From the NCBI GenBank assembly GCA_900318035.1, contig ONJC01000008.1, positions 1 to 64,000 on the forward strand: a DNA stretch of 64,000 bases, in the 5' to 3' direction. Position numbers and translations under genes: made by a program. The stretch is from an uncultured Methanobrevibacter sp. (GTDB lineage: Archaea > Methanobacteriota > Methanobacteria > Methanobacteriales > Methanobacteriaceae). Under the pieces are notes generated by a model. That model did no database searches, had not been told where the DNA came from, and saw nothing but the letters and a program-made list of their open reading frames with translations. Numbering within the stretch: position 1 is the first letter of the stretch; every line of letters starts with the position of its first letter. Shown one piece after another: positions 1 through 64,000 of this stretch.

Positions 1-274
1 TTGCTTGGGTAATTTTGTTTACACCCATTCTTTTAGGTTTACGACCATTGAAACGACGGGTTTTCCTTCTTCCACCACGTCTTACTCTGGTTCTTACTAA
101 AACAAATCCTTTTTTAGCTCTGTAACCTAAACTTCTAGCTCTGTCAAGTCTAGTTGGTCTTTCAATTCTTTGAGCTGCTTTTTCTCTTCTCCATTTAGGA
201 GCTCTTTGCCACATGAGTTCACGTACGTAAGACTCATCTGGGTTTTTCCATGCGTCTCTAATATATTTATACAT
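1..274 (-). CDS. rpl15e: Ribosomal protein L15e, 5' part (runs off the window)
   Basis: This is a component of the large ribosomal subunit of archaea and eukaryotes. The reverse strand reads [20 protein letters not shown], followed by the highly basic stretch with [15 protein letters not shown] and RRGGRRKRRFNGRRKPKRMG that typifies L15e. The start is the ATG at 274, preceded by a good Shine-Dalgarno stretch (AGGTG, 6 nt away). The 3' half lies outside the window, so only about 91 codons are seen. A 60-codon ORF that overlaps it in another frame (127-309) is a shadow. Confidence 0.95.
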
Positions 275-415
275 AATAACACCTTTTTGTTCAGCCACGA
301 AGGCCACATCCATATGGGAACTTATCCCAAAAAAAGTAATTATAACTGCTAAAAAATAACAGTAATAAACTATTTGTTTTATGTATTTATAAATGTATCG
401 TTGAAATGTAATTTT

Positions 416-601
416 TTAATAGTTTTTGGGTATGATGAATCCTTTTTTTTCGAAAAATTTATCAACCTTATTTTTCCTATCCTGAAGATGCTCATCAGTA
501 ATGCCTTTAGGTCTTTCCATGTCAAAGTGATACTCCTCAGGATACATTGGAATTCCAATACATTTACGAACTTTAAATGTATCTTTCTCATTAGTTGTCA
601 T
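416..601 (-). CDS. Small protein (61 aa) coupled to the JAMM protease gene
   Basis: I do not recognise this family. The protein is charged and soluble-looking, with no signal peptide or membrane segment. It has one Cys in KCIGIP, and a C-terminal half rich in Lys, Asp and Glu that ends in KNY. It is probably real because a strong Shine-Dalgarno (AAAGGAG, 7 nt spacing) lies inside the end of the upstream JAMM gene and its ATG overlaps that gene by 11 bp, a translational-coupling arrangement. Another ORF in a different frame (379-591) has no such signal. Its job is presumably linked to the JAMM protein, as partner or substrate, but nothing in the sequence proves that. It does not look like a complete beta-grasp ubiquitin-like protein and has no C-terminal Gly-Gly. 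Confidence 0.7.
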   Translation of the reverse strand: MTTNEKDTFKVRKCIGIPMYPEEYHFDMERPKGITDEHLQDRKNKVDKFFEKKGFIIPKNY

Positions 602-1340
602 TATTAATCTCCTTTTTAACTAAAATTAAATCAAAACCCTTAATTTTATTATCAATTTCTTCCAATAAATAATTTCCGACCATCAATTCTCTAAAATAAT
701 TTATTTCAGTTGAAGTTTGAAAAAATAATAAAGAATTATCATTTATTTTCTCAATTTCATTACCCAAATCAAATTGAAAATTCTCTCTAACTTCTTTTTC
801 AACTGCGCCTTTAAATTCCACAATCCAAAAAGCATTAATCGAAATTATAATCTCATAATCCTCAAAATCATTTTCTAAAATATCAAAGTTATCTGGAGAG
901 GGAAATGAATAATAACCAATTGGATGACTATGAATTGATGCAATGTGTCTACCTTCAAAATTTTTTATTTCAAAACCACCGCCGCTTTCACCAACATTAC
1001 CCTGCCAGCAATATATCACATCACCTTCCATGTAATCAAAGTACAACATCCATTCCTCTTCCTCATTAACTGTTTTTCTTCTAAATTCATCAACCAATCT
1101 GCATGCATCATCACAAAAGTCATTAGGCAAATCTTTTGGATTAATGGATTTTAATGATGAATTTACCCTCAATAGATTGTATTTTATCCAATCTTTATCG
1201 TCTAAAGTTGCACTTCCAAATGGTAAGACCAAACCTCCTTTTTGGTCAGCCAAACAGAACCTAATTTCTTCAAGTGAAAAAATTGAAGATAAAAATTGGG
1301 CGATGAAAATTAATATTTTTCTAATATTAGCCAAATTCAT
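591..1340 (-). CDS. JAMM/MPN-domain metalloprotease-like protein
   Basis: The product (249 aa from this start) contains HSH followed ten residues later by Asp (His137, His139, Asp150), the zinc-binding HxHx10D signature of JAMM/MPN+ isopeptidases. The usual Ser three residues before the Asp is Pro here, with a Ser one residue later. An upstream Glu in the FDYMEGDV segment (about residue 105) could be the catalytic acid. Prokaryotic JAMM proteins cut small-protein conjugates or act in sulfur carrier processing; the substrate here is unknown. A longer ORF begins at 1394, but ATG 1340 is preferred because a TATA-like TTATATAG lies about 26 bp upstream, which would give a leaderless mRNA. The N-terminus has a short hydrophobic run (residues 9-21). 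It overlaps a 61-aa gene downstream. Confidence 0.72.
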   Translation of the reverse strand: MNLANIRKILIFIAQFLSSIFSLEEIRFCLADQKGGLVLPFGSATLDDKDWIKYNLLRVNSSLKSINPKDLPNDFCDDACRLVDEFRRKTVNEEEEWMLYFDYMEGDVIYCWQGNVGESGGGFEIKNFEGRHIASIHSHPIGYYSFPSPDNFDILENDFEDYEIIISINAFWIVEFKGAVEKEVRENFQFDLGNEIEKINDNSLLFFQTSTEINYFRELMVGNYLLEEIDNKIKGFDLILVKKEINNDN

Positions 1341-1361
1341 GAGAGTTATTTTAGTTAAATA

Positions 1362-1369
1362 ACTATATA
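1362..1369 (-). promoter_or_regulatory. TATA-like box for the JAMM gene
   Basis: TTATATAG on the minus strand is centred about 26 bp upstream of the ATG at 1340. With normal archaeal TATA-to-start spacing, transcription would begin at or next to the A of the ATG, so the mRNA would be leaderless. This fits the absence of a Shine-Dalgarno before that ATG. It is an inference from spacing only. Confidence 0.4.
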
Positions 1370-1503
1370 ACTTATTTGTTTTAAAATTTAACAATTTTAT
1401 GAACTTAAAACAATTTTATAGACTCAAAACAATATTATTGAGTAAGATCAATTCTACACAATAAGTAATATATTTTAATATCAAATAAAACATAGTAATT
1501 ACC

Positions 1504-1905
1504 ATGAAAATGCCTGATGAAATTGATTCAAAATTACTTGCACCATGTGGGATTAACTGCATTAGCTGTGAAAAATATCAAAATCCGTGTGCCGGATGTT
1601 TGATTAGCAATGACGGCAAAAGCAAGGCCAGTTTAAAGTGCAAAATTAAAACCTGTTTCGATTCTAAAAATTTCAGCTATTGCGGACGCTGCAGCGAGTT
1701 TCCATGTCCCCTGATGAAAAAGCACTCAAAAAAATACGTTAAAAGACATGACCTGAACACACTTGACAGCGCCAAAAGAATTAAGACTACCGGCATCGGA
1801 CGCATGATGAGCCAGGACAGGGAAAAATGGCTGTGCCCTCAGTGCGGTGGAGTCGTGAAATTCCAGACAAAAGCCTGCAGCGAGTGCGGTTTTACTGTCG
1901 ATTGA
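1504..1905 (+). CDS. DUF3795-type cysteine-rich zinc protein
   Basis: A 133-residue soluble protein with about 16 cysteines. The first part follows the DUF3795 pattern (LAPCGINCISC, then CAGC, then CGRCSEFPC); this family is common in methanogens and clostridia and its role is unknown. The C-terminus adds a zinc ribbon (CPQCGG ... CSECGF). Both halves look built to bind metal. An in-frame ATG also lies two codons downstream (1510). No Shine-Dalgarno precedes either; an AT-rich TATA-like stretch around 1466-1475 is compatible with a short or absent leader. It is a single gene, divergent from the JAMM gene and convergent with the ExbD-like gene. Confidence 0.8.
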   Translation: MKMPDEIDSKLLAPCGINCISCEKYQNPCAGCLISNDGKSKASLKCKIKTCFDSKNFSYCGRCSEFPCPLMKKHSKKYVKRHDLNTLDSAKRIKTTGIGRMMSQDREKWLCPQCGGVVKFQTKACSECGFTVD

Positions 1906-1926
1906 ATTGAAAAAATAGATAAGAAA

Positions 1927-1942
1927 GGGGCGAAATTACCCC
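1927..1942 (-). terminator. Candidate terminator of the ExbB/ExbD-like operon
   Basis: GGGG and CCCC arms enclose 8 nt and are followed on the minus strand by a pyrimidine-rich run (CTTTCTTATCTATTTTTT), just beyond the stop of the DUF2149 gene. The stem is short, so this is only a candidate. Confidence 0.35.
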
Positions 1943-1952
1943 AGAATAATCT

Positions 1953-2252
1953 TCAACCCGATACCATTACCAGCTCACCGGTTGTTGGATCTTCATAGAC
2001 TTTACCAACTTCATTATATCCGCTGTCCTCAATTCCGCCTGCACTGGTGTAGTTTTGAGAGAATGTGTCTGCTGTGGAAACATCCTGTGTTGATTGGGAT
2101 TGTGTAATCATATCCGGATTGACAGACAATGCCATAATTGCAAAAATCAAAAATCCCAAAGCCAGAACCAGCATTGCATCCGAAAGGTTATTCAGTCCGC
2201 TCATCGGATCGTCATCAATCGATTCTGATATTCTTCTTCTTTTTCTAAGCAT
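1953..2252 (-). CDS. DUF2149 protein, ExbD-like
   Basis: A 99-residue single-span membrane protein: a basic N-terminus (LRKRRR), one transmembrane helix (about residues 26-44), and an extracytoplasmic tail. An Asp sits at position 25 at the start of the helix (NNLSDAMLVL), like the proton-pathway Asp of ExbD/TolR. With the neighbouring ExbB/MotA-type protein it probably forms a proton-driven motor module. The start has a strong Shine-Dalgarno (GGTGGTGAT). It lies 4 bp after the ExbB-like gene and is the last gene of the trio. What it energises is unknown. Confidence 0.78.
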   Translation of the reverse strand: MLRKRRRISESIDDDPMSGLNNLSDAMLVLALGFLIFAIMALSVNPDMITQSQSTQDVSTADTFSQNYTSAGGIEDSGYNEVGKVYEDPTTGELVMVSG

Positions 2253-2256
2253 GCAA

Positions 2257-2898
2257 TCACCACCTGTTTATTGTTTCCAATTCCGCTTCGGCAACGGTTT
2301 CAACATCAATTAATTCTGATTCATACCATTGCTTTTTGTACTTTGATATTAAAAATGCAAGAGCGCCGACAGTCAAACCTGTGACAGTAGTGTCAAAAGC
2401 AATAGTTAATGATTCTGCAAGTGTTGCAATATCCCCTGTTCCGAGTGCTGCAAGACCCGGACCCAATGGAATCAATGTACCCAGAAGACCTAAACTCGGA
2501 CCTACACGAACCAGTATATCAGTCTTGTTGGTTTTCTTGATTAATCTTGTTTCTTCTGCAGATATCAGTTCACCGGCCAGAGCTTTTCTTGCATCCGGAC
2601 CAATATCATAATTATCTGCAATCCTTGTTAAAATCTCCTTTTGATAATCAAATAAATTGCTACTCTTGATTTCCTCCTTCATCTGGCCCACATTAGTTGA
2701 AAATGAAACTCTTCTTACAAGATCTTCCAGGTCTTTGGATTTAATAGGTTTTCTGGAAATGTATTCATTAATCAAACCTCCGAAAGACAGGATGACAATA
2801 ACTATTGAAATAACAAGCAGGATTACAACAGGAGTCAAAAGGCTTTCCGATAAAATATGAATAAAAGATGTTAATGTTTCAGTTCCCTGAAGTATCAT
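2257..2898 (-). CDS. MotA/TolQ/ExbB-family proton channel protein
   Basis: This 213-residue protein has a long first hydrophobic segment (about 19-45), a cytoplasmic stretch, then two helices carrying the family's Gly/Pro-rich pattern (GPSLGLLGTLIPLGPGLAALG and AFDTTVTGLTVGALAF). The Thr residues of the last segment correspond to the ion-path Thr of ExbB/MotA. It should use the ion gradient to drive a partner together with the DUF2149 protein. The ATG overlaps the end of the DUF2162 gene by 4 bp (ATGA), so the three genes are one translationally coupled operon. Methanogens with a pseudomurein wall have no outer membrane, so a classical TonB role is not possible. Confidence 0.85.
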   Translation of the reverse strand: MILQGTETLTSFIHILSESLLTPVVILLVISIVIVILSFGGLINEYISRKPIKSKDLEDLVRRVSFSTNVGQMKEEIKSSNLFDYQKEILTRIADNYDIGPDARKALAGELISAEETRLIKKTNKTDILVRVGPSLGLLGTLIPLGPGLAALGTGDIATLAESLTIAFDTTVTGLTVGALAFLISKYKKQWYESELIDVETVAEAELETINRW

Positions 2899-3548
2899 AA
2901 AATTCCCCCTTTACTATCATTTAAAAAAACACCAATGACCAAAATAACAATAACGGCTATAATAACATATATCAACTGATAAGTAGGAGTCAGAATCAGA
3001 AACGAACTGAACATTGAATAGTCAAGATTGAATGTGGAGATATATGTAAAGGCAAAAATGAATATTAAAATTGAAGCCAAACACATGAATTCTCCAGTTA
3101 TCACCGAATATTGTCTTTTAGCATAATGCAATAATTTTGAAAGTTGATAAACAACAAATAAAGTAATAAAAACCAATAAAGAATATAAAATCATTTCAAA
3201 AAAGCTTAAGCTTGATTGGGATGCAAATAAAATTACTGCGATTAAAAATGTCGGCAAAATCAGGTATAGCGAACGTTTAAATTCGCTGTTTTTAACAAAG
3301 AAAAACATCACAATAAATATTATGAGCCCGATAGCTAAAAATACATAGCTGAAATATTCCAATAAAAAGGATAATGTTGAATTTAAATAAAGTGATGCGT
3401 TTAATAATATTAATGTGCCAACGGCAAATGCCAATGAAATTAAAATTAGCCTTATGTTGTCAATCCTATAATTTCCAAGAAGCAATGCAGTATTGGCTGA
3501 AAACAACACTAAAATTACTAACAGATATCCTCCAATCAAATCCATCAT
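2895..3548 (-). CDS. DUF2162-type polytopic membrane protein
   Basis: A 217-residue, very hydrophobic protein with about six to seven transmembrane helices and few charged residues, matching the DUF2162 'putative transporter' type found next to MotA/ExbB and DUF2149 genes in methanogens. It is the first gene of the trio, starts at the first of two consecutive ATGs after AGGTCGTA, and overlaps the ExbB-like gene by 4 bp. The position suggests it is the transport component powered by the ExbB/ExbD-like pair; the substrate cannot be read from the sequence. Confidence 0.7.
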   Translation of the reverse strand: MMDLIGGYLLVILVLFSANTALLLGNYRIDNIRLILISLAFAVGTLILLNASLYLNSTLSFLLEYFSYVFLAIGLIIFIVMFFFVKNSEFKRSLYLILPTFLIAVILFASQSSLSFFEMILYSLLVFITLFVVYQLSKLLHYAKRQYSVITGEFMCLASILIFIFAFTYISTFNLDYSMFSSFLILTPTYQLIYVIIAVIVILVIGVFLNDSKGGIL

Positions 3549-3735
3549 TACGACCTATATTCCTTATATGGTTAAATATTGTGCAACATGAATATATAAA
3601 CATATCGTAATGAATTATTTATAAATAAAATAATTAGTTATTTGGTCTTTAAATAATAAAAAAAGACATTGAAATTGTTATTAAAATAAATAAATGAAAA
3701 ATTTTGATATAAATTAAAAAAATAAAAAAAATAAT

Positions 3736-3764
3736 GATGAATAAAAATTTCAATATTATTCATC
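3736..3764 (-). terminator. Hairpin terminator of the ABC/FmdE operon
   Basis: Perfect 9-bp arms (GATGAATAA / TTATTCATC) with an 11-nt loop span the FmdE stop codon and are followed on the minus strand by a long U-rich run (ATTTTTTTTATTTTTTT). This looks like an intrinsic terminator. Confidence 0.6.
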
Positions 3765-4325
3765 GATAATTTCGTAATAGGAACCTTCAGCACAGGAAAT
3801 GCAAATTGGCTTTCCGCCCCGGACCAGATGTCTTCCGTCGGTTACTTTTTCACCACATACGCTGCACCATGCAGTTGTGTGAGGTTTTCCAGGCATTTGG
3901 GATTCATTCAATTCAACTTTGACCTTTTCCACATTGAACAATTCTTCAGGAGGTGTCTGTTTGAATCTTTCAATCATCTCATCTCTGGTTTCTTTAATCT
4001 TTTCCTTTTTATTTGCGTCAGCATCGGAAACCCTTATCGCTTCCTCAGTATCCATATTATAGAATGTTACTGCAAATTTCCCATAGTACATCTGTTTTAA
4101 GGAACGTTTACCCATTGAACATTTTGTAACCGCCTGAACCGCATCGGCCATGCATCTGTCGATTTCCAAAAAGACTATCAGATTTTTATGTCTTTGGTTA
4201 AGTTCCATTCCCATTAATTCAAGTCCGTACATAGCTAATTTTGTTCCAATGGCTATTCCTCCACAGATTTCTCCATGAAATTCACCTGCCATTTTCAACT
4301 GTTCCATATATTCATCTTGATTCAT
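3756..4325 (-). CDS. FmdE-family protein with C-terminal zinc finger
   Basis: A 189-residue protein of the FmdE family (named after a protein copurifying with molybdenum formylmethanofuran dehydrogenase). The N-terminal domain shows the family motif FHGEICGGIAIG (about 15-26) and the Cys of DRCMADAVQ. The C-terminus has a two-pair zinc-binding motif (CSVCG ... CISC). The ATG at 4325 is preferred over 4373 because AGGTGATATA precedes it. It is the last gene of an operon with a FecBCD/BtuFCD-type importer. This context suggests a role in handling the imported metal or cofactor, perhaps for a metalloenzyme, rather than being a catalytic subunit of formylmethanofuran dehydrogenase; that is inference. 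Confidence 0.82.
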   Translation of the reverse strand: MNQDEYMEQLKMAGEFHGEICGGIAIGTKLAMYGLELMGMELNQRHKNLIVFLEIDRCMADAVQAVTKCSMGKRSLKQMYYGKFAVTFYNMDTEEAIRVSDADANKKEKIKETRDEMIERFKQTPPEELFNVEKVKVELNESQMPGKPHTTAWCSVCGEKVTDGRHLVRGGKPICISCAEGSYYEIIDE

Positions 4326-4333
4326 TATATCAC

Positions 4334-5137
4334 CTATAAGTCTAATTCTAAATTTGTTTTTAAAGGTACACAAACCTTTCTTTTATTGTCCAATTCAATT
4401 AGTTTTACATCTATTGAATATGCTTTTTTAAGGTTTTCTTCAGTCACCACATCTTCCGGAGTTCCGAAATCTATGAACCTCTTATCCTTCATGATTGCCA
4501 CTTTTGTTGAGCTCAGGAATGCATGATCCGGAAAGTGAGATGACATTATTATTGACAATCCGCTTTTTGCCAGATTATCGATTATTTCGAGAAGTTTAAT
4601 CTGATTACCGAAATCCAGATGTGAAGTCGGCTCGTCCAATATGAGCATGTCAGGTTTTTGGCACAGCACTCTTGCCAAAAATACCAATTGCCGCTCTCCG
4701 CCGCTCAAATTTGTATATTCCTTATCCTTTAGATTTTCAATCCCCAATGTTTTCAGTGCATCATTTGCAATCTTAACATCCTTCTCTTTAGGGGAATCTG
4801 TCAAGTTAAGGTAAGGGGCTCTGCCCATCAGGACAACATCAAATACCTTAAATGGAAATGAGGGAATGTGAGACTGCGGAATGTATCCGACATGTTTTGA
4901 AATTTCTCTGAATGATAATTTTTTAATGTTTTTACCATTAATCAGTATGTCTCCAGAATCTATATCGTGCAATCCGTTCAGACACTTGATTAACGTGGTC
5001 TTTCCGGTTCCGTTCGGCCCCAGAATACACAATACCTCCCCACTGCCAATGGAAAAGCTGATATCGGAAAATATCTCTTCATCATTATATGAAAAGGAGA
5101 TGTTTTTTACCTCAAATAGTTTATCCTCTACGACCAT
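4334..5137 (-). CDS. ABC transporter ATPase (iron/cobalamin/metal chelate type)
   Basis: The ATP-hydrolysing subunit of a FecE/BtuD-type importer, 267 aa. Walker A is GPNGTGKTT (40-48), the signature is NLSGGERQ (about 143-150), and Walker B is MLILDEPTSHLD. The length and the C-terminal extension after the H-loop (SSHFPDHAF) are normal for the family. Its start overlaps the permease end by 10 bp; the FmdE gene follows 8 bp later. Substrate specificity of this transporter type cannot be told from the ATPase. Confidence 0.93.
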   Translation of the reverse strand: MVVEDKLFEVKNISFSYNDEEIFSDISFSIGSGEVLCILGPNGTGKTTLIKCLNGLHDIDSGDILINGKNIKKLSFREISKHVGYIPQSHIPSFPFKVFDVVLMGRAPYLNLTDSPKEKDVKIANDALKTLGIENLKDKEYTNLSGGERQLVFLARVLCQKPDMLILDEPTSHLDFGNQIKLLEIIDNLAKSGLSIIMSSHFPDHAFLSSTKVAIMKDKRFIDFGTPEDVVTEENLKKAYSIDVKLIELDNKRKVCVPLKTNLELDL

Positions 5138-6141
5138 TCTGAATAACCCCTTTTAAGTAAGTATAAGAAAATCGGAACCCCTATTATGGCAGTTAAGATT
5201 CCTATCGGAATTTCAATGGCTATAACTGCCCTTGATATATTGTCAATCAGCAACAAAAAGCTTGCTCCAAGGCTTAGGGAAGCCGGAAGCAGTATTCTGT
5301 TGTCCGGACCAACTATCATACGGGCCATGTGAGGTATAATCAAACCGATCCAACCAACAATTCCGCTTATTGAAACTGCAGCGGATGTCAGAAGTGTACA
5401 TCCCGCAATTATCAGTAATCTGATTCTTGAAGGGTTCAATCCTAATGACTGGGCTTCTTCATCACCCATTGCAAGCAGATTCATATGCCATCTTAAAATC
5501 AACAGTATTATAAGACCTGCAATTACCGGAATCGCTATCATGATTAGCTTATCATCATTGATGGATGCCAAACTTCCCATTAACCAGTATACAATTTCAG
5601 GAAGCTTATCATCAGGGTCTGCAATAAATTTAATGGCAGATATCAATGAGTTGAAAAATGCGGATATCGCAACTCCAGACAAAACCAAAACAAGAATTCC
5701 GCCGGCTTTATAAGTTTTGGAAATCAAATAGGTGGTTGCCACGGAAATCAAGCCAAAAACAAATGCAAAAATCTGAGTCACGATATTGGCTCCGCTTATT
5801 AAAATAGCCAATGCCGCACCAAAACCCGCACCGTTTGATACGCCCAGCAAATCAGAGGAAACCAATGGGTTTTTGAATATTGACTGAAAAGCCGCCCCTG
5901 ATATTGCAAGACAAGCTCCGACAACAAGAGCCCCAATAATTCTTGGAAGTCTGATTTCAAAAACAACAGTTGTTATTGTTGAATTTACTTCACATTGAGG
6001 AAATATTGGGCACAGCAATGTGTTTATAACATCAATCGGACTTATCGGATATCTGCCAATGAGAAATGAAGCGAAAAATAAAATTATTGGAAAAAAGATT
6101 AAAAGCACAATACTTATAATCTCTTTTGTTTCTTTATCCAT
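5128..6141 (-). CDS. FecCD/BtuC-type ABC transporter permease
   Basis: A 337-residue membrane permease with about ten helices. Family marks include LPRIIGALVVGACLAISGAAFQ near residue 63 and GLIIPHMARMIVGPDNR near the ATPase-coupling loop. It forms the membrane channel of the importer with the ATPase downstream (10-bp overlap) and the binding protein upstream (7-bp gap). Substrates of this family include iron chelates, haem and cobalamin. Confidence 0.93.
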   Translation of the reverse strand: MDKETKEIISIVLLIFFPIILFFASFLIGRYPISPIDVINTLLCPIFPQCEVNSTITTVVFEIRLPRIIGALVVGACLAISGAAFQSIFKNPLVSSDLLGVSNGAGFGAALAILISGANIVTQIFAFVFGLISVATTYLISKTYKAGGILVLVLSGVAISAFFNSLISAIKFIADPDDKLPEIVYWLMGSLASINDDKLIMIAIPVIAGLIILLILRWHMNLLAMGDEEAQSLGLNPSRIRLLIIAGCTLLTSAAVSISGIVGWIGLIIPHMARMIVGPDNRILLPASLSLGASFLLLIDNISRAVIAIEIPIGILTAIIGVPIFLYLLKRGYSEWS

Positions 6142-6148
6142 AAAATCA

Positions 6149-7255
6149 CTATATATTTGATTCTTTTAGACCGGAATCCAATAATATCTGTTTTGCATCA
6201 TTATCACTCAAGTCAATGTGATAAAATTTGGAATAGAACTCCTTGGTTGCATCCTTCATGTTAATGTCCTTATAATCATCAGGATAAATTACTTTAGCAG
6301 TCCATGGAACTCCAATAATCATGTTTGCTCCAACAGGCCTGTCAAACCATTTGAACGGAGATTGTGGAGACAAGTAAACTTCCTTATTTTTAACTGCATT
6401 GATTTTGCCCCAGTTGGAGTCATTATAAACCTTTGCATAAAATTCCGGATCATTTGTGATTATCTTATCCGGATTCCAGCTGATTACCTGTTCCATTGAA
6501 ACCTGAACTCCACTGGTTGTGTTTGCTTGGCTTACAGAATCGGCAACATTAACTCCGCCGACCAGATCAATCAGTTGCCCATGAGTTGAATTAGACGGAT
6601 TTGTCTGAAGGCCGTCATCACCCTGAGCATAATAAACTGTTTTTTTATTGCTGTCGGATAATTTTGATGCCTTTTCATGGACAATATTCAAATACTTATT
6701 GTTAAATTCATTTAATTGCTTTGCATTGTCCTGGGCTCCGACAACTTCACCCATGAATGTTATGGAATCGCCTATCTTTTCAACGTTTGTAGTGTCATTA
6801 ACAGCGAGTACAGGAATTTTTCCGAATTTATTCTGACGTTCTTTAACAGTTGATAAATCGCCGTCACCACCTTCATCTATAGATTCAATGACAATATCAG
6901 GTTCTGATGCGATGAATTCCTCATAACTACCATCCTGAGAACCATACCAACCACCAATAACCGGATAATTATGATATTGGCTTGGAACATACTTCAATTC
7001 GTCATCTGTCCACTGGAAGTTAACCGCTTTCAATTTATCAGGTGCAATCATATATAAAACAGTAGTCATTGGAGGGCTTGTAGCCACAACATTTTTAACT
7101 GAAGCAGGTATTTCAACTGATCTGTTAATCATGTCGGTGACATTTTTTGAACCGGCAGTTTCTACAGTAGAAGGAGTTAAAAACAAGTGTGTAGCTATCC
7201 CCGCTATGACTAAAACAATCAACAATAGAATTATTACTTTTATTTTCTTTTCCAT
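6149..7255 (-). CDS. Substrate-binding protein of the FecB/BtuF type
   Basis: This 368-residue protein has an N-terminal hydrophobic segment (about 5-27) that anchors it or acts as a signal peptide; there is no lipobox Cys. The rest is a two-lobed periplasmic-binding domain of the TroA/FepB class, with MINRSVEIPASVKNVVATSP at the start, a WYGSQDGSYEEFIASEPDIVIE segment and WNPDKIITND in the second lobe. It captures a metal complex outside the membrane for the permease/ATPase pair that follows. It is the first gene of the four-gene operon. A GGGG stretch lies 9-12 nt before the ATG. Confidence 0.9.
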   Translation of the reverse strand: MEKKIKVIILLLIVLVIAGIATHLFLTPSTVETAGSKNVTDMINRSVEIPASVKNVVATSPPMTTVLYMIAPDKLKAVNFQWTDDELKYVPSQYHNYPVIGGWYGSQDGSYEEFIASEPDIVIESIDEGGDGDLSTVKERQNKFGKIPVLAVNDTTNVEKIGDSITFMGEVVGAQDNAKQLNEFNNKYLNIVHEKASKLSDSNKKTVYYAQGDDGLQTNPSNSTHGQLIDLVGGVNVADSVSQANTTSGVQVSMEQVISWNPDKIITNDPEFYAKVYNDSNWGKINAVKNKEVYLSPQSPFKWFDRPVGANMIIGVPWTAKVIYPDDYKDINMKDATKEFYSKFYHIDLSDNDAKQILLDSGLKESNI

Positions 7256-7284
7256 TTTTTAAACCCCAAACATAACTTACGATA

Positions 7285-7296
7285 AGAATATATATT
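7285..7296 (-). promoter_or_regulatory. Promoter of the ABC importer operon, with possible operator
   Basis: GAATATATATTC is a perfect 12-bp palindrome containing a TATA box, placed to start transcription about 8-12 nt before the ATG at 7255. Directly adjacent on the leader side, 7275-7285 reads CTTACGATAAG, a small inverted repeat (CTTA-3-TAAG) that could bind a metal-responsive repressor. The operator part is speculative. Confidence 0.4.
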
Positions 7297-7675
7297 CATT
7301 AAGCTATTTAAGAATTTCTCTAAAATATTAAATTTTATATAAAAATAAATCTAACAATAATTAAAATAGTTAAAAATATTTTAAATTTAATTATATTAAA
7401 TAAAAAAGACTATTAAAAGTAATTGATACATAATACTTAAAATTATCGTTGATAATAAATTTCAGATTAGGAATATGAAAACTTTAGGATTACACTTTAA
7501 GAAAACAGTTCGGGGATTCGCAAATACTGTCGATTAAAATGAAAGTACGATTAATTATTTTAACAGTTACCCCTATTGAATTAATTTTAAACACAGTCAA
7601 CATTAACATTAACGGTTTGAGTTGGAAAAACAGCTTTGAAAATTACTCGAATGTATATGAAAAAAATAAAAAAAG
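7297..7675. other. AT-rich intergenic region with short ORF remnants
   Basis: I see no well-supported gene here. Two short plus-strand ORFs occur: 7475-7537 (20 codons, MKTLGLHFKKTVRGFANTVD) and 7539-7702 (54 codons from ATGAAAGTACG). Neither has a Shine-Dalgarno. The first frame continues readably past its stop (NESTINYFNSYPY), which could mean a decayed gene. No similarity is recognised. Confidence 0.3.
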
Positions 7676-7701
7676 AATAAATATGCAAAAACATATTTAT
7701 T
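7676..7701 (-). terminator. Hairpin terminator of the 1449-aa adhesin gene
   Basis: Perfect 10-bp arms AATAAATATG / CATATTTATT with a 6-nt loop overlap the stop codon, followed on the minus strand by TCTTTTTTTATTTTTTT. It is an intrinsic-type structure. Confidence 0.65.
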
Positions 7702-10700
7702 AGATTGGAATTTCACTGTCCGGAACATTATATGTAGAAGTTATCTTGAATGTCCTGTATGTGGAATCAATCAAAGAACCTACAGAAATTTCAATGACAT
7801 TATTGGACCCATTGTAATTGCCTGCATCAAATGTAAATGAACCCACACCATTGACAACATTGAATTTGACTTCAACTTCTTTTGCAGTTGCCCTGTTTAA
7901 TGTTGCATACAACTCAAATTCCGCAAGATTGGATGCGACTTCTCCGTTTTTATAGAATACAACACTATAGTTTCCAGGAGCATTGCAGGTGAGATTATCG
8001 AACTTGATGGCAGTTGTGCTGATTCTTGGACACATGGTTCCATAGCCCACAACTCCAGTGTCATAATCCCATGTTACGAGACTGTTTGTACCATACCAGT
8101 TCGGATCCAGTTTTAGCCTTAATGACTCATTCCATTGGCCGGGACCATAAATACCTTCCGGATTTGCACTCATTTCACCTAAAATCATCATACTAGGACC
8201 TCTTGCATTTCTGTAAATTGCATTATCAGTTACAATAGGTTCCACCGCATTTTCTGCAAGATCATAAGGTGCATTGAATCTCATTCCTTCCAGAACATTA
8301 TCAGTTATTGTATTTTGGGTAACGACAATTCCAGTTGAGTAATTTGCATCTAGAGAAATGCCCAAATGATTCCATGCAATATGATTGCGGTTGATTGTTA
8401 CATTAACGGCTGAATTATTCAAGAATATTCCATATCCTGAAGGGCCTTCAGGCACTGTCATGATATACAAACCTGTTTGCTCTAAAATTTCATTGTTAAT
8501 GATTTCAGTATTTGCAACTCCAAATCCATATTTTATACCGTAATTGTTTTCTCGGATTACGTTATTGTCAATGGTTACTTGTTTAGAGTTTTCGGCAAAT
8601 ATTCCGCTTTCAAACAATGAAATTGTATTTTTCAATAGTTTCACATCAGATGAATCTGAAATGCTTACACCGTATCCCGGCATGTTAACGGTTCCGTTGA
8701 CATACTCTTCGGTTTTTGATTCATCCAGATGATTTACTATAAAATTATCAGACAACATCACATTTTTGGCGCCGTTAATGTCAACCGCATCACTGGAGTT
8801 TCCAAAAATTGCAAAGTTAGTGATATTAACATTATCAGATGTTATTGTTAATGTCGGGTTATTCTCAATTGCATTCAAAATGGTTTTTTCTTTAGAATAG
8901 ATATTCAATTGCTTGTTGACTGTTAATGAAATGCCAAAGTAATAATCCCCTAAAAATTCAACATCGGATTTGTCGGGAGCTGAATTCAAAATATCCTGAA
9001 TTTGGGAATTCGGCAGGTTTCCATCAACAAATATTACACCGGACTGGTTTAAAATTGCAATCCTGTTTGTATTGGAACTTTCCCTGTATTTATCATCACC
9101 TGCAAACCTAATAGTTATTTCAAATGAGTCATCAGCATTTAAATCCAGTCTGATTTGACCATTCTCATCGGTTGCTTTTGAATAATCCACGTTATCAATT
9201 GTATATTTTATTGTTTTATTGGCTAATGGATTTCCGGAAACGTCCTTTAGAGAAATTTTATAATCCTTTTGAGAGTCAAAGGAATATGTCCTGTCATAAC
9301 TTTCAATAGCAGTATCCAATTTTGAAACATTAATGTTACCGGTAGCTTTGGATGCTTTGTAAATTGCAGTTCCCTTATATTTTGCAACTACAGGATATGT
9401 TTTTTCATCGGCTAAATTTACAGACAATGTAACCCTGCCTTTATTGTCAGTGGTCTTGGTATAGGTTTTTCCATTGAATTTGATTGTTAGTTTCTGTTTG
9501 GACAAAGCCTTTCCAGCATTAGTCTTTAAGGTTACAGTGTAGGTTTTAGCTTCATTTGGAAGAGCTGAAACTGTAGGAGCGGTAAGTTTGGTTGCAGTTT
9601 TTGTAACTTTGATTTTGCCAGTTGATGAAGCTTTTTTATATATTTTACTTCCTTTATAACTTGCACTGACCTTATAAGTTTTTAAACCTGAGAATTTGAC
9701 TTTAACACTGACTTTTCCTTTGGAATTTGTCTTTTTAGTGTAAGTTTTGCCATTGAGTTTAACGGTTACTTTCTGTTTAGCAATTCCTTTTCCGTTTCCG
9801 TCTTTTAATGTGACAGCATATGTTTTGGATGTTTTTGGAGGAATTGTTACACTAGGAGCCGTTAATTTGGCGGTTTTTGATGAATATTTAACAGTGATCT
9901 TATTTGTTTTTGAAGCTGCCTTATACTTGTCGTTTCCGGCAAATTTGACAGTTATCTTATAGGTTTTCTTATTTTTGGCAAATTTCAACTGAACTTTAGC
10001 TACACCTTTGCTGTTTGTCTTTTTGGTGTATTTTTTGCCGTTGACTGCAAATGTTACCTTTTGCTTTGCAACAACATTGCCTGATGCATCCTTCAATGTA
10101 ACTGAATAATATTCCGCCATTTTAGGAATCATGTTCATGTTGGATGCGACAATTTTTGTCGATTGCTTTTTGACATTGACGTTTGCCTGCGCACTGCATC
10201 CCTCATAATCGGCTTCATCGCCAGGATATGCAACTTTGGCAACATAGCTTCCCTCTTTTGGAATGGATACTTTAATTGTTGCCTTTCCGTTATTGTCAGT
10301 TACTGGAGAATATTTTTTGGAATTGAGCTCAATTGTAATGCTTTCACCAACAACAGGATTGCCGTTAGTGTCCATTAATGTAACTGTAAATTTCTGATTG
10401 GAATTTGGATAAGTGCTTAAATCTGAAACAGTTAATGTGGTATTTGATGGTGTTCCAGGTATGTCTGCATCATTGACACTGAAAGATTTGGATACCTTAT
10501 TGTCAAAATTAGCGCCGTTTGTCGGGACAACTGCAGTTATGACATTGCCGCTTTGGGCAAATTCATCCTGATAGAATCTTACGGTTGCAGTTCCGTTAAT
10601 CATCATTACTGTTCTGTAGATATCTCCTTCATCAGGTTTTACATGTTTAGTGGCCTTGTTTAAGTAGAATGTTACCGGAACGGAACTTAAGTCCTTTGCA

Positions 10701-12049
10701 ATGTTTCCGTTTTCATCCACAATGGAAATGGAGTATTTTCCCTTTTTGACCTGGGTTATTTCACTTAACTGGAGTTCATAATTTCCACTCAATGACCATT
10801 GCTTTCCTCCTTCATAGACATAAAAGATTACAGGACAATTTACATTTTTATTTATCTCAAACACATATCTCAAAAAGACTGCCCCCTTATTTTCTGTGTA
10901 ATCCCCTTTGCCGTCACCAACATATTTGAAAACATCATTTACAGAGTCGTAAGAGTAGTCCCCTTTATTTTTGCCCTTATAATCATAGGTAATGCGGTAA
11001 ACGGGCCTTTCATCCTGTGCGCCTTCAAGACCTACCATATAGTTATTGTCGATAATTTCCAAATCACGATAACCGATTTTTTTAACCATATCCACCATGT
11101 TTCTAACACGATAGTCATTTAAAACCTCATATACCTTATTCTGATTGAAGAAATTACCTTTAATCTCTATTTTGGTAATGTTGCAGTTTACATAAACACC
11201 ATGAGTATTATGAGCAATATAATTGCTTAAAATGTATACTCCATTGGATGAAGTCAGATTAACACCAACACCGTTGCTGGTGATGTTATTGCTGATTATT
11301 TTTGTATTCTTGCTTGATCCTGAAACTGAAACTCCTGCAATTTTATGGTTCTTGATATCTGAATCCCCAACAGTGACATCTCTGGAATTTTTAATATTTA
11401 TTCCATAAACTGCATCAGCAATGACTGAATTTTCAATAGTGATGCCCTTTGCATTTTCCAGCCTAATTGCATCGCCGACACCATTGTTTGAAAATGTACA
11501 GTTTCTTATGATTACATTTGAAGCACCATCAATGAGAATGCTGTATCCCTGATTGTCAAATAACATTCCGTTGTCATTGTTGAAGTTGAAACCCTCAATA
11601 ATTGTGCCGCTAGCCTTTGAAGTCAGATAAAATATTCCCTGATGGCCGGAATCGGCAGAGCCCTGATTGGAACAGTGGCTGAAAGAGGTTCCGACATCAC
11701 TTTTTATTGTCAGTTTCTTATCAATCACCCTATGAACATGTTCATAGTAATTTCCGTTGATAATAATTGTATCTCCGTCGTTGGCATCATCAAACGCCTT
11801 TTTGATTGTTTTGTCATTCATTTCATTGTGATTTTCTCCGACAACATCAACAGTGATTGTTTTAGAAGCCGATAAAGTATCATCGTCAGCTGAAGCTGTC
11901 ATCATATTTTCGTCAACAGATTGCAACATATCGCCAGATACATCTGAAGTTAAATTTAAGTTATTATCCTGTATAGCTGAAACAGAGCCTATAAACATCA
12001 TTGCAGCCAATAACAAAGATAATATAATTAAGATTTTCTTTAATTTCAT
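7700..12049 (-). CDS. Adhesin-like protein, two beta-helix domains and Ig-like repeats (1449 aa)
   Basis: A large secreted surface protein of the methanogen adhesin-like class. The N-terminus is a signal peptide (KLKKILIILSLLLAAMMF..., cleavage near the SVSA at about 22-25). Residues about 80-330 form a right-handed parallel beta-helix of NosD/PbH1 type, rich in 'N-x-I' rungs. About 530-980 contain five Ig-like repeats of roughly 90 residues with the recurring pattern LTAPSV...Y.VTLKD..GK.I.KQKVT.K.NGK.YTKKT...GK. A second beta-helix follows (about 1000-1330) and then a beta-rich tail ending DSEIPI. No C-terminal membrane anchor or sortase motif is seen, so attachment to the wall must be by another route. 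Such proteins are thought to bind host, protozoal or microbial partners; the ligand is unknown. Confidence 0.88.
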   Translation of the reverse strand: MKLKKILIILSLLLAAMMFIGSVSAIQDNNLNLTSDVSGDMLQSVDENMMTASADDDTLSASKTITVDVVGENHNEMNDKTIKKAFDDANDGDTIIINGNYYEHVHRVIDKKLTIKSDVGTSFSHCSNQGSADSGHQGIFYLTSKASGTIIEGFNFNNDNGMLFDNQGYSILIDGASNVIIRNCTFSNNGVGDAIRLENAKGITIENSVIADAVYGINIKNSRDVTVGDSDIKNHKIAGVSVSGSSKNTKIISNNITSNGVGVNLTSSNGVYILSNYIAHNTHGVYVNCNITKIEIKGNFFNQNKVYEVLNDYRVRNMVDMVKKIGYRDLEIIDNNYMVGLEGAQDERPVYRITYDYKGKNKGDYSYDSVNDVFKYVGDGKGDYTENKGAVFLRYVFEINKNVNCPVIFYVYEGGKQWSLSGNYELQLSEITQVKKGKYSISIVDENGNIAKDLSSVPVTFYLNKATKHVKPDEGDIYRTVMMINGTATVRFYQDEFAQSGNVITAVVPTNGANFDNKVSKSFSVNDADIPGTPSNTTLTVSDLSTYPNSNQKFTVTLMDTNGNPVVGESITIELNSKKYSPVTDNNGKATIKVSIPKEGSYVAKVAYPGDEADYEGCSAQANVNVKKQSTKIVASNMNMIPKMAEYYSVTLKDASGNVVAKQKVTFAVNGKKYTKKTNSKGVAKVQLKFAKNKKTYKITVKFAGNDKYKAASKTNKITVKYSSKTAKLTAPSVTIPPKTSKTYAVTLKDGNGKGIAKQKVTVKLNGKTYTKKTNSKGKVSVKVKFSGLKTYKVSASYKGSKIYKKASSTGKIKVTKTATKLTAPTVSALPNEAKTYTVTLKTNAGKALSKQKLTIKFNGKTYTKTTDNKGRVTLSVNLADEKTYPVVAKYKGTAIYKASKATGNINVSKLDTAIESYDRTYSFDSQKDYKISLKDVSGNPLANKTIKYTIDNVDYSKATDENGQIRLDLNADDSFEITIRFAGDDKYRESSNTNRIAILNQSGVIFVDGNLPNSQIQDILNSAPDKSDVEFLGDYYFGISLTVNKQLNIYSKEKTILNAIENNPTLTITSDNVNITNFAIFGNSSDAVDINGAKNVMLSDNFIVNHLDESKTEEYVNGTVNMPGYGVSISDSSDVKLLKNTISLFESGIFAENSKQVTIDNNVIRENNYGIKYGFGVANTEIINNEILEQTGLYIMTVPEGPSGYGIFLNNSAVNVTINRNHIAWNHLGISLDANYSTGIVVTQNTITDNVLEGMRFNAPYDLAENAVEPIVTDNAIYRNARGPSMMILGEMSANPEGIYGPGQWNESLRLKLDPNWYGTNSLVTWDYDTGVVGYGTMCPRISTTAIKFDNLTCNAPGNYSVVFYKNGEVASNLAEFELYATLNRATAKEVEVKFNVVNGVGSFTFDAGNYNGSNNVIEISVGSLIDSTYRTFKITSTYNVPDSEIPI

Positions 12050-12248
12050 ATTTTTCCCACAGTTTTAATTTTATAACAATTGACATATTTTGTCAATATA
12101 TACATATTTACTATCAATATATTTAATATATTACTATTTATTTGCGAAAAACTACTTAAATTTTAATATATTTATTTTATGAAATGAAGTAAAATACATA
12201 TAGATACAAAAATAAAATTCAAATTATACAAAGAATGGGGGATTAAGC

Positions 12249-13898
12249 ATAAAATACAAAATCGCATTAATATGTAGCATAATCATATTATTTTTAAGCA
12301 TATCCTGCGTGAATGCAGCAGAGATGAATAAAAGTTCCGATACTTTAAATACACCAGATTATAAAGAAATTTTAACTGAAAAAAATGATATTGGAGATTT
12401 TTCACAGCTTTCAATTGAAATAAACAAATCCCGTGAATCAAAACAGGCATATCTAACTAAAGATTATGCATTCAATTCAGCCGGAGATACAGAATATTCC
12501 AAAGGGATACCGATAGATATTTATGGTTTAACCATTGACGGACAGGGACATACCATAAACGCCAATCAGAAAGCCAGAATTTTCAATATAAAGTCAGATA
12601 ATGTAATATTAAAAAATATAAACCTCATTAATGGAAAAATTCAGGAAAACGGAGGCGCAATACATTGGAGCGGATCCGGCGGAACATTGATAAACTGCCA
12701 GGTGAAAAACAGTGCCACACCAAATATAGGCGGAGGAATCTTTTTTGAAAACAATGGAAAAGTTATAAACTCAAATTTTGAGAATAACAGCGCCTATTTT
12801 GGCGGAGGTCTGAATTTTGAAAACGAAGGAACCGTAATCAATTCAACCCTAAAAGACAATTATGCAACACTGCTCGGAGGAGGAATATACTTCGTTGAAA
12901 AAGGAACCGTCCTAAATTCCACATTTACCCATAATGAAGGTGGAGACGGTGGAGGAATATACTTTTTCAAAACAGGGCTTGTCGAAAACACTCAATTCGA
13001 TAAAAACATAGCAATTGGATACGGAGGAGGAATAACCGCCGATGAAAATCTTATTGTGAAAAACTCCCCGTTCACTGACAATACCGGAATGTTTGCAGCA
13101 GCAATATTCTTTAAAGGAAAAGGAACTGTTGAAAATTCAATTTTTAAAAACAATTTGGCTAACCGTGAAAGCGGATGCCTATACTTTATGCAGGACGGAA
13201 CCGTAGAAAATTCCACATTCACAAACAACACTGCATTATGGGCAGGAGCAATACTGTTTGATAAAGAGGGAATGGTAAAATCATCCACATTCAAATTAAA
13301 CAATGCAAATACAGACGGCGGCGCAATTTATTTCAATGCAAAAGGAAATGTTGAAAATTCCATTTTTGCTCAAAACACTGCAAATTCCGGTGGCGGAATT
13401 TATGCCAAATATGAAGAATTAAGTGTCAACAACAGTCAATTCAGCAATAACATTGCCAAATCACACGGAAATTCTTTATATATAACTTCACAAAAAATAA
13501 GTCTGGAAAATTTATCCTTTGATAAAAAAACAACATATGAGAATGAAATTTACATAAACAGTCCAACAACATATATCAATAAAATATTATTTAAAAATGA
13601 AGAGAAGACAACCAAAACCAAAATCAAAACAGCAATAACTGCAAAATCACAAACATTCAAAGCAAAGGCAAAAACCAAAAAAATAACAATAACATTAAAA
13701 GGAAACGGAAAAACACTCAATAAAAAGAAGGTAACTCTAAAAGTAAACAAAAAAACATATGCTGCAAAGACGGTTAAAGGAAAAGCTACATTTAAAATCA
13801 AATTAACAAAAAAAGGAAAATTTACTGCATTGATTAAATTTGCAGGAGATAGCTCCTATAAAGCTTCACAAAAAAAGATAACTGTAAAAATAAAATGA
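12249..13898 (+). CDS. Adhesin-like protein with Pmp-type beta-helix; non-ATG start (549 aa)
   Basis: A secreted surface protein. The frame is open upstream of the first GTG (12309) and encodes a complete signal peptide (KYKIALICSIIILFLSISCV, then NAAE), but it has no ATG, GTG or TTG before it. The best initiation site is ATA at 12249, 6 nt after GGGGGA. Residues about 100-430 are polymorphic-membrane-protein-like rungs (repeated GGGIYF and NSTFTNN motifs). About 460-549 are one Ig-like repeat of the same type as in the neighbouring adhesins, ending KITVKIK. Codon use is markedly A-rich (ATA, ACA, GGA, AAA), unlike the 17079-18890 gene. It could be silenced by a start-codon mutation, use an AUA start, or depend on frameshift in the G5 tract at 12237-12241. 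Confidence 0.78.
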   Translation: MKYKIALICSIIILFLSISCVNAAEMNKSSDTLNTPDYKEILTEKNDIGDFSQLSIEINKSRESKQAYLTKDYAFNSAGDTEYSKGIPIDIYGLTIDGQGHTINANQKARIFNIKSDNVILKNINLINGKIQENGGAIHWSGSGGTLINCQVKNSATPNIGGGIFFENNGKVINSNFENNSAYFGGGLNFENEGTVINSTLKDNYATLLGGGIYFVEKGTVLNSTFTHNEGGDGGGIYFFKTGLVENTQFDKNIAIGYGGGITADENLIVKNSPFTDNTGMFAAAIFFKGKGTVENSIFKNNLANRESGCLYFMQDGTVENSTFTNNTALWAGAILFDKEGMVKSSTFKLNNANTDGGAIYFNAKGNVENSIFAQNTANSGGGIYAKYEELSVNNSQFSNNIAKSHGNSLYITSQKISLENLSFDKKTTYENEIYINSPTTYINKILFKNEEKTTKTKIKTAITAKSQTFKAKAKTKKITITLKGNGKTLNKKKVTLKVNKKTYAAKTVKGKATFKIKLTKKGKFTALIKFAGDSSYKASQKKITVKIK

Positions 13899-13900
13899 AA

Positions 13901-13920
13901 ATGAGGTGAATTAACCTCAT
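13901..13920. terminator. Bidirectional hairpin between convergent adhesin genes
   Basis: ATGAGGT / ACCTCAT arms with a 6-nt loop sit between the stops of two convergent genes. An A-rich run on one side and T-rich run on the other give a U-tract for transcripts from both directions, clearest for the plus-strand gene (ATTTTTTAATTTT after the stem). Confidence 0.6.
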
Positions 13921-13922
13921 CA

Positions 13923-16900
13923 CTATTTTTTAATTTTCAAAGTTGTTTTAACTTGAGATTTCAAATACTTGACAACAACGGAATATTTTCCCACTTTTAA
14001 ATTCTTAAAGCCAACAGTAGCTATGCCCTTTTTATTGGTTTTAGCAGAGTAGATTTTGCCGTTAATCTTGAAAGTGATTTTCTTGCCGGAAATGGCCTTG
14101 CCCTTACTTGTTTTTAAAGTCGCTGAATATTTGACCTTTTTAGCCTTTTTCACAGTGGCACTTTTAGCCTTTAAGACTTTTTTAATAGTAATTGTGTTTT
14201 TGACTGTTGATCCCTTGTAAGTGGTTGTTATTGTGTATTTTCCCGGAGTGAAATCAAATGTTTTTGATGCATAACCTTTAACATTGGTTTTAACATTATA
14301 ATTTTTACCTTTGACTTTCATTACAACAACTTCATTTTTACCGGCAATTTCCCCATTGTTTCCAATGACACGAACCTTAAATGTGGCCTTGCCGTTATAA
14401 TCCACAACGACATTTTTATTTTTGATAATCTTTGACGGATTTTTAACAGTTTTGAAAACGAAACTTTGATTGTTTAATCTAAATGTCACAGGGTTTTTTC
14501 CAGGAAGTACCACTGAATCAGAGAAAAATCCGTTATTCACAAGCACGTCATCCCCACCGATTACATTAACCTTAAATGTAGGAAGCATTTCAGGTGAATC
14601 CAAATTGGAGATTGAACCGTTTCTGTTTGAAATTTCAGACAGGTCAATGACTAGTGATGCCTTTTCATATTGCATCATTCCAGATGTATTTTCAAGGCTC
14701 ATTATAATCCAGTTTAACGCAACTGAACCATCATTAAACAATTTTTCAAAGTCGGGAGTATTATTTCCCCACCAGTTATTTGAAACATTGCTATCTTTAC
14801 CATTTAGGAAAATAGCATCGCCAGCGGATGCCTTATTTGAAAATAGTGAGCTATGAGTTAAATTGATATCATTTCTTGCAATTATTGCTCCACCCCAATT
14901 TCCGGCAACATTGTTTTCAAAAACGGATCCAACTATGTTAAGCTGATTGTTGTTGTCGATTGCCCCTCCATTTTTAGTTGCCTTATTGTTTGTGAAGTTG
15001 GATTTAATAATTGTTAACTCACCGCCATTATCAATGGCTCCCGCACCGTATGCCTGGTTTTTATCGAAAAATGAATTGATCATTGTTAATTTTCCGGCAT
15101 TATCGATTGCTCCACCGTAGCTTACTGCAGCATTTGATGTGAATTGAGAGTTATTTATCAAAACAGTTCCGTTAATGTTGAATATTACTCCACCTTCATC
15201 AGAACCGGTATTTGAATCAAATAATGAGTTGGAAATATTTACATATCCTTTTGCAACATCAATAACGCCCAGACTATGGGAAACAGTGTTCTTTTGGAAT
15301 TTGGAATTGGAAATTGATAAATTGGTGTCCGAATAAATGGCTGCCCCACGGTCGGCAGTGTTACTGTTAAATGATGAATAATCTATTTCAGTTGTTTTGC
15401 CTACATCATATATTGCACCGGCAAAACTGGCTTTATTATAATCAAGTTTACTGTTAAACAGATTTAAATCTCCCAAATTATATATTGCTCCTCCATTTGA
15501 TGTGGCTTTATTATGATTAAAAGTGGAATCTGAAATATTTAACTTATTAATACTGTAAATTGCTCCACCATTATCTGCAGAATTATAATTTAATGTGGAT
15601 TTAGTTAAATTTATGGTCCCTTTGTTATATATTGCCCCACCGGTATTTGCAAAGCTGGATGTTACTGTAAATTTATCGAGGTTTAAATTGCCCGCATTAT
15701 GAATTGCTCCACCTTCAACGGCAGAATTATTGGCTAAAACAACGCCAACCATCTTATTAATAACATTCCCCAAAGCCAATCCCCCACCGTATTCAGCAGA
15801 GTTATTGTTTAATGAAACATTCTGAAGATAGAATGTGAATTTGACACCTGCAATTGTACCTAATGTGGAATATATTCCTCCACCTTCTTCATTAGCAACA
15901 TTACCATTTAAAATACAGTCTGTCGCATTCAGGTGCCCGCAGGAACTTGATATTCCTCCGCCATATACCGCACGATTATTGTTTATTTTAGAATTTTTGA
16001 TAATTAGAGTACCAAAGGAATCGGCTATCAAACCTCCGCCTTCTTCAGCACGGTTGTTTTCAATGATGGAGTTTTCGACATGCATGGTGTCCTCTGATAT
16101 GTAAACACCACCACCGTATTGGCCGGTATTGTACCTTATGTCGCTGTCATAAATATCACACATTCCCCAACTTTTAACTCCTCCGCCCAAATGGGATGCT
16201 GAGTTGGAATAAAATTTGGAGTTTTTGACTATCAGATATCCTCTGTTGTTGTATATTCCGCCACCCCGTGTAGCCGAATTATTAATGAATGAGGAATTGA
16301 TTAGCTGAATATCACCGAATCTGTTGTAGATAGCTCCGCCTTCATGACTGTGATTTTTAATGAAAGTACAGTTGATAATTTTGGCATTGGTGCTGTAACT
16401 ATCGATTGCCGCACCGAATTCCCCATTATTGTTTTCGAATAAAGAATTATAAACAGTTATTTTAGAACCTGAAGATCCTCGTAGCGCACCGCATTCGGCA
16501 TAATTATTGATGAATTTGGAATCCCTGATTGTTAAAATTCCATAATTGTCAATAGCTGCGCCATTTTGTGAAGTCTTACCGTTGATGAAAGTTAAATCAT
16601 ATACATCAACATTCACATTTTTTGAAATATACAATATATTGGACTTGTAATTAGCATCCAATACGGTATTTGATGACTTGGACCCGTAAATCGAAATGTC
16701 CTTATTTATTGTTATTGCAGAACCGTTGCCAAGATATGTCTTATCATCCAGACGGATTGAATCGCCACTCTTCGCATTATCAATCAAAACCTGAATTGAA
16801 CCAAAATCATCAGTGCTCTCAAATAAATTGGCAGTACTGTTGTCCTGCGCATAAACTGCATTGACAAGCAATATCGAAAAAACAAGCATTAACAACATCA

Positions 16901-16925
16901 GTAATCTGAACTTAATTTTGTTAAT
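13923..16925 (-). CDS. Adhesin-like protein with long Pmp-type beta-helix; ATT start likely (1000 aa)
   Basis: A secreted surface protein. About residues 40-720 are a long series of Pmp-like rungs (GGAIYN, GGGIYS, NNSA) and about 800-1000 are two Ig-like repeats ending TTLKIKK. The first ATG (16898) would give a signal peptide without basic residues. The frame remains open nine codons further, adding NKIKFRLL, a normal basic n-region, and starting with ATT at 16925, five nt after a strong GGGGGAGG Shine-Dalgarno. There is no ATG, GTG or TTG at that site. So translation probably starts at AUU, or the gene has lost its start. An upstream out-of-frame ATG would be in frame if the G5 tract lost one G. 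No membrane anchor is seen. Confidence 0.82.
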   Translation of the reverse strand: MNKIKFRLLMLLMLVFSILLVNAVYAQDNSTANLFESTDDFGSIQVLIDNAKSGDSIRLDDKTYLGNGSAITINKDISIYGSKSSNTVLDANYKSNILYISKNVNVDVYDLTFINGKTSQNGAAIDNYGILTIRDSKFINNYAECGALRGSSGSKITVYNSLFENNNGEFGAAIDSYSTNAKIINCTFIKNHSHEGGAIYNRFGDIQLINSSFINNSATRGGGIYNNRGYLIVKNSKFYSNSASHLGGGVKSWGMCDIYDSDIRYNTGQYGGGVYISEDTMHVENSIIENNRAEEGGGLIADSFGTLIIKNSKINNNRAVYGGGISSSCGHLNATDCILNGNVANEEGGGIYSTLGTIAGVKFTFYLQNVSLNNNSAEYGGGLALGNVINKMVGVVLANNSAVEGGAIHNAGNLNLDKFTVTSSFANTGGAIYNKGTINLTKSTLNYNSADNGGAIYSINKLNISDSTFNHNKATSNGGAIYNLGDLNLFNSKLDYNKASFAGAIYDVGKTTEIDYSSFNSNTADRGAAIYSDTNLSISNSKFQKNTVSHSLGVIDVAKGYVNISNSLFDSNTGSDEGGVIFNINGTVLINNSQFTSNAAVSYGGAIDNAGKLTMINSFFDKNQAYGAGAIDNGGELTIIKSNFTNNKATKNGGAIDNNNQLNIVGSVFENNVAGNWGGAIIARNDINLTHSSLFSNKASAGDAIFLNGKDSNVSNNWWGNNTPDFEKLFNDGSVALNWIIMSLENTSGMMQYEKASLVIDLSEISNRNGSISNLDSPEMLPTFKVNVIGGDDVLVNNGFFSDSVVLPGKNPVTFRLNNQSFVFKTVKNPSKIIKNKNVVVDYNGKATFKVRVIGNNGEIAGKNEVVVMKVKGKNYNVKTNVKGYASKTFDFTPGKYTITTTYKGSTVKNTITIKKVLKAKSATVKKAKKVKYSATLKTSKGKAISGKKITFKINGKIYSAKTNKKGIATVGFKNLKVGKYSVVVKYLKSQVKTTLKIKK

Positions 16926-17055
16926 AATATCCTCCCCCTAACATAATAGTTAAAATCGATGCAATTATTGCAAAAACTTGATTTAATTTCATGTATGCAC
17001 CAAAAACAATTAGAAATGATTAAATTAAAGTATTATGCTAAAAAAAGAAGAAAAA

Positions 17056-17078
17056 ATAAGTAATAAAATATTACTTAT
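17056..17078 (-). terminator. Hairpin terminator of the 603-aa adhesin gene
   Basis: Perfect 10-bp arms ATAAGTAATA / TATTACTTAT with a 3-nt loop immediately follow the stop codon; the minus strand then runs into TTTTTTCTTCTTTTTT. It is one of the clearest intrinsic-type terminators in the window. Confidence 0.7.
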
Positions 17079-18890
17079 CTATTTTTTTACAGTGAATTTT
17101 ACAGTTTTAGATGAAGAAGCTTTGTAAGCACTGTCTCCTGCAAATTTAACTTTAGCAGAGAAAGTACCAGCTTTAGCTACTTTTACAGAGAGAGTAGCTA
17201 CACCTTTAGCATTGGTAGTTGCTTTGAAGGTTTTACCATTAACTTTTACAGTTACTTTTTTACCTTTAATAGCGTTTTTACCGTTTTTCAAAGTAACTTT
17301 GACTTTGATAGCTTTTTTAACTTTACCTGAAACTTTTGTTTTAGCAGCTGTTAAAGTAGTTGCTTTTTTAGCAACAGTAATTTTAGCAGTGTCTAAGGAT
17401 CCTTTATAAAGATTACCTTCACCTAAAAATGCTGCAGTAACATAATTTGTACCAAAAGATTTTCCAGTGATATTAAACTCTAAAACACCATTATTATCAG
17501 TATTTCCTGAAAGGTCAGTGCCGTCAATGAAAACATTTACCAATTTGTTGTATAATCCAATACCGTTAGAATCGGTTAAAACAACTTTCAATACAGCTTT
17601 ATCGCCAACGTAAGTTTTAATATCATTAACAGTTAGGACAGTGTTATATAAAGTTTCATTACTGAATACTTTATTTGCATCTAAAGTAGTGTTTAAGTAA
17701 GCATTGGATGCTGAGAAAATTTCTTTACCGTCAAATTCGATAGAAACACCTTTAGCAGTGTCAACTAAAGTGTTACCAGTTACGTTAATTGGAGAGGTAA
17801 TTTCTAAAGAATTACTTTCCCTTACTAAAATGTGGAATAAAACAATGTCTTTAGCATCATCAGTGTATTTTTCAATTGTGTTTCCGGTTACGTTAATGTT
17901 ACCGATTTGGGTTGGAGCACCGTGTGCTTCATTACCTTTTTCAGCTGCAATTAATATATTTTTGTTAATTGCTTTGAATGTGTTGTCTGAAATTGAAATG
18001 TTATCAGATGATTTTTGGACACTTATTACTGGTAAACCTTCCCAGTTGATGTCACCTTCTTTGAAAAAACCACAGTTAACGAAAGTGTTACCTTTAACTA
18101 CAGAACCTGCAGTGGAAGCTCCACCGAAGTAAATGGAGTAACAGTTACCTTCAAAGTAGTTGTCGATGACCTGGTTGGATCCACTACCCTGTGCAATGGA
18201 TACACCATCGAGAATTGGTCCTACGAAAGAGTTGTTTCTTACAACAACTTCAGCAGATTGTCTGTAAATGTTTAATGATTTGGAACCTTGTTCTTTGTTT
18301 ACAGTAGGATCATTAGCTAATTTGGTTGAGTAACCTCCATTGAATTTGTTGTTTTCAATGGTACAACCTGTAGTTTGCATTACAACAATACCACTGTTGA
18401 AATCAGTGAATTCACAGTCTCTTACCAAAGTGCCAGGAGCTGCTGAAACACTTACACCCCATCCGGCAGTAGTTCCATTATATCTGAAATCGTTTTTAGG
18501 ATTGGTGTCAATGAATTTGATACCTTGAATGGTAACGTTTTGAGCTTTGTTTATAGCGAAAATACCATTACCGTCACCATATCCTTTAATTGTTGTGGTA
18601 CCTTTACCGTCGATAGTGATACCATCTGTAGCGATAGTTACAGTTTGATTGGTGAAATCATATTCTGCATTTTTACTTAAATCAACTATATCTCCAGTTT
18701 TAGCTGTGTCAACTGCTTTTTGAACATCAGCAACAGTAGCGCCAGTAGGTTCAATAGAATCAGCAATTACAACATCTGATGTGTCTTTAGTTACTGCAAC
18801 ATCAGTTGCATCTTCCGCTGAAACTGAACCGATAGATATTGCAATTAAAACAACTAAAAGAAAAGATACTAATATCTTCTTTTTATTCAT
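17079..18890 (-). CDS. Adhesin-like protein, NosD-type beta-helix, probably highly expressed (603 aa)
   Basis: A secreted surface protein: signal peptide NKKKILVSFLLVVLIAISIG ending SVSA-ED (about residue 25). About 60-400 is a NosD/PbH1-type parallel beta-helix (NVTIQGIKF, NISISDNTF, NINVTGNTI). About 410-603 are two Ig-like repeats, the last ending SSSKTVKFTVKK. No membrane anchor is seen. Codons are dominated by GCT, GGT, ACT, GTT and GTA, in contrast to neighbouring adhesin genes rich in ATA and ACA. With a clean start (GGAGAAATAAATC-ATG) and a strong terminator, this suggests high expression. It is divergent from the 19397 gene across a 506-bp spacer. Confidence 0.88.
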   Translation of the reverse strand: MNKKKILVSFLLVVLIAISIGSVSAEDATDVAVTKDTSDVVIADSIEPTGATVADVQKAVDTAKTGDIVDLSKNAEYDFTNQTVTIATDGITIDGKGTTTIKGYGDGNGIFAINKAQNVTIQGIKFIDTNPKNDFRYNGTTAGWGVSVSAAPGTLVRDCEFTDFNSGIVVMQTTGCTIENNKFNGGYSTKLANDPTVNKEQGSKSLNIYRQSAEVVVRNNSFVGPILDGVSIAQGSGSNQVIDNYFEGNCYSIYFGGASTAGSVVKGNTFVNCGFFKEGDINWEGLPVISVQKSSDNISISDNTFKAINKNILIAAEKGNEAHGAPTQIGNINVTGNTIEKYTDDAKDIVLFHILVRESNSLEITSPINVTGNTLVDTAKGVSIEFDGKEIFSASNAYLNTTLDANKVFSNETLYNTVLTVNDIKTYVGDKAVLKVVLTDSNGIGLYNKLVNVFIDGTDLSGNTDNNGVLEFNITGKSFGTNYVTAAFLGEGNLYKGSLDTAKITVAKKATTLTAAKTKVSGKVKKAIKVKVTLKNGKNAIKGKKVTVKVNGKTFKATTNAKGVATLSVKVAKAGTFSAKVKFAGDSAYKASSSKTVKFTVKK

Positions 18891-19396
18891 GATTTATTTC
18901 TCCATAATTAATTATTTGAAATTTTGATACTAATATGAAAGTCAATTAATGAAAAAAATTACTGGAAAAATATCCAATAAATTGACAATGATTCTATACT
19001 AGTGAATATTATTTATGTAACGACATGCAATATAAATATTATCGTTTATCGATTATCAAAAAAAATATAAAAACCAATTAAAAATCAATATAATATTAAT
19101 TAAATAAATTTTAACTAATAATAAATAATATAATATATTATTAATAAGTAAAATTAATTATTAAACTATAAAAATATGTATATTACAAATTTAACTTGAT
19201 GTATATAATTTCATATTGAAAAAATAAATAATATTTAATTAAAATAAGAAAAAAAGAAATAATAATAGTTTTTAAACAAAAAAACGAATTTTTATAAAAA
19301 AATAAATTTATAAGATATGAATATACATATATGTCATTAAATACAATGTTTTGTATTACTATATCCTTTTAATTCAAAAAAAGGGAGGTGAAAAAC
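18891..19396. other. 506-bp extremely AT-rich divergent spacer
   Basis: There is no ORF of note on either strand. Composition is nearly all A and T with many TATA-like stretches (for example around 19126-19150). It must hold the promoters of two divergent adhesin genes, but no single TATA box stands out. The leader of the plus-strand gene ends in a perfect Shine-Dalgarno (GGGAGGTG) at 19383-19390. Confidence 0.5.
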
Positions 19397-20992
19397 ATGA
19401 AAACAAAATGCATATCAATATTACTGCTATTTGCAATTGCCATTATTTCACTGAATTGTGTAGCGGCAAACGATAACTTCACTGACAGCCTACAAATTGT
19501 AAGCGAACAGGACAATGCTCTACAGATTAGTGAGAATAGCCATCAAAATGATGTTTCACCGTTGGAAAATAAGATTGTTAATGCTGAAAACAATGCCACG
19601 GTTAACCTGAAACCTGGAACCTATAAAATCCATAATGTCCAGATTACCAAAAACATCACAATACAGGGAAAGGGAAATCCCAGAGACATAATTATTGACG
19701 GCGAAGAAAAATCAAGCATTTTTCTTATAAGAAGCAACGATGTCCATGTTACCTTCAAAAACATTACGTTCATTAATGGATTGTCAGATAATTTTGGCGG
19801 TGCAATTTCCATAGAAACCGGGCATGTGACTGTTGACAATTGCATATTCATCAACAATACCGCATTAAACAATACCAATGCAGGAGGCATTTCCAATTAT
19901 GGTACCAAAAAGGAAAGAGGTTATCTACTAGTCAACAACTCATTATTCCTCAACAATCATGCAGACCATGACGGGGGAGCAATAACAACATGCTATGCCA
20001 ATTCCTACATTTACAATTGTGTTTTCATCAATAACTCTGCTCATCGTGATGGAGGAGCTATAAGAGTTAGCGTTTATGGATTCGGAGATGTTCAGGACTG
20101 TATTTTTATGTTCAATCATGCCGATGAATGGGGAGGAGCATATTACAGCTGGTCCGGAACTTCAGACATCAAACGATGCATATTCTTAAACAATACTGCA
20201 GGAACAAACGGTGGAGCAGTAATGGCTTCAGGAAATCTTAACCTTCAGGAGTCAATCATCATGAATAATGACGGTGGTGAAACTGGAGGGTCATTCTACA
20301 TTCAGCAGCCTATGTATAATCAGAAAACCGAGATGAATGTCCATGACAATCTAATTACAAACAACACTTCACCGTACGGTAAGGAAATATTCATAAAATG
20401 GAAGAATTCCTATAACCTGTACACCCAATTCGACAATAACGATTGGGGCAGTGAAGATCCGAATGATTCATCAGTAATCGATCCGGACAATGTCACACCC
20501 AGAAGTAAAGTATCAAAAACAATAAAATCTGACTTATTCACTAAATTAAATGTCGATTTATTAAACAGATATTCAGATCTGCTTGAAGACTACTTCCCGG
20601 ATGATTCACTGGAGGATTTGAATAACAAATTCATAAAGCCTGAAAGTGAAAATAATCCTAAAGATAAAACTGATTCCAAAGCTAAAACCACTCCTAAAGA
20701 AACAATCAAAGAAAAAACACCAGAAATTAAAAAAACCGCTGCGGATAAAACAAATGTCAATTCAACAACATCAAATGTTAATGAAAACACTCAAAATTCA
20801 CAAAATTCTGCTGTTGGAAATTCAGCATCATCTCCCGGAGAAACAAATAACGATAAAAAGGCATATGAACTTAATGAAACCCCCTCAGTATCTAAAAAAA
20901 CAGAAATTGATTTGAAATATTTCATTGCCATCATCATATTTACACTGATACTGTTGGCCGTCGGATATAAAAGAAATTTAAATAAAGAGTAA
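19397..20992 (+). CDS. Adhesin-like protein with beta-helix and C-terminal membrane anchor (531 aa)
   Basis: The start is ATG 19397, 6 nt after GGGAGGTG; the GTG at 19388 is part of that Shine-Dalgarno. It has a signal peptide (KTKCISILLLFAIAIISLNC, cleavage near VAAND), Pmp-type beta-helix rungs (about 90-330, GGAISIE, GGAITTC, GGAIRVS, GGAVMAS), then a long low-complexity linker rich in Lys, Asn, Thr and Ser (about 410-500). A single C-terminal transmembrane helix (YFIAIIIFTLILLAVGY) is followed by KRNLNKE. The layout is that of a stalked protein held in the cytoplasmic membrane with its beta-helix pushed through the pseudomurein wall. It has no Ig-like repeats, unlike its neighbours. Confidence 0.88.
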   Translation: MKTKCISILLLFAIAIISLNCVAANDNFTDSLQIVSEQDNALQISENSHQNDVSPLENKIVNAENNATVNLKPGTYKIHNVQITKNITIQGKGNPRDIIIDGEEKSSIFLIRSNDVHVTFKNITFINGLSDNFGGAISIETGHVTVDNCIFINNTALNNTNAGGISNYGTKKERGYLLVNNSLFLNNHADHDGGAITTCYANSYIYNCVFINNSAHRDGGAIRVSVYGFGDVQDCIFMFNHADEWGGAYYSWSGTSDIKRCIFLNNTAGTNGGAVMASGNLNLQESIIMNNDGGETGGSFYIQQPMYNQKTEMNVHDNLITNNTSPYGKEIFIKWKNSYNLYTQFDNNDWGSEDPNDSSVIDPDNVTPRSKVSKTIKSDLFTKLNVDLLNRYSDLLEDYFPDDSLEDLNNKFIKPESENNPKDKTDSKAKTTPKETIKEKTPEIKKTAADKTNVNSTTSNVNENTQNSQNSAVGNSASSPGETNNDKKAYELNETPSVSKKTEIDLKYFIAIIIFTLILLAVGYKRNLNKE

Positions 20993-21010
20993 ATAGCTTA
21001 GCTATTTACT
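20988..21010. terminator. Bidirectional hairpin terminator between convergent genes
   Basis: Perfect 10-bp arms AGTAAATAGC / GCTATTTACT with a 3-nt loop span the stop of the adhesin gene and lie 5 bp from the stop of the DUF3021-like gene. The plus strand continues into TTTAATCTATTTTTT. Confidence 0.7.
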
Positions 21011-21015
21011 TTAAT

Positions 21016-21444
21016 CTATTTTTTAGCACTTAACTTATTATTCAGGTCACGGGCAACCAGATAATAATATATGTAAAAGCCACACCAGAAAACCGCTGCA
21101 AATACACAGGCAATTATTACCCATTCGACAATAATGCCAATTCCAAGGTTAACAGGCATCCATTGAAGATAAATTGCGACTATGAACAGTATCAGCATTC
21201 CAATACCCATCTGGAATGCAACCTGAAGAGGAAATGCAATGTCTTCACGTTCATAGATAATGCCTGTCAATGAAAATCCCCAGCCGACAACGATTGACCC
21301 CAAAAAGGCATTTATCATTGTTGTCCCATTAAAGCTTACATTTTGAGGACCATCCTGTAGAGAAATTAAAACCATGATGAGCATTACAATAAAACAGCCC
21401 ACGAAAGCACCCAACGCCAATCTTTTTATCAAATCTATTTTCAT
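21016..21444 (-). CDS. DUF3021-like four-helix membrane protein
   Basis: A 142-residue protein with four predicted helices (about 10-30, 45-65, 75-95 and 107-130). Size and layout fit DUF3021, a family known mostly from Firmicutes and typically encoded right after a LytTR-domain regulator, as here (8 bp gap). In those pairs the membrane protein is thought to control the regulator. The start has AGGTGAAAAC before the ATG. It is the last gene of a four-gene operon and ends at a shared terminator. Confidence 0.75.
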   Translation of the reverse strand: MKIDLIKRLALGAFVGCFIVMLIMVLISLQDGPQNVSFNGTTMINAFLGSIVVGWGFSLTGIIYEREDIAFPLQVAFQMGIGMLILFIVAIYLQWMPVNLGIGIIVEWVIIACVFAAVFWCGFYIYYYLVARDLNNKLSAKK

Positions 21445-21452
21445 GTTTTCAC

Positions 21453-21893
21453 CTATAAATCCAATGCCTGCTTAAAATCCGGCAAGTATTTTCTTGAGAT
21501 ATTGTCCTTTAAACCATTTTTAAGCTGTATAAACATCATTCCCTTTAATGAGGGAGCTACTCTTTCAATTTTTCTTAAATTAACGATAGTCGTTTTGGAT
21601 ATTCTTACAAAATCCGAACTTAAAGTCTCTTCAACCTGATATAAAGGTTTTTTAATGAGATATTCGACTTTTTCAGTGTACACCTTAACCTGCTTATCTT
21701 CAACACGAAGCATGAACACATCGCTGAACTCCAAAAGGGCAATGTCTGATCCTTTCTTGACTGCAAGCATATCATTTGAGTCATCGCTTTCAAGAATGGA
21801 CATTGCCTTTGTAATATTGTCAGTCAGTTGATCTGTATGAATGTCTGCATAAGGCTCTTTGATGTCTTTTGATACAAATAGATTCACTTTCAT
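21453..21893 (-). CDS. LytTR-domain DNA-binding regulator
   Basis: A 146-residue transcription regulator. The C-terminal two thirds (about 45-145) form a LytTR DNA-binding domain: LLEFSDVFMLRVEDKQVKVY, then FVRISKTTIVNLRKIERV and a final NGLKDNISRKYLPDFKQAL, which match the family's beta-strand recognition region. There is no receiver domain, so it is not a standard two-component regulator. The N-terminus (DIKEPYADIHTDQLTDNITKA) matches the type paired with DUF3021. It lies between a 2TM gene (3 bp upstream) and the DUF3021-like gene. LytTR proteins are rare in archaea, which suggests transfer from bacteria. It may repress its own operon. Confidence 0.88.
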   Translation of the reverse strand: MKVNLFVSKDIKEPYADIHTDQLTDNITKAMSILESDDSNDMLAVKKGSDIALLEFSDVFMLRVEDKQVKVYTEKVEYLIKKPLYQVEETLSSDFVRISKTTIVNLRKIERVAPSLKGMMFIQLKNGLKDNISRKYLPDFKQALDL

Positions 21894-21896
21894 GAT

Positions 21897-22166
21897 TTAT
21901 TTCCTTAATTTTTCCATTTCTTCCTGAATTTTATGTTCCCTGTAACTTTCATTATCGAAATTAACAAATACAAATGCCATTAAAAAGTCTTTGAGTACTC
22001 CAATACCCCAGAAAAATAATGGAAATGCAACCCACCAGAATTCAGGAGTGAAATACCAGTTAATAATAGCCAGCATTGCATTAACGATAACATATGCTGT
22101 GAAGTTTCTGTAAAATTTTATTTTATCATCTACACGTTTTTCTGCTCTGGACCTTATATCACTCAT
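21897..22166 (-). CDS. 2TM-domain small membrane protein (second copy)
   Basis: An 89-residue protein: charged N-terminus (SDIRSRAEKRVDDKIKF), two transmembrane helices separated by a WWVAFPLFFWGIGVLKDF segment, and a charged C-terminal helix ending EEMEKLRK. This is the 2TM-domain type often found with histidine kinases or LytTR regulators in bacteria. The upstream paralogue's TAG is directly followed by this ATG, with its Shine-Dalgarno (GGGTGAT) inside that gene, so the two are tightly coupled. The two copies are clearly paralogous (the WGIGVL and YRE.....E.EK segments match). Confidence 0.8.
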   Translation of the reverse strand: MSDIRSRAEKRVDDKIKFYRNFTAYVIVNAMLAIINWYFTPEFWWVAFPLFFWGIGVLKDFLMAFVFVNFDNESYREHKIQEEMEKLRK

Positions 22167-22433
22167 CTAATCACCCATTTTAGAAATTTCCTTGTTAATC
22201 ATCTTTTCCCTATAATCATGTCCTGCAAGATCATGAAATGAATATGCCTTAAAGAACTTTTCCAAAACACCGATTCCCCAGAAAAACATTACAAAGAACA
22301 ATAACCAGAAACTTTGTAAAAAATATATGCTAACTATTGCTATTATTAAATTTACAATCAAATATTTATATAGATTTTCTTGAAATTCGATTTTTGCATC
22401 AACTCTTCTTTCGGCTTCTTTTCTTATATCCAT
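22167..22433 (-). CDS. 2TM-domain small membrane protein (first copy)
   Basis: An 88-residue paralogue of the next gene: DIRKEAERRVDAKIEFQENL, two helices, MFFWGIGVLEKFFKAY, and a charged tail (YREKMINKEISKMGD). It starts after GGTGATACAAA and opens the 2TM-2TM-LytTR-DUF3021 operon. A pair of interacting 2TM proteins could act as the membrane sensor for the LytTR protein; that is inferred from gene order only. Confidence 0.8.
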   Translation of the reverse strand: MDIRKEAERRVDAKIEFQENLYKYLIVNLIIAIVSIYFLQSFWLLFFVMFFWGIGVLEKFFKAYSFHDLAGHDYREKMINKEISKMGD

Positions 22434-22609
22434 TTTGTATCACCAAATAACTATTCGTTAATATAACTTGGTAAAAGACTATATAAATGGCTATTTGGAG
22501 ATGTTTCCAAAATGCAAAAATCAGTGATTAAGATGCAAAAACCGCCACTTGAAATCATATGAAAAAAATTTGTTAAAAAAAAAGTTGAAAATGACAATTA
22601 AAAATTGCC

Positions 22610-25306
22610 CTAATGCTTTAAAAGCCACTCGTATACGCGCTTACAATTATTCTTATCTGTGTATTTAAAGAATGAATCGACCCTTGCCGCATATTCATCC
22701 TCCATTTTACAGTCATTTTCCATATATTCAATAACTTTATCAACTAAGGCGTCTTCATCTTCAACTACCTTACCGAAGCCCATTGTTTCATAATCGTAAT
22801 ATCCTTCGCCGTAATGATAATATCCATCCTGATAATAGATAACTGGCTTTTTGAGATAAGCGAAATCAAAGGCGACTGATGAATAGTCTGTAATCATTAA
22901 TGAAGCTGTTTTGAACATTTCCTGATACGGACCTTCAGATAAAACGGCATTTTCCAAATTGATAAAGTCTAAAAATTTCCAAAGCTCAGGGTGAGGTCTG
23001 AACACAATCTTGTAGCCGAGTTCATTGGCCTTTTCAATTAATCTTTCATTGCCTAAAAAGCTGTTTATGCTTTGGAGGAATTCTGAGTTTAAAATCTTTT
23101 CAGGATTATCAAGTTTTCTTCTCCATGTAGGGATGAACAATATCTCTTTTTGAGGGTCGCTTTTCAGATTGTCATAGCGAGGAAATCCCAAAACAGGAAT
23201 TCTGTCTTCCTCATAGTTATAATAACCATTGACCATTGAATCCCTTTCCAAATCGGATACTGTTAAAAACATGTATAGATTCTTATGGTACTTCTTAATC
23301 CACCATGAGATATCATCCTTTGTTACTCCATGCTGTAAAAAGCAGAATTTATAGGTGGATAAACCTTCGTAGATATAGCTATTTTCATGGGTGAAAGGAT
23401 TTAGGATACCTCTTGTAACCTGGGAAATCATGATTTTTTCAGAAAATAGATATTTTATTTTATGCTTGAATGATCCAAAAGCAACAACATTGTCAAGGGA
23501 GCTGTTTAACCTTTCATAATCAGGACTGTCCCTATTTATAATGAAATATTTTTCTATTTCATCATCCTGCTTGATGCAATATTTGAATAAATGCTCAGCA
23601 TTGTCATCGGCTATGATGTCACGGTCTATGAACAGCCAGATTGTCCTGTTTTTCCAGAACGGATACAGGAGCACATAGACAATGCGGTAAAATATTCCCT
23701 GAAGCAGGAATGGACCTCCTGCCCTTAAAATCCTGATGAGTGCTTTGAATTCAAGTTTTAAAACTGATGAATATGAATATGGCTGGATGTAGAATGTTCT
23801 TCCTCTGAAAAAGATTATTCTTCCATTTTTAATCAGGTAATTTCCTAAATTGGACAGTCCCGCAAATTCACGAAATACGATATGATTGTCCATTGCAACA
23901 TGGTGATTTTCATCATCATATACTATCTTAAATGTCAGATTGGACACTTCATCTTTGGTTAATGGAATGTTCAAATCGAAATTGTATGGGAATTGCCAAT
24001 CAATGCCTAAAAAAGTTTTAATACGTCTGTTTGTTGTTGGATATTCAACAAATTTTCCAATGAAAACATCTTTTTTACCGTTTGCAAATTCACGTGTTAG
24101 CTCAACTGTTATATTTTCAGTATATGAATTGCTTGAAAGGGAACCTGATATGTTGAGAGTATCTCCAATCAGCTCAATAATGTCTATTCTTAGCTTATGG
24201 AAATGAAGACTGTTGATGAGATAGTCATTTGACTTTAAGAATACCTTATTTAAATCCTCCCTTGATTCGACATGGAAATCCCTGTTTTTCAGACATACCA
24301 GAAATGACCTTGTAATCCTTGGAACTTCATTGTGAACCTCCAAATCAGGGAGATTTAAAACATCCAGAACATTGTATAGTTCATTCCAAAAGTTGTCGAT
24401 TTCCTTTTTCGGATCATAATCATCCGGCACATAATCGATTCCTTCATCAAAACCGTAATATTCGTTTATGTCCTCGATTTCTGTTTCTTTAGGGTCATAA
24501 AATTCGTTCAAATCATCAATACGGACAATCGGATTCAATTCACTGACCAATAAATATTGAATATATCTTGGAACATCACCGTTGAACTTATCAATAAAAT
24601 GATTGAAGAATAAATTAAACTTGTTTTTAACATATTTAGGTGTCTTATATTTATTTGGCAATTTTTTCTTGTTACGAATGAATTTGGTATTATGAACCAA
24701 TGCATACTTTTCCTTTTTCATCAATATCTCTGTGAAAAACAAATCGATTTCACAGTCAATAAGCACTTCGTCAAATTGCAAATCCCCAATTGCATCTTTC
24801 TTGATGAATGCCGCACCCAAATAAATGATTGAATGGTCGATATGTTCTTTAACATCTACAATATCGCTTTTAACATAATCTACCTTAGGGCGAAGCACTT
24901 TTGCCTTTTTATCAAAATAATAAACAGGAATATAAACTATGTCAACTTCTGAAGAATATTTCTTGATGTATTTTTTAGCTTCGGAATATGCATTTTGAGA
25001 TAATTCTGATCTTGGGTCAAAAAAGTGGATAAACTCACCTTCAGCTTCCTTTAAAGCCCTATTGAAATGAACACCATATGCCCAAGATTCGTCACGATAC
25101 TGCATTAATTTAATATTGTTGGGATATTTTTCTTCATATTCCTTAGCAACTTCATAAGACCCATCACTGCTTCCCAAATCAAGTAAAATGAGTTGAATGT
25201 TTTCTTTAAAGTCCCTGTTCTGGGAAATGATAGAATCGATTGACTCCTCAATGGTTAAAATATCATTATTTATTAATCTTATTATTGAAATATCAAAATC
25301 GCCCAT
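22610..25306 (-). CDS. GT2 plus CDP-glycerol glycerophosphotransferase-like fusion, GT2 motif degenerate (898 aa)
   Basis: A bifunctional-looking cell-surface polymer enzyme. Residues about 1-230 have the glycosyltransferase family 2 fold, but the sugar-nucleotide motif is DLGS (43-46) and the metal-binding DxD is replaced by DPRS (97-100); the paralogue next door has DDGS and DSDD. So this GT2 domain may be inactive or changed. About 370-520 is a beta-rich middle region shared by all three paralogues. About 560-895 is a TagB/TagF-like domain with FLQHGVTKDD, FRPHPELWKFL and MITDYSSVAFDFAYL. Start ATG 25306 follows TTTTAGGGG; an ATG six codons upstream lacks a ribosome site. It is probably co-transcribed with the next gene (59-bp gap). 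Enzymes of this type build poly(glycerol- or ribitol-phosphate) chains in bacteria; the archaeal product is unknown. Confidence 0.83.
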   Translation of the reverse strand: MGDFDISIIRLINNDILTIEESIDSIISQNRDFKENIQLILLDLGSSDGSYEVAKEYEEKYPNNIKLMQYRDESWAYGVHFNRALKEAEGEFIHFFDPRSELSQNAYSEAKKYIKKYSSEVDIVYIPVYYFDKKAKVLRPKVDYVKSDIVDVKEHIDHSIIYLGAAFIKKDAIGDLQFDEVLIDCEIDLFFTEILMKKEKYALVHNTKFIRNKKKLPNKYKTPKYVKNKFNLFFNHFIDKFNGDVPRYIQYLLVSELNPIVRIDDLNEFYDPKETEIEDINEYYGFDEGIDYVPDDYDPKKEIDNFWNELYNVLDVLNLPDLEVHNEVPRITRSFLVCLKNRDFHVESREDLNKVFLKSNDYLINSLHFHKLRIDIIELIGDTLNISGSLSSNSYTENITVELTREFANGKKDVFIGKFVEYPTTNRRIKTFLGIDWQFPYNFDLNIPLTKDEVSNLTFKIVYDDENHHVAMDNHIVFREFAGLSNLGNYLIKNGRIIFFRGRTFYIQPYSYSSVLKLEFKALIRILRAGGPFLLQGIFYRIVYVLLYPFWKNRTIWLFIDRDIIADDNAEHLFKYCIKQDDEIEKYFIINRDSPDYERLNSSLDNVVAFGSFKHKIKYLFSEKIMISQVTRGILNPFTHENSYIYEGLSTYKFCFLQHGVTKDDISWWIKKYHKNLYMFLTVSDLERDSMVNGYYNYEEDRIPVLGFPRYDNLKSDPQKEILFIPTWRRKLDNPEKILNSEFLQSINSFLGNERLIEKANELGYKIVFRPHPELWKFLDFINLENAVLSEGPYQEMFKTASLMITDYSSVAFDFAYLKKPVIYYQDGYYHYGEGYYDYETMGFGKVVEDEDALVDKVIEYMENDCKMEDEYAARVDSFFKYTDKNNCKRVYEWLLKH

Positions 25307-25365
25307 AAATACCCCTAAAATCAAAATATTAATATTATTAAATATATTTTAAATAAAATATATAG

Positions 25366-28008
25366 TTAATGTTGATATAACCAGTCATAAACACGACTGC
25401 AATTTTTTTGGTCAGTGTATTTGAAGAATTCATCTACACGTTTTTTGTACTTTTCTTCCATTTCGCAGTCATTGTCCATGTATTCAATAATCTTTTCAAC
25501 CAAATCCTCTTCATTATCTATTACATCACCGAAACCCATTTCTTCATAGCTGAAATATCCTTCATCATAATGGTAGTCATTTCCCTCATGATAATAGATT
25601 ACAGGCTTTTTAAGAAATGAAAAGTCGAAAAATACGCTGGAATAATCAGTAATCATTACTGCAGAATTATTGAATATTGTCTGATAGGAATCATGAGTAT
25701 TCACTTCAATAACCTCAGTATCTATTGTGAATAAATCAAGGAAAGGCTGCAAATCATAATGAGGTCTGAATACAAGTTTATAACCTTTGTCCTTAATTGC
25801 ATTCAGTAGCCTTTCATTATTTAAAAAGCTGTTGAGACGGTAGTAATATTCGGATTTTTCAAATGCCTGCCTGTTTATCAGATGCTTTCTCCAGGTCGGT
25901 GCAAATAAAATTTCCTTTTTGGCAACTCCAAACTTTAGATTGTCATGGCGAGGAAGTCCAAATGCCTGAACAACCTCTTCATCATAATTGTAGGTGTCTC
26001 CAAGTATTGAATCTCGCTCATAATCAGATGATGTTAAAAACAGATGCAGGTTCTGGAAGAATTTCCTAAACCAGCTTGACAGGTCATCCTTAATAACCCC
26101 ATGTTGCAGGAAACATTTCTCAACAGTCAAAAATCCATTATAATACGGTCTTTTCGGATTGAAAAACGGATTCAGCCAGCTGTGGTTTACATGAGAGGAA
26201 ATCATTTTTTCAGCAAACAGGTACAGGAACTTATTTTTAAATGAACCCAAAGGCACGATGTTATCGTCAATCTTTTTCATTTCACCGAAGTCTTCACAGT
26301 CCTTGCTGATTACAAAATACTTCTCGATTTCATCATCCTGTTTTATGGCATACCGGAATAAGTGTTTTGCATTGTCATCCGCAATGTCGACACGGTCCTG
26401 GAATAGCCAGATGCGCCTGTTTCTCATGAACGGATATAGGAACAGATATAATAAATGGTAAAATATTCCGGGAACTGATGAGCTGTTGTGGTCCTTAATC
26501 ATTTTCAGCATGGACACTATTTCAAGTTTTGCGGACTTTAAAAATGAATAGGGCTGCAGGTAAAATGACTCGTCACCCCTGTTGTATATCACCATTTGAT
26601 CATCTTTAATCAGATAGTTGCAGACTTTAGAAAGGCCCGCATCATAATTCTGGAACTGCAGAGGATTGTGCATTACTGCATGTTTTCCGTCTTCATCATA
26701 AATCAATTTGAAATAAATTCTTGAAACTTCTCCTTTGGAAATCGGGATTTTAAAGTCAACGCAATAATCAAAATTCCAGCAAACCCCAATTGACTCGCGC
26801 GGATATCTGTTAGTTGTCGGATAGTCAAAGAATTTTCCTTCATAAATTTCCTGTAAACCGTCATTTTTAACTTTAACTGCTTGCATTGTAAAATATTTAT
26901 AATCACAACTGCTTCTGAAAAATGTTGAGAAATTTAAACTGTTTTCAATGATTTCCACAACATCAACAACCAATAAACTTTTATGCAAATTATCAATGGT
27001 ATATTCATTGGATTTTAAGGATACCATATTTGCTTCAACATCAATGTGAAATTCATTGTTTTTCAAATAAATCAAAAATGATTTGATAGTTTCACCTAAA
27101 AACTTATGATTTAATATGATTTCATCATCAATGTAGGCCAGCACGTCCTGAAGAGATTTTCTAAATTCAATATACTCCGATTTGTTTAAAACAGTTGAGG
27201 ACGGAATGTTGTAATATTTTTGAATATCAAAAGCAAGAGCATATTTAATGAAATCCGGCAAAAATCCTTTCTTATCAATAGAATAATCAATTAACTGTTT
27301 GTAAAAATAAGTTACTTTATCATTAAAGAAATCTTTTTGGAGTTTAACAGTATCAGAGCATGCGGATTCATCAGGCATTATACGAAAGTAATATTTAGCG
27401 TCCTTTATTATTGCATATTTTCCTTCATTAATCAATATTTCATTTATCAACAGTGAATCTTCACCTATCATTAATTTTTCATCAAATGAATAATTATTCA
27501 AGATGTCCTTTTTTATAAAACATGAGGATATGCTTAATTGAGGATACGTATAATCTTCATATACGTCGATTAACTTATTGGAGTTATAGTTTTCAAGCAA
27601 AAGATTCTCATCATCACTTCCAAGAAATATCAATGGAATTGATGCAACATTTACATTAAGATTATTTTTGAAATAATTATAGATGACTTCCAGTGCATTT
27701 GGAGATAATTTATCATCACTATCCAAAAAATTTACATATTCTCCTGTTGCATATTTTAAACCTAAATTTCGGGCAGCTGACTGGCCAGCATGGTCTTGTG
27801 ATAAAATGAGAATATTATCCGGGTATGATTCCTGATATTTTAATGCAATACTTCTTGAATCGTCAGTAGAACCATCATCAATCAGTATCAATTGCACATT
27901 ATCCTCAAAATCCAGTGTCTGATTGATTACTGACTCGATACATTCCCTGATATATAATTCAGTATTGTAAAAAGAGGTGATAATCAAAAACTTAAACTCC
28001 TTATCCAT
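25366..28008 (-). CDS. GT2 plus CDP-glycerol glycerophosphotransferase-like fusion (880 aa)
   Basis: This has the same plan as its 898-aa neighbour. The N-terminal GT2 domain looks intact: IDDGSTDDS (43-51), QSAARNLGL, DSDD (96-99) and GEDSLL. The middle region (about 340-500) is shared with the paralogues. The C-terminal TagB/TagF-like domain has CFLQHGVIKDDLSSWF, FAPTWRKHL, FRPHYDLQPFL and MITDYSSVFFDFSFLKKP. It should add a sugar and a polyol-phosphate unit, or similar, to a surface polymer at the inner face of the membrane. An AT-rich TATA-like stretch about 26 bp before the ATG suggests a leaderless transcript. It is divergent from two acyltransferase genes. Confidence 0.87.
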   Translation of the reverse strand: MDKEFKFLIITSFYNTELYIRECIESVINQTLDFEDNVQLILIDDGSTDDSRSIALKYQESYPDNILILSQDHAGQSAARNLGLKYATGEYVNFLDSDDKLSPNALEVIYNYFKNNLNVNVASIPLIFLGSDDENLLLENYNSNKLIDVYEDYTYPQLSISSCFIKKDILNNYSFDEKLMIGEDSLLINEILINEGKYAIIKDAKYYFRIMPDESACSDTVKLQKDFFNDKVTYFYKQLIDYSIDKKGFLPDFIKYALAFDIQKYYNIPSSTVLNKSEYIEFRKSLQDVLAYIDDEIILNHKFLGETIKSFLIYLKNNEFHIDVEANMVSLKSNEYTIDNLHKSLLVVDVVEIIENSLNFSTFFRSSCDYKYFTMQAVKVKNDGLQEIYEGKFFDYPTTNRYPRESIGVCWNFDYCVDFKIPISKGEVSRIYFKLIYDEDGKHAVMHNPLQFQNYDAGLSKVCNYLIKDDQMVIYNRGDESFYLQPYSFLKSAKLEIVSMLKMIKDHNSSSVPGIFYHLLYLFLYPFMRNRRIWLFQDRVDIADDNAKHLFRYAIKQDDEIEKYFVISKDCEDFGEMKKIDDNIVPLGSFKNKFLYLFAEKMISSHVNHSWLNPFFNPKRPYYNGFLTVEKCFLQHGVIKDDLSSWFRKFFQNLHLFLTSSDYERDSILGDTYNYDEEVVQAFGLPRHDNLKFGVAKKEILFAPTWRKHLINRQAFEKSEYYYRLNSFLNNERLLNAIKDKGYKLVFRPHYDLQPFLDLFTIDTEVIEVNTHDSYQTIFNNSAVMITDYSSVFFDFSFLKKPVIYYHEGNDYHYDEGYFSYEEMGFGDVIDNEEDLVEKIIEYMDNDCEMEEKYKKRVDEFFKYTDQKNCSRVYDWLYQH

Positions 28009-28352
28009 ACTATTATATAGAGAAATATAATATTTAAATCTAATTTTTTCAAAAAGGAAATTTTAAAGAACACTTAGATTTCGATTTGAAAGAATTTTAC
28101 ACTATTAGTTTCATTATAATTAATCCAACATAGGATATGACTTAAAAAAGATAAAAATAGACTAAATTTATATTCAGATTAAACATCAATTAACAAACAT
28201 TACCCTCATGAAAAATCATATCAGAAATCATGAAAAAAAAACAAAAAATATTATTAAAATGTGAAAAAAGCTAATGAAAACCATTATTTTTCATTAATGT
28301 TATATATTAAGTTTTATAAAAATTAATTTATAAGCAAAATGGGATAAGAATT
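28009..28352. other. 344-bp divergent AT-rich spacer
   Basis: No gene is seen; the longest ORFs are under 20 codons. It contains promoters for the fusion glycosyltransferase gene (TTTAAATA near 28031-28038, minus) and for the acyltransferase gene (TTATATATTAAG near 28301-28311, plus). The plus leader ends with GGGATAAG before ATG 28353. Confidence 0.4.
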
Positions 28353-29480
28353 ATGGCAAATTCAAATGTAGGAAAGAAAAAATCAAAGCGCATATTTTAC
28401 TTTGATGCGTTAAGAGCTCTGGCAATAATCTCTGTAATTATTTTTCATATTTTTGCCAGGAGCAGCAGTATAGTGTATGGAGACTATGGGACAATACCGT
28501 CATTCAATTGGCTTTTTACAGATGTAATGGGAACTTTTTTCAGATGCGGCGTAGATTTGTTTCTAATGCTTTCAGGAGCATTATCTTTAGGTCGTGTTTG
28601 GGACATAAGGTCGTTTTTAGGAAAAAGATTGCCTAGAATCGTCGGACCGTTTCTTTTCTGGTTAATTATAATATCTTTCGCAGTATTATCACTTAATTTA
28701 CTGTATCCATCTTTCTTTAACGGATTCCACAATTATCTTCCAATCAAATCTTACTCACTAAATTCACTGCTGAAATTTATTTACAATGCATCATTAGGAT
28801 ACAACATATGGTTCGGCCAGTACTGGTTCTTCTGGATGATATTGGGAACCTACCTGATTATGCCAGTATTCAATAAATGGCTATTCAATGCAGACCTGAA
28901 AGAGGCAGAATACTTTTTGGCATTCTGGCTGGTTACCTGTCTGTTCACATATACATTGGGCGTGAAATTCCCTGTTAACCTCAAATACTTTACTGGACCT
29001 ATTGGAATGGTTGTTTTAGGATATTACCTGAGGCATACCGAAAGGAAAATATTCAACAACGTTTGGGTGTCAATTCTTTTAACAATCGCGCCACTTATAG
29101 CTATGTTAATCTGCTCATATCTGATGTCTGATGTAAATCACATCGAAAATTTCGACAGATATTCAATATTTTTAGCAATTGAAGTTATGGGAATTTTCAC
29201 ATTGTTCAAAACTGCGGGACAGTTAAATATCAATATCAACTTCTTTACACGTCCTGATGGCATCTTTAGAAAATCCGTGTTTTCAATTGCAAAATACAGT
29301 TACGGAATGTATTTAATCCATTTGGCAATTATGAACGCACTGCTAATAATTTTCATTCCACATGTTCACTATAGAGTGCTGGTGCTGATAATGTTTGTTG
29401 GAACAGTATTACTGTCATGGGGATTGCTTGCCCTACTGAACAGAATTCCATATATCAACAGAGTCATTGGTGCCAAATAA
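28353..29480 (+). CDS. Acyltransferase family 3 membrane protein (375 aa)
   Basis: A membrane O-acyltransferase of the OafA/WecH type. It has about ten helices. The N-terminal motif YFDALRALAIISVIIFHIF contains the family's conserved His. GVDLFLMLSGALSL and RLPRIVGPFLFW correspond to the conserved Arg-containing second motif, and YSYGMYLIHLAIM to the late motif. Such enzymes move acetyl or other acyl groups onto surface sugars. It is the first of two tandem paralogues (69-bp gap) between the CDP-glycerol transferase-like genes, so it probably decorates the same polymer. The start has GGGATAAG nearby. Confidence 0.9.
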   Translation: MANSNVGKKKSKRIFYFDALRALAIISVIIFHIFARSSSIVYGDYGTIPSFNWLFTDVMGTFFRCGVDLFLMLSGALSLGRVWDIRSFLGKRLPRIVGPFLFWLIIISFAVLSLNLLYPSFFNGFHNYLPIKSYSLNSLLKFIYNASLGYNIWFGQYWFFWMILGTYLIMPVFNKWLFNADLKEAEYFLAFWLVTCLFTYTLGVKFPVNLKYFTGPIGMVVLGYYLRHTERKIFNNVWVSILLTIAPLIAMLICSYLMSDVNHIENFDRYSIFLAIEVMGIFTLFKTAGQLNININFFTRPDGIFRKSVFSIAKYSYGMYLIHLAIMNALLIIFIPHVHYRVLVLIMFVGTVLLSWGLLALLNRIPYINRVIGAK

Positions 29481-29548
29481 TCCTATTTTTCGATTTTTTT
29501 ATTATTTAATCTAAAATACTTAATATAACTACTGGCAAATGTGGTATC

Positions 29549-30565
29549 ATGGCAGAGAAAACTAGAATCAAATATTTCGACACTTTAAAGTTTTTGGCAA
29601 TTTTAGGAGTCATATTTCTTCATTGTTTCATACTGAAGGAAAACATTCTAATTATAAATTTCAATATAGTTGATTTAAACCAGATAGGAAGATTTGGTGT
29701 ACCTTTATTTTTACTTATTAGTGGAGCATTACTCTTAAATAGAGAAATAGAGCTTAAATCATTTTTTAAAAAGAGATTTGTTAGAATCTGTTATCCTCTG
29801 TTCTTTTTTATAATAATCGCATATCTCTTCAATATATATGCTCGCCCATTAGTCGCATTCTGGTACTGTTGGATGGTTCTGGGAGCATATCTTGCAGTTC
29901 CTATCATGAATATATTTGTAAAGTATGCATCTGAAAAGGAAATCGAATATTTTCTGGCAGTATTTGTTATAACTGCATTACTGTATCAGACATTTAAATT
30001 ATTCAATATAAAGTATTCTCTGGATTTGAACTTTTTCATTACGCCGATTTCATATCTTATATTGGGTTATTACCTATCAACCAAGGAATTTGACAAATTC
30101 CCTAATAAGATAATCCTGATTTCATTTGCTCTCTTTGTCATTTCAACTATTTTAAAAATGAAATTTGGAAATTTCTTTGACATATATCCGAAAATGAACC
30201 TGTCTTCTACTCTGGATTTGGGAATTCTTCAAATAATCCAGGTAAGTTCAGTATTCCTGATTGTCAAAAATGTTTACAGCGAGCATGTTACAGGAATCTT
30301 TTCATCAGTCAAAGGATTTTTAGAAACAAATATTGTAAACGGATTCATCTTATCTGTAAGCAAAGCCAGCTACGGAATGTATCTGGTCCACATGTTATTC
30401 CTAAAGTACTATGTGAGGCCGTTTTTCAAAACCTTGACACTGAGCAGCACAAATATGGTAATTGCATGTTTTGCAGTATTTGTTGCACTATTTTTAGGCT
30501 CATGGATTATAACTGTAATACTTGGAAAAATACCATACATCAATAAAATATCAGGTTATGCATAA
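29549..30565 (+). CDS. Acyltransferase family 3 membrane protein (338 aa)
   Basis: A paralogue of the upstream gene, slightly shorter: KYFDTLKFLAILGVIFLHCF (conserved His), GRFGVPLFLLISGALLL, KRFVRICYPLFFF and KASYGMYLVHMLFL. About ten helices. The two genes probably form one transcription unit; the second has its own weak ribosome site (GTGGTATC). It is convergent with a CDP-glycerol glycerophosphotransferase-like gene. The acyl donor and acceptor are unknown. Confidence 0.9.
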   Translation: MAEKTRIKYFDTLKFLAILGVIFLHCFILKENILIINFNIVDLNQIGRFGVPLFLLISGALLLNREIELKSFFKKRFVRICYPLFFFIIIAYLFNIYARPLVAFWYCWMVLGAYLAVPIMNIFVKYASEKEIEYFLAVFVITALLYQTFKLFNIKYSLDLNFFITPISYLILGYYLSTKEFDKFPNKIILISFALFVISTILKMKFGNFFDIYPKMNLSSTLDLGILQIIQVSSVFLIVKNVYSEHVTGIFSSVKGFLETNIVNGFILSVSKASYGMYLVHMLFLKYYVRPFFKTLTLSSTNMVIACFAVFVALFLGSWIITVILGKIPYINKISGYA

Positions 30566-30599
30566 TAACCACCATTTTCATTTTTACAAAACAGATAGG

Positions 30600-32144
30600 C
30601 TAATGTTTCAGTATCCAGCCATAGCATCTTTTTGAGTTGTCATGGTCATGATATGTGAAAAATTGGTCAATTCTCCTTTTATAAACATCTTCCATTTCGC
30701 AGCCTTTGTCGATGTATGAGATTATTTTATCGACCAGATCTTCCTCATTGTCGATTACATCTCCAAAACCATTATTTTTGTAGCTGAAATAGCCGTTTTT
30801 AGCATCATAGTGATAGTCATTTGCATACTGGTAATATATCAGTGGCTTTTTGAGGTATGCGAAATCGAAAAATATTGATGAATAATCTGTTATCATCATG
30901 CATGATTCGTTAAAGACATTCTGATAACGTGACTCCAGATCAATTTCAACATAATCATTTTTATCAAACAAATCAAGATACTGTGTTAATTCAGGATGCG
31001 GCATGAATTTAATTCTGTAACCATAATTCTTACAGTATCCTATAAGTTTCTCATTATTTATCAGTGAATTGAATCTTTTATAATATTCGGAGCTCAGCAA
31101 TTCAGTTTTATCAGCCAGGTAGTTTCTCCAGGTCGGCATGATAACTATCTGCTTTTTAACATTTTCATTGGTGAGATTATCGTATCTCGGAAGGCCCAAA
31201 AGCTGAATAACATCCTCATCATAGAAATATCCCTCATCAAACAGGGATTCATACTCCCTTTGTGTGGAGGTTACAATCAATTTTGGGTTGCGGTCATATT
31301 TTCTAAGCCAGGAGGACATGTTATCCTTTATGACACCATGCTGCAGGAAATAAAAGTCAAGATTACAGATGCCCGCAGTTAACTGATGGTTTGTGTTTAA
31401 AAACGGATTCAAGTCAAATTCAGATCCCTGTGATGAAATCAGCTTCTTTGTGAAAATATAATATAGTTTATGTTTGAACGAATCGCAGTCAAGGATTTGT
31501 CCTTTGAATAGCTGGTTAATTCTTGAAAAATCAGGACTTGCATTGTGAAGGACAAAGAACTTCTTGATTCCGTCCTTTTTATCCTTAATGTATTTGAAAA
31601 GGTGCTCCGCATTATCGTCAGCCATTGTCTTTCTGTCCATCACCAGCCAGATATCCTTATTTTTCATGACAGGATATGCAAGGAGAAATATGAATCTGAA
31701 TAAAATTGCCTGGCCGTAAAAACTTGGACGATTTTTGATGATATCGATTAACTCCTTTGCCTCGAATTTTAACATTGAATAATATGAATAATCCATTACA
31801 TTAAATGACCCGTTGAAGTAAACAATCTTATTATCTTTAACGAAATATTTACTAAAATGAGAGAGGTTGCAAAATTCCCTAAACCTAATCGGATAATCTA
31901 CATCGTCCCTTGAATTTATTGTAATTTTTAAATTTTCATCATTGACAGGCACTTTAAAATCAAAATTGTAGATGTCTTCATCACGCCTTGTCGGATAATC
32001 AAATGAATTGACATTGACGTTTTCGCCATTGCACTTCACATCAACACCTTTTTTAGCATTTTGACATTTGAGATATCCTGAAACATTTAAAACGTTATCC
32101 CTCAATGTAACAAAATCGATGTTAATCTTATCATTAAACTCCAT
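30600..32144 (-). CDS. CDP-glycerol glycerophosphotransferase-like protein without GT2 domain (514 aa)
   Basis: The third member of the local paralogue family. It lacks the GT2 domain and begins in the shared beta-rich middle region (KINIDFVTLRDNVLNVSGYL ... FDYPTRRDEDIYNFDF). The C-terminal TagB/TagF-like domain (about 170-510) is complete: FLQHGVIKDNMSSWL, MPTWRNYLAD, FMPHPELTQYLDLF and MITDYSSIFFDFAYLKKPLIYY. It could be a primase or polymerase of a polyol-phosphate chain. The short leader has GGGAATG before the ATG. It is likely a monocistronic gene convergent with the acyltransferases. Confidence 0.87.
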   Translation of the reverse strand: MEFNDKINIDFVTLRDNVLNVSGYLKCQNAKKGVDVKCNGENVNVNSFDYPTRRDEDIYNFDFKVPVNDENLKITINSRDDVDYPIRFREFCNLSHFSKYFVKDNKIVYFNGSFNVMDYSYYSMLKFEAKELIDIIKNRPSFYGQAILFRFIFLLAYPVMKNKDIWLVMDRKTMADDNAEHLFKYIKDKKDGIKKFFVLHNASPDFSRINQLFKGQILDCDSFKHKLYYIFTKKLISSQGSEFDLNPFLNTNHQLTAGICNLDFYFLQHGVIKDNMSSWLRKYDRNPKLIVTSTQREYESLFDEGYFYDEDVIQLLGLPRYDNLTNENVKKQIVIMPTWRNYLADKTELLSSEYYKRFNSLINNEKLIGYCKNYGYRIKFMPHPELTQYLDLFDKNDYVEIDLESRYQNVFNESCMMITDYSSIFFDFAYLKKPLIYYQYANDYHYDAKNGYFSYKNNGFGDVIDNEEDLVDKIISYIDKGCEMEDVYKRRIDQFFTYHDHDNSKRCYGWILKH

Positions 32145-32364
32145 AAAGACATTCCCGATTATTTTCTAAGGCTTGCAATGGTTTTTGAAAACTTATGGCC
32201 AACATATTACCAATATAGCCCTACACTCAGCATAATAGTGAGCATCAGATGAATATTTAATATTCATTGTATTTAAAACACCATCATTTTATATTGAATA
32301 TATTAACAACATTGAAAAAAAAATAGACAGTTAATGATTTGAAATACTCAAAAGTAAAAAGAAA

Positions 32365-32384
32365 AGGAAAAATAAGTTTTTCCT
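32365..32384 (-). terminator. Hairpin terminator of the 565-aa surface protein gene
   Basis: Arms AGGAAAAA / TTTTTCCT with a 4-nt loop overlap the stop codon and are followed on the minus strand by TTTCTTTTTACTTTT. Confidence 0.55.
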
Positions 32385-34080
32385 ATTTTACGACCTTTGC
32401 AGTTTTTAGAGTAATAACCTTATCATAGCTTACAAGATATGAAACTTTTTTTCCGATTTTAAGATTCTTAAAGTGTTTTTTCGCTATTGAAACAGTAGCT
32501 ATACCTTTTTTATTGGTCTTTACCTTAAAGGTTTTTTTGTTGAATTTGAAAGTAACCTCTTTATATTTGGCCGCCTTTCCATTGATTTTTAAATTTGCAG
32601 TAATTTTTAATTTGCTGGCTGATTTCTTGACATTAACCTTTTCAAGTGTCAATGACATATTGGATTTCTTTACGACAACGTCAAATGTTTTTGAGAAATA
32701 ATTCTCACTTGCAAAACTAACACGAACTGTATGTTTTCCAACCTTCAATCCATAGAATACCTCAGAAGCATAGCCAGACATGAGTTTAAGTTCTCCGGCA
32801 TATTCCTCATCGTCAATATCAATATATCCATATATATATGACATATTCTGACCATATCCTTTGACCTTAAGAGGTTCACCGAAACTGATTTCAGAAGGAA
32901 CCTTAACGGAAAATAATTCACTGTTATTCAGGACGTCAACTGAAAGTTCCTGGCTATTCTTATATCCTTCTACATTATATTCTACTATAAATCCATATCT
33001 GCCATAAGTCAAGTTGTTTAAAGGAATATTTGCATATCCATTTACAATATCAACATCAAATAGTTTTCCAACTTTTTTATAGCCTTTAATGTGTACATCT
33101 TCAAAAGTTTTAACAACAGCCTGATAAATACTTGCAGTGCCTGATGTTCCTTTAGCGGATTTGATGATTATGCTTTGTTTTTCGCCCACTGACATTTTCT
33201 CCGGAGCATATATATCAGGAATTGTTTTTATAAATTTAACTTTTTTTGTTAAAGAATATGATTTGCCTGTACTTGAAGCATAAGTGACTTTAACCTTGTA
33301 CTTTCCAGGAGTATAACCCTTAGCAATATCGAATGATTTTATATCCAAATATCTAATTTTATTTGAAGCCTTGAAAGACCTGCTGTAAACATATTTTCCA
33401 TTGATTGCAACCTTGACTGTACCGACTACATATCTGGATTTAGGATCAGTGAGTGTGATTGCATAGTCATTGTCTTTAAGAGTCAACAAATCGTAAATTG
33501 ATATTGGATTGTTAGTGTCTCTTTCATCCTCAGAATAGAGTAAAAAGCTATAATCTGCAAGATTGACTGTTTGATTACTCATGGCATATTTTATAGAAAT
33601 TTTATGATTTCCAAGGGTTTTTATACCCAAACCCCCCTTAATGCCATCAATATCGACAGAAACAAATTCAACCTTTTGTGCATCAACCTTTTTATTGAAT
33701 TTCAATTTGTCGTTTACAAATATTTTTAAAGTACCGTTTTCAGGAAAATCTGCCACAAGGATTTGTGGTTCATCCCACTCATCGTCTTCAGTGGCCAAAG
33801 ATTTTGTAGTGTAGACAAAAAAGTCATCTGCAGTTATTGGCTTTTTGGAATCATCTGTGCCATTAACAGATTCATTGCCAACATTTTCATTTACATCACC
33901 GGAATCTGTTGTGTTTCCATCTCCAAGAGCAATTTCATCACCAGCAACTGCCAAATTACTGTCTTCGACAACCATTGCATCATCAATAGCTGTCAGATTA
34001 TTATCCGTTTGTGATGCGCTAACTGCACCCAACGTCAAAATAATAATCAAACATGCGAAAATTATCCTTCCAAATTTCAT
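32383..34080 (-). CDS. Secreted Ig-like surface protein without beta-helix (565 aa)
   Basis: The signal peptide (KFGRIIFACLIIILTLGAVS, cleavage near SAS-Q) is followed by a low-complexity acidic stretch (about 25-75, rich in Asp, Asn, Gly, Val). Then come about five beta-sandwich repeats with patterns such as TPGKYKVKVTYAS and KVGKHTVRVSFAS. The last, about 470-565, is the Lys-rich Ig-like repeat shared with the adhesins (KFNKKTFKVKTNKKGIATV). No membrane anchor or beta-helix is present. It may be a wall-associated structural or adhesive protein. It has its own promoter region and hairpin terminator. Confidence 0.8.
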   Translation of the reverse strand: MKFGRIIFACLIIILTLGAVSASQTDNNLTAIDDAMVVEDSNLAVAGDEIALGDGNTTDSGDVNENVGNESVNGTDDSKKPITADDFFVYTTKSLATEDDEWDEPQILVADFPENGTLKIFVNDKLKFNKKVDAQKVEFVSVDIDGIKGGLGIKTLGNHKISIKYAMSNQTVNLADYSFLLYSEDERDTNNPISIYDLLTLKDNDYAITLTDPKSRYVVGTVKVAINGKYVYSRSFKASNKIRYLDIKSFDIAKGYTPGKYKVKVTYASSTGKSYSLTKKVKFIKTIPDIYAPEKMSVGEKQSIIIKSAKGTSGTASIYQAVVKTFEDVHIKGYKKVGKLFDVDIVNGYANIPLNNLTYGRYGFIVEYNVEGYKNSQELSVDVLNNSELFSVKVPSEISFGEPLKVKGYGQNMSYIYGYIDIDDEEYAGELKLMSGYASEVFYGLKVGKHTVRVSFASENYFSKTFDVVVKKSNMSLTLEKVNVKKSASKLKITANLKINGKAAKYKEVTFKFNKKTFKVKTNKKGIATVSIAKKHFKNLKIGKKVSYLVSYDKVITLKTAKVVK

Positions 34081-34181
34081 AATTTAACTCTCTTTAAAAT
34101 TATAATTATATTTTTTTTAGTCATTAATATATACAATTTATGTTTGCTTTTTAGAAAAGATAGATGAAAATAAAAAGAAAA

Positions 34182-34200
34182 GTAGCTATAATACAGCTAC
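34182..34200 (-). terminator. Hairpin terminator of the cyclase/kinase operon
   Basis: Arms GTAGCT / AGCTAC with a 7-nt loop span the stop codon of the kinase-like gene; the minus strand then reads TTTTCTTTTTATTTTC. Confidence 0.5.
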
Positions 34201-34887
34201 CAGATAATATAAAATAGCAGTTATGGTAGGGACTGACAAATTATCAATACCTCCGTAACTTAAGGCTTCACATACTGTTGCAACAGCAGAAATCATTAAA
34301 ATATAGACTATATTGAATTCAGGCATTGTACAACCGATTGAAGTGAAAACCATCCATACAAACACGCTCATCACTGAAGTGATTACAAACATGGTAAGTG
34401 ATCCTTCAACAGATTTTGTTCCTCCGAACACTGTGTATTTGAGTCTACCGAATTTTTGACCTATAAGTGCAGCAAAACCGTCGCCATATACCATAGGAAC
34501 AATAGCTAATGCTACAATCCATATGAAGAATTTAGGGTCATTTGCCGGAGCAATCATTGTAAATACGGCAATCAGAATTGTCCATATTGCAGCATAGAAG
34601 AACAGTCCCAGTGCATGGCCTGATTCGGTTACGCTGTTTTCTATCTTGATAGGAGAATAATCTGTCAAAAAGAACAGTCCAATTGTAATCGGAAGTGTTA
34701 AAAACCATACCATTACCCATGGATCTGAGAAAAACGGCATGGCAAATATCATATTACCTACCATGATGTGCAGAAACTTACGTGAAACTTCAGGCCTTGT
34801 CTTTAACACCTTTTCGGCCACTACAAAAATAATGGCCACATAAATATAAACAACAATCAATGCGAGGATATCTGTGAATATCATCAC
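34186..34887 (-). CDS. Phytol/dolichol kinase-like membrane protein (233 aa)
   Basis: A polytopic membrane protein with about seven helices of the CTP-dependent polyprenol/phytol kinase and CDP-diglyceride synthetase-like group. Marks are SRKFLHIMVGN near the N-terminus, VPMVYGDGFAALIGQKFGR (the catalytic-type GDxxAxxxGxxxGR motif, about 147-166) and GTKSVEGSLTMF. Relatives phosphorylate dolichol, phytol or farnesol. Its ATG overlaps the tocopherol-cyclase-like gene by 4 bp, so the two products are made together. In plants, phytol kinase (VTE5) and tocopherol cyclase (VTE1) belong to one pathway; here tocopherol synthesis is unlikely, and recovery or modification of an isoprenoid is a better guess. 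Confidence 0.8.
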   Translation of the reverse strand: MMIFTDILALIVVYIYVAIIFVVAEKVLKTRPEVSRKFLHIMVGNMIFAMPFFSDPWVMVWFLTLPITIGLFFLTDYSPIKIENSVTESGHALGLFFYAAIWTILIAVFTMIAPANDPKFFIWIVALAIVPMVYGDGFAALIGQKFGRLKYTVFGGTKSVEGSLTMFVITSVMSVFVWMVFTSIGCTMPEFNIVYILMISAVATVCEALSYGGIDNLSVPTITAILYYLVAVL

Positions 34888-36002
34888 TTATCATACTCCC
34901 CATATTCACATCCTGCATTTTCTATTTTTACATGGTCGATTAATGTTCCGTCTTTTTTGTATAGTTTTATTTCACCCCAACCGTTTCCACCATTCCATAA
35001 ACGGTTGTGTCTTTTCTGACCGTCAGGAGCTTCATAGTTAATTAACAGCATTTCGTCACGTTTGCAATAAAGCACCAGTTCCATTCTGGAGTTCTTGTTT
35101 GTTGCATTTACATGCCAGGTATGTACCTCTTCACCTTCCTGGAAGTCAAAATCGATTTTTACCATGTTCCAGAATCTGGCGAAGTTGTATTCATACATTG
35201 TGCCTTCATAGTAAAATCCTATTAACAGTTTACGAGGTATTGAAATACCGAATGCTTTTGGCCTTCCACCACCAGCTTCAAAAGCGGAATTATGCAGCTT
35301 TTTGCCTGTTTTAAGGCTTGTTATGTTACATGATGAAATCCAGAGCCATGGTGAGGTAAAGTCTCCTCCCCAGTTTTTATCAGCATATCCATAGGATTTT
35401 TCAGGAATTACCTCATATTCTTCACCGTCAAGCCAGATGGTTCCACTGTATTGGGTTTTAATTCCTTCAGCATGCCAAAACATTTCAAATGAGTTTAATT
35501 TTCTAAATAATGAGTTTGCACCATAACCTACATTAAAAGCGATTTGCTTGTCAATATCCAAATCCCACATCATTTCTCCTGCATCACTCATATATTCAGG
35601 GTGTTCCTGAGCCTCTTCTTCAGATACCCTTGAAAATCCACTCATATGAGTTTCAGTCAGGCTGCAGTCACCTACACGAATGTTCAGTTCATCATCAGGA
35701 CAGTCGAAGTATTTCATTGAGTAAAAATTATGTATCTGTTTCGGATTTTTACCCCATGTTCCCGCCTTAACCATACAGTAAGACGGTTTTTTGCCTGCTG
35801 CCTTATTTTCAGGCAATTGTCCTAGAGTCGGTTCTTCTTCAGCCAATGCCGGATTACATACAAAATATTCAATAAAAAATGGCCTTGGTTCACCGGTTTT
35901 TTTATTATATGCAGTTAAGGAATGCCACCACCAGTCATAACCCTTTTTGGCAAGTGGTCCTTTGAGCATGAAATAATCTCTTTTCAAATCACTTTTGTTC
36001 AT
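34884..36002 (-). CDS. Tocopherol-cyclase-like protein (372 aa)
   Basis: A soluble protein without signal peptide or membrane segment. It resembles the tocopherol cyclase (VTE1) family of lipocalin-like proteins: YDWWWHSLTAYNK near the start, SYGYADKNWGGDFTSPWLWI (about 207-226) and AFEAGGGRPKAFG. Plant and cyanobacterial members close the chromanol ring of prenylated quinols. Homologues in anaerobes have no known role. It is the first gene of a two-gene operon with the phytol-kinase-like gene. It could bind or change an isoprenoid compound. Family assignment is from recognised motifs only. Confidence 0.75.
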   Translation of the reverse strand: MNKSDLKRDYFMLKGPLAKKGYDWWWHSLTAYNKKTGEPRPFFIEYFVCNPALAEEEPTLGQLPENKAAGKKPSYCMVKAGTWGKNPKQIHNFYSMKYFDCPDDELNIRVGDCSLTETHMSGFSRVSEEEAQEHPEYMSDAGEMMWDLDIDKQIAFNVGYGANSLFRKLNSFEMFWHAEGIKTQYSGTIWLDGEEYEVIPEKSYGYADKNWGGDFTSPWLWISSCNITSLKTGKKLHNSAFEAGGGRPKAFGISIPRKLLIGFYYEGTMYEYNFARFWNMVKIDFDFQEGEEVHTWHVNATNKNSRMELVLYCKRDEMLLINYEAPDGQKRHNRLWNGGNGWGEIKLYKKDGTLIDHVKIENAGCEYGEYDK

Positions 36003-36095
36003 AATAATCCTCCAAGATAAGATAAAAATAGTTTTGTTTTAAATACATTAAATAATTTGTTATTAAACTTAAAAAAATAGAAAAAATAGATGATA

Positions 36096-38198
36096 TTACA
36101 TTTTAGATTTCATTTCCCTAATTTCATCACGATAATAAAATGCAATTGTTAAACTTATTAACAATATGATAAATGAAATTCCTGCAACTCTTACAATATC
36201 ATCTTCATCAAGAATAATTTGTTTTACTACAGATTGACTTTGTGAACCTGCAGCATTTGAAGAACCGGCACCACTTTGTGATGCGCCTTGCTGGGCTGTT
36301 GAATCAACATCATAGCTTTGTGAAACATCGTTTATAGGATTGTTTGCATTGCTGGACGGTTCTGTTTGTTGTCCATATGAACTATTTCCGTTTGTCTGAC
36401 CTCCATGTTGAGACTGACCATTGCCATTGTCAGCATCTCCTGAAGAGCCTTCACCGTTACCGTTTCCATTTCCCCCGCCTATATCGCCATACAAGTCATA
36501 TTGAGGAATTGGAGGATATTCATAAGATGGAGACACACCGTTAATCTCAGAGCCCTCAGCGGTTTTTGAATCATAAACATTGTTTCTTCTGGAATTATCT
36601 ACAGTTGCCTTTACAAGATCACCATCCTTTGCATCGGTGGTGAATGATGCTGCTCCGCCACTGATGGTCATGCTTACAGTTTTTCCGTTATTTGTCTGGA
36701 ACGTTAATGTCCTATCCGGAAGCAAACCTGCAATATTGCCCGCAGAATCAGTGAATGTGGCCTGGAACTTGTTTTCGCCAATCTGCTTGACTGAAAATTT
36801 GATATAGCTGGTGCTGACCTTAGGACATACTCCATTAAAATCAGTGTACCAGTTATCTCCAATCTGCAATTTGATGCCGTTTTCCTGGTAGTAAGTGTCT
36901 TTTGCTTCAATGTCCCTTCCCAAATTGCTGAACACTGCATTATAGCTGATTTCCTGATTTTTCGGCATTACATAATTATTATAAAATCTTATACCGTTTT
37001 CCCAATTGTCAGATATTACATTTGACTGTATGGTATTTGTTCCGACAATACCTAAAGAAATACCGTTTTCATGATTGGCTTCAACGGTGTTGGATTTGAT
37101 ATTTATATTGTTTCCGGCATATTTAATCTCAATACCGTCCTTGCCGTTTTTAAAAACTGCGTTTTTATTAATTTGAATATTTTTTGGACCTTCACCGTAA
37201 TTTATTCCGTTGATGCTGTTTGTGAGGTAAACTCCCTGCTTATTATTGTTTGAAATGGTGTTTCCATCAATATAAACACGGTTTACTTTAGCAACACCCA
37301 GTCCGACATCACCATTGTTGGAAATCTTATTATTGAAAATATACAGATTTGATGAATTTCCAACCAGTATTCCACTTTTTGAGTTCTTTACGACATTATT
37401 TTTAGTGACATTCAAGTATTTGGTTTCAGATGCGACAATACCGTTTCCTCTGGTTGAAATATCATTTCCATAAACGGTTACATAATCGCAACCCATAATT
37501 TTAATGCCGTCACCGTCTCCCAGAATATTGAATCCTTTTATGGAACTTAAAGAAGCATATTTGCCCTTAATTGTAATTACGGGATTTGAAGATGAAGATT
37601 TCAGGGCGGTGTCCACATTGCTAATCAGAGATAAGCTTTTTGTAATTACCAAATTTATATTGGAATAGCTTTCCCCCTTAAACAAAATAACATTATTAGC
37701 CTTGGCGTTATCGATTATTGCCTGAATTTCTGAGTTGCTCATGCCACCATCTACAATACGAGTATTATTAATCGTTACTGTGGTTGTAAGGGCAGAAGAC
37801 CTGTAATTTGAGTTTCCGCCAAATTTGGTAACGATCTTATGTGTACCGTCTTTAAGCTTAAGTTGAAGTAGAGCAATCCCATCAGAATCAGTGTTTTTAT
37901 TATAGTTTTTACCATCAACTTTAAATGTTAGTTTGGCATTTGAAATAGACCTGTTATTCTCATCAGACAGCTTTACTTTGAAATAATCTCCAATAACGTC
38001 AAATGTAGTATTGCTTTCAACATCCAAATGAGTATTTAGCTTGGATGATGATTGAATAACATCCGCATCGGAAGATGTGAGAACAGGATTATCCAAAATT
38101 GCATTGGAAACATCAGTGGAATTTTCATGGGCGGCACTGAAATTTAGCGATAATAACACCAGTACAGATAGTATGATAATAAACCTTTTTTTATTCAT
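36096..38198 (-). CDS. Adhesin-like protein with beta-helix and C-terminal membrane anchor (700 aa)
   Basis: It has a signal peptide (NKKRFIIILSVLVLLSLNFS, cleavage near AAHE), one Ig-like repeat (about 60-140), then a NosD-type beta-helix (about 150-440: NISTRGNGIV, NKISNNGDVG, NTVEANHENG). A beta-rich section (about 450-540) precedes a Gly/Ser/Asn/Gln-rich flexible linker (about 565-650). The C-terminal helix AGISFIILLISLTIAFYY is followed by RDEIREMKSKM. This is the second membrane-anchored adhesin in the window, with a different linker composition from the 19397 gene. Initiation has a textbook AGGAGGTGAAAC. Confidence 0.88.
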   Translation of the reverse strand: MNKKRFIIILSVLVLLSLNFSAAHENSTDVSNAILDNPVLTSSDADVIQSSSKLNTHLDVESNTTFDVIGDYFKVKLSDENNRSISNAKLTFKVDGKNYNKNTDSDGIALLQLKLKDGTHKIVTKFGGNSNYRSSALTTTVTINNTRIVDGGMSNSEIQAIIDNAKANNVILFKGESYSNINLVITKSLSLISNVDTALKSSSSNPVITIKGKYASLSSIKGFNILGDGDGIKIMGCDYVTVYGNDISTRGNGIVASETKYLNVTKNNVVKNSKSGILVGNSSNLYIFNNKISNNGDVGLGVAKVNRVYIDGNTISNNNKQGVYLTNSINGINYGEGPKNIQINKNAVFKNGKDGIEIKYAGNNINIKSNTVEANHENGISLGIVGTNTIQSNVISDNWENGIRFYNNYVMPKNQEISYNAVFSNLGRDIEAKDTYYQENGIKLQIGDNWYTDFNGVCPKVSTSYIKFSVKQIGENKFQATFTDSAGNIAGLLPDRTLTFQTNNGKTVSMTISGGAASFTTDAKDGDLVKATVDNSRRNNVYDSKTAEGSEINGVSPSYEYPPIPQYDLYGDIGGGNGNGNGEGSSGDADNGNGQSQHGGQTNGNSSYGQQTEPSSNANNPINDVSQSYDVDSTAQQGASQSGAGSSNAAGSQSQSVVKQIILDEDDIVRVAGISFIILLISLTIAFYYRDEIREMKSKM

Positions 38199-38385
38199 GT
38201 TTCACCTCCTTTATGCTAAATTATAAAGAAGTAAATATTGAAAATTTTTCTTTATAAGTTATTTTATAATTTTAATAATATATATTATTGACTGTTTAAA
38301 TTATATTGCATTCAATTCTAAAATTAAGATGTTTAAAATTAAATTTATCTAAAAAAAGTAAAATTAACAGAATAAAAAAAAATAT

Positions 38386-38406
38386 GATATTACATTTTGT
38401 AATATC
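38386..38406 (-). terminator. Hairpin terminator after the zinc-ribbon/EamA genes
   Basis: Perfect 8-bp arms GATATTAC / GTAATATC with a 5-nt loop lie 23 bp past the stop of the 32-aa gene, followed on the minus strand by ATATTTTTTTTTATTC. Confidence 0.6.
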
Positions 38407-38428
38407 GATGAACAATTAAAAAAAATAG

Positions 38429-38527
38429 TTAAAACTCATCCTCATCAATGCAGTAAACATCATTCCCGCAGTTGGGACAATATTCTTCTCCATCCTCAAC
38501 AAATGCTCCACACACAGGACATCTCAT
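38429..38527 (-). CDS. 32-residue zinc-ribbon microprotein
   Basis: The reverse strand encodes MRCPVCGAFVEDGEEYCPNC, then GNDVYCIDEDEF and a stop. Two CPxCG-type pairs make a complete single zinc ribbon. A good Shine-Dalgarno (AGGTGATTTT) precedes the ATG, and it lies 8 bp after the EamA-type gene, so it is probably translated from the same mRNA. Such stand-alone ribbons usually bind zinc and may mediate protein contact; no specific role is visible. It is short enough to be missed by standard gene callers. Confidence 0.75.
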   Translation of the reverse strand: MRCPVCGAFVEDGEEYCPNCGNDVYCIDEDEF

Positions 38528-38535
38528 AAAATCAC

Positions 38536-38961
38536 CTACAAATTAATCAGAATCAATCCTACCATACAGACAACTATTCCCGCAATCTGATTCAGGGAAA
38601 CATTTTCACGGTATAGAAAATACCCTACGAACAAAAGAACGCATGCAAGCCCGATGTTTGCTACAACACTGGCCGTGCTGACTGTCCAACCTGCACGGTA
38701 CACAAATACATAACCCACTTCAAGGCCTACGATCGCCAATGCCAAAACAACTGAAGTCCAGTTGATTTTTGAAATTTCAACGCCGATATTTGATGGTCCT
38801 GCAACATATACAAAAATTATGGCTGAAATAATGGCTGCAACCAGATAGGTAACCATCAATGCGCCAAAAGGATTTACATCATTCGGCATTGATTTCATGC
38901 AAACATTATAGAAAGTATTTGAAAGCACAACAATTAAAATCGGCCAGATTAATCTCCACAT
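38536..38961 (-). CDS. Small EamA/DMT-type membrane protein
   Basis: A 141-residue protein with about four to five helices, the size of a half-EamA or SMR-like transporter. Family-like features are ILIVVLSNTFYNVCMKSMP near the start and VVANIGLACVLLFVGYFLYRENVSLNQIAGI near the end, similar to the last part of EamA domains. The ATG at 38961 is chosen; a GTG four codons upstream (38973) is possible. Such half-size proteins usually work as dimers; the substrate is unknown. Confidence 0.78.
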   Translation of the reverse strand: MWRLIWPILIVVLSNTFYNVCMKSMPNDVNPFGALMVTYLVAAIISAIIFVYVAGPSNIGVEISKINWTSVVLALAIVGLEVGYVFVYRAGWTVSTASVVANIGLACVLLFVGYFLYRENVSLNQIAGIVVCMVGLILINL

Positions 38962-39098
38962 ATCAATCAACACTTAATTAAATATTAAAAAGGATTTAAT
39001 GTTTCCTCATTTGACTAATATTTAAGCAATACTATAAAATATTTTCTTATTTGAAAAAATTGAAAAAAAAAGAAAAAAAGTTGAAAAAATTCCTAATC

Positions 39099-40931
39099 TC
39101 AGATTTGAGGAATCCTTTCATTGGTATTTTGCGCTGTCCAGCCAACACCGAAGCTGTTATAAAGATTATCCAACTGTGTCTTGGTGGAATCTGCCAGATT
39201 ATAGTTCAAATTAACAATGACTCCTGAAGTGTCATAGTCATTGAACATTGAGTACATATAATCTACTGTCAGCCAGTTGGTTGGAATGCTGTGGCTTCCG
39301 TGGTCATAATCCCCTGAAGGATTGCCCACCAGAACCTGCTTACCGTCTTTACTGATATCCAGGATTGCAACATAATGGTTCCATGTGTGGAAAATTAAAG
39401 CACAAGCTCCTTTCTTAAGCTCATTGATTGCCTTTTTATATGTTGAATTGTCATAAATGGTACATTTATATCCGCATTTCTCCAAACCTTCTGCAAGAAG
39501 GCTTGTAAATGAACCGTCCTCATAGGTAGTCTTGGAAAGTATTGCAAGTTCCCTTTCACAGTGATAATCCTTTAAAAACTGAGTGCACATACTTGATGAA
39601 GTCGGACCGCAGGTATATCCTGTATCCTGCACATCCCTCACCTGAGGATATGTATAGGATTTGCCTTTTAGGGATACTGTAATCTGTTTTGGAGAGTATC
39701 CAATCTTATTGGCTTTTACGACTTTTGTATTTATGGCACGTTCAATAACATTCCATTTTTCCCTTACAAGGATATGTTTTAGCTTAGGTTCAAGTTTTGT
39801 TTTAAAGAAAACATACTTTGACATTTTTTTGTATAAGTAAAGAGTCTGACTGTCTCTTTTGATTGTATCCCGATAATGGCTTTTCAAAAGAGTGTATTTC
39901 ATGTCGCCGTCAGCCATTACATAACTGCCCGGCATCACATCAATGTCAGGAACACCGTTGACCAATACTATTTTTTGACTGAACGGACTTTTTGTACTTC
40001 CTTCAACACCCAGGACGTTTTTAGTACTTTTTGATCCCAGGATAGTGGATGTTCCGTTATAAACAACAGTCACCTTTAGATTTCCAGTGCCTAATTTAGG
40101 AGCAAAAATCACACATCCTTCGGCATTTGTTGTTTTTAAAAATGAGCTGTTGCCAATCTTTATCAGAATTTTCTGGTTTGAAATAGCAGAGTAGGTTGGG
40201 CTTTTCAGATAAACTCTCAAATATCCTTTTGTAAGGAGTTTTTCATTTCCGATTACAACGGAAGTCGTTGCAGGCACAATCATTGAGATTGTTTTGGAAA
40301 CTGCCTTGTAATATGTAGTTCCCGCAAAGGAAATTTTCACGGAATATATTGCCTTTGGACTAAATGTATTCTTGAATGAAGCAACCCCATTTTTATCTGT
40401 CTTTGCAGTATAGGTAAGCTGATTGACAGTGAAAGTCACCTTTTTATTGCTCATAGGATTGCCGAACTTATCCTTTAAGGTCGCCTTGAAATAATCATTG
40501 TTTAAAACAGAGGCGTTTTGAACCTTAACCACTGATTTTAATTTGACCACATTTACATTGAATTTCTTGCTTACTGCAGTGTAATTGTCATTGCCCTTGA
40601 AGGCTACCTTTAAAATATAGCTGTTGGGTTTTAATTTTAACTGCAGACTGGTTTTACCATTATCATCAGTATACATACTATAATACTCATTATTGACCTT
40701 TGCAATCACTTTCTGACCGGAAATCGGTGCATTATTGGAATCCTTCAGTGATATTCCAATAGAATGCTGAGTATATACAGCTGAAGCATTTACCGCTACA
40801 ACGGGCGTTTGTTTCACATTTGAATCAGCACTTAACACATCTTCAGTGATGTTTTCACTAGCCGACACAGCAGCAATGAAAAATACTGATAAAAATATGC
40901 AAATAATTAAAAATTTCATTTTTGAATTCAT
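39099..40931 (-). CDS. Secreted Ig-like protein with C39-like cysteine peptidase domain (610 aa)
   Basis: The signal peptide (KFLIICIFLSVFFIAAVSA) is followed by three Ig-like repeats (about 45-325) like those of the adhesins. The C-terminal region (about 425-575) is a papain-like C39-type peptidase domain: DTGYTCGPTSSSMC with Cys441, then HTWNHYVAIL with His519, then VLVGNPSGD, where the usual catalytic Asp of 'DP' is Asn537 and Asp541 lies nearby. In methanogens, secreted or phage-encoded cysteine peptidases (PeiW/PeiP C71 type and C39-like PeiR) cut the peptide cross-links of pseudomurein. This protein is therefore a candidate wall-remodelling enzyme; self-processing or export processing are alternatives. 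No pseudomurein-binding repeats were recognised. Confidence 0.82.
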   Translation of the reverse strand: MNSKMKFLIICIFLSVFFIAAVSASENITEDVLSADSNVKQTPVVAVNASAVYTQHSIGISLKDSNNAPISGQKVIAKVNNEYYSMYTDDNGKTSLQLKLKPNSYILKVAFKGNDNYTAVSKKFNVNVVKLKSVVKVQNASVLNNDYFKATLKDKFGNPMSNKKVTFTVNQLTYTAKTDKNGVASFKNTFSPKAIYSVKISFAGTTYYKAVSKTISMIVPATTSVVIGNEKLLTKGYLRVYLKSPTYSAISNQKILIKIGNSSFLKTTNAEGCVIFAPKLGTGNLKVTVVYNGTSTILGSKSTKNVLGVEGSTKSPFSQKIVLVNGVPDIDVMPGSYVMADGDMKYTLLKSHYRDTIKRDSQTLYLYKKMSKYVFFKTKLEPKLKHILVREKWNVIERAINTKVVKANKIGYSPKQITVSLKGKSYTYPQVRDVQDTGYTCGPTSSSMCTQFLKDYHCERELAILSKTTYEDGSFTSLLAEGLEKCGYKCTIYDNSTYKKAINELKKGACALIFHTWNHYVAILDISKDGKQVLVGNPSGDYDHGSHSIPTNWLTVDYMYSMFNDYDTSGVIVNLNYNLADSTKTQLDNLYNSFGVGWTAQNTNERIPQI

Positions 40932-41115
40932 AAAAATTCACCTAAATTGTAGGTATATATAAATTTAATCTCATTTAAAAATGTTTTGTAAAAAATAATA
41001 GATATTAAAATGAAAAAAAAAGAAATTATAAGACTGAAAAGCCTTATTTTTTCTTTGAAAAGTTAGTGTGGAAATAACAAAAAGGGTTTTTATGTAATGC
41101 TTTAGTTAGTTAGTG

Positions 41116-41751
41116 TTATTTTCTTGCTTTTCCTACACGACGGGCGATAACCATTTCTCCAACGGAAATCAGACCCGCAAAGAATTTTTCCAAACCGCCA
41201 GTAGACCAGATGGCTTCCCCAAATGTGGCGTTTACAATGTTTGCTTCGTATTCTTCAGCTGTGATTTTTACACCGGTTGTCTTGGTGGACACTAATGCGG
41301 ATGCTGACATGAGCTCCTCCCATGTAACACCCTTAAGCTGATTCTGCATTGCCTTGTATAACTTTTCAACTTTAATGTCATAAAGTTCGGACAATAGCTC
41401 TACAATATCGCATGCGCGGACCATACCCACTATCTGATTGTCGTCATTTACAACAGGCACGGTAACGAATTTGTTGTTTGCAGTCAAAATAACCGCTTTT
41501 CTTGCAGGGTCATCTTCATGAACGGTTGCAACTTCCTCATAGCCACTCATGATTTCTGAAATTTTTTCATTTCCTTCCCTTAAACCTCTGGTAATGTCAA
41601 ATGAAGTAATCCATCCTACCAGCTGCTTGTTTTCATTTACAACAGGACAGGTAAAACGTCTAATCTCTTCCATTACTTTTGAAACTTCAATTACGCTATC
41701 TTCGCAGTTCAAATATACGAAGCTTTTATCCATTAATTCTTTTGCTCTCAT
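41116..41751 (-). CDS. CBS-domain protein with extra C-terminal domain
   Basis: A 211-residue soluble protein. Residues about 1-125 hold a pair of CBS motifs (MRAKELMDKSFVYLNCEDS, VVNENKQLVGWITSFDI, VVNDDNQIVGMVRACDI), which normally bind adenine nucleotides or S-adenosylmethionine. About 130-211 is a separate domain (VTWEELMSASALVS ... GLEKFFAGLISVGEMVIARRVGK) that I do not recognise. Start ATG 41751 follows GAGGGTTGTTT; the longer ORF begins with a TTG. It is the last gene of the Eha-linked run, 14 bp after a polyferredoxin, so it may sense energy state for that system. Confidence 0.82.
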   Translation of the reverse strand: MRAKELMDKSFVYLNCEDSVIEVSKVMEEIRRFTCPVVNENKQLVGWITSFDITRGLREGNEKISEIMSGYEEVATVHEDDPARKAVILTANNKFVTVPVVNDDNQIVGMVRACDIVELLSELYDIKVEKLYKAMQNQLKGVTWEELMSASALVSTKTTGVKITAEEYEANIVNATFGEAIWSTGGLEKFFAGLISVGEMVIARRVGKARK

Positions 41752-41765
41752 AAACAACCCTCATT

Positions 41766-42593
41766 TTATTCAATATCAACTATTTTAAGTGCTCCTACAG
41801 GACAATGACGGGTGCATTCAACACAGCGTATACACTTATCATTGTCAAGAATCACTTCACCATCCACTAACTCTATTGCCCCAGTCGGACAATTCTCTTC
41901 ACATAAATAACAGTTTACGCATGCTTCATGATTTATATCAAGGTTTCTGCTGTGAATTATCGGACCTATATATCTGTCCAGGTCAATCGCTTTGTCATTA
42001 TGTGAAATTTCAACACATGCGCTGCATCCGATACACATCTTTTCATTAACATACGGATATAATGTATCTTCAGCCAAATCAATGCCCAAATCCATATCCG
42101 AATCCTCAAAAAACTCTTTGAATTCAAGAGTGAATGCCTTTGTCGGACATAAATTCGCACAATCATCCCAATTATTTTCGGCAGAGTAATCGATTGAAAT
42201 GCTGTTCATTCTAACTACCCTGTGAGAAGAGCTAACATTGGACAGATTGTATTCCATACAATCGTTTTCATCCTCGTTGTTGTAAATAACTGAATTGTTA
42301 ATCAATTTTATTGCTGAAACCGGACAGGTTTGAACACAAATTTCACATTTGACACATTTATCAGTTATTTTAGCTATTCTGAATATATTAGCTGGTTCGA
42401 TTGCACTGACAGGACATTCTCCAACGCAAGTGTTACATCTAACACACCTAGGTGCAATAGCTATGATTTCCTCATTGGCACTGAAATCTTCCAGCACAAA
42501 CTGGAAATCATCACCATCATCATCTAAATCAACAGACTTCAATAAAACTTCGCGCTCTAAGTTTTTCATCTGTTTTTGAAACGTTACATTCAT
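41766..42593 (-). CDS. Polyferredoxin (275 aa) with partly degenerate clusters
   Basis: An electron carrier with multiple [4Fe-4S] sites. Full motifs are CVRCNTCVGECP (about 50), CVKCEICVQTCP (about 80), CVNCYLCEENCP and CIRCVECTRHCP (C-terminal). In the middle, DDCANLCP and CIGCSACVEISH are incomplete, so one ferredoxin unit is altered. It would shuttle electrons between hydrogenase or formylmethanofuran-related enzymes. It follows the PfkB gene (46-bp gap) and precedes the CBS gene. Confidence 0.85.
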   Translation of the reverse strand: MNVTFQKQMKNLEREVLLKSVDLDDDGDDFQFVLEDFSANEEIIAIAPRCVRCNTCVGECPVSAIEPANIFRIAKITDKCVKCEICVQTCPVSAIKLINNSVIYNNEDENDCMEYNLSNVSSSHRVVRMNSISIDYSAENNWDDCANLCPTKAFTLEFKEFFEDSDMDLGIDLAEDTLYPYVNEKMCIGCSACVEISHNDKAIDLDRYIGPIIHSRNLDINHEACVNCYLCEENCPTGAIELVDGEVILDNDKCIRCVECTRHCPVGALKIVDIE

Positions 42594-42639
42594 ATTATTA
42601 CCAACTAACTTTTTTTATTATATTAATAAACATGATTCT

Positions 42640-43572
42640 TTAAAAGAATTCCTCCAATTCCTTTAAGGAAGGGAATTTTTCCATTCCAAAGCCTTCAATG
42701 GCTTTGCTTGCCGCCCAATTTGCAATTTTACAGGATTTTTCCAGGCCATATCCTTTGAGATAGGAATACAGAAATCCGCTGTTGAAACTGTCTCCCGCTC
42801 CGGTTGTATCGACAACATCACATTCATATGTGCCCACATGACATTCTTCACTGCCGTTTGTGGCGTAAACTCCTTTTGAGCCCTGCTTTACAACAATGGT
42901 TTCGATTCCCAAATCAAGGAAACTGACAACCAGTTCATTTACAGGAGATTCACTGCCGTTGCACAACAGTCTTAATTCTGATTCATTTATAAGCAGGATA
43001 TTTGTTCTCTCAAGTATTGGCAGCAGTTCATCGAATCCTTTCTGAACATACAACATACCCGGATCGAAACTTAAAACAGTGCCTCTGCTGAGCTTTTCGA
43101 GAAGCTCAATTTGGGTTTTGAATGAATCACCGACAAATGATGTATAATGCATTATTTTACATCTCATGATGTTTAACGGATTGATTTCTCCAATTTTGAT
43201 TTCATCATTAACGCCCGGATCAATATAAAGACATCTTTCGCCGTCACTGTCAACGAATCCCAGACATTTTCCTGTAGATCCTGTTTCTGAATATATTAAA
43301 TTATTTGTGTATACTCCATTGATTGCAAGATTGTACTCTATCAAATCGCCGTCTTCATCTTCGGCTATTTTTCCGATTATTGAAGTGTCGCAGCCGAGCC
43401 TTGCCAAACCTACGATAGTGTTGGCTGCAGAACCACCTGGAGTTTTGGTTTCCGTTTTTATAAAGCTTTCCTCATCAGCTCCAACAATATTTTCTACAGA
43501 AAATAACTTATCCACGTTTAAGGCTCCGAATCCAATTATTTCTGCATTCAAATCATTGTCAAATATTTCCAT
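42640..43572 (-). CDS. PfkB-family carbohydrate/nucleoside kinase
   Basis: A 310-residue ribokinase-like kinase with both PfkB signatures: KTPGGSAANTIVGLARLG (about 43-60) and the catalytic DTTGAGDSFNSGFL (about 258-271, Asp base in GAGD). Substrates of archaeal relatives include ribose, nucleosides and ADP-dependent sugars. It is placed between an Ftr paralogue and a polyferredoxin, an order I recall also for other Methanobacteriales after eha. That conserved link has no known biochemical explanation. Confidence 0.88.
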   Translation of the reverse strand: MEIFDNDLNAEIIGFGALNVDKLFSVENIVGADEESFIKTETKTPGGSAANTIVGLARLGCDTSIIGKIAEDEDGDLIEYNLAINGVYTNNLIYSETGSTGKCLGFVDSDGERCLYIDPGVNDEIKIGEINPLNIMRCKIMHYTSFVGDSFKTQIELLEKLSRGTVLSFDPGMLYVQKGFDELLPILERTNILLINESELRLLCNGSESPVNELVVSFLDLGIETIVVKQGSKGVYATNGSEECHVGTYECDVVDTTGAGDSFNSGFLYSYLKGYGLEKSCKIANWAASKAIEGFGMEKFPSLKELEEFF

Positions 43573-43581
43573 ACTAAAACC

Positions 43582-44475
43582 CTACTTTAAGATATCCAGT
43601 AAATTTATGTTTTTATCTCCCAGTTTGCCGTCAAAATTGCCTGCTGAGATTTTAACTACTCCATCAAATTCCAAAGCAGCATCAATTCCTGCCTTAATAG
43701 CTTCATTCATTGACTTTTCACTGATTGCATTTACCACAATTTCAGGAATATAGTTTACGCCTTCGGGGACTTTTGATTCATCACCCAGTGATTGCTTCAG
43801 TGAAGGACAGTAAACGTGATTTGTGGTTGGTCCGATTTCAGGGAAGTTTGTTTCAGGCTTTGAAGCGGCGGAACATACGTCAAACGGTGCGGTGGCACCT
43901 TCAACACTCATTATGGCGTCGATTATTGCTTCACCTGCATCCAATACGGCTTCTGGAGTTTCACATAAATACCAGAAGTTTCCTCCCATTATTCCATCGT
44001 TGATTTTGAACTTCTCTTCAATCTGGAAATCCGGAACCGCAATCGGCACATTAATCATTTTTCTTCCGTATTCCTCAACTATCCATTCATATCCGTCGCC
44101 GCAGTGACCTACAATGTCCATCATTTCAATATATTCGTCACTTTCTCTGTCGGAATAGTCAAAGATACGGGTAAACGGTTTAACCAATACATCCTGACGG
44201 AGCCTGTAGGACAGTTCAAATGCGAACTTGTCGACATCATCGCCGCCTAACCAGTATTGCACGACAGCACCGAATCTTCCGTCAGGAGTTTGGGACTTAT
44301 CCAAAAATCCTTCCACTCCCCCTTCAACCCTTCCGATTACCGCACTTGGGGTTGAAGTTGAGTCATATGCTGCTCTTTTTACGATTTTTTCTGTTGGCCC
44401 AGTTATTAAAGCTCTTACGTATTTTCCTTCAAAAGCTTCAAAAAATGTATCATCTACTTTATCATAGCTCATCAT
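43582..44475 (-). CDS. Formylmethanofuran:H4MPT formyltransferase paralogue (Ftr II type)
   Basis: The product (297 aa, the normal Ftr length) matches formyltransferase: DDTFFEAFEGKYVRALITG at the start and conserved central segments such as GGDDVDKFAFELSYRLRQDVLVKPFTRIFD, FGAVVQYW and GGNFWYLCETP. Ftr moves the formyl group from formylmethanofuran to tetrahydromethanopterin, the second step of CO2 reduction to methane. Methanobacteriales carry a main ftr plus a second copy linked to eha, and this is most likely the second. The Eha hydrogenase supplies reduced ferredoxin for the preceding formylmethanofuran step, so the position makes metabolic sense. Whether this copy is catalytic or has another role is not settled by the sequence. 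Confidence 0.85.
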   Translation of the reverse strand: MMSYDKVDDTFFEAFEGKYVRALITGPTEKIVKRAAYDSTSTPSAVIGRVEGGVEGFLDKSQTPDGRFGAVVQYWLGGDDVDKFAFELSYRLRQDVLVKPFTRIFDYSDRESDEYIEMMDIVGHCGDGYEWIVEEYGRKMINVPIAVPDFQIEEKFKINDGIMGGNFWYLCETPEAVLDAGEAIIDAIMSVEGATAPFDVCSAASKPETNFPEIGPTTNHVYCPSLKQSLGDESKVPEGVNYIPEIVVNAISEKSMNEAIKAGIDAALEFDGVVKISAGNFDGKLGDKNINLLDILK

Positions 44476-44492
44476 ATTACCTTCTATTAAAT

Positions 44493-45539
44493 TTAACCTA
44501 ATCCTCCAATATCCTGGCCTCTGATATTGTTTCTCATATGTTTACTAGATTTCAGGACATCTTCATAATTTTCATCTGTTACTATTTCAATAATAGGACA
44601 GTCTTTGCTTGCGAACACTTCAAAGAATTTTTCCCTTATTTCCAAATCGATTTCGTATTGGTCAAACAAAACCTTCAAATCATCTGAAGCATTGTAATCT
44701 TCTATAAATTTTAAAACCTTATTTTTATCGTATTTTGCATAAATATTTGCAATCACAGCTGTTGTTACTGCACTTGGTGAAACAATAGCTATTTCAGCCA
44801 CTTTAAGCGGATATTCGTTGCCGTTGAATGATATGCTTATTCCGTTATTCTTTCTTGCGAACTGCAGCGGTTCGACATCTGTGATGCTGTCACCAATGTA
44901 TAGCATATTGTAAATGTCGATGCCATCCCTTTCAATTATCTTATCGATGGCTAATTTTTTACCTTCACCGCCGACAACCTCAATATCCTTGATTTTTTCA
45001 TATATTCCCATTTTAGTTATTTGGTTAAAGAAAATATCGTCAAACAGCTCATAATCATCAGGATTTTCCAGAATCAATTTTTTGAACTGGCCGATTTTTT
45101 CAATTTCCTCATCATTCAAATTCAGGACATCCACATCAACATCGGTGCAAAATGTGTTTTTGAAATCAACATCCATATAATTGGAAACAGCTTCGATATA
45201 CTGGCCGTAACTGGTACTTACTATATAAATATTCATAGCTTTCTTCAAGTAACTTAAAAGAAATTTTGAATCCCTGACAGAGTAAATATTGTTTTGGGAA
45301 AACTCGACCATATCACGGTTTGTGAGATTTTCACAGGCAAAGAAAGGTAAAATCAACTTCAATGTGTTTCCGGCCTTATAGTTTTCCACTTTAACCACGT
45401 CTGCAAGATAATCATCATACAAACTAAGAACCTTAAATAATTCGTCCCCATTTTCAATGACTTTTGCCGCCAGTTCAAAGGCATTGTCATTCAACGTCAG
45501 GGGCCCTTCGCAATCTGTAATAAATGATTTTTCAAACAT
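44493..45539 (-). CDS. ehaR: EhaR-like HAD-superfamily protein
   Basis: A 348-residue soluble protein with HAD motifs: ITDCEGPLTL (motif I with DxE instead of DxD), YIVSTSYGQYI (motif II-like) and YIGDSITDVEPL (motif IV). The DxE change is unusual for phosphatases of this fold. It lies 3 bp after ehaQ and is probably co-transcribed with the hydrogenase operon, where gene order in Methanobacteriales suggests the name EhaR. The substrate is unknown; it is not an expected integral part of the hydrogenase core. Confidence 0.7.
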   Translation of the reverse strand: MFEKSFITDCEGPLTLNDNAFELAAKVIENGDELFKVLSLYDDYLADVVKVENYKAGNTLKLILPFFACENLTNRDMVEFSQNNIYSVRDSKFLLSYLKKAMNIYIVSTSYGQYIEAVSNYMDVDFKNTFCTDVDVDVLNLNDEEIEKIGQFKKLILENPDDYELFDDIFFNQITKMGIYEKIKDIEVVGGEGKKLAIDKIIERDGIDIYNMLYIGDSITDVEPLQFARKNNGISISFNGNEYPLKVAEIAIVSPSAVTTAVIANIYAKYDKNKVLKFIEDYNASDDLKVLFDQYEIDLEIREKFFEVFASKDCPIIEIVTDENYEDVLKSSKHMRNNIRGQDIGGLG

Positions 45540-45542
45540 AAT

Positions 45543-46913
45543 TCACCTGAAGTTAACAATTCTTATGGCATCAAGAGGGCAAATTGCCTCACATGTTCTG
45601 CAATAAATACATTTTTCACTGTCAAAGTCTATTTTGTCGTCATTTAAGGCCAATGCACCGGCAGGACAATTCTTTACACATATTGCGCATGCCTGACACT
45701 TTTCGTCCGAAAGTGAAAAGTCACCCAATCTCTGAGTGTGCAAAAATGACCTTGCGTAATATAAATCAGTGTCTTTGCTGTAGAAATAATCATCATATGC
45801 ACCAATGGCATCAAACTGACATTGCTCAACACATTTTCCGCAATATACACATTTATTTTTATCGATTACTATCGGATTTGGACCGTTGAGCTTGATTGAA
45901 CCTGTAGGACAGACGTTAAAACAGTCCCCGCAGGCAACACATTTTTTATCATAGACTTCAATGTTCCTGTCCATCAGATAAGAGCCGAACAGCTTTGTAA
46001 ACTTGGAAATGTCAATGTGGGAATCAAGACTGATTTTAAGTTCCTTTTCCATCATGTCATTTACCTTGCATTCAATGAAATTTTCAAATGTCTGGTCATT
46101 GAATTCAAGAGCTATTGTATTTGCAACCTTTTCTAAAACCTTATTCAGGCTGATTAAATCCAAAGACAGCTTTTTGATGTCATAGTCCACAATTCCGGAG
46201 ACTATGTCAAATGACTTGATTTCACTGTACATCTTGTAAGCCTTTTTACGTGAGGAATACTTGATTGCAGTTGAAGGGCATGAATGCATACACTCTTCAC
46301 ATCTCGCACAGTAACCCGGATTGATATACGGAAGCTTATTGGTTCTTGCCACATTTATTGCACCCATTGACGGACAAACCCTTGTACATGTCATACATCC
46401 GATACATTTGTCCTGGTTGACAACAATTGCCTTACCTCCCTTAACGGTTTTGGGAAGCAGCTGACCGTATTTGATTGCATCGGTCGGACAAACCCTGAAA
46501 CAGTATCCGCACCTGACGCATGTGTCCTTGTCAATTTCACTGTGAGGAGCTTCACTGCCGTCAGAGACTATATGAATTGATCCATTTTTACAGGCCTGAA
46601 CGCATGCTCCGCAGGCTTTGCATAATTTAACATTAATGTTAGGAACGTTTTCTTTTATAGGAGGATCCATATGTACATCAAGAGAAATTGCATCAAATGG
46701 ACAAGCATTACGACATAACACGCATCCGAAACAGGTGTTTTTTAATTTGATAAGACCGTCATCCTCATCCATATAAATCGCTTCTATAGGGCAGGATTGA
46801 AGACATGGCTTATCGCTGCATTTTGCACATTTAGTCTGGTCAACCAAATAATCAACATCAACGTGTCTTAATGGTCTTGGTGTTTTAGTATAACTGTCAA
46901 TCATAACACTCAC
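45543..46913 (-). CDS. ehaQ: EhaQ, polyferredoxin with ten [4Fe-4S] motifs
   Basis: A 456-residue polyferredoxin. I count ten cluster motifs, from CAKCSDKPCLQSCP near residue 32 to CIYCRTCEAICP near 435, with a helical insert (about 225-315) between the sixth and seventh. The 10-cluster count is typical of EhaQ. It probably wires electrons from the hydrogenase module to ferredoxin-dependent partners. The ATG overlaps ehaP by 4 bp. Confidence 0.93.
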   Translation of the reverse strand: MSVMIDSYTKTPRPLRHVDVDYLVDQTKCAKCSDKPCLQSCPIEAIYMDEDDGLIKLKNTCFGCVLCRNACPFDAISLDVHMDPPIKENVPNINVKLCKACGACVQACKNGSIHIVSDGSEAPHSEIDKDTCVRCGYCFRVCPTDAIKYGQLLPKTVKGGKAIVVNQDKCIGCMTCTRVCPSMGAINVARTNKLPYINPGYCARCEECMHSCPSTAIKYSSRKKAYKMYSEIKSFDIVSGIVDYDIKKLSLDLISLNKVLEKVANTIALEFNDQTFENFIECKVNDMMEKELKISLDSHIDISKFTKLFGSYLMDRNIEVYDKKCVACGDCFNVCPTGSIKLNGPNPIVIDKNKCVYCGKCVEQCQFDAIGAYDDYFYSKDTDLYYARSFLHTQRLGDFSLSDEKCQACAICVKNCPAGALALNDDKIDFDSEKCIYCRTCEAICPLDAIRIVNFR

Positions 46914-47938
46914 TCCATGTAAATATCCTCATTTAGGTTGGATGCTTTTACGGTAGCATGAATAGTTTCCTTATCGTCCATTGTGAATTTTGCAATGAAA
47001 TATTTAATTACTGAAAATGGACATGTCTGGTAACATATGCTACAGCGTAGACATCTGCTTTTATCTCTCACAATTGTGTCTTCATCATCATCAAATGAAA
47101 TACATCCTGTAGGACAGTCCTGAATACATAACTGACATTTTTCACACTTTGACTTGTCCCAGTCAATTATTCTGATTTTAAGTCGGTTCACTGCATTTGA
47201 CATTATTTCCAAAGCAATTTCCTCATCAGGAATTATTTTTAATGCCTCATCCCAAATTTCAGAAATCGCAACGTCATACTGCAGCAGGTCATCAGTTTCC
47301 AATGCCCTTAAATCATCTTCTTTGTTATTTATGTAATCTTCAAGATAGTTTACAGTCAAAAGAATCAGATTCTTTTGGTCCTGCAAGTTTTCAACAAATA
47401 CTCCTTTCATTGCACCGTTTACCGGACAGACATCAAGACAATCACCGCATGAAATGCATTTCAGCTGGTCGACTACAAGATTTCCATCCTGAAGGCTTAT
47501 CGCTTCAACAGGACATTGCTTCATGCACTTTTTACATTTGATGCAGAGATAATCATCTACAATGTACTGTCTTTTGGACGGAATGATGTTGAATTCAGGT
47601 AAAATCAGATGGTTTTCACCACATACCAATGTTTTAGGGTCTGTAGGACATACTTCTGCACAGAATCCGCATCGGATACATGCGCCCATTTTAATGACAG
47701 GGTAAGTCAGACCCTCACCATCTTCTGAATCCTCATCACGCACCAGTTTGATTGCATTTGGTGAAGGGCATGAAATTGTACATGCTCCACATCCAATACA
47801 GTATTCCTTATGGACTGTAGGAAAATCCCTGAAACGTTCCGGCTTTTCGGAAATTTCAGGCTGTGAATGGGCATTTGCAAATGCGCCTGTCCATGCCTTT
47901 CTTGCAAACTCATATACATACCACATTAGAGATGACAT
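46910..47938 (-). CDS. ehaP: EhaP, polyferredoxin with six [4Fe-4S] motifs
   Basis: A 342-residue polyferredoxin with six motifs: CIGCGACTISCP, CIRCGFCAEVCP, CIKCKKCMKQCP, CISCGDCLDVCP, CEKCQLCIQDCP and CLRCSICYQTCP. An insert with few Cys separates the fourth and fifth. The N-terminus (about 1-40) resembles the NuoI-type start that docks on the hydrogenase. The six-plus-ten pair of polyferredoxins separates Eha from Ehb. It starts 1 bp after ehaO ends and overlaps ehaQ. Confidence 0.93.
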   Translation of the reverse strand: MSSLMWYVYEFARKAWTGAFANAHSQPEISEKPERFRDFPTVHKEYCIGCGACTISCPSPNAIKLVRDEDSEDGEGLTYPVIKMGACIRCGFCAEVCPTDPKTLVCGENHLILPEFNIIPSKRQYIVDDYLCIKCKKCMKQCPVEAISLQDGNLVVDQLKCISCGDCLDVCPVNGAMKGVFVENLQDQKNLILLTVNYLEDYINNKEDDLRALETDDLLQYDVAISEIWDEALKIIPDEEIALEIMSNAVNRLKIRIIDWDKSKCEKCQLCIQDCPTGCISFDDDEDTIVRDKSRCLRCSICYQTCPFSVIKYFIAKFTMDDKETIHATVKASNLNEDIYME

Positions 47939-47939
47939 A

Positions 47940-49064
47940 TTATTTCACCTCGTAAAAGTCTTTAATGAATGTTTTTCCAGCCTCATTTGTAATGGCCACC
48001 CTTTCTGCACAGGCCACACAAGGGTCACAGGATGCATATGTGGATACGGCATCTGCAACAGTTGGAACATCACGAATCATGTATTTTGCACATGAATCCA
48101 TATTTGCAATACTTGGAGTTCTGATGGAAATGTTTTTAATTAAATTACCGTTAGTTTCAATCATGTAAGTAACTTCACCACGGGGAGCCTCATTTTGTCT
48201 CATTGCATAGCCGGATTTGATATTTGCAGGAGTACGAACTTCACCTTTAGGCATATTTTCAATAGCTTGCCTAACAATACTGATTGATTCAGGTATTTCA
48301 TCAAATCTGGTCATTGTCCTTGCGTAATTATCTCCCTCTTTTCTTACAATCACATTAAAATCAAAGTGGTCATCATATGTATAGTGACCTACACGGAAAT
48401 CCTCTGTAATGCCTGAAGCCCTTCCGATAGGCCCCACAGCTCTTCCCTTAATAGCCTCTTTTTTGGACATGTATCCTATACCTTTGCACCTTAAAGCAAG
48501 GGCAGGACCTTCAGCAAACAGATTACGGGTTATTTCAAAGCCCTCTTCGATTTTTTCCATGTTTTTGAGTATCTGTTCGAAGTGACGTTCATCTGCATCC
48601 ATCCTTACTCCGCCAACAACATTCCAACCCATATTAACCCTGTTTCCGGTTAATAATTCAATTGAATCCATTGCATATTCCCTAAGCTCCAATACGTGCA
48701 TGAACAATGTTTCATGATCCATTGATTTGAAGAATGTTGAATTTGCAAGCAGGTGGCTTTGAATCCTATCCAATTCATTTGCAAGGACTCTTAAAAATTG
48801 AGCTCTTAAAGGCACGTCAACATCGGAAATTTGTTCTATGGTTTCTGCAAAGGTCTGTGTGTGTTCATATGAACAGATTCCACATACCCTTTCTGAAAGA
48901 TAAATTCCTTTCTGCCAAGTCTTTCCTTCAATTATCTTTTCAATTCCCCTGTGAACATAACCGTATTCGATTTCGGCCTTAACGACCTTTTCTCCTTCAG
49001 TTTGGAGTTTTAATCTGATAGGTTCTTTTAAAGCAGGGTGAATTGGACCTATAGGCACTATCAT
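47940..49064 (-). CDS. ehaO: EhaO, [NiFe] hydrogenase large subunit
   Basis: A 374-residue catalytic subunit. The N-terminal nickel ligand motif is [10 protein letters not shown] (about 59-68), and the C-terminal motif is [11 protein letters not shown] (about 344-354). Both Cys pairs are present, so it can hold a Ni-Fe site. As in other energy-converting hydrogenases the C-terminus is short after the last motif. It oxidises H2 and passes electrons to the small subunit; energy from the ion gradient pushes them to ferredoxin. It overlaps ehaN by 4 bp. Confidence 0.95.
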
Positions 49065-49510
49065 TGTTGTTCCCTCCCCCTATCTGCAATAGCTTGAGGT
49101 CCTACAGCCAGGATTGCTTCCAATATTTCATTAGGCCTTGGCGGACATCCTGGAATTTCTGCCGCAACCGGGATGAAATTTGATGCAGGGGCATTTACAT
49201 GTCCCCCTTCCTGATTGAACACATCACCGGATATCGGGCAGTTTCCTACAGCTACTGCGATTTTTGGTTCAGGAGCCTTATCATATATTCTTTTTAAATT
49301 GGTTTTCCATTGTTCGGTTACAGCACCGGTCAACAACAGAACATCAGCTTCACGAGGATTGTTGTGAACATAAATACCATACTGCTCAAGGTCGTATCTT
49401 GGAGACAACAGTGCAACACATTCGACATCGCATCCATTGCATCCGCCACAATTTACGATACAGACATGTATTGAGCTTTTCCTCACAACATCCCTTATAG
49501 CATCTAACAT
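49061..49510 (-). CDS. ehaN: EhaN, [NiFe] hydrogenase small subunit
   Basis: A 149-residue subunit carrying one proximal [4Fe-4S] cluster: [13 protein letters not shown] (about 19-31), [11 protein letters not shown] (about 88-98) and [10 protein letters not shown]. It is homologous to NuoB and HycG. It passes electrons from the Ni-Fe site to the polyferredoxins. It overlaps ehaO by 4 bp, and 41 bp separate it from ehaM. Confidence 0.95.
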
Positions 49511-49551
49511 TGTACTCCCTCTTTAATTTTATAATTTAAATATAAACTTGA

Positions 49552-49944
49552 TTAGTATCTCGCTTCTTTTTTTAACAATTCAAATAATTCCAAATGACCT
49601 TCTTTTAAGGCATCTTCATAAGATTTGCCGTTTTTAACTTCTTTAACCAACTTCATTTTCAGTTGTCTGGCATCTTCAGGGTCAATTACCTCCAAAGTGC
49701 CGCTGAACCAGCACAGCCTTAAATCTGCGTTAAATTTCTGATATAGGCAAATGTCTTCAGCGGAACTAAACGTTCCATGCATCGCTTCAAGGGTGTCCAT
49801 ATTAAACAGATTGAAGAACACCTCTTCAAGCTCCTCAACAGTACAATCAAAATCTTTGGAAAGTGGAACTATTACATCTCTTTGCCAAGCGTAGCTTTTT
49901 ACAATTCTTGTCTGCATTAATCTTAATCTTTCACTGTCATCCAT
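49552..49944 (-). CDS. ehaM: EhaM (DUF1959) soluble Eha subunit
   Basis: A 130-residue soluble, helical protein of the DUF1959 type, found only in methanogen Eha operons. It has no cofactor motif. ATG 49944 is used; a GTG at 49953 overlapping the ehaL stop is an equal alternative. It is placed directly before the hydrogenase small subunit. Confidence 0.85.
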   Translation of the reverse strand: MDDSERLRLMQTRIVKSYAWQRDVIVPLSKDFDCTVEELEEVFFNLFNMDTLEAMHGTFSSAEDICLYQKFNADLRLCWFSGTLEVIDPEDARQLKMKLVKEVKNGKSYEDALKEGHLELFELLKKEARY

Positions 49945-49949
49945 TCCAA

Positions 49950-50258
49950 TCACATCATACCGTTACCTTTCAATAATACATAAACGATTATTCCAATGAT
50001 TAAACCTACAGCAGATTCCTTTCTGCCGTATCCAGGCCTTTCTCCCATGACAAATCCTGCTAAAAGAAAACCAATTGCGGATAAAATAACATTACCTGAA
50101 TTAAATCCTAAAACCCATCCCACAGTTGAAACTGCAGCAAATGGAACATTGAAGTCGGTTACTGCAACAAAGGGTTCGCCATGCTGTTTGTAACTGTAAA
50201 GCAAACCAAGAATTGATCCGACTGCAAATGTAAGTATATAAATCATATAATCTAACAT
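49950..50258 (-). CDS. ehaL: EhaL, small membrane subunit
   Basis: A 102-residue protein with about three helices (IYILTFAVGSILGLLYSY, PFAAVSTVGWVLGF, VILSAIGFLLAGFVMG) and a GERPGYGRKESAVG loop that is distinctive for the EhaL family. A GGAG stretch lies before the ATG. It follows ehaK by 8 bp. Confidence 0.85.
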   Translation of the reverse strand: MLDYMIYILTFAVGSILGLLYSYKQHGEPFVAVTDFNVPFAAVSTVGWVLGFNSGNVILSAIGFLLAGFVMGERPGYGRKESAVGLIIGIIVYVLLKGNGMM

Positions 50259-50266
50259 AATATCTC

Positions 50267-50521
50267 CTACATCGGTTTATAAAGCAATATAAATGAGCAA
50301 ATAATTGCTATGAATGTTATGATGAAACATAATTTCTCTATAAGTTCTATTTTATGTGAAAAGTGTCCTTTTGCAAGCAATGCGAATATTGCCAGAATCA
50401 ATCCAATAACAATTACCGGAGCAATCAGGGTTGAGTGCAGAACTGTTGTCAAAAGACCTACAACTATTACGCCAGCAGCAACCAATGCTGTGAAATAAAC
50501 AATTATATCTTCACTATTCAT
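50267..50521 (-). CDS. ehaK: EhaK, small membrane subunit (84 aa)
   Basis: A protein of three hydrophobic helices. An open frame extends upstream to 50737 inside ehaJ, but the true start is ATG 50521 ([20 protein letters not shown]), which has GGAGTGGTAGC in front and overlaps the ehaJ stop by 4 bp. The extended part is an ehaJ shadow. It is a structural subunit of the membrane arm. Confidence 0.82.
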
Positions 50522-51390
50522 GCTACCACTCCTGTAAATATCATCAATACTGTTCCAAAGAAGCATATTGCGCCTATGGTAATCTGAGTCATGACTGAAT
50601 GATTTGGAGATAGAAGCGGAGTTGTAGCATTGATAAATGCTGTTATGAATGTAATCGCAATCATTCCAATCAGATATCCTACGGCGTTCAGCGGTCCGAA
50701 GAATATTGTCAGAAATACCCAAAGCAGCACATACCATGCGATAGCTTCGGAAAAGTGCATGAAACCTCTCAGGAATCCAAAGTGTTCGGTTTCAAAACCG
50801 GAAATCAGTACCTTATCCTTAGTTATTGCAAACGGAGAATACGGGGATTTTGTAATAATCAGCATGAAAAACATCAAAGCCGCAAGAGGAACTGTGAATA
50901 CCAATGGTCCGTGTGCGGACTGATAAGCGATAATCTCCCCAATATTCATTGAGCCGGTCACCAGATATACAAATACGATAGCTGCAAACAGTGGAAGTTC
51001 TGTTGCCGCTGAAAGAACTGCCCTTACGCAGCTCAATTTACCGTATGGGGAACCTGAACTGGATCCTGAATTGTGCTCCACAATCTTGTAAACGGCATAT
51101 ACGCCGAATAATATGAGCAGTGAATCATGAGCGACAGGACCTGCAATGACTCCTACAACCCATATCAATGCCAATATAAACACGATACCTATGTAAAACA
51201 CTTTTGAAACTGTTTTCGGAATTGCTGTCTCCTTGAAGAAAAACTTCAAAGAGTGTATCAGATGCTGGACAATAGGTGGTCCCGGACGCTTTTGAACACG
51301 GGCCATGATTTTTCTATGCAAACCTAGAAGAAGGCTTCCCGCTAGAAATGCAATTACAACTTGAATTAAAATTTCTGCCATTAAATTCAT
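50518..51390 (-). CDS. ehaJ: EhaJ, NuoH-like membrane subunit
   Basis: A 290-residue homologue of complex I NuoH and HycD. It carries the NuoH signature [13 protein letters not shown] (about 30-42), a loop with acidic residues in [10 protein letters not shown], and the [18 protein letters not shown] segment. It links the hydrogenase module to ion translocation. About seven helices are present. It starts 9 bp after ehaI and overlaps ehaK. Confidence 0.93.
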
Positions 51391-51399
51391 AATACCACT

Positions 51400-51615
51400 C
51401 TAATACCCAGTAAATGGTTCTTTGACCCTTTCTTCAGCATCTTCAGGTTTCGGTTTAGCCATAGTCAACAAACCTAAAGACAATATCCATAATGGAATAC
51501 CAAATATAGCTACAGCATAAACGATCCATGCCTCAAAGTCAATTATGAGGCAGGCAAGAATAGCTATTGTTGATAATGCCAATAATATAATACATGTAAT
51601 TTTTTGACTAACCAT
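51400..51615 (-). CDS. ehaI: EhaI, small membrane subunit
   Basis: A 71-residue protein with two helices (TCIILLALSTIAILACLIID and WIVYAVAIFGIPLWILSLGL) and a charged tail (KPKPEDAEERVKEPFTGY). ATG 51615 is chosen; the GTG at 51630 is in frame too. It lies between ehaH and ehaJ, with no known cofactor. Confidence 0.8.
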   Translation of the reverse strand: MVSQKITCIILLALSTIAILACLIIDFEAWIVYAVAIFGIPLWILSLGLLTMAKPKPEDAEERVKEPFTGY

Positions 51616-51623
51616 ACTACCAT

Positions 51624-52295
51624 CTACCACAATACCAATAATAAAATTTCAACAGCCCTTACAATAATAAACAGGGAACTTAAGTGAATGATTACAATAT
51701 ACGGGGACCCCGCAGTTCTAAACATTTCTGCCTTACTTGCAAAAAACGGTGCCACTCCGCTTTCACCTAAAATTCCAATCAACATCAGCACTGCACCAAA
51801 TACCACCATAGGACTGGCAGGCATTTGGGATAAAACCGCAAGAGACAGTGTTCCTGTTGCCGCAAGAATTATGGCCGCACCACCAAACAGCGGCAGACTG
51901 CACATCATTGCAATCAAACCATAATTGAATGCGGAATTCAATACACTGGTCTGTTTAACGGCTGATACAATACCAATATTTAAAATACCAACCAATGCCA
52001 TGAAGAGAGTGAAATTGAATAAATCTCCAGTAATCATGGCTCCAGCTGATGCAATACCACAAATTATAGATAAAAATCTTCTTTGTTTAAGTTCTTTCGG
52101 ACCTACTTTAACTTCAGTATTATATAAATAATGCATTGTAGCTTCCACCTGAGTTTCAGGTTTACTTAAGGCTATGAGAAGTGTAAATCCGAGTAAAACC
52201 GCAAAGAGGAACAGGTTGAATGGAGTAAGATACAATACGATATCTCCAAGTGGAATTACTCCAAGTAAATTTCCGCCAAGTGTAACAAAATCCAT
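51624..52295 (-). CDS. ehaH: EhaH, NuoN/NuoL-like antiporter-type subunit
   Basis: A 223-residue membrane protein that resembles part of the antiporter-like NuoN/NuoL subunits. It is about half their normal size. [20 protein letters not shown] and [17 protein letters not shown] fall in conserved helices; [21 protein letters not shown] matches the 'AP-F-lP-AH' region, with Lys in a helix position. It is thought to move the ion. Start ATG 52295 follows the ehaG stop. Confidence 0.88.
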
Positions 52296-52302
52296 TTTCT
52301 CA

Positions 52303-52998
52303 CTACTCCCTATCAATATCCTCTCTCATAAGCAGCCCAATAAGTCCCACTTTTGAAGCCACTTTCAGTAATAATCCACATGCGGCGATAAATAAACTTA
52401 ACAGCCAATATTGAGGTGCTACAAAGAATAATAAAAATCCTAAAATCCATAAACACCATGATATTCCGGAAATGCCTGCAATACCATCCAACATCAATAC
52501 AGGAAGGCCCCTTGCCTTTTTGGATAATGCATACAGTACGATTCCGCCACCTGCAACTGCACCACCGGTAAATCCGGTCAGGAAAATACCGTATCCTATA
52601 AGCAACAATGCAATAAAGTTAGGAGCAGTATTCAGTATTTCCATATTCAGTGCGAAAGGCTGCGGGAACAGAGATGAAGATTTCGGTAAATTTCTTCTTG
52701 GATTCTGTTCGATTATACGCATTTCCCTTGTAATCAGTATTTCAGAAATGGCTAAAGTTTCCGCAAGCTCCACAACCAGACCCGGCAAGATCAGCGCTTC
52801 GGCAAGGTCCGTTCCAACTGCAGAGACTACAAATATCATTGCAAGACCAACCAAATCAGTCAGGATAAGAATGTGTATCTCTTCCCTTTTCATTGCAATT
52901 GCCATTGTTGCAATAAATCCGACAATCAGCCCGGCATATATTGCAGGCAAATACATGGATATGAATGCATCAGGAACAACAACAGGTAAAACCACCAT
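52303..52998 (-). CDS. ehaG: EhaG, membrane subunit
   Basis: A 231-residue polytopic protein of the EhaG (DUF2105) type: [31 protein letters not shown], then [15 protein letters not shown]. The region looks like a part of an MrpC/MrpD-type unit. Its ATG shares one base with the ehaF TGA. Around six helices are seen. Confidence 0.87.
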
Positions 52999-53591
52999 CA
53001 GTTATCCCTCCTTAACTGTTTGGCTCTTGCCTTTTCATCATTTGCCTTGACTTCATTGGCTACTTTTCTAGATTCGGAAATGGCTTTTTTGACATCTTCC
53101 TTAATCTCCTTTTTGTCATTTTTACGGTCCATGGTGTAATTGATGGATAACCATGAAGCGATGACGAATGACATCATTAGAATACTGGATTCGAGAATTG
53201 TATCGAAACCTCTGGTATAGTATAATATTTCATCTATAAGTCCTCCAGGGGATGAATATATTGAAGTTCCGAAGTACGGAGATATAGAAGATACAAACTG
53301 GGCCAGCGGTGACATGTATCCTGTTATCATACCCAAGCTTGCTGCATTTTCCGGATATTGAGGATGGATACTGCCAGGTTGGGTTAAAACTTCACCACCT
53401 CTGTCATAAGGAGCGATTGCCAGACCGTCATCAATTTGCTCTTGAGGAGCTGGTCTAACATATAATTGATCTGGATTCAGTGCCATCGGTACAATCAAAC
53501 CTATGACTAAAATTATTCCCAAACTGAAAGCAAATAAACGGGGAATGTTTTTTGGTTCGGCAAGTTTATTCCATAAAGCTCCAATTCTCAT
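52998..53591 (-). CDS. ehaF: EhaF, membrane subunit
   Basis: A 197-residue protein with two helices (about 18-40 and 130-152), a middle extracytoplasmic domain (LYVRPAPQEQIDDGLAIAPY) and a Lys/Glu-rich coiled tail (RKNDKKEIKEDVKKAISESRK). It matches the EhaF (DUF2106) type. The extracytoplasmic insert is a typical MrpB-like feature. It overlaps ehaE by 4 bp and ehaG by 1 bp. Confidence 0.87.
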   Translation of the reverse strand: MRIGALWNKLAEPKNIPRLFAFSLGIILVIGLIVPMALNPDQLYVRPAPQEQIDDGLAIAPYDRGGEVLTQPGSIHPQYPENAASLGMITGYMSPLAQFVSSISPYFGTSIYSSPGGLIDEILYYTRGFDTILESSILMMSFVIASWLSINYTMDRKNDKKEIKEDVKKAISESRKVANEVKANDEKARAKQLRRDN

Positions 53592-53848
53592 ACATCTGCC
53601 CCCATTTCTTCTAAACGAATGATAGCTCTAAATAAAATCAAACTGATTACAACAGTGGTTGCAAGTAAAGTCAATAAAGCTAAAACATGATTATAGCATA
53701 GCAACACTAAACAAACTCCAATTGAAGCAACTTCAGTGTTGAATGTTCTCACGACAGGGTCATTTACTCCAGGACCCCATGCAGTGGCTATGCTTCCCAC
53801 AATAGCTAGAAATATTCCAAAGTAAAAGAATAAAGGAACGCTAATCAT
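53588..53848 (-). CDS. ehaE: EhaE, small membrane subunit
   Basis: An 86-residue protein with two to three helices (EhaE/DUF2107 type): FGIFLAIVGSIATAWGPGVNDPVVR and NTEVASIGVCLVLLCYNH, an MnhG/MrpG-like pattern. It overlaps ehaD by 8 bp and ehaF by 4 bp. Confidence 0.87.
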   Translation of the reverse strand: MISVPLFFYFGIFLAIVGSIATAWGPGVNDPVVRTFNTEVASIGVCLVLLCYNHVLALLTLLATTVVISLILFRAIIRLEEMGADV

Positions 53849-54110
53849 TTAAATCACCACTTTCCAGCTTTTTCTTTCTGATTTCATTGATTTTCACAAT
53901 AGCAAAAATAAATACCAGTGTGGATAGCGGGTCAACTAAAGCCGCAAACATCGCCACGTCCAAATATTTGAATAAAACAACGGCCAAAATGAATCCTGCA
54001 TCAAGTATTGTAAACATTATAACCTTGTCCATCGGTTTTTTGAGAAATATAATACCGAATGCTCCGATTACCATTAAAGCAAATGCAATTATAGAAACGA
54101 AAAATTCCAT
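53841..54110 (-). CDS. ehaD: EhaD, small membrane subunit
   Basis: An 89-residue protein with three helices, of the EhaD (DUF2108) type, resembling MrpF/MrpC parts: FLKKPMDKVIMFTILDAGF and DPLSTLVFIFAIVKINE. ATG 54110 follows GGAGTGATAAG; the longer frame from 54137 overlaps ehaC and is not used. Confidence 0.86.
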   Translation of the reverse strand: MEFFVSIIAFALMVIGAFGIIFLKKPMDKVIMFTILDAGFILAVVLFKYLDVAMFAALVDPLSTLVFIFAIVKINEIRKKKLESGDLND

Positions 54111-54114
54111 CTTA

Positions 54115-54363
54115 TCACTCCAACAGTATCTCATCATCTAGCCTTTTCAATGAATATGCAATCGCATTTGCACTAATTGTAGAGCAAATGAAGAATGCTG
54201 CTGCAACTACAAGAGCGAATGGAGTGTTAATCACCAAGGCAATTATGGCTGAAACTCCAAATCCGATAACGTTAATGTATAATAATCTTTCAGCCCTGTT
54301 TTTGGTTATCAGCGCTCTCAATGCAACAAATATGACTATGACACCAATTATTTCAACATACAT
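54115..54363 (-). CDS. ehaC: EhaC, small membrane subunit
   Basis: An 82-residue protein with three helices, of the EhaC (DUF2109) type: VIVIFVALRALITKNRAERLLYINVIGFGVSA. ATG 54363 lies after GAGTGGTAAT; an in-frame ATG at 54381 overlaps ehaB. It is MrpF/NuoK-like in size. Confidence 0.85.
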   Translation of the reverse strand: MYVEIIGVIVIFVALRALITKNRAERLLYINVIGFGVSAIIALVINTPFALVVAAAFFICSTISANAIAYSLKRLDDEILLE

Positions 54364-54373
54364 ATTACCACTC

Positions 54374-54865
54374 TCAAGCATGCCTATTGAATTTCTCGGC
54401 TATTTTGCCCAAAACGATTGAAGCTCTCTTGTGGTCAATGCCCTGAACGGTCAATATTGCAATGACCATTCCCACAATAAACATTTCCGGAGTGAAACCC
54501 AAAAATGAACAGACAAAAATTATTAAAGTAGCTGTTAAGCTTCCTACAGTTCCGGCATAACCCGGATCAGCACATAATCTGTTTCCAATGAATACAAAGA
54601 ATGCTGCAATGATTCCTCCGGGAATTCCTAAAAGCAGATATCCAATAGAAGCCATTAAAGTACCGGCAGATGCGTCTGGAGAACAGACAATGTTTCCCTG
54701 GAAGAATCCGCCAGCAATATCTCCCCCTCTTTTTTCGACATTTTCACCAATTATCCTGGCTCCTTTTACACCAGGTTGCTCGGGAAGTCCGAAATATGTA
54801 TCAACAATAACAAAATTCAACCAACATAGAATTGCAGCAATTATAATACCAATCACTTCATTCAT
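54374..54865 (-). CDS. ehaB: EhaB, membrane subunit
   Basis: A 163-residue membrane protein with four to five helices and a conserved polar loop ([42 protein letters not shown]). ATG 54865 shares its base with the ehaA stop, 7 nt after GGGGGAGG; GTG 54868 is an alternative. It belongs to the EhaB family of methanogen hydrogenase A. Confidence 0.85.
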
Positions 54866-55248
54866 CACATATCCTCCCCCTCATCTCCATCCAAAGGCTT
54901 TGGAAATACAAAATCAAACAAATATTTCACAAATAATGCAGATAAAATACCAATAATAACAGCCAATACGATTCCATTATACATGAAAGTGTAGTTCAAA
55001 ACTAAAAAAATAGAAAAAATACCAATAGCTATTATCGGAGTCGGATATATTGCACTAACATCAAAAGAATACCTATATGGTTTGCCAGGTAATAATGGGA
55101 GTTTTAAAACTAATGCAACAACAATTGAAACAATGATAGTGACAATATAAGCTAATAACACATCAAACAAACCAATTGTTATATTGCTCAGTCCAAAATA
55201 ATTACCATAGGAAGCAAAAAATATGGCATTACACATCAAATCAAACAT
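54865..55248 (-). CDS. ehaA: EhaA, membrane subunit, first gene of the eha operon
   Basis: A 127-residue protein with three to four helices and a charged C-terminus ([16 protein letters not shown]). It opens a run of 17 tightly packed or overlapping eha genes. A strong GAGGAG Shine-Dalgarno and a TATA box upstream mark the operon start. Its role in the membrane arm is structural or unknown. Confidence 0.83.
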
Positions 55249-55290
55249 ATTATTAGACTCCTCTTAAATAATAATTATACCATATAAAAA

Positions 55291-55298
55291 TATATAAA
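55291..55298 (-). promoter_or_regulatory. TATA box of the eha operon
   Basis: TTTATATA on the minus strand, about 43 bp before the ehaA ATG, predicts a transcript starting near 55267-55270 with a leader of about 20 nt that carries AGAGGAG. It is the only clear promoter signal before the 17 eha genes and their downstream neighbours. Confidence 0.55.
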
Positions 55299-55431
55299 TG
55301 TTGTTACTTAAAAATTAATATTAATAGCTTAAACATAATGAAAATTAATAATTATTGCTTCAATTAAGAATAATTATATTCTACATATGTGTTGAGTAAA
55401 ATTTAGGAATTTTATAAGGTAAAATCTGTTA

Positions 55432-55597
55432 ATGGAGTACAATACTATCTTAATTTTCAATAATTTATCTGATAGTGACATTAATATATTAAAAGAGATT
55501 AAATTACTTGAATTTAAAAATCACTAGGATAATACTTTGCAACGGCAATTCGAATGACTTTGCATCAGACATCACAGACATTTCCAAATTAAAATGA
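55432..55597 (+). pseudogene. Decayed small ORF, possibly DUF3783-like
   Basis: ATG 55432 opens a 31-codon ORF (MEYNTILIFNNLSDSDINIL, then KEIKLLEFKNH) that stops at TAG 55525. In the +1 frame the sequence continues readably (RIILCNGNSNDFASDITDIS, then KLK) to TGA 55595. Joined, the two halves look like a small alpha/beta protein such as the DUF3783 type ('ILIF...S..ei..il..ik'). A single base change could have broken the gene. The similarity is weak and from memory. The rest of the 55299-55655 spacer shows no gene. Confidence 0.3.
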
Positions 55598-55655
55598 GAT
55601 ATTGTGCTTTAACGGTTGACAATGATTGAAAATCCAAATAAAAGGAAGAGAAGGT

Positions 55656-56465
55656 ATGGATAAACAGGTTAAGGATTTTAACATACGGTTGAGAACCATC
55701 AAACTCAGAGAGCTTGCAGTGGGCATCGTCATAAGCGTAATTCTTTCTGGAATAATCATGGGAATCTTTCCGATAATCTATGACAATGACGATTTATACT
55801 TCATAGTGCTGTTATCATGCCTTTTGCTGTTCTTCATATGGGAATTGAGAGGCACAACAGGCATTACCAGGAATTTTGAAAATTTATTTGCTGAGAAAAC
55901 CAGAAACGAAATACTGTATGTCTTTGCAATAAATCTCCTGTTTGCATTTTTATTTACATGCCTGGTTTCAGGGCTGGACCTGCTTATCGGATTTTATGAT
56001 CCGGGATGGGTTACAGGATTTGATATAGACTCCGTCGATTTGGCTCCGGGAGCATTCTTTTTAAGTGCAATCTCATCAATAATATTTGCGCCGCTTCTCG
56101 AAGAGCTGGTCTTCAGGGGAGTTGTGTTCAACAGACTAAAAATAAGAATGGGAATCATTCCTGCAATGCTTATCTCATCATTCCTGTTTGGAATCGGACA
56201 TGACTTCGGCGGCATAACAAGCGCATTCCTGTTTGGAATGTGCATGTGCATACTATACTTAAAAACAGACAACATTCTCGTTCCGATGAGTGTGCATTTC
56301 ACAAACAATCTTGTTGCAACAGTTCTGGAACTGACTCCGCTGGACAGCATCATCTCACAGATGCCTTGGATAATCCCTGCAACAATAATAACACTGACAG
56401 CAACAGTTCTTCTGATAAAATACATTGTTCAGGAGACAGGTGCGCTTAAAAAGAGAGTGGGCTAA
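55656..56465 (+). CDS. CPBP-family intramembrane metalloprotease (CAAX protease/Abi type)
   Basis: A 269-residue membrane protein with about seven helices. Motif 1 is LLEELVFRG (catalytic Glu pair at about 149-150 and Arg); motif 2 is FGIGHDFGG with His; motif 3 is VPMSVHFTNNLVAT with His and Asn. These are the active-site features of the Rce1-like CPBP group. Eukaryotic relatives trim prenylated proteins; prokaryotic ones are linked to bacteriocin immunity or signalling. ATG 55656 follows GAGAAGGT; a TTG start at 55626 is less likely. It is a single gene. Confidence 0.88.
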   Translation: MDKQVKDFNIRLRTIKLRELAVGIVISVILSGIIMGIFPIIYDNDDLYFIVLLSCLLLFFIWELRGTTGITRNFENLFAEKTRNEILYVFAINLLFAFLFTCLVSGLDLLIGFYDPGWVTGFDIDSVDLAPGAFFLSAISSIIFAPLLEELVFRGVVFNRLKIRMGIIPAMLISSFLFGIGHDFGGITSAFLFGMCMCILYLKTDNILVPMSVHFTNNLVATVLELTPLDSIISQMPWIIPATIITLTATVLLIKYIVQETGALKKRVG

Positions 56466-56478
56466 AAATTAAAAAAAG

Positions 56479-56850
56479 TTAGTGGAATCCGCATCCACTA
56501 CAAGTTTCACATTTTTCTTCTTCCAAAGGATTGTACTGCTTATCTTCCTGCAGAGTTGCTGAGATAAAGTACTGGTCAAACTCATCCTTATTTTTCAGGA
56601 CAGGGGATATTCCCTTAAAATCACATTTGATATCGCCGGTTCCGCCGATATCCACCATGATCGGTTCGCCTAATTTAAATCTTTTAAAATATGCTTCAAT
56701 TTCATCTATTAAAGAACCAGGCACTCTGAAATTAAAAGATAAAATATTATTTTCCTTCATTTTTAAACCGACATATTTTTGGTCTATTTCATAATTCAAA
56801 CCTAGCTGTTTTTTGAAAATAACATTAGTACCAATTTCATTAGATGACAT
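56479..56850 (-). CDS. Unknown 123-aa protein with C-terminal CxxCxxCGFH tail
   Basis: I do not recognise this protein. It is soluble and mixed alpha/beta, with no signal peptide. It ends in EEEKCETCSGCGFH, where three Cys and a His could hold a metal or a disulfide. A segment GEPIMVDIGGTGDIKCDFKG is rich in beta strands. AAGGAG precedes the ATG by 8 nt. It is convergent with the CPBP gene (13 bp) and divergent from the HTH-cupin operon. Confidence 0.7.
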   Translation of the reverse strand: MSSNEIGTNVIFKKQLGLNYEIDQKYVGLKMKENNILSFNFRVPGSLIDEIEAYFKRFKLGEPIMVDIGGTGDIKCDFKGISPVLKNKDEFDQYFISATLQEDKQYNPLEEEKCETCSGCGFH

Positions 56851-56992
56851 TTCATAATCTCCTTGTTTAATTAATTTAAATTAAAATTATTGTTTGCAGT
56901 ATTTAAAACTTTCTTAAACTGTACAAAAAATAACAATTTAAAAAATTATTTTTCAGGAAATTTATAACGAATTATCACGATTTTTAATAAGG

Positions 56993-57000
56993 TTTATATA
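56993..57000 (+). promoter_or_regulatory. TATA box of the HTH-cupin/acyl-CoA synthetase/vor operon
   Basis: TTTATATA on the plus strand predicts a start near 57026 and a leader of about 55 nt. The region just after it (57026-57049) is an imperfect inverted repeat of TTATAATA/TATAATAA type that would overlap the start of transcription and could be an operator for the HTH-cupin regulator. The operator idea is tentative. Confidence 0.45.
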
Positions 57001-57081
57001 ACTTCAAAATCTAAAATTAGAATATGTTATAATATTATATTATAATAACAAATCAATTGAAAAAAAATAAGGTGTTTATGA

Positions 57082-57633
57082 ATGAACGAATACAATAAAG
57101 ATATTGGAAATAGAATTAGAGAGTTGAGAGAACTATCAGACATTACAATTAAAGAAATTGCAGAAAACTTGAACATTACAGAAGAAACCTACATCCAATA
57201 TGAAAACGGTGAAATAGACATCCCGGCAAGCTTTTTATACGAACTTGCACACATTTTTAAAGTTGATTTAGGATTATTATTAACCGGTGAAGAAAGCAGA
57301 ATGAGCATCTTTGATGTTACACGTGCAGACAAGGGAGTCTCAGTTGACAGAAGCAAAGAATATACACACGAAAACCTATGTTCTAAATTCATTCATAAAA
57401 ATGCTGAAACCTTCCTTGTTACTGTGGATCCTAAAAAGAATCCTCAGCCTTCACTTAATTCACACCCTGGACAGGAATTCAACTATGTCCTTGAAGGTTC
57501 CTTAAAAATTTATATACACAACAACGAAATCATACTGAACGAAGGAGACTGCATCTTCTTTGATTCAGCACACAGACACGCAATGGTAGCGCTTAACGAT
57601 AAACCGGCTAAATTTTTAGCAGTAATCATATAA
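57082..57633 (+). CDS. HTH (XRE) plus cupin transcription regulator
   Basis: A 183-residue regulator. Residues about 5-65 form a Cro/C1-type helix-turn-helix ([42 protein letters not shown]). About 100-183 is a cupin beta-barrel ([19 protein letters not shown], then [14 protein letters not shown]) that would bind a small ligand or metal (His and Glu in HPGQEF; His in SAHRH). It is the first gene, 22 bp ahead of the acyl-CoA synthetase. It likely senses an organic acid or CoA-related compound and controls the operon. AAGGTG precedes the ATG. Confidence 0.92.
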
Positions 57634-57655
57634 CATTTACAAAGGAGTTAATTAA

Positions 57656-59323
57656 ATGACATCAGTAATAGCAGATTTTGTAGAAAGGGTCGACTATGAC
57701 TCTTATGAAGACTTTCATGAAAATTTCAAATTAAAATATGATGAAGATTATAATTTCGGATTCGATGTGGTTGACAAGTATGCGGAAATCGATCCGGACA
57801 AGATTGCATTGATATGGACCAACGATGAGGATGAAAATCACACATTCACCTTCAAGCAAATGAAGGAATATTCCAATAAGGCCGCAAACCTGTTCAAAAG
57901 ACTGGGCATCAGGAAAGGCGACTGCGTGATGCTTACCCTGAAAAACAGATATGAATTCTGGTTCTGTATGGTGGCGCTGCATAAAATAGGTGCAATAGCA
58001 ATTCCGGGAACCCACATGCTGAAACTTCACGACATTGATTTCAGAATAAGGGAAGCCAACGTTAAGATGGTCGTTTCAGTTGAAGAGGATACACTTTTAC
58101 CTGATTATGAAGAGACAGAAAAAGAATTGGGAATAGAATTAAAAAAATTAGCTATCGAAACCGACAGAGACGGCTGGATAAATTTCAATGAAGCACTGGA
58201 AAAGGAAAGTGACGTTTTCGAAAGGCCAACAGGTGAAGACAAAACCTATGCCGAAGAGATATTCCTCATCTACTTCACATCCGGAACCAGCGGACTTCCT
58301 AAAATGGTTTCACACAAGCATACCTACTCATTAGGACACATCCCAACAGCAAAATACTGGCATAATGTAGTGGAGGACGGAATCCACCACACAGCAGCAG
58401 ATACCGGATGGGGTAAAGCGGTTTGGGGAAACCTGTACGGCCAATGGATTGCCGGAACCAGCATATTCATTTATGACTACAACAGATTCAACGGACTTAA
58501 ACTGCTGGACAAAATCATTGAAAATAAAGTTGATACATTCTGTGCCCCTCCTACAATCTACAGATTCATGATTAAGGAAAATATCGAGGGATATGACCTT
58601 TCCAATTTAAAATACGTTACAACCGCAGGAGAGCCTTTGCCTCCTGAAGTATCCGAAAGGTTCTATGACATATCCGGTTTAAGAATCAAGGAAGGATTCG
58701 GACAGACCGAAACCACACTCTCAATCGGAACATTCATCTGGCTTGATGCGAAAATCGCTTCCATAGGCAAACCTTCCCCTCTATTTGACCTTGAGCTATT
58801 GGACGAAGACCACAACAGAGTTGAAATAGGTGAAGAGGGAGAGCTCTGTTTTAAAATGGGTGATAAACCTATTCCTGGACTATTCAAAGATTATGTGAAT
58901 GATGATGAAAAATACAGACAGCAAATCCACGACGGATATTACCACTGCGGAGACACCGCATGGGTTGATGAAGAGGGATACGTCCACTTTGTCGGAAGAA
59001 ACGACGACATCATCAAATCTTCAGGTTACCGTATCGGACCTTATGAAGTGGAAAGTGCCGTGCTGTCCCACGAAGCAGTAGCTCACTGCGCTATTACCGC
59101 TTATCCTGATGAAGTGAGAGGCCAAATCGTAAAGGCGAGCATTGTTCTCCAGCCTGGCTTCGAGCCATCAGATTCATTAACTAAAGACATTCAAAATCAT
59201 GTTAAAAGAGTTACAGCTCCTTATAAATACCCAAGGATGGTTGAATATGTTGATGAACTTCCTGAAACCATCAGCGGCAAAATAAGAAGAGTTGAAATAA
59301 GAGACAAAGACAAGAAAAATTAA
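57656..59323 (+). CDS. AMP-forming acyl-CoA synthetase
   Basis: A 555-residue ATP-dependent acid:CoA ligase. The AMP-binding loop is YFTSGTSGLPKMVSHKHTY (about 205-223), followed by TTAGEPLPPEV, the GFGQTETTLSIG motif and the hinge GRNDDIIKSSGYRIGPYEVE, with the catalytic Lys in SGKIRRVEIR near the end. The N-terminus and general look fit the medium-chain/branched-chain (AcsM-like) group. It starts after AAAGGAG. With the VOR-type oxidoreductase downstream it would make branched-chain or short acyl-CoA from free acids for reductive carboxylation to amino-acid precursors. Substrate choice is inferred. Confidence 0.9.
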   Translation: MTSVIADFVERVDYDSYEDFHENFKLKYDEDYNFGFDVVDKYAEIDPDKIALIWTNDEDENHTFTFKQMKEYSNKAANLFKRLGIRKGDCVMLTLKNRYEFWFCMVALHKIGAIAIPGTHMLKLHDIDFRIREANVKMVVSVEEDTLLPDYEETEKELGIELKKLAIETDRDGWINFNEALEKESDVFERPTGEDKTYAEEIFLIYFTSGTSGLPKMVSHKHTYSLGHIPTAKYWHNVVEDGIHHTAADTGWGKAVWGNLYGQWIAGTSIFIYDYNRFNGLKLLDKIIENKVDTFCAPPTIYRFMIKENIEGYDLSNLKYVTTAGEPLPPEVSERFYDISGLRIKEGFGQTETTLSIGTFIWLDAKIASIGKPSPLFDLELLDEDHNRVEIGEEGELCFKMGDKPIPGLFKDYVNDDEKYRQQIHDGYYHCGDTAWVDEEGYVHFVGRNDDIIKSSGYRIGPYEVESAVLSHEAVAHCAITAYPDEVRGQIVKASIVLQPGFEPSDSLTKDIQNHVKRVTAPYKYPRMVEYVDELPETISGKIRRVEIRDKDKKN

Positions 59324-59337
59324 TTCAGATGATATAA

Positions 59338-59625
59338 ATGACAGAAGAAGAGATATCTTATCCAGTTATTAATAAGGAAATCTGCAAAGGCTGTATGAGA
59401 TGTATAGTCGGATGTCCTCAAAATGCAATATTGCTTTCACAAGACATGAACAACGCAGGATATCAGTTTGCATATTATGGCGGAAATGGATGTACAGGAT
59501 GTAAAGACTGTTACTTTACCTGTCCTGAACCATTGGCGCTAGAAGTACATCAATATAAAAAGATTGTTGACGATTCAGTCGCTAAAATGATTAAGGCCAA
59601 AGCAGCTAATCAAGGGGGAAACTAA
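59338..59625 (+). CDS. vorC: 2-oxoacid:ferredoxin oxidoreductase ferredoxin subunit (VorC-like)
   Basis: A 95-residue ferredoxin with two [4Fe-4S] motifs: CKGCMRCIVGCP and CTGCKDCYFTCPEP. It is the delta subunit that transfers electrons in 2-oxoacid oxidoreductases. It precedes the alpha subunit gene with no gap (stop, then ATG). The name follows the three-subunit 2-ketoisovalerate enzyme (VOR) of Methanothermobacter. Confidence 0.87.
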   Translation: MTEEEISYPVINKEICKGCMRCIVGCPQNAILLSQDMNNAGYQFAYYGGNGCTGCKDCYFTCPEPLALEVHQYKKIVDDSVAKMIKAKAANQGGN

Positions 59626-60741
59626 ATGAGCAATCAAATGGTTAAAGGAAATACTGCAGTCGTCATCGGTGCAATGTATGCCGGCTGTGACTGTTTTTTC
59701 GGATATCCTATTACTCCTGCAAGTGAAATTCTGCATGAAGCGTCAAAATATTTCCCGATGGTTGGAAGAAACTTCGTACAGGCAGAAAGTGAAGAGGCAT
59801 CCATCAATATGGTCTACGGTGCATCAGGTACCGGCCACAGGGTAATGACCTCATCATCAGGACCCGGCATCAGCCTCATGCAGGAAGGATTTACATTCCT
59901 TGCAGGCGCTGAACTTCCTGCAGTTATTGTTGACATTATGAGGGCAGGACCTGGACTCGGTAATATCGGACCGGAACAGGGAGACTACAATCAGGTCGTC
60001 AAAGGAGGGGGCCACGGTAACTATAAAAACATGGTTCTGGCTCCAAACAGCGTTCAGGAAATGTGCGATTTGACCATGAAGGCATTCGAGCTTGCAGACA
60101 AATGGAGAAACCCTGTTGTTGTTCTTGCAGACGGTACCCTGGGCCAGATGGCGGAACCTCTGGTGTTCCCTGAAAAGGCAGTTGAACCTAAAAACGACAA
60201 GCCATGGGCAGTAAAGGGAACAGAGGAAACCATGGACAATCTCATCACTTCAATTTACAATGACTTTAATGAACTGGAAGACTTCAACTTTAAACTTCAG
60301 GAAAAATACGCTCAAATCGAAGCTGAAGAGGTAATCTATGAGGAATACCAGCTGGAAGATGCAGATATCGTTCTCGTATCCTTCGGTATCAGTTCAAGAA
60401 TCGCAAGATCCGCTGTTGACAAAAGCCGTCAGAAAGGCGTGAAAGCAGGACTTTTAAGGCCTATCACATTATCACCGTTCCCGGTTGACAAAGTAAAGGA
60501 ACTGGCAGACAAAGGAGTCAGCTTCATTTCAGTTGAAATGAGCAACGGCCAGCTTTTGGCTGACGTGCAGTTTGCGGCACTCAGAAAAGAGGACACACAC
60601 CTTGTCAACAGAATGGGAGGAAATCTTATTGAGCTTAAGCATGTTCTTGCAAAAATTTATGAAATCGCAGGAATTGAAGATGAAGACATAGACTTGTCCG
60701 AAAGAAGTGAGGAAAAGGCAAGTCCGAATATAATTGACTAG
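59626..60741 (+). CDS. vorB: 2-oxoacid:ferredoxin oxidoreductase alpha subunit (VorB-like)
   Basis: A 371-residue subunit of the pyruvate/2-ketoacid oxidoreductase superfamily. Conserved parts: [15 protein letters not shown] (about 25-39), [30 protein letters not shown] (about 54-85), and the later [20 protein letters not shown]. It holds part of the thiamine-diphosphate pocket. GGGGGAAACTAA precedes the ATG. The enzyme interconverts a 2-oxoacid plus CoA and the acyl-CoA plus CO2 with ferredoxin. Confidence 0.92.
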
Positions 60742-60753
60742 GGATGTGGAAAG

Positions 60754-62193
60754 ATGAGTGATAAAGAAAATAAAGATTATGAATTGAAAGTACGTAGAAA
60801 TCCACAATCTCTTTTGGAGGAATATCCTAGAAAAGGAACCAATATCCAATCAACTCACTACTGTGCCGGTTGTGGACACGGAATTTTACACAAACTTATT
60901 GCTGAATGTATGGACGAGCTTGGAATTCAGGAAAGATGTGTCATGATTTCCCCTGTGGGATGTTCAGTATATGCATACTTCTACTTCAACTGCGGAAACT
61001 TCCAGACAGCACACGGAAGGGCACCTGCAGTAGCTACAGGTATTTCAAGAGCAGAAGATAATGCAATCGTAATGAGCTATCAGGGAGACGGAGACCTTGC
61101 ATCCATCGGTTTGAACGAAACATTGCAGGCTGCAAACAGAGGAGAAAAGATTGCAGTATTTTTCGTAAACAACACAGTTTACGGAATGACCGGAGGACAG
61201 ATGGCTCCTACAACCTTAATCGGTGAAAAGACAGTTACATGCCAGACCGGAAGGGATCCCGACTATGCGGGACACCCTACACACATGTGCGAGTTAATCA
61301 ACACCTTAAAGGCACCTGTATTCATTGAAAGGGTATCCCTTGCAAACCCGCTGAAAATCAGGCTTGCCAAATTTGCAATCAAACAGGCGCTTACCGTGCA
61401 GAAGGAAGGAAAAGGATACTCATTTGTGGAAGTGCTCTCACCTTGTCCTACCAACCTCAAACAGGATGTTGCAAGTGCTCAGAAATTCATCGAAGAGCAG
61501 ATGGAAAAGGAATTCCCTGTCAAAAACTTCAGAAACAACATGTACACCAAAGAGCCTGTTCAAAGACCTGCCAGTGACTTTTCAACAGAATCCCTGGATA
61601 AGATTTTTAACGTGAACAGAGGCGAAGGTTCAGGATATGTCGATGAGGACATCGAACCTGTAAGCATCAAGGTATCCGGATTCGGAGGTCAGGGAGTTTT
61701 AAGTGCAGGACTTACAATAGCTCAGGCAGCATGTGCCGAAGGAAAGCACGTTTCATGGTATCCAAGCTACGGACCTGAACAGAGAGGTGGAAAATCCAAC
61801 TGTTCAGTTGTAATATCCAATGAAACAATCGGAACACCTGTAGTTGATGACATTGACATTCTCATTGCATTGAACAAGCCTTCTTTGGAACAGTTCTCAC
61901 AGGACGTTAAAGAGGGAGGAGTTATACTTTACGATTCAAAAATAGGCGAATTTGAAACAGACCGCAACGTCAAGGTCATTGCAATGCCTTGTGTTGACAT
62001 TGCAGAAGAACACGGCAATGCAAGAACTGCAAACACCGCACTTTTAGGTGCACTGACCGAACTGGGCGATGTTTTAAAACGTGAATCTTATGAAAACGCC
62101 ATTCGTGAAATGTTTGCATCCAAACCTAAAGTCATTGATGTGAACATTGAAGTTCTTGAAGCCGGAGCGGAATGGATTAAAAACAATTACTAG
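60754..62193 (+). CDS. vorA: 2-oxoacid:ferredoxin oxidoreductase beta-gamma fusion (VorA-like)
   Basis: A 479-residue fusion. Residues about 25-285 are the thiamine-diphosphate-binding beta part ([44 protein letters not shown]). About 305-479 are the gamma part ([36 protein letters not shown]). This fused layout and the three-gene order match the VOR enzyme rather than the four-subunit POR or KOR enzymes. In a hydrogenotrophic methanogen it probably works in the carboxylating direction to make valine-type precursors. It lies 12 bp after vorB. Confidence 0.88.
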
Positions 62194-62202
62194 CGTGATT
62201 TG

Positions 62203-63513
62203 ATGACTTATAAAGAAAATGCTGAAAATTATATGGAAAAATATGGTTTAGGTATAGGCGATAAGATCAAAGTCAACAAGCAGGACATCTCCTATACTGG
62301 TATTTTGCTTGATAGGCCGGAAGATGCGGATGACGGGTATCTTGTAATCAAATTATCAAGTGGATATAATATCGGAGTAGCTATTGAAAATACTACAGCA
62401 GAACTTATTGAAAAGGGAGAAAAACCTAAAATCGGATTTGGAGAAACCGAAATTCCCCATGACGATTCCAAACAGAACATCTCCATCGTTTCAACAGGCG
62501 GTACAGTATCATCTGTCATTGACTACAGGACAGGTGCCGTTCACCCTGCATTTACAGCCTCAGACCTTGTAAAGGCAAATCCTGAACTTCTGGACTATGC
62601 AAACTACAACGTCAAGGCACTGTATAATATTTTAAGCGAGGACATGAAACCGGAATACTGGGTGAAGGCAGCAGAGGAAATTGCCAATGACATATCAAAC
62701 GGCGCCGACGGTGTCGTTATTGCCCACGGTACAGACACAATGCACTATACATCAGCAGCATTGAGCTTCATGCTTAAAACACCGGTGCCAATCATAATTA
62801 CAGGTGCTCAGAGAAGTTCAGACAGACCTTCAAGCGATGCAAACATCAACCTTATCGATTCAGTGATTGGGGCAAAATCAGACATTGCAGAAGTCTGTGT
62901 CTGCATGCACGGAAGCTTGAACGACGAGTACACCTACCTCCACAAGGGAACCAAGGTAAGGAAAATGCATACCTCAAGAAGGGATACCTTCAGAAGCATC
63001 AACGCTCAGCCGATAGCAAGAATCCAGAACAGAAAGGTTAAAGTCAATCCGGATTACAGCTACACCAAACGTGGCGAAAACGAACTGGAGCTTAATACCT
63101 CAATTGAAGATAAGGTAGGATTCATCAAAAGCTTTCCGGGCATTTCACCGGATTACATCGAATATCACATTGACAAAGGATATAAAGGCCTTGTAATTGA
63201 AGGAACAGGTCTGGGACATGTTCCGAATGATCTTGTCGACTCATTCAAAAGGGCGCAGGATGAAAACATCCCTGTCATCATGACATCACAGTGCCTTTAC
63301 GGAAGGGTCAACATGAACGTATACTCCACAGGACGTAACATCCTTGATGCAGGAGTGATTTCAGGAATTGACATGACCCCTGAAACCACCTATGTCAAGC
63401 TGTGCTGGGCATTAGGTCAAAGTGATGATTACGAAAAAGTTAAGGAGATTATGCAAACTAATGTTGCAGGCGAATTTGGAGAAAGATCCACAATTGAGGA
63501 TTTCTTGAATTAG
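62203..63513 (+). CDS. gatD: Glutamyl-tRNA(Gln) amidotransferase subunit D
   Basis: A 436-residue asparaginase-like subunit that releases ammonia from asparagine or glutamine for Gln-tRNA(Gln) formation with GatE. The N-terminal GatD-specific beta-barrel (about 15-80) is followed by asparaginase motifs [12 protein letters not shown] (catalytic Thr) and [13 protein letters not shown] (Thr-Asp). ATG 62203 follows GTGATTTG; an in-frame TTG is one codon ahead. It starts 9 bp after vorA and precedes gatE by 9 bp. Confidence 0.95.
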
Positions 63514-63522
63514 GGTGATAGA

Positions 63523-64000
63523 ATGGATTATGAAAAATTAGGATTAATGATGGGACTTGAAATTCACCAGCAGCTGAACAGTGAACATAAGCTATTCTGT
63601 CCATGTAAAACAGAGCTTGTTGATGATGATTTTGATGAACTGATTCAGAGAAAACTCAGACCTACACAGTCCGAGCTTGGAGAAATCGACAGGGCAGCTC
63701 TTCAGGAGTCATTGAGAGGACTTAACTTCAAATATGAAAACTTCGCAAAACATACATGTCTTGTTGAAAACGATGACGAACCGCCTCACAGCCTGAATGA
63801 AGAGGCTCTTGACATCTGTATCACCATAGCATGTCTGATGAACATGCATATTGTTGATGAGTTTCACACCATGAGAAAACAGGTAATCGACGGAAGTAAC
63901 ACCGGAGGTTTCCAGAGAACAGGTATGGTTGCAACTGACGGATACCTCGACACCCCATACGGAAGAGTAGTCATTGAAAGCCTGGGCCTTGAAGAGGACG
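63523..64000 (+). CDS. gatE: Glutamyl-tRNA(Gln) amidotransferase subunit E, 5' part
   Basis: The first 159 codons of GatE, cut by the window end. [19 protein letters not shown] and LFCPCKTEL (Cys pair, zinc-type) match the GatB/GatE kinase core; [21 protein letters not shown] is also typical. It transfers ammonia to Glu-tRNA(Gln) with GatD. A clear AGGGTGATAGA precedes the ATG. Confidence 0.95.

Follow-up and report, generated by a model that had tools for sequence, protein, structure and literature searches.

The window, a stretch of 64,000 nucleotides of contig ONJC01000008.1 from an uncultured Methanobrevibacter sp., carries on its minus strand two adjacent open reading frames at the positions given in the original prediction, which meet at a stop/start junction:

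34186–34884, minus strand: predicted VTE5/DolK-superfamily membrane kinase, 232 aa; ATG start at 34884, coding 34884–34189, stop to 34186.
34887–36002, minus strand: predicted CrtC/AttH/tocopherol-cyclase-fold enzyme, 372 aa, soluble; assigned from the C-terminal half of PF14249, the fold, the tree and invariant columns.
34882–34886, minus strand: TGATG stop/start junction, read from the sequence; TAATG or ATGA at this spot in relatives.

The overlap between the two genes had been given as 4 bp, but on comparison with relatives neither a GTG start of the kinase nor a 4-bp overlap is conserved. In the nearest relatives the junction is TAATG, with TAA as the cyclase stop codon, which places the kinase start at the ATG at 34884 and reduces the overlap in the window to 1 nt (TGATG). 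More distant relatives have an overlap of 4 nt, in the form ATGA, and in genus g9 the genes are separated by a gap of ~40–208 nt. Judged from the TGATG junction, the kinase and the cyclase-like gene are probably translationally coupled. Strong purifying selection acts on the cyclase-like gene (dN/dS 0.02–0.08) and on the kinase gene (dN/dS 0.03–0.17). The cyclase is present in 58 of the 67 genomes of genus g1 and the kinase in 63, with corresponding figures of 16 and 17 out of 19 in g9. Both genes are real, under selection and overlapping, and the pair is maintained in these two Methanobrevibacter-type genera, within which the conserved neighbourhood that had been anticipated in other genomes is indeed found.

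Downstream of the kinase the window holds an adhesin-like gene; several g1 genomes instead have there a regulator gene, named LytTR-like by eye, along with one or two genes for small membrane proteins, for example at:

L238, 6942–7910
L240, 3950–4918
L241, 4398–5114

Elsewhere in the window, 25366–28008 and 30600–32144 (minus strand) encode two CDP-glycerol:poly(glycerophosphate) glycerophosphotransferase (teichoic-acid-type) proteins, one of them fused to a GT2 glycosyltransferase, and these genes are adjoined by acyltransferase-3 type genes at 28353–29480 and 29549–30565. By predicted content, the genes of 25366–32144 would make up a methanogen locus for a surface polymer akin to teichoic acid. 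A further adhesin-like protein (39099–40931, minus strand) has Ig-like repeats, the only part detected by Pfam, and a C-terminal stretch that, by eye only, resembles a C39-type cysteine peptidase.

The kinase region (34186–34887) gave no match in Pfam or NCBIfam, and sequence comparison with the PDB returned no relative. An alignment of 24 members reveals the motifs RKxxHI, YGDGxA..G.KxGK and KSxEGS, and we take the combination of RKxxH, GDG and KSxEGS to be the signature of the VTE5/dolichol-kinase (COG0170-like) superfamily. The best PDB match of the predicted fold is the CDP-DAG synthetase CdsA (4q2e), with a Foldseek probability of 1.00 but an E-value of 0.02, and the fold search does not separate substrates. 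Motifs and model place this 232-aa, multi-helix membrane protein in the phytol/dolichol-kinase superfamily, and a prenol kinase is its probable function. Two bacterial relatives carry the kinase domain fused to DUF92 (190 and 178 bits), the VTE6 phytyl-phosphate-kinase family; in these VTE5-like/DUF92 proteins it is the N-terminal half that is 35% identical to the window kinase:

L244, 1495–2943, plus strand: VTE5-like kinase–DUF92 fusion; the gene follows a squalene/phytoene synthase gene.
L245, 703–2145, minus strand: VTE5-like kinase–DUF92 fusion.

The DUF92/VTE6 family may be compared with COG1836 (PMC9782597). The fusions come from Lachnospiraceae and Lacrimispora, and they look as though one salvage enzyme of these gut bacteria combined both steps from prenol to prenyl diphosphate. 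A distant paralogue of the kinase (~29–33%) occurs at L169 (G128) and L243 (G131), each with an ether-lipid cluster that contains a geranylgeranyl reductase, a MATE-type transporter and a second UbiA prenyltransferase and, at L169, also CDP-archaeol synthase.

The cyclase-like reading frame (34884–36002) matches PF14249 at 44 bits, against a Pfam gathering cut-off of 26.6 (E = 2e-11). The match covers positions 150–334 of the 335-position profile, and the suggested kinship with tocopherol cyclase (VTE1/SXD1, EC 5.5.1.24) stands for the C-terminal half and falls away for the N-terminal half, which is unmatched. An AlphaFold2 model of the 372-aa protein, built from 40 sequences, has a pLDDT of 90.3, and all 11 Foldseek matches with E < 0.001 belong to the CrtC/AttH/tocopherol-cyclase superfamily (probability 1.00). 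Structural neighbours of the model include the Diels-Alderases Fsa2 and relatives, kievitone hydratase and 25-phosphosteroid lyase (E 3e-8 to 6e-6). On this modelling the protein has the two-barrel, lipocalin-like fold of the superfamily, so that the cyclase fold first predicted for it is upheld by both the Pfam score and the structural matches. The predicted fold is common to kievitone hydratase, 25-phosphosteroid lyase, the Fsa2-type Diels-Alderases, CrtC and AttH, at an identity of 9–12% and a TM-score of ~0.45–0.5; compared with the kievitone hydratase/CrtC/AttH group, the cyclase-like proteins form a separate subfamily of ~372 aa with an N-terminal WWWH motif.

Four residues, W176, H177, Y206 and D208, are invariant among the 40 sequences of the cyclase-like family. 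Its motif GYADKNWG aligns with the D-x-x-W-G motifs of kievitone hydratase and 25-phosphosteroid lyase, with D208 aligned to the former enzyme. Kievitone hydratase hydrates at an isoprenyl side chain. For its part, 25-phosphosteroid lyase acts on an isoprenoid side chain that is phosphorylated, from which it eliminates the phosphate (PMC11061730), and the superfamily enzymes found carry out hydration or elimination at isoprenyl side chains, or cycloadditions. When compared by motif rather than by superposition, the W/H and Y-x-D spacing also resembles that of the four essential residues of CrtC, H239, W241, Y266 and D268 (PMC4717167). A gene of M. ruminantium had earlier been labelled ‘tocopherol cyclase’ by bioinformatics (PMC7772410). 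Methanobacterium-like genera have a different PF14249 protein of ~328 aa (L142–L144; G134, G135, G137), which scores 68–83 bits in its main stretch, is matched near full length in G134 and G135, and lies nearer to the PF14249 family than does the gene in the window.

Close relatives of the cyclase-like protein (55–65% identity) are common in Lachnospiraceae, other Clostridia, Paenibacillus, Bacilli, Treponema and others, and among the bacterial loci compared its gene has no conserved neighbour beyond pairs or trios. Any relative of the kinase is present in 6 of the 28 bacterial cyclase-bearing genomes, and there it lies at a locus or on a contig separate from that of the cyclase. The archaeal copies occupy two positions in the tree, a single archaeal clade being rejected (AU p 0.0009), with the main type in g1, g6, g9 and g12/Methanosphaera and a second type in G025, G065 and G060. 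The tree indicates two or more acquisitions from anaerobic bacteria, in whose genomes the gene is a solitary one. The kinase is found downstream of both transferred types, represented by the main clade and by G025 (L053), where the genes are neighbours in the order cyclase, kinase, TMK-like gene. Methanosphaera (g12) and G007 possess the cyclase and no kinase; G041 and G067 retain cyclase remnants upstream of an intact kinase, and have each lost the cyclase beside it. Outside g1 and g9 the number of co-occurrences is zero, the cyclase being absent from every kinase-bearing genome there. The idea that the cyclase is an obligate partner of the kinase was rejected on the independent distributions, the deletions and the stand-alone bacterial copies. 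Carriage on plasmids or viruses was also considered and rejected, as plasmids gave no match to the cyclase-like gene and no relative in viral contigs was confirmed.

The gene whose distribution tracks the kinase most closely encodes a divergent, thymidylate-kinase-like (TMK-like) protein. Across 139 Methanobacteriaceae genomes the two are found together in 87, singly in 7 and not at all in 45 (phi 0.89); outside g1 and g9 the numbers are 10, 1 and 42. On a DGGGP-synthase tree of 60 genomes, 5–6 of 8 independent changes in the kinase coincide with a like change in the TMK-like gene and none with an opposite one, and the phylogenetically corrected co-occurrence is marginal on this tree (sign test, median p ~0.06). 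The pairing with the cyclase is maintained in g1 and g9, but beyond them it is the TMK-like gene that tracks the kinase. The two genes are adjacent in G042, G037, G065, G060, G002, G004, G015, G025, G027, G106, G133, G134 and G136 and, by coordinates, in G135; beyond the pair lineages of g1/g9, the TMK-like gene comes next after the kinase gene. In g4, g15 and g16 the kinase gene is divergent from a near-universal UbiA gene, most likely that of DGGGP synthase, the ether-lipid prenyltransferase, and in g16 the TMK-like gene lies ~4 kb from this site. In G000, the genome of the window, the TMK-like gene stands beside cofH on contig C41, a place where G042, G037, G065 and G060 hold the kinase too; the kinase thus seems to have moved out of that operon to join the cyclase. 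Read from these gene arrangements, the ancestral operon would have consisted of the kinase and the TMK-like kinase, and it is the latter, not the cyclase, that appears as the evolutionary partner.

A housekeeping dTMP kinase was considered for the TMK-like gene and rejected, as its product scores 57.8 bits against TIGR00041, below the equivalog cut-off of 83.25, while a proper Tmk encoded elsewhere in the G000 genome scores 153.4 bits. DUF92 was similarly dismissed as a gene tracking the kinase, since it is near-universal (125 of 139 genomes). Given that this known type of second kinase is so widespread, the TMK-like protein may have another role.

These features can be set against two known systems. 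In the VTE5/VTE6 phytol route, the first step is likewise performed by a VTE5-superfamily membrane kinase, with the product headed for prenyl diphosphate, and bacterial fusions join the kinase's domain to a VTE6-family domain. However, the second enzyme of that route is of the DUF92 type, whereas the co-evolving second gene in Methanobacteriaceae encodes a TMK-like P-loop kinase, and the route feeds tocopherol, whereas the methanogen product would likely be used for ether lipids. A two-step phosphorylation of C20 prenols is also described in archaea, in the form of geranylgeraniol and geranylgeranyl-phosphate kinase activities of Sulfolobus (Ohnuma 1996, as relayed in PMC9385802, PMC9782597 and PMC10849223), albeit reported as activities and in a different archaeal lineage; no assignment of genes to these activities was found in the literature searched.

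The best reading of the kinase is a variant of prenol salvage, and that of its cyclase-like neighbour a laterally acquired CrtC-fold enzyme. We give the whole explanation, in which the kinase and the TMK-like protein would salvage C20 prenols and a bacterial CrtC-fold enzyme was recruited in addition, a probability of about 0.5. The analysis itself shows the folds or motifs, the histories of the genes and their co-occurrence, the make-up of the operon and the lipid-gene context; the substrates, the direction and order of the steps, the identity of the second kinase and any action of cyclase and kinase on the same molecules are what we infer. We propose that free C20 prenols (geranylgeraniol, possibly dietary phytol) would arise from lipid turnover or diet and be phosphorylated to the monophosphate by the CTP- or ATP-dependent membrane kinase. 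The TMK-like P-loop kinase (contig C41 of G000) may then convert the prenyl monophosphate to the diphosphate; alternatively, DUF92 could perform this second phosphorylation, leaving the TMK-like protein with a different role. The prenyl diphosphate would be reused by GGGP and DGGGP synthases for ether lipids. An isoprenoid role for the kinase, as originally suggested, draws support from the superfamily motifs, the DUF92 fusions, the co-occurring TMK-like gene and the DGGGP-synthase context. Phytol is a possible substrate of this route; among the papers listed by a literature search on Methanobrevibacter and phytol, none was relevant.

Most likely, the cyclase-like enzyme would use acid catalysis at a C=C bond, for hydration, elimination or cyclisation. 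Its substrate would be a lipophilic alkene or other lipophilic compound, probably isoprenyl-bearing, that is common to fibre-degrading anaerobic communities. The gene, acquired at least twice from anaerobic bacteria, was later placed in the kinase operon. That it feeds the kinase is favoured by two adjacent acquisitions and disfavoured by the uncoupled losses; a shared substrate is doubtful, since the two genes go separate ways in Methanosphaera, in the bacteria and in G041 and G067. A bolder version, which seems unlikely to us, makes the TMK-like protein a prenyl-phosphate kinase of a new, non-homologous kind; it would form an archaeal prenol salvage pathway together with the VTE5-like kinase, and the CrtC-fold enzyme, recruited twice to the operon by rumen Methanobrevibacter, would feed plant prenyls (phytol-type) into membrane lipids.

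One alternative is a tocopherol-like or phytol-dedicated pathway, in which phytol would be turned into phytyl phosphate by the kinase, with chromanol-type ring closure left to the cyclase. Both proteins belong to the appropriate superfamilies, the overlapping genes are retained in g1 and g9, and many records are of gut or rumen origin. Yet the PF14249 match is confined to the C-terminal half, the cyclase came from bacteria and stands alone there and in Methanosphaera, its co-occurrence with the kinase outside g1 and g9 is nil, and the kinase has its partner in the TMK-like gene. Moreover, 4-hydroxyphenylpyruvate dioxygenase (HPPD) gave no TIGR01263 match in G000 (genome ~88% complete), and the search for a homogentisate prenyltransferase found a single UbiA relative in the genome, the near-universal DGGGP-synthase-type gene. 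We therefore reject a tocopherol-type pathway, and with it the VTE5/VTE1 pairing from which the locus was first interpreted, as highly improbable.

Two further readings concern the kinase and its neighbour separately. The kinase could act on dolichol or polyprenol and provide N-glycosylation or pseudomurein with its lipid carrier, in which case the cyclase-like gene would be an unrelated neighbour. The superfamily does include dolichol kinases, which a fold search cannot tell apart by substrate, but we consider this improbable: the oligosaccharyltransferase AglB/STT3 is present in 127 of the 139 genomes and persists in Methanosphaera and other kinase-less groups, so that a need of N-glycosylation for the kinase is not supported, and the neighbours of the kinase are DGGGP synthase and the TMK-like gene rather than glycosylation genes. 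A somewhat stronger case, tentative nonetheless, can be made that cyclase and kinase are functionally unrelated and that their operon is an insertion accident, kept for its promoter or for translational coupling, a view compatible with prenol salvage by the kinase. It would account for the independent distributions of the two genes, the loss by deletion of the cyclase next to a kinase that is intact (G041, G067) and the location of the kinase at other loci in M. smithii-like genomes; it sits less easily with two separately acquired cyclase lineages that both lie upstream of the kinase, with a pair that stays together across differing genomic contexts in g1 and g9, and with purifying selection on both genes.

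Under the prenol salvage reading, the VTE5-like and TMK-like kinases give the archaeal salvage of prenols, reported as an activity in 1996, concrete candidate genes. With these candidates it can be tested directly whether phytol from the diet enters the membranes of rumen methanogens. Where genes of methanogens and gut Firmicutes are annotated as ‘tocopherol cyclase’, meanwhile, the label hides an uncharacterised, laterally moving enzyme family.
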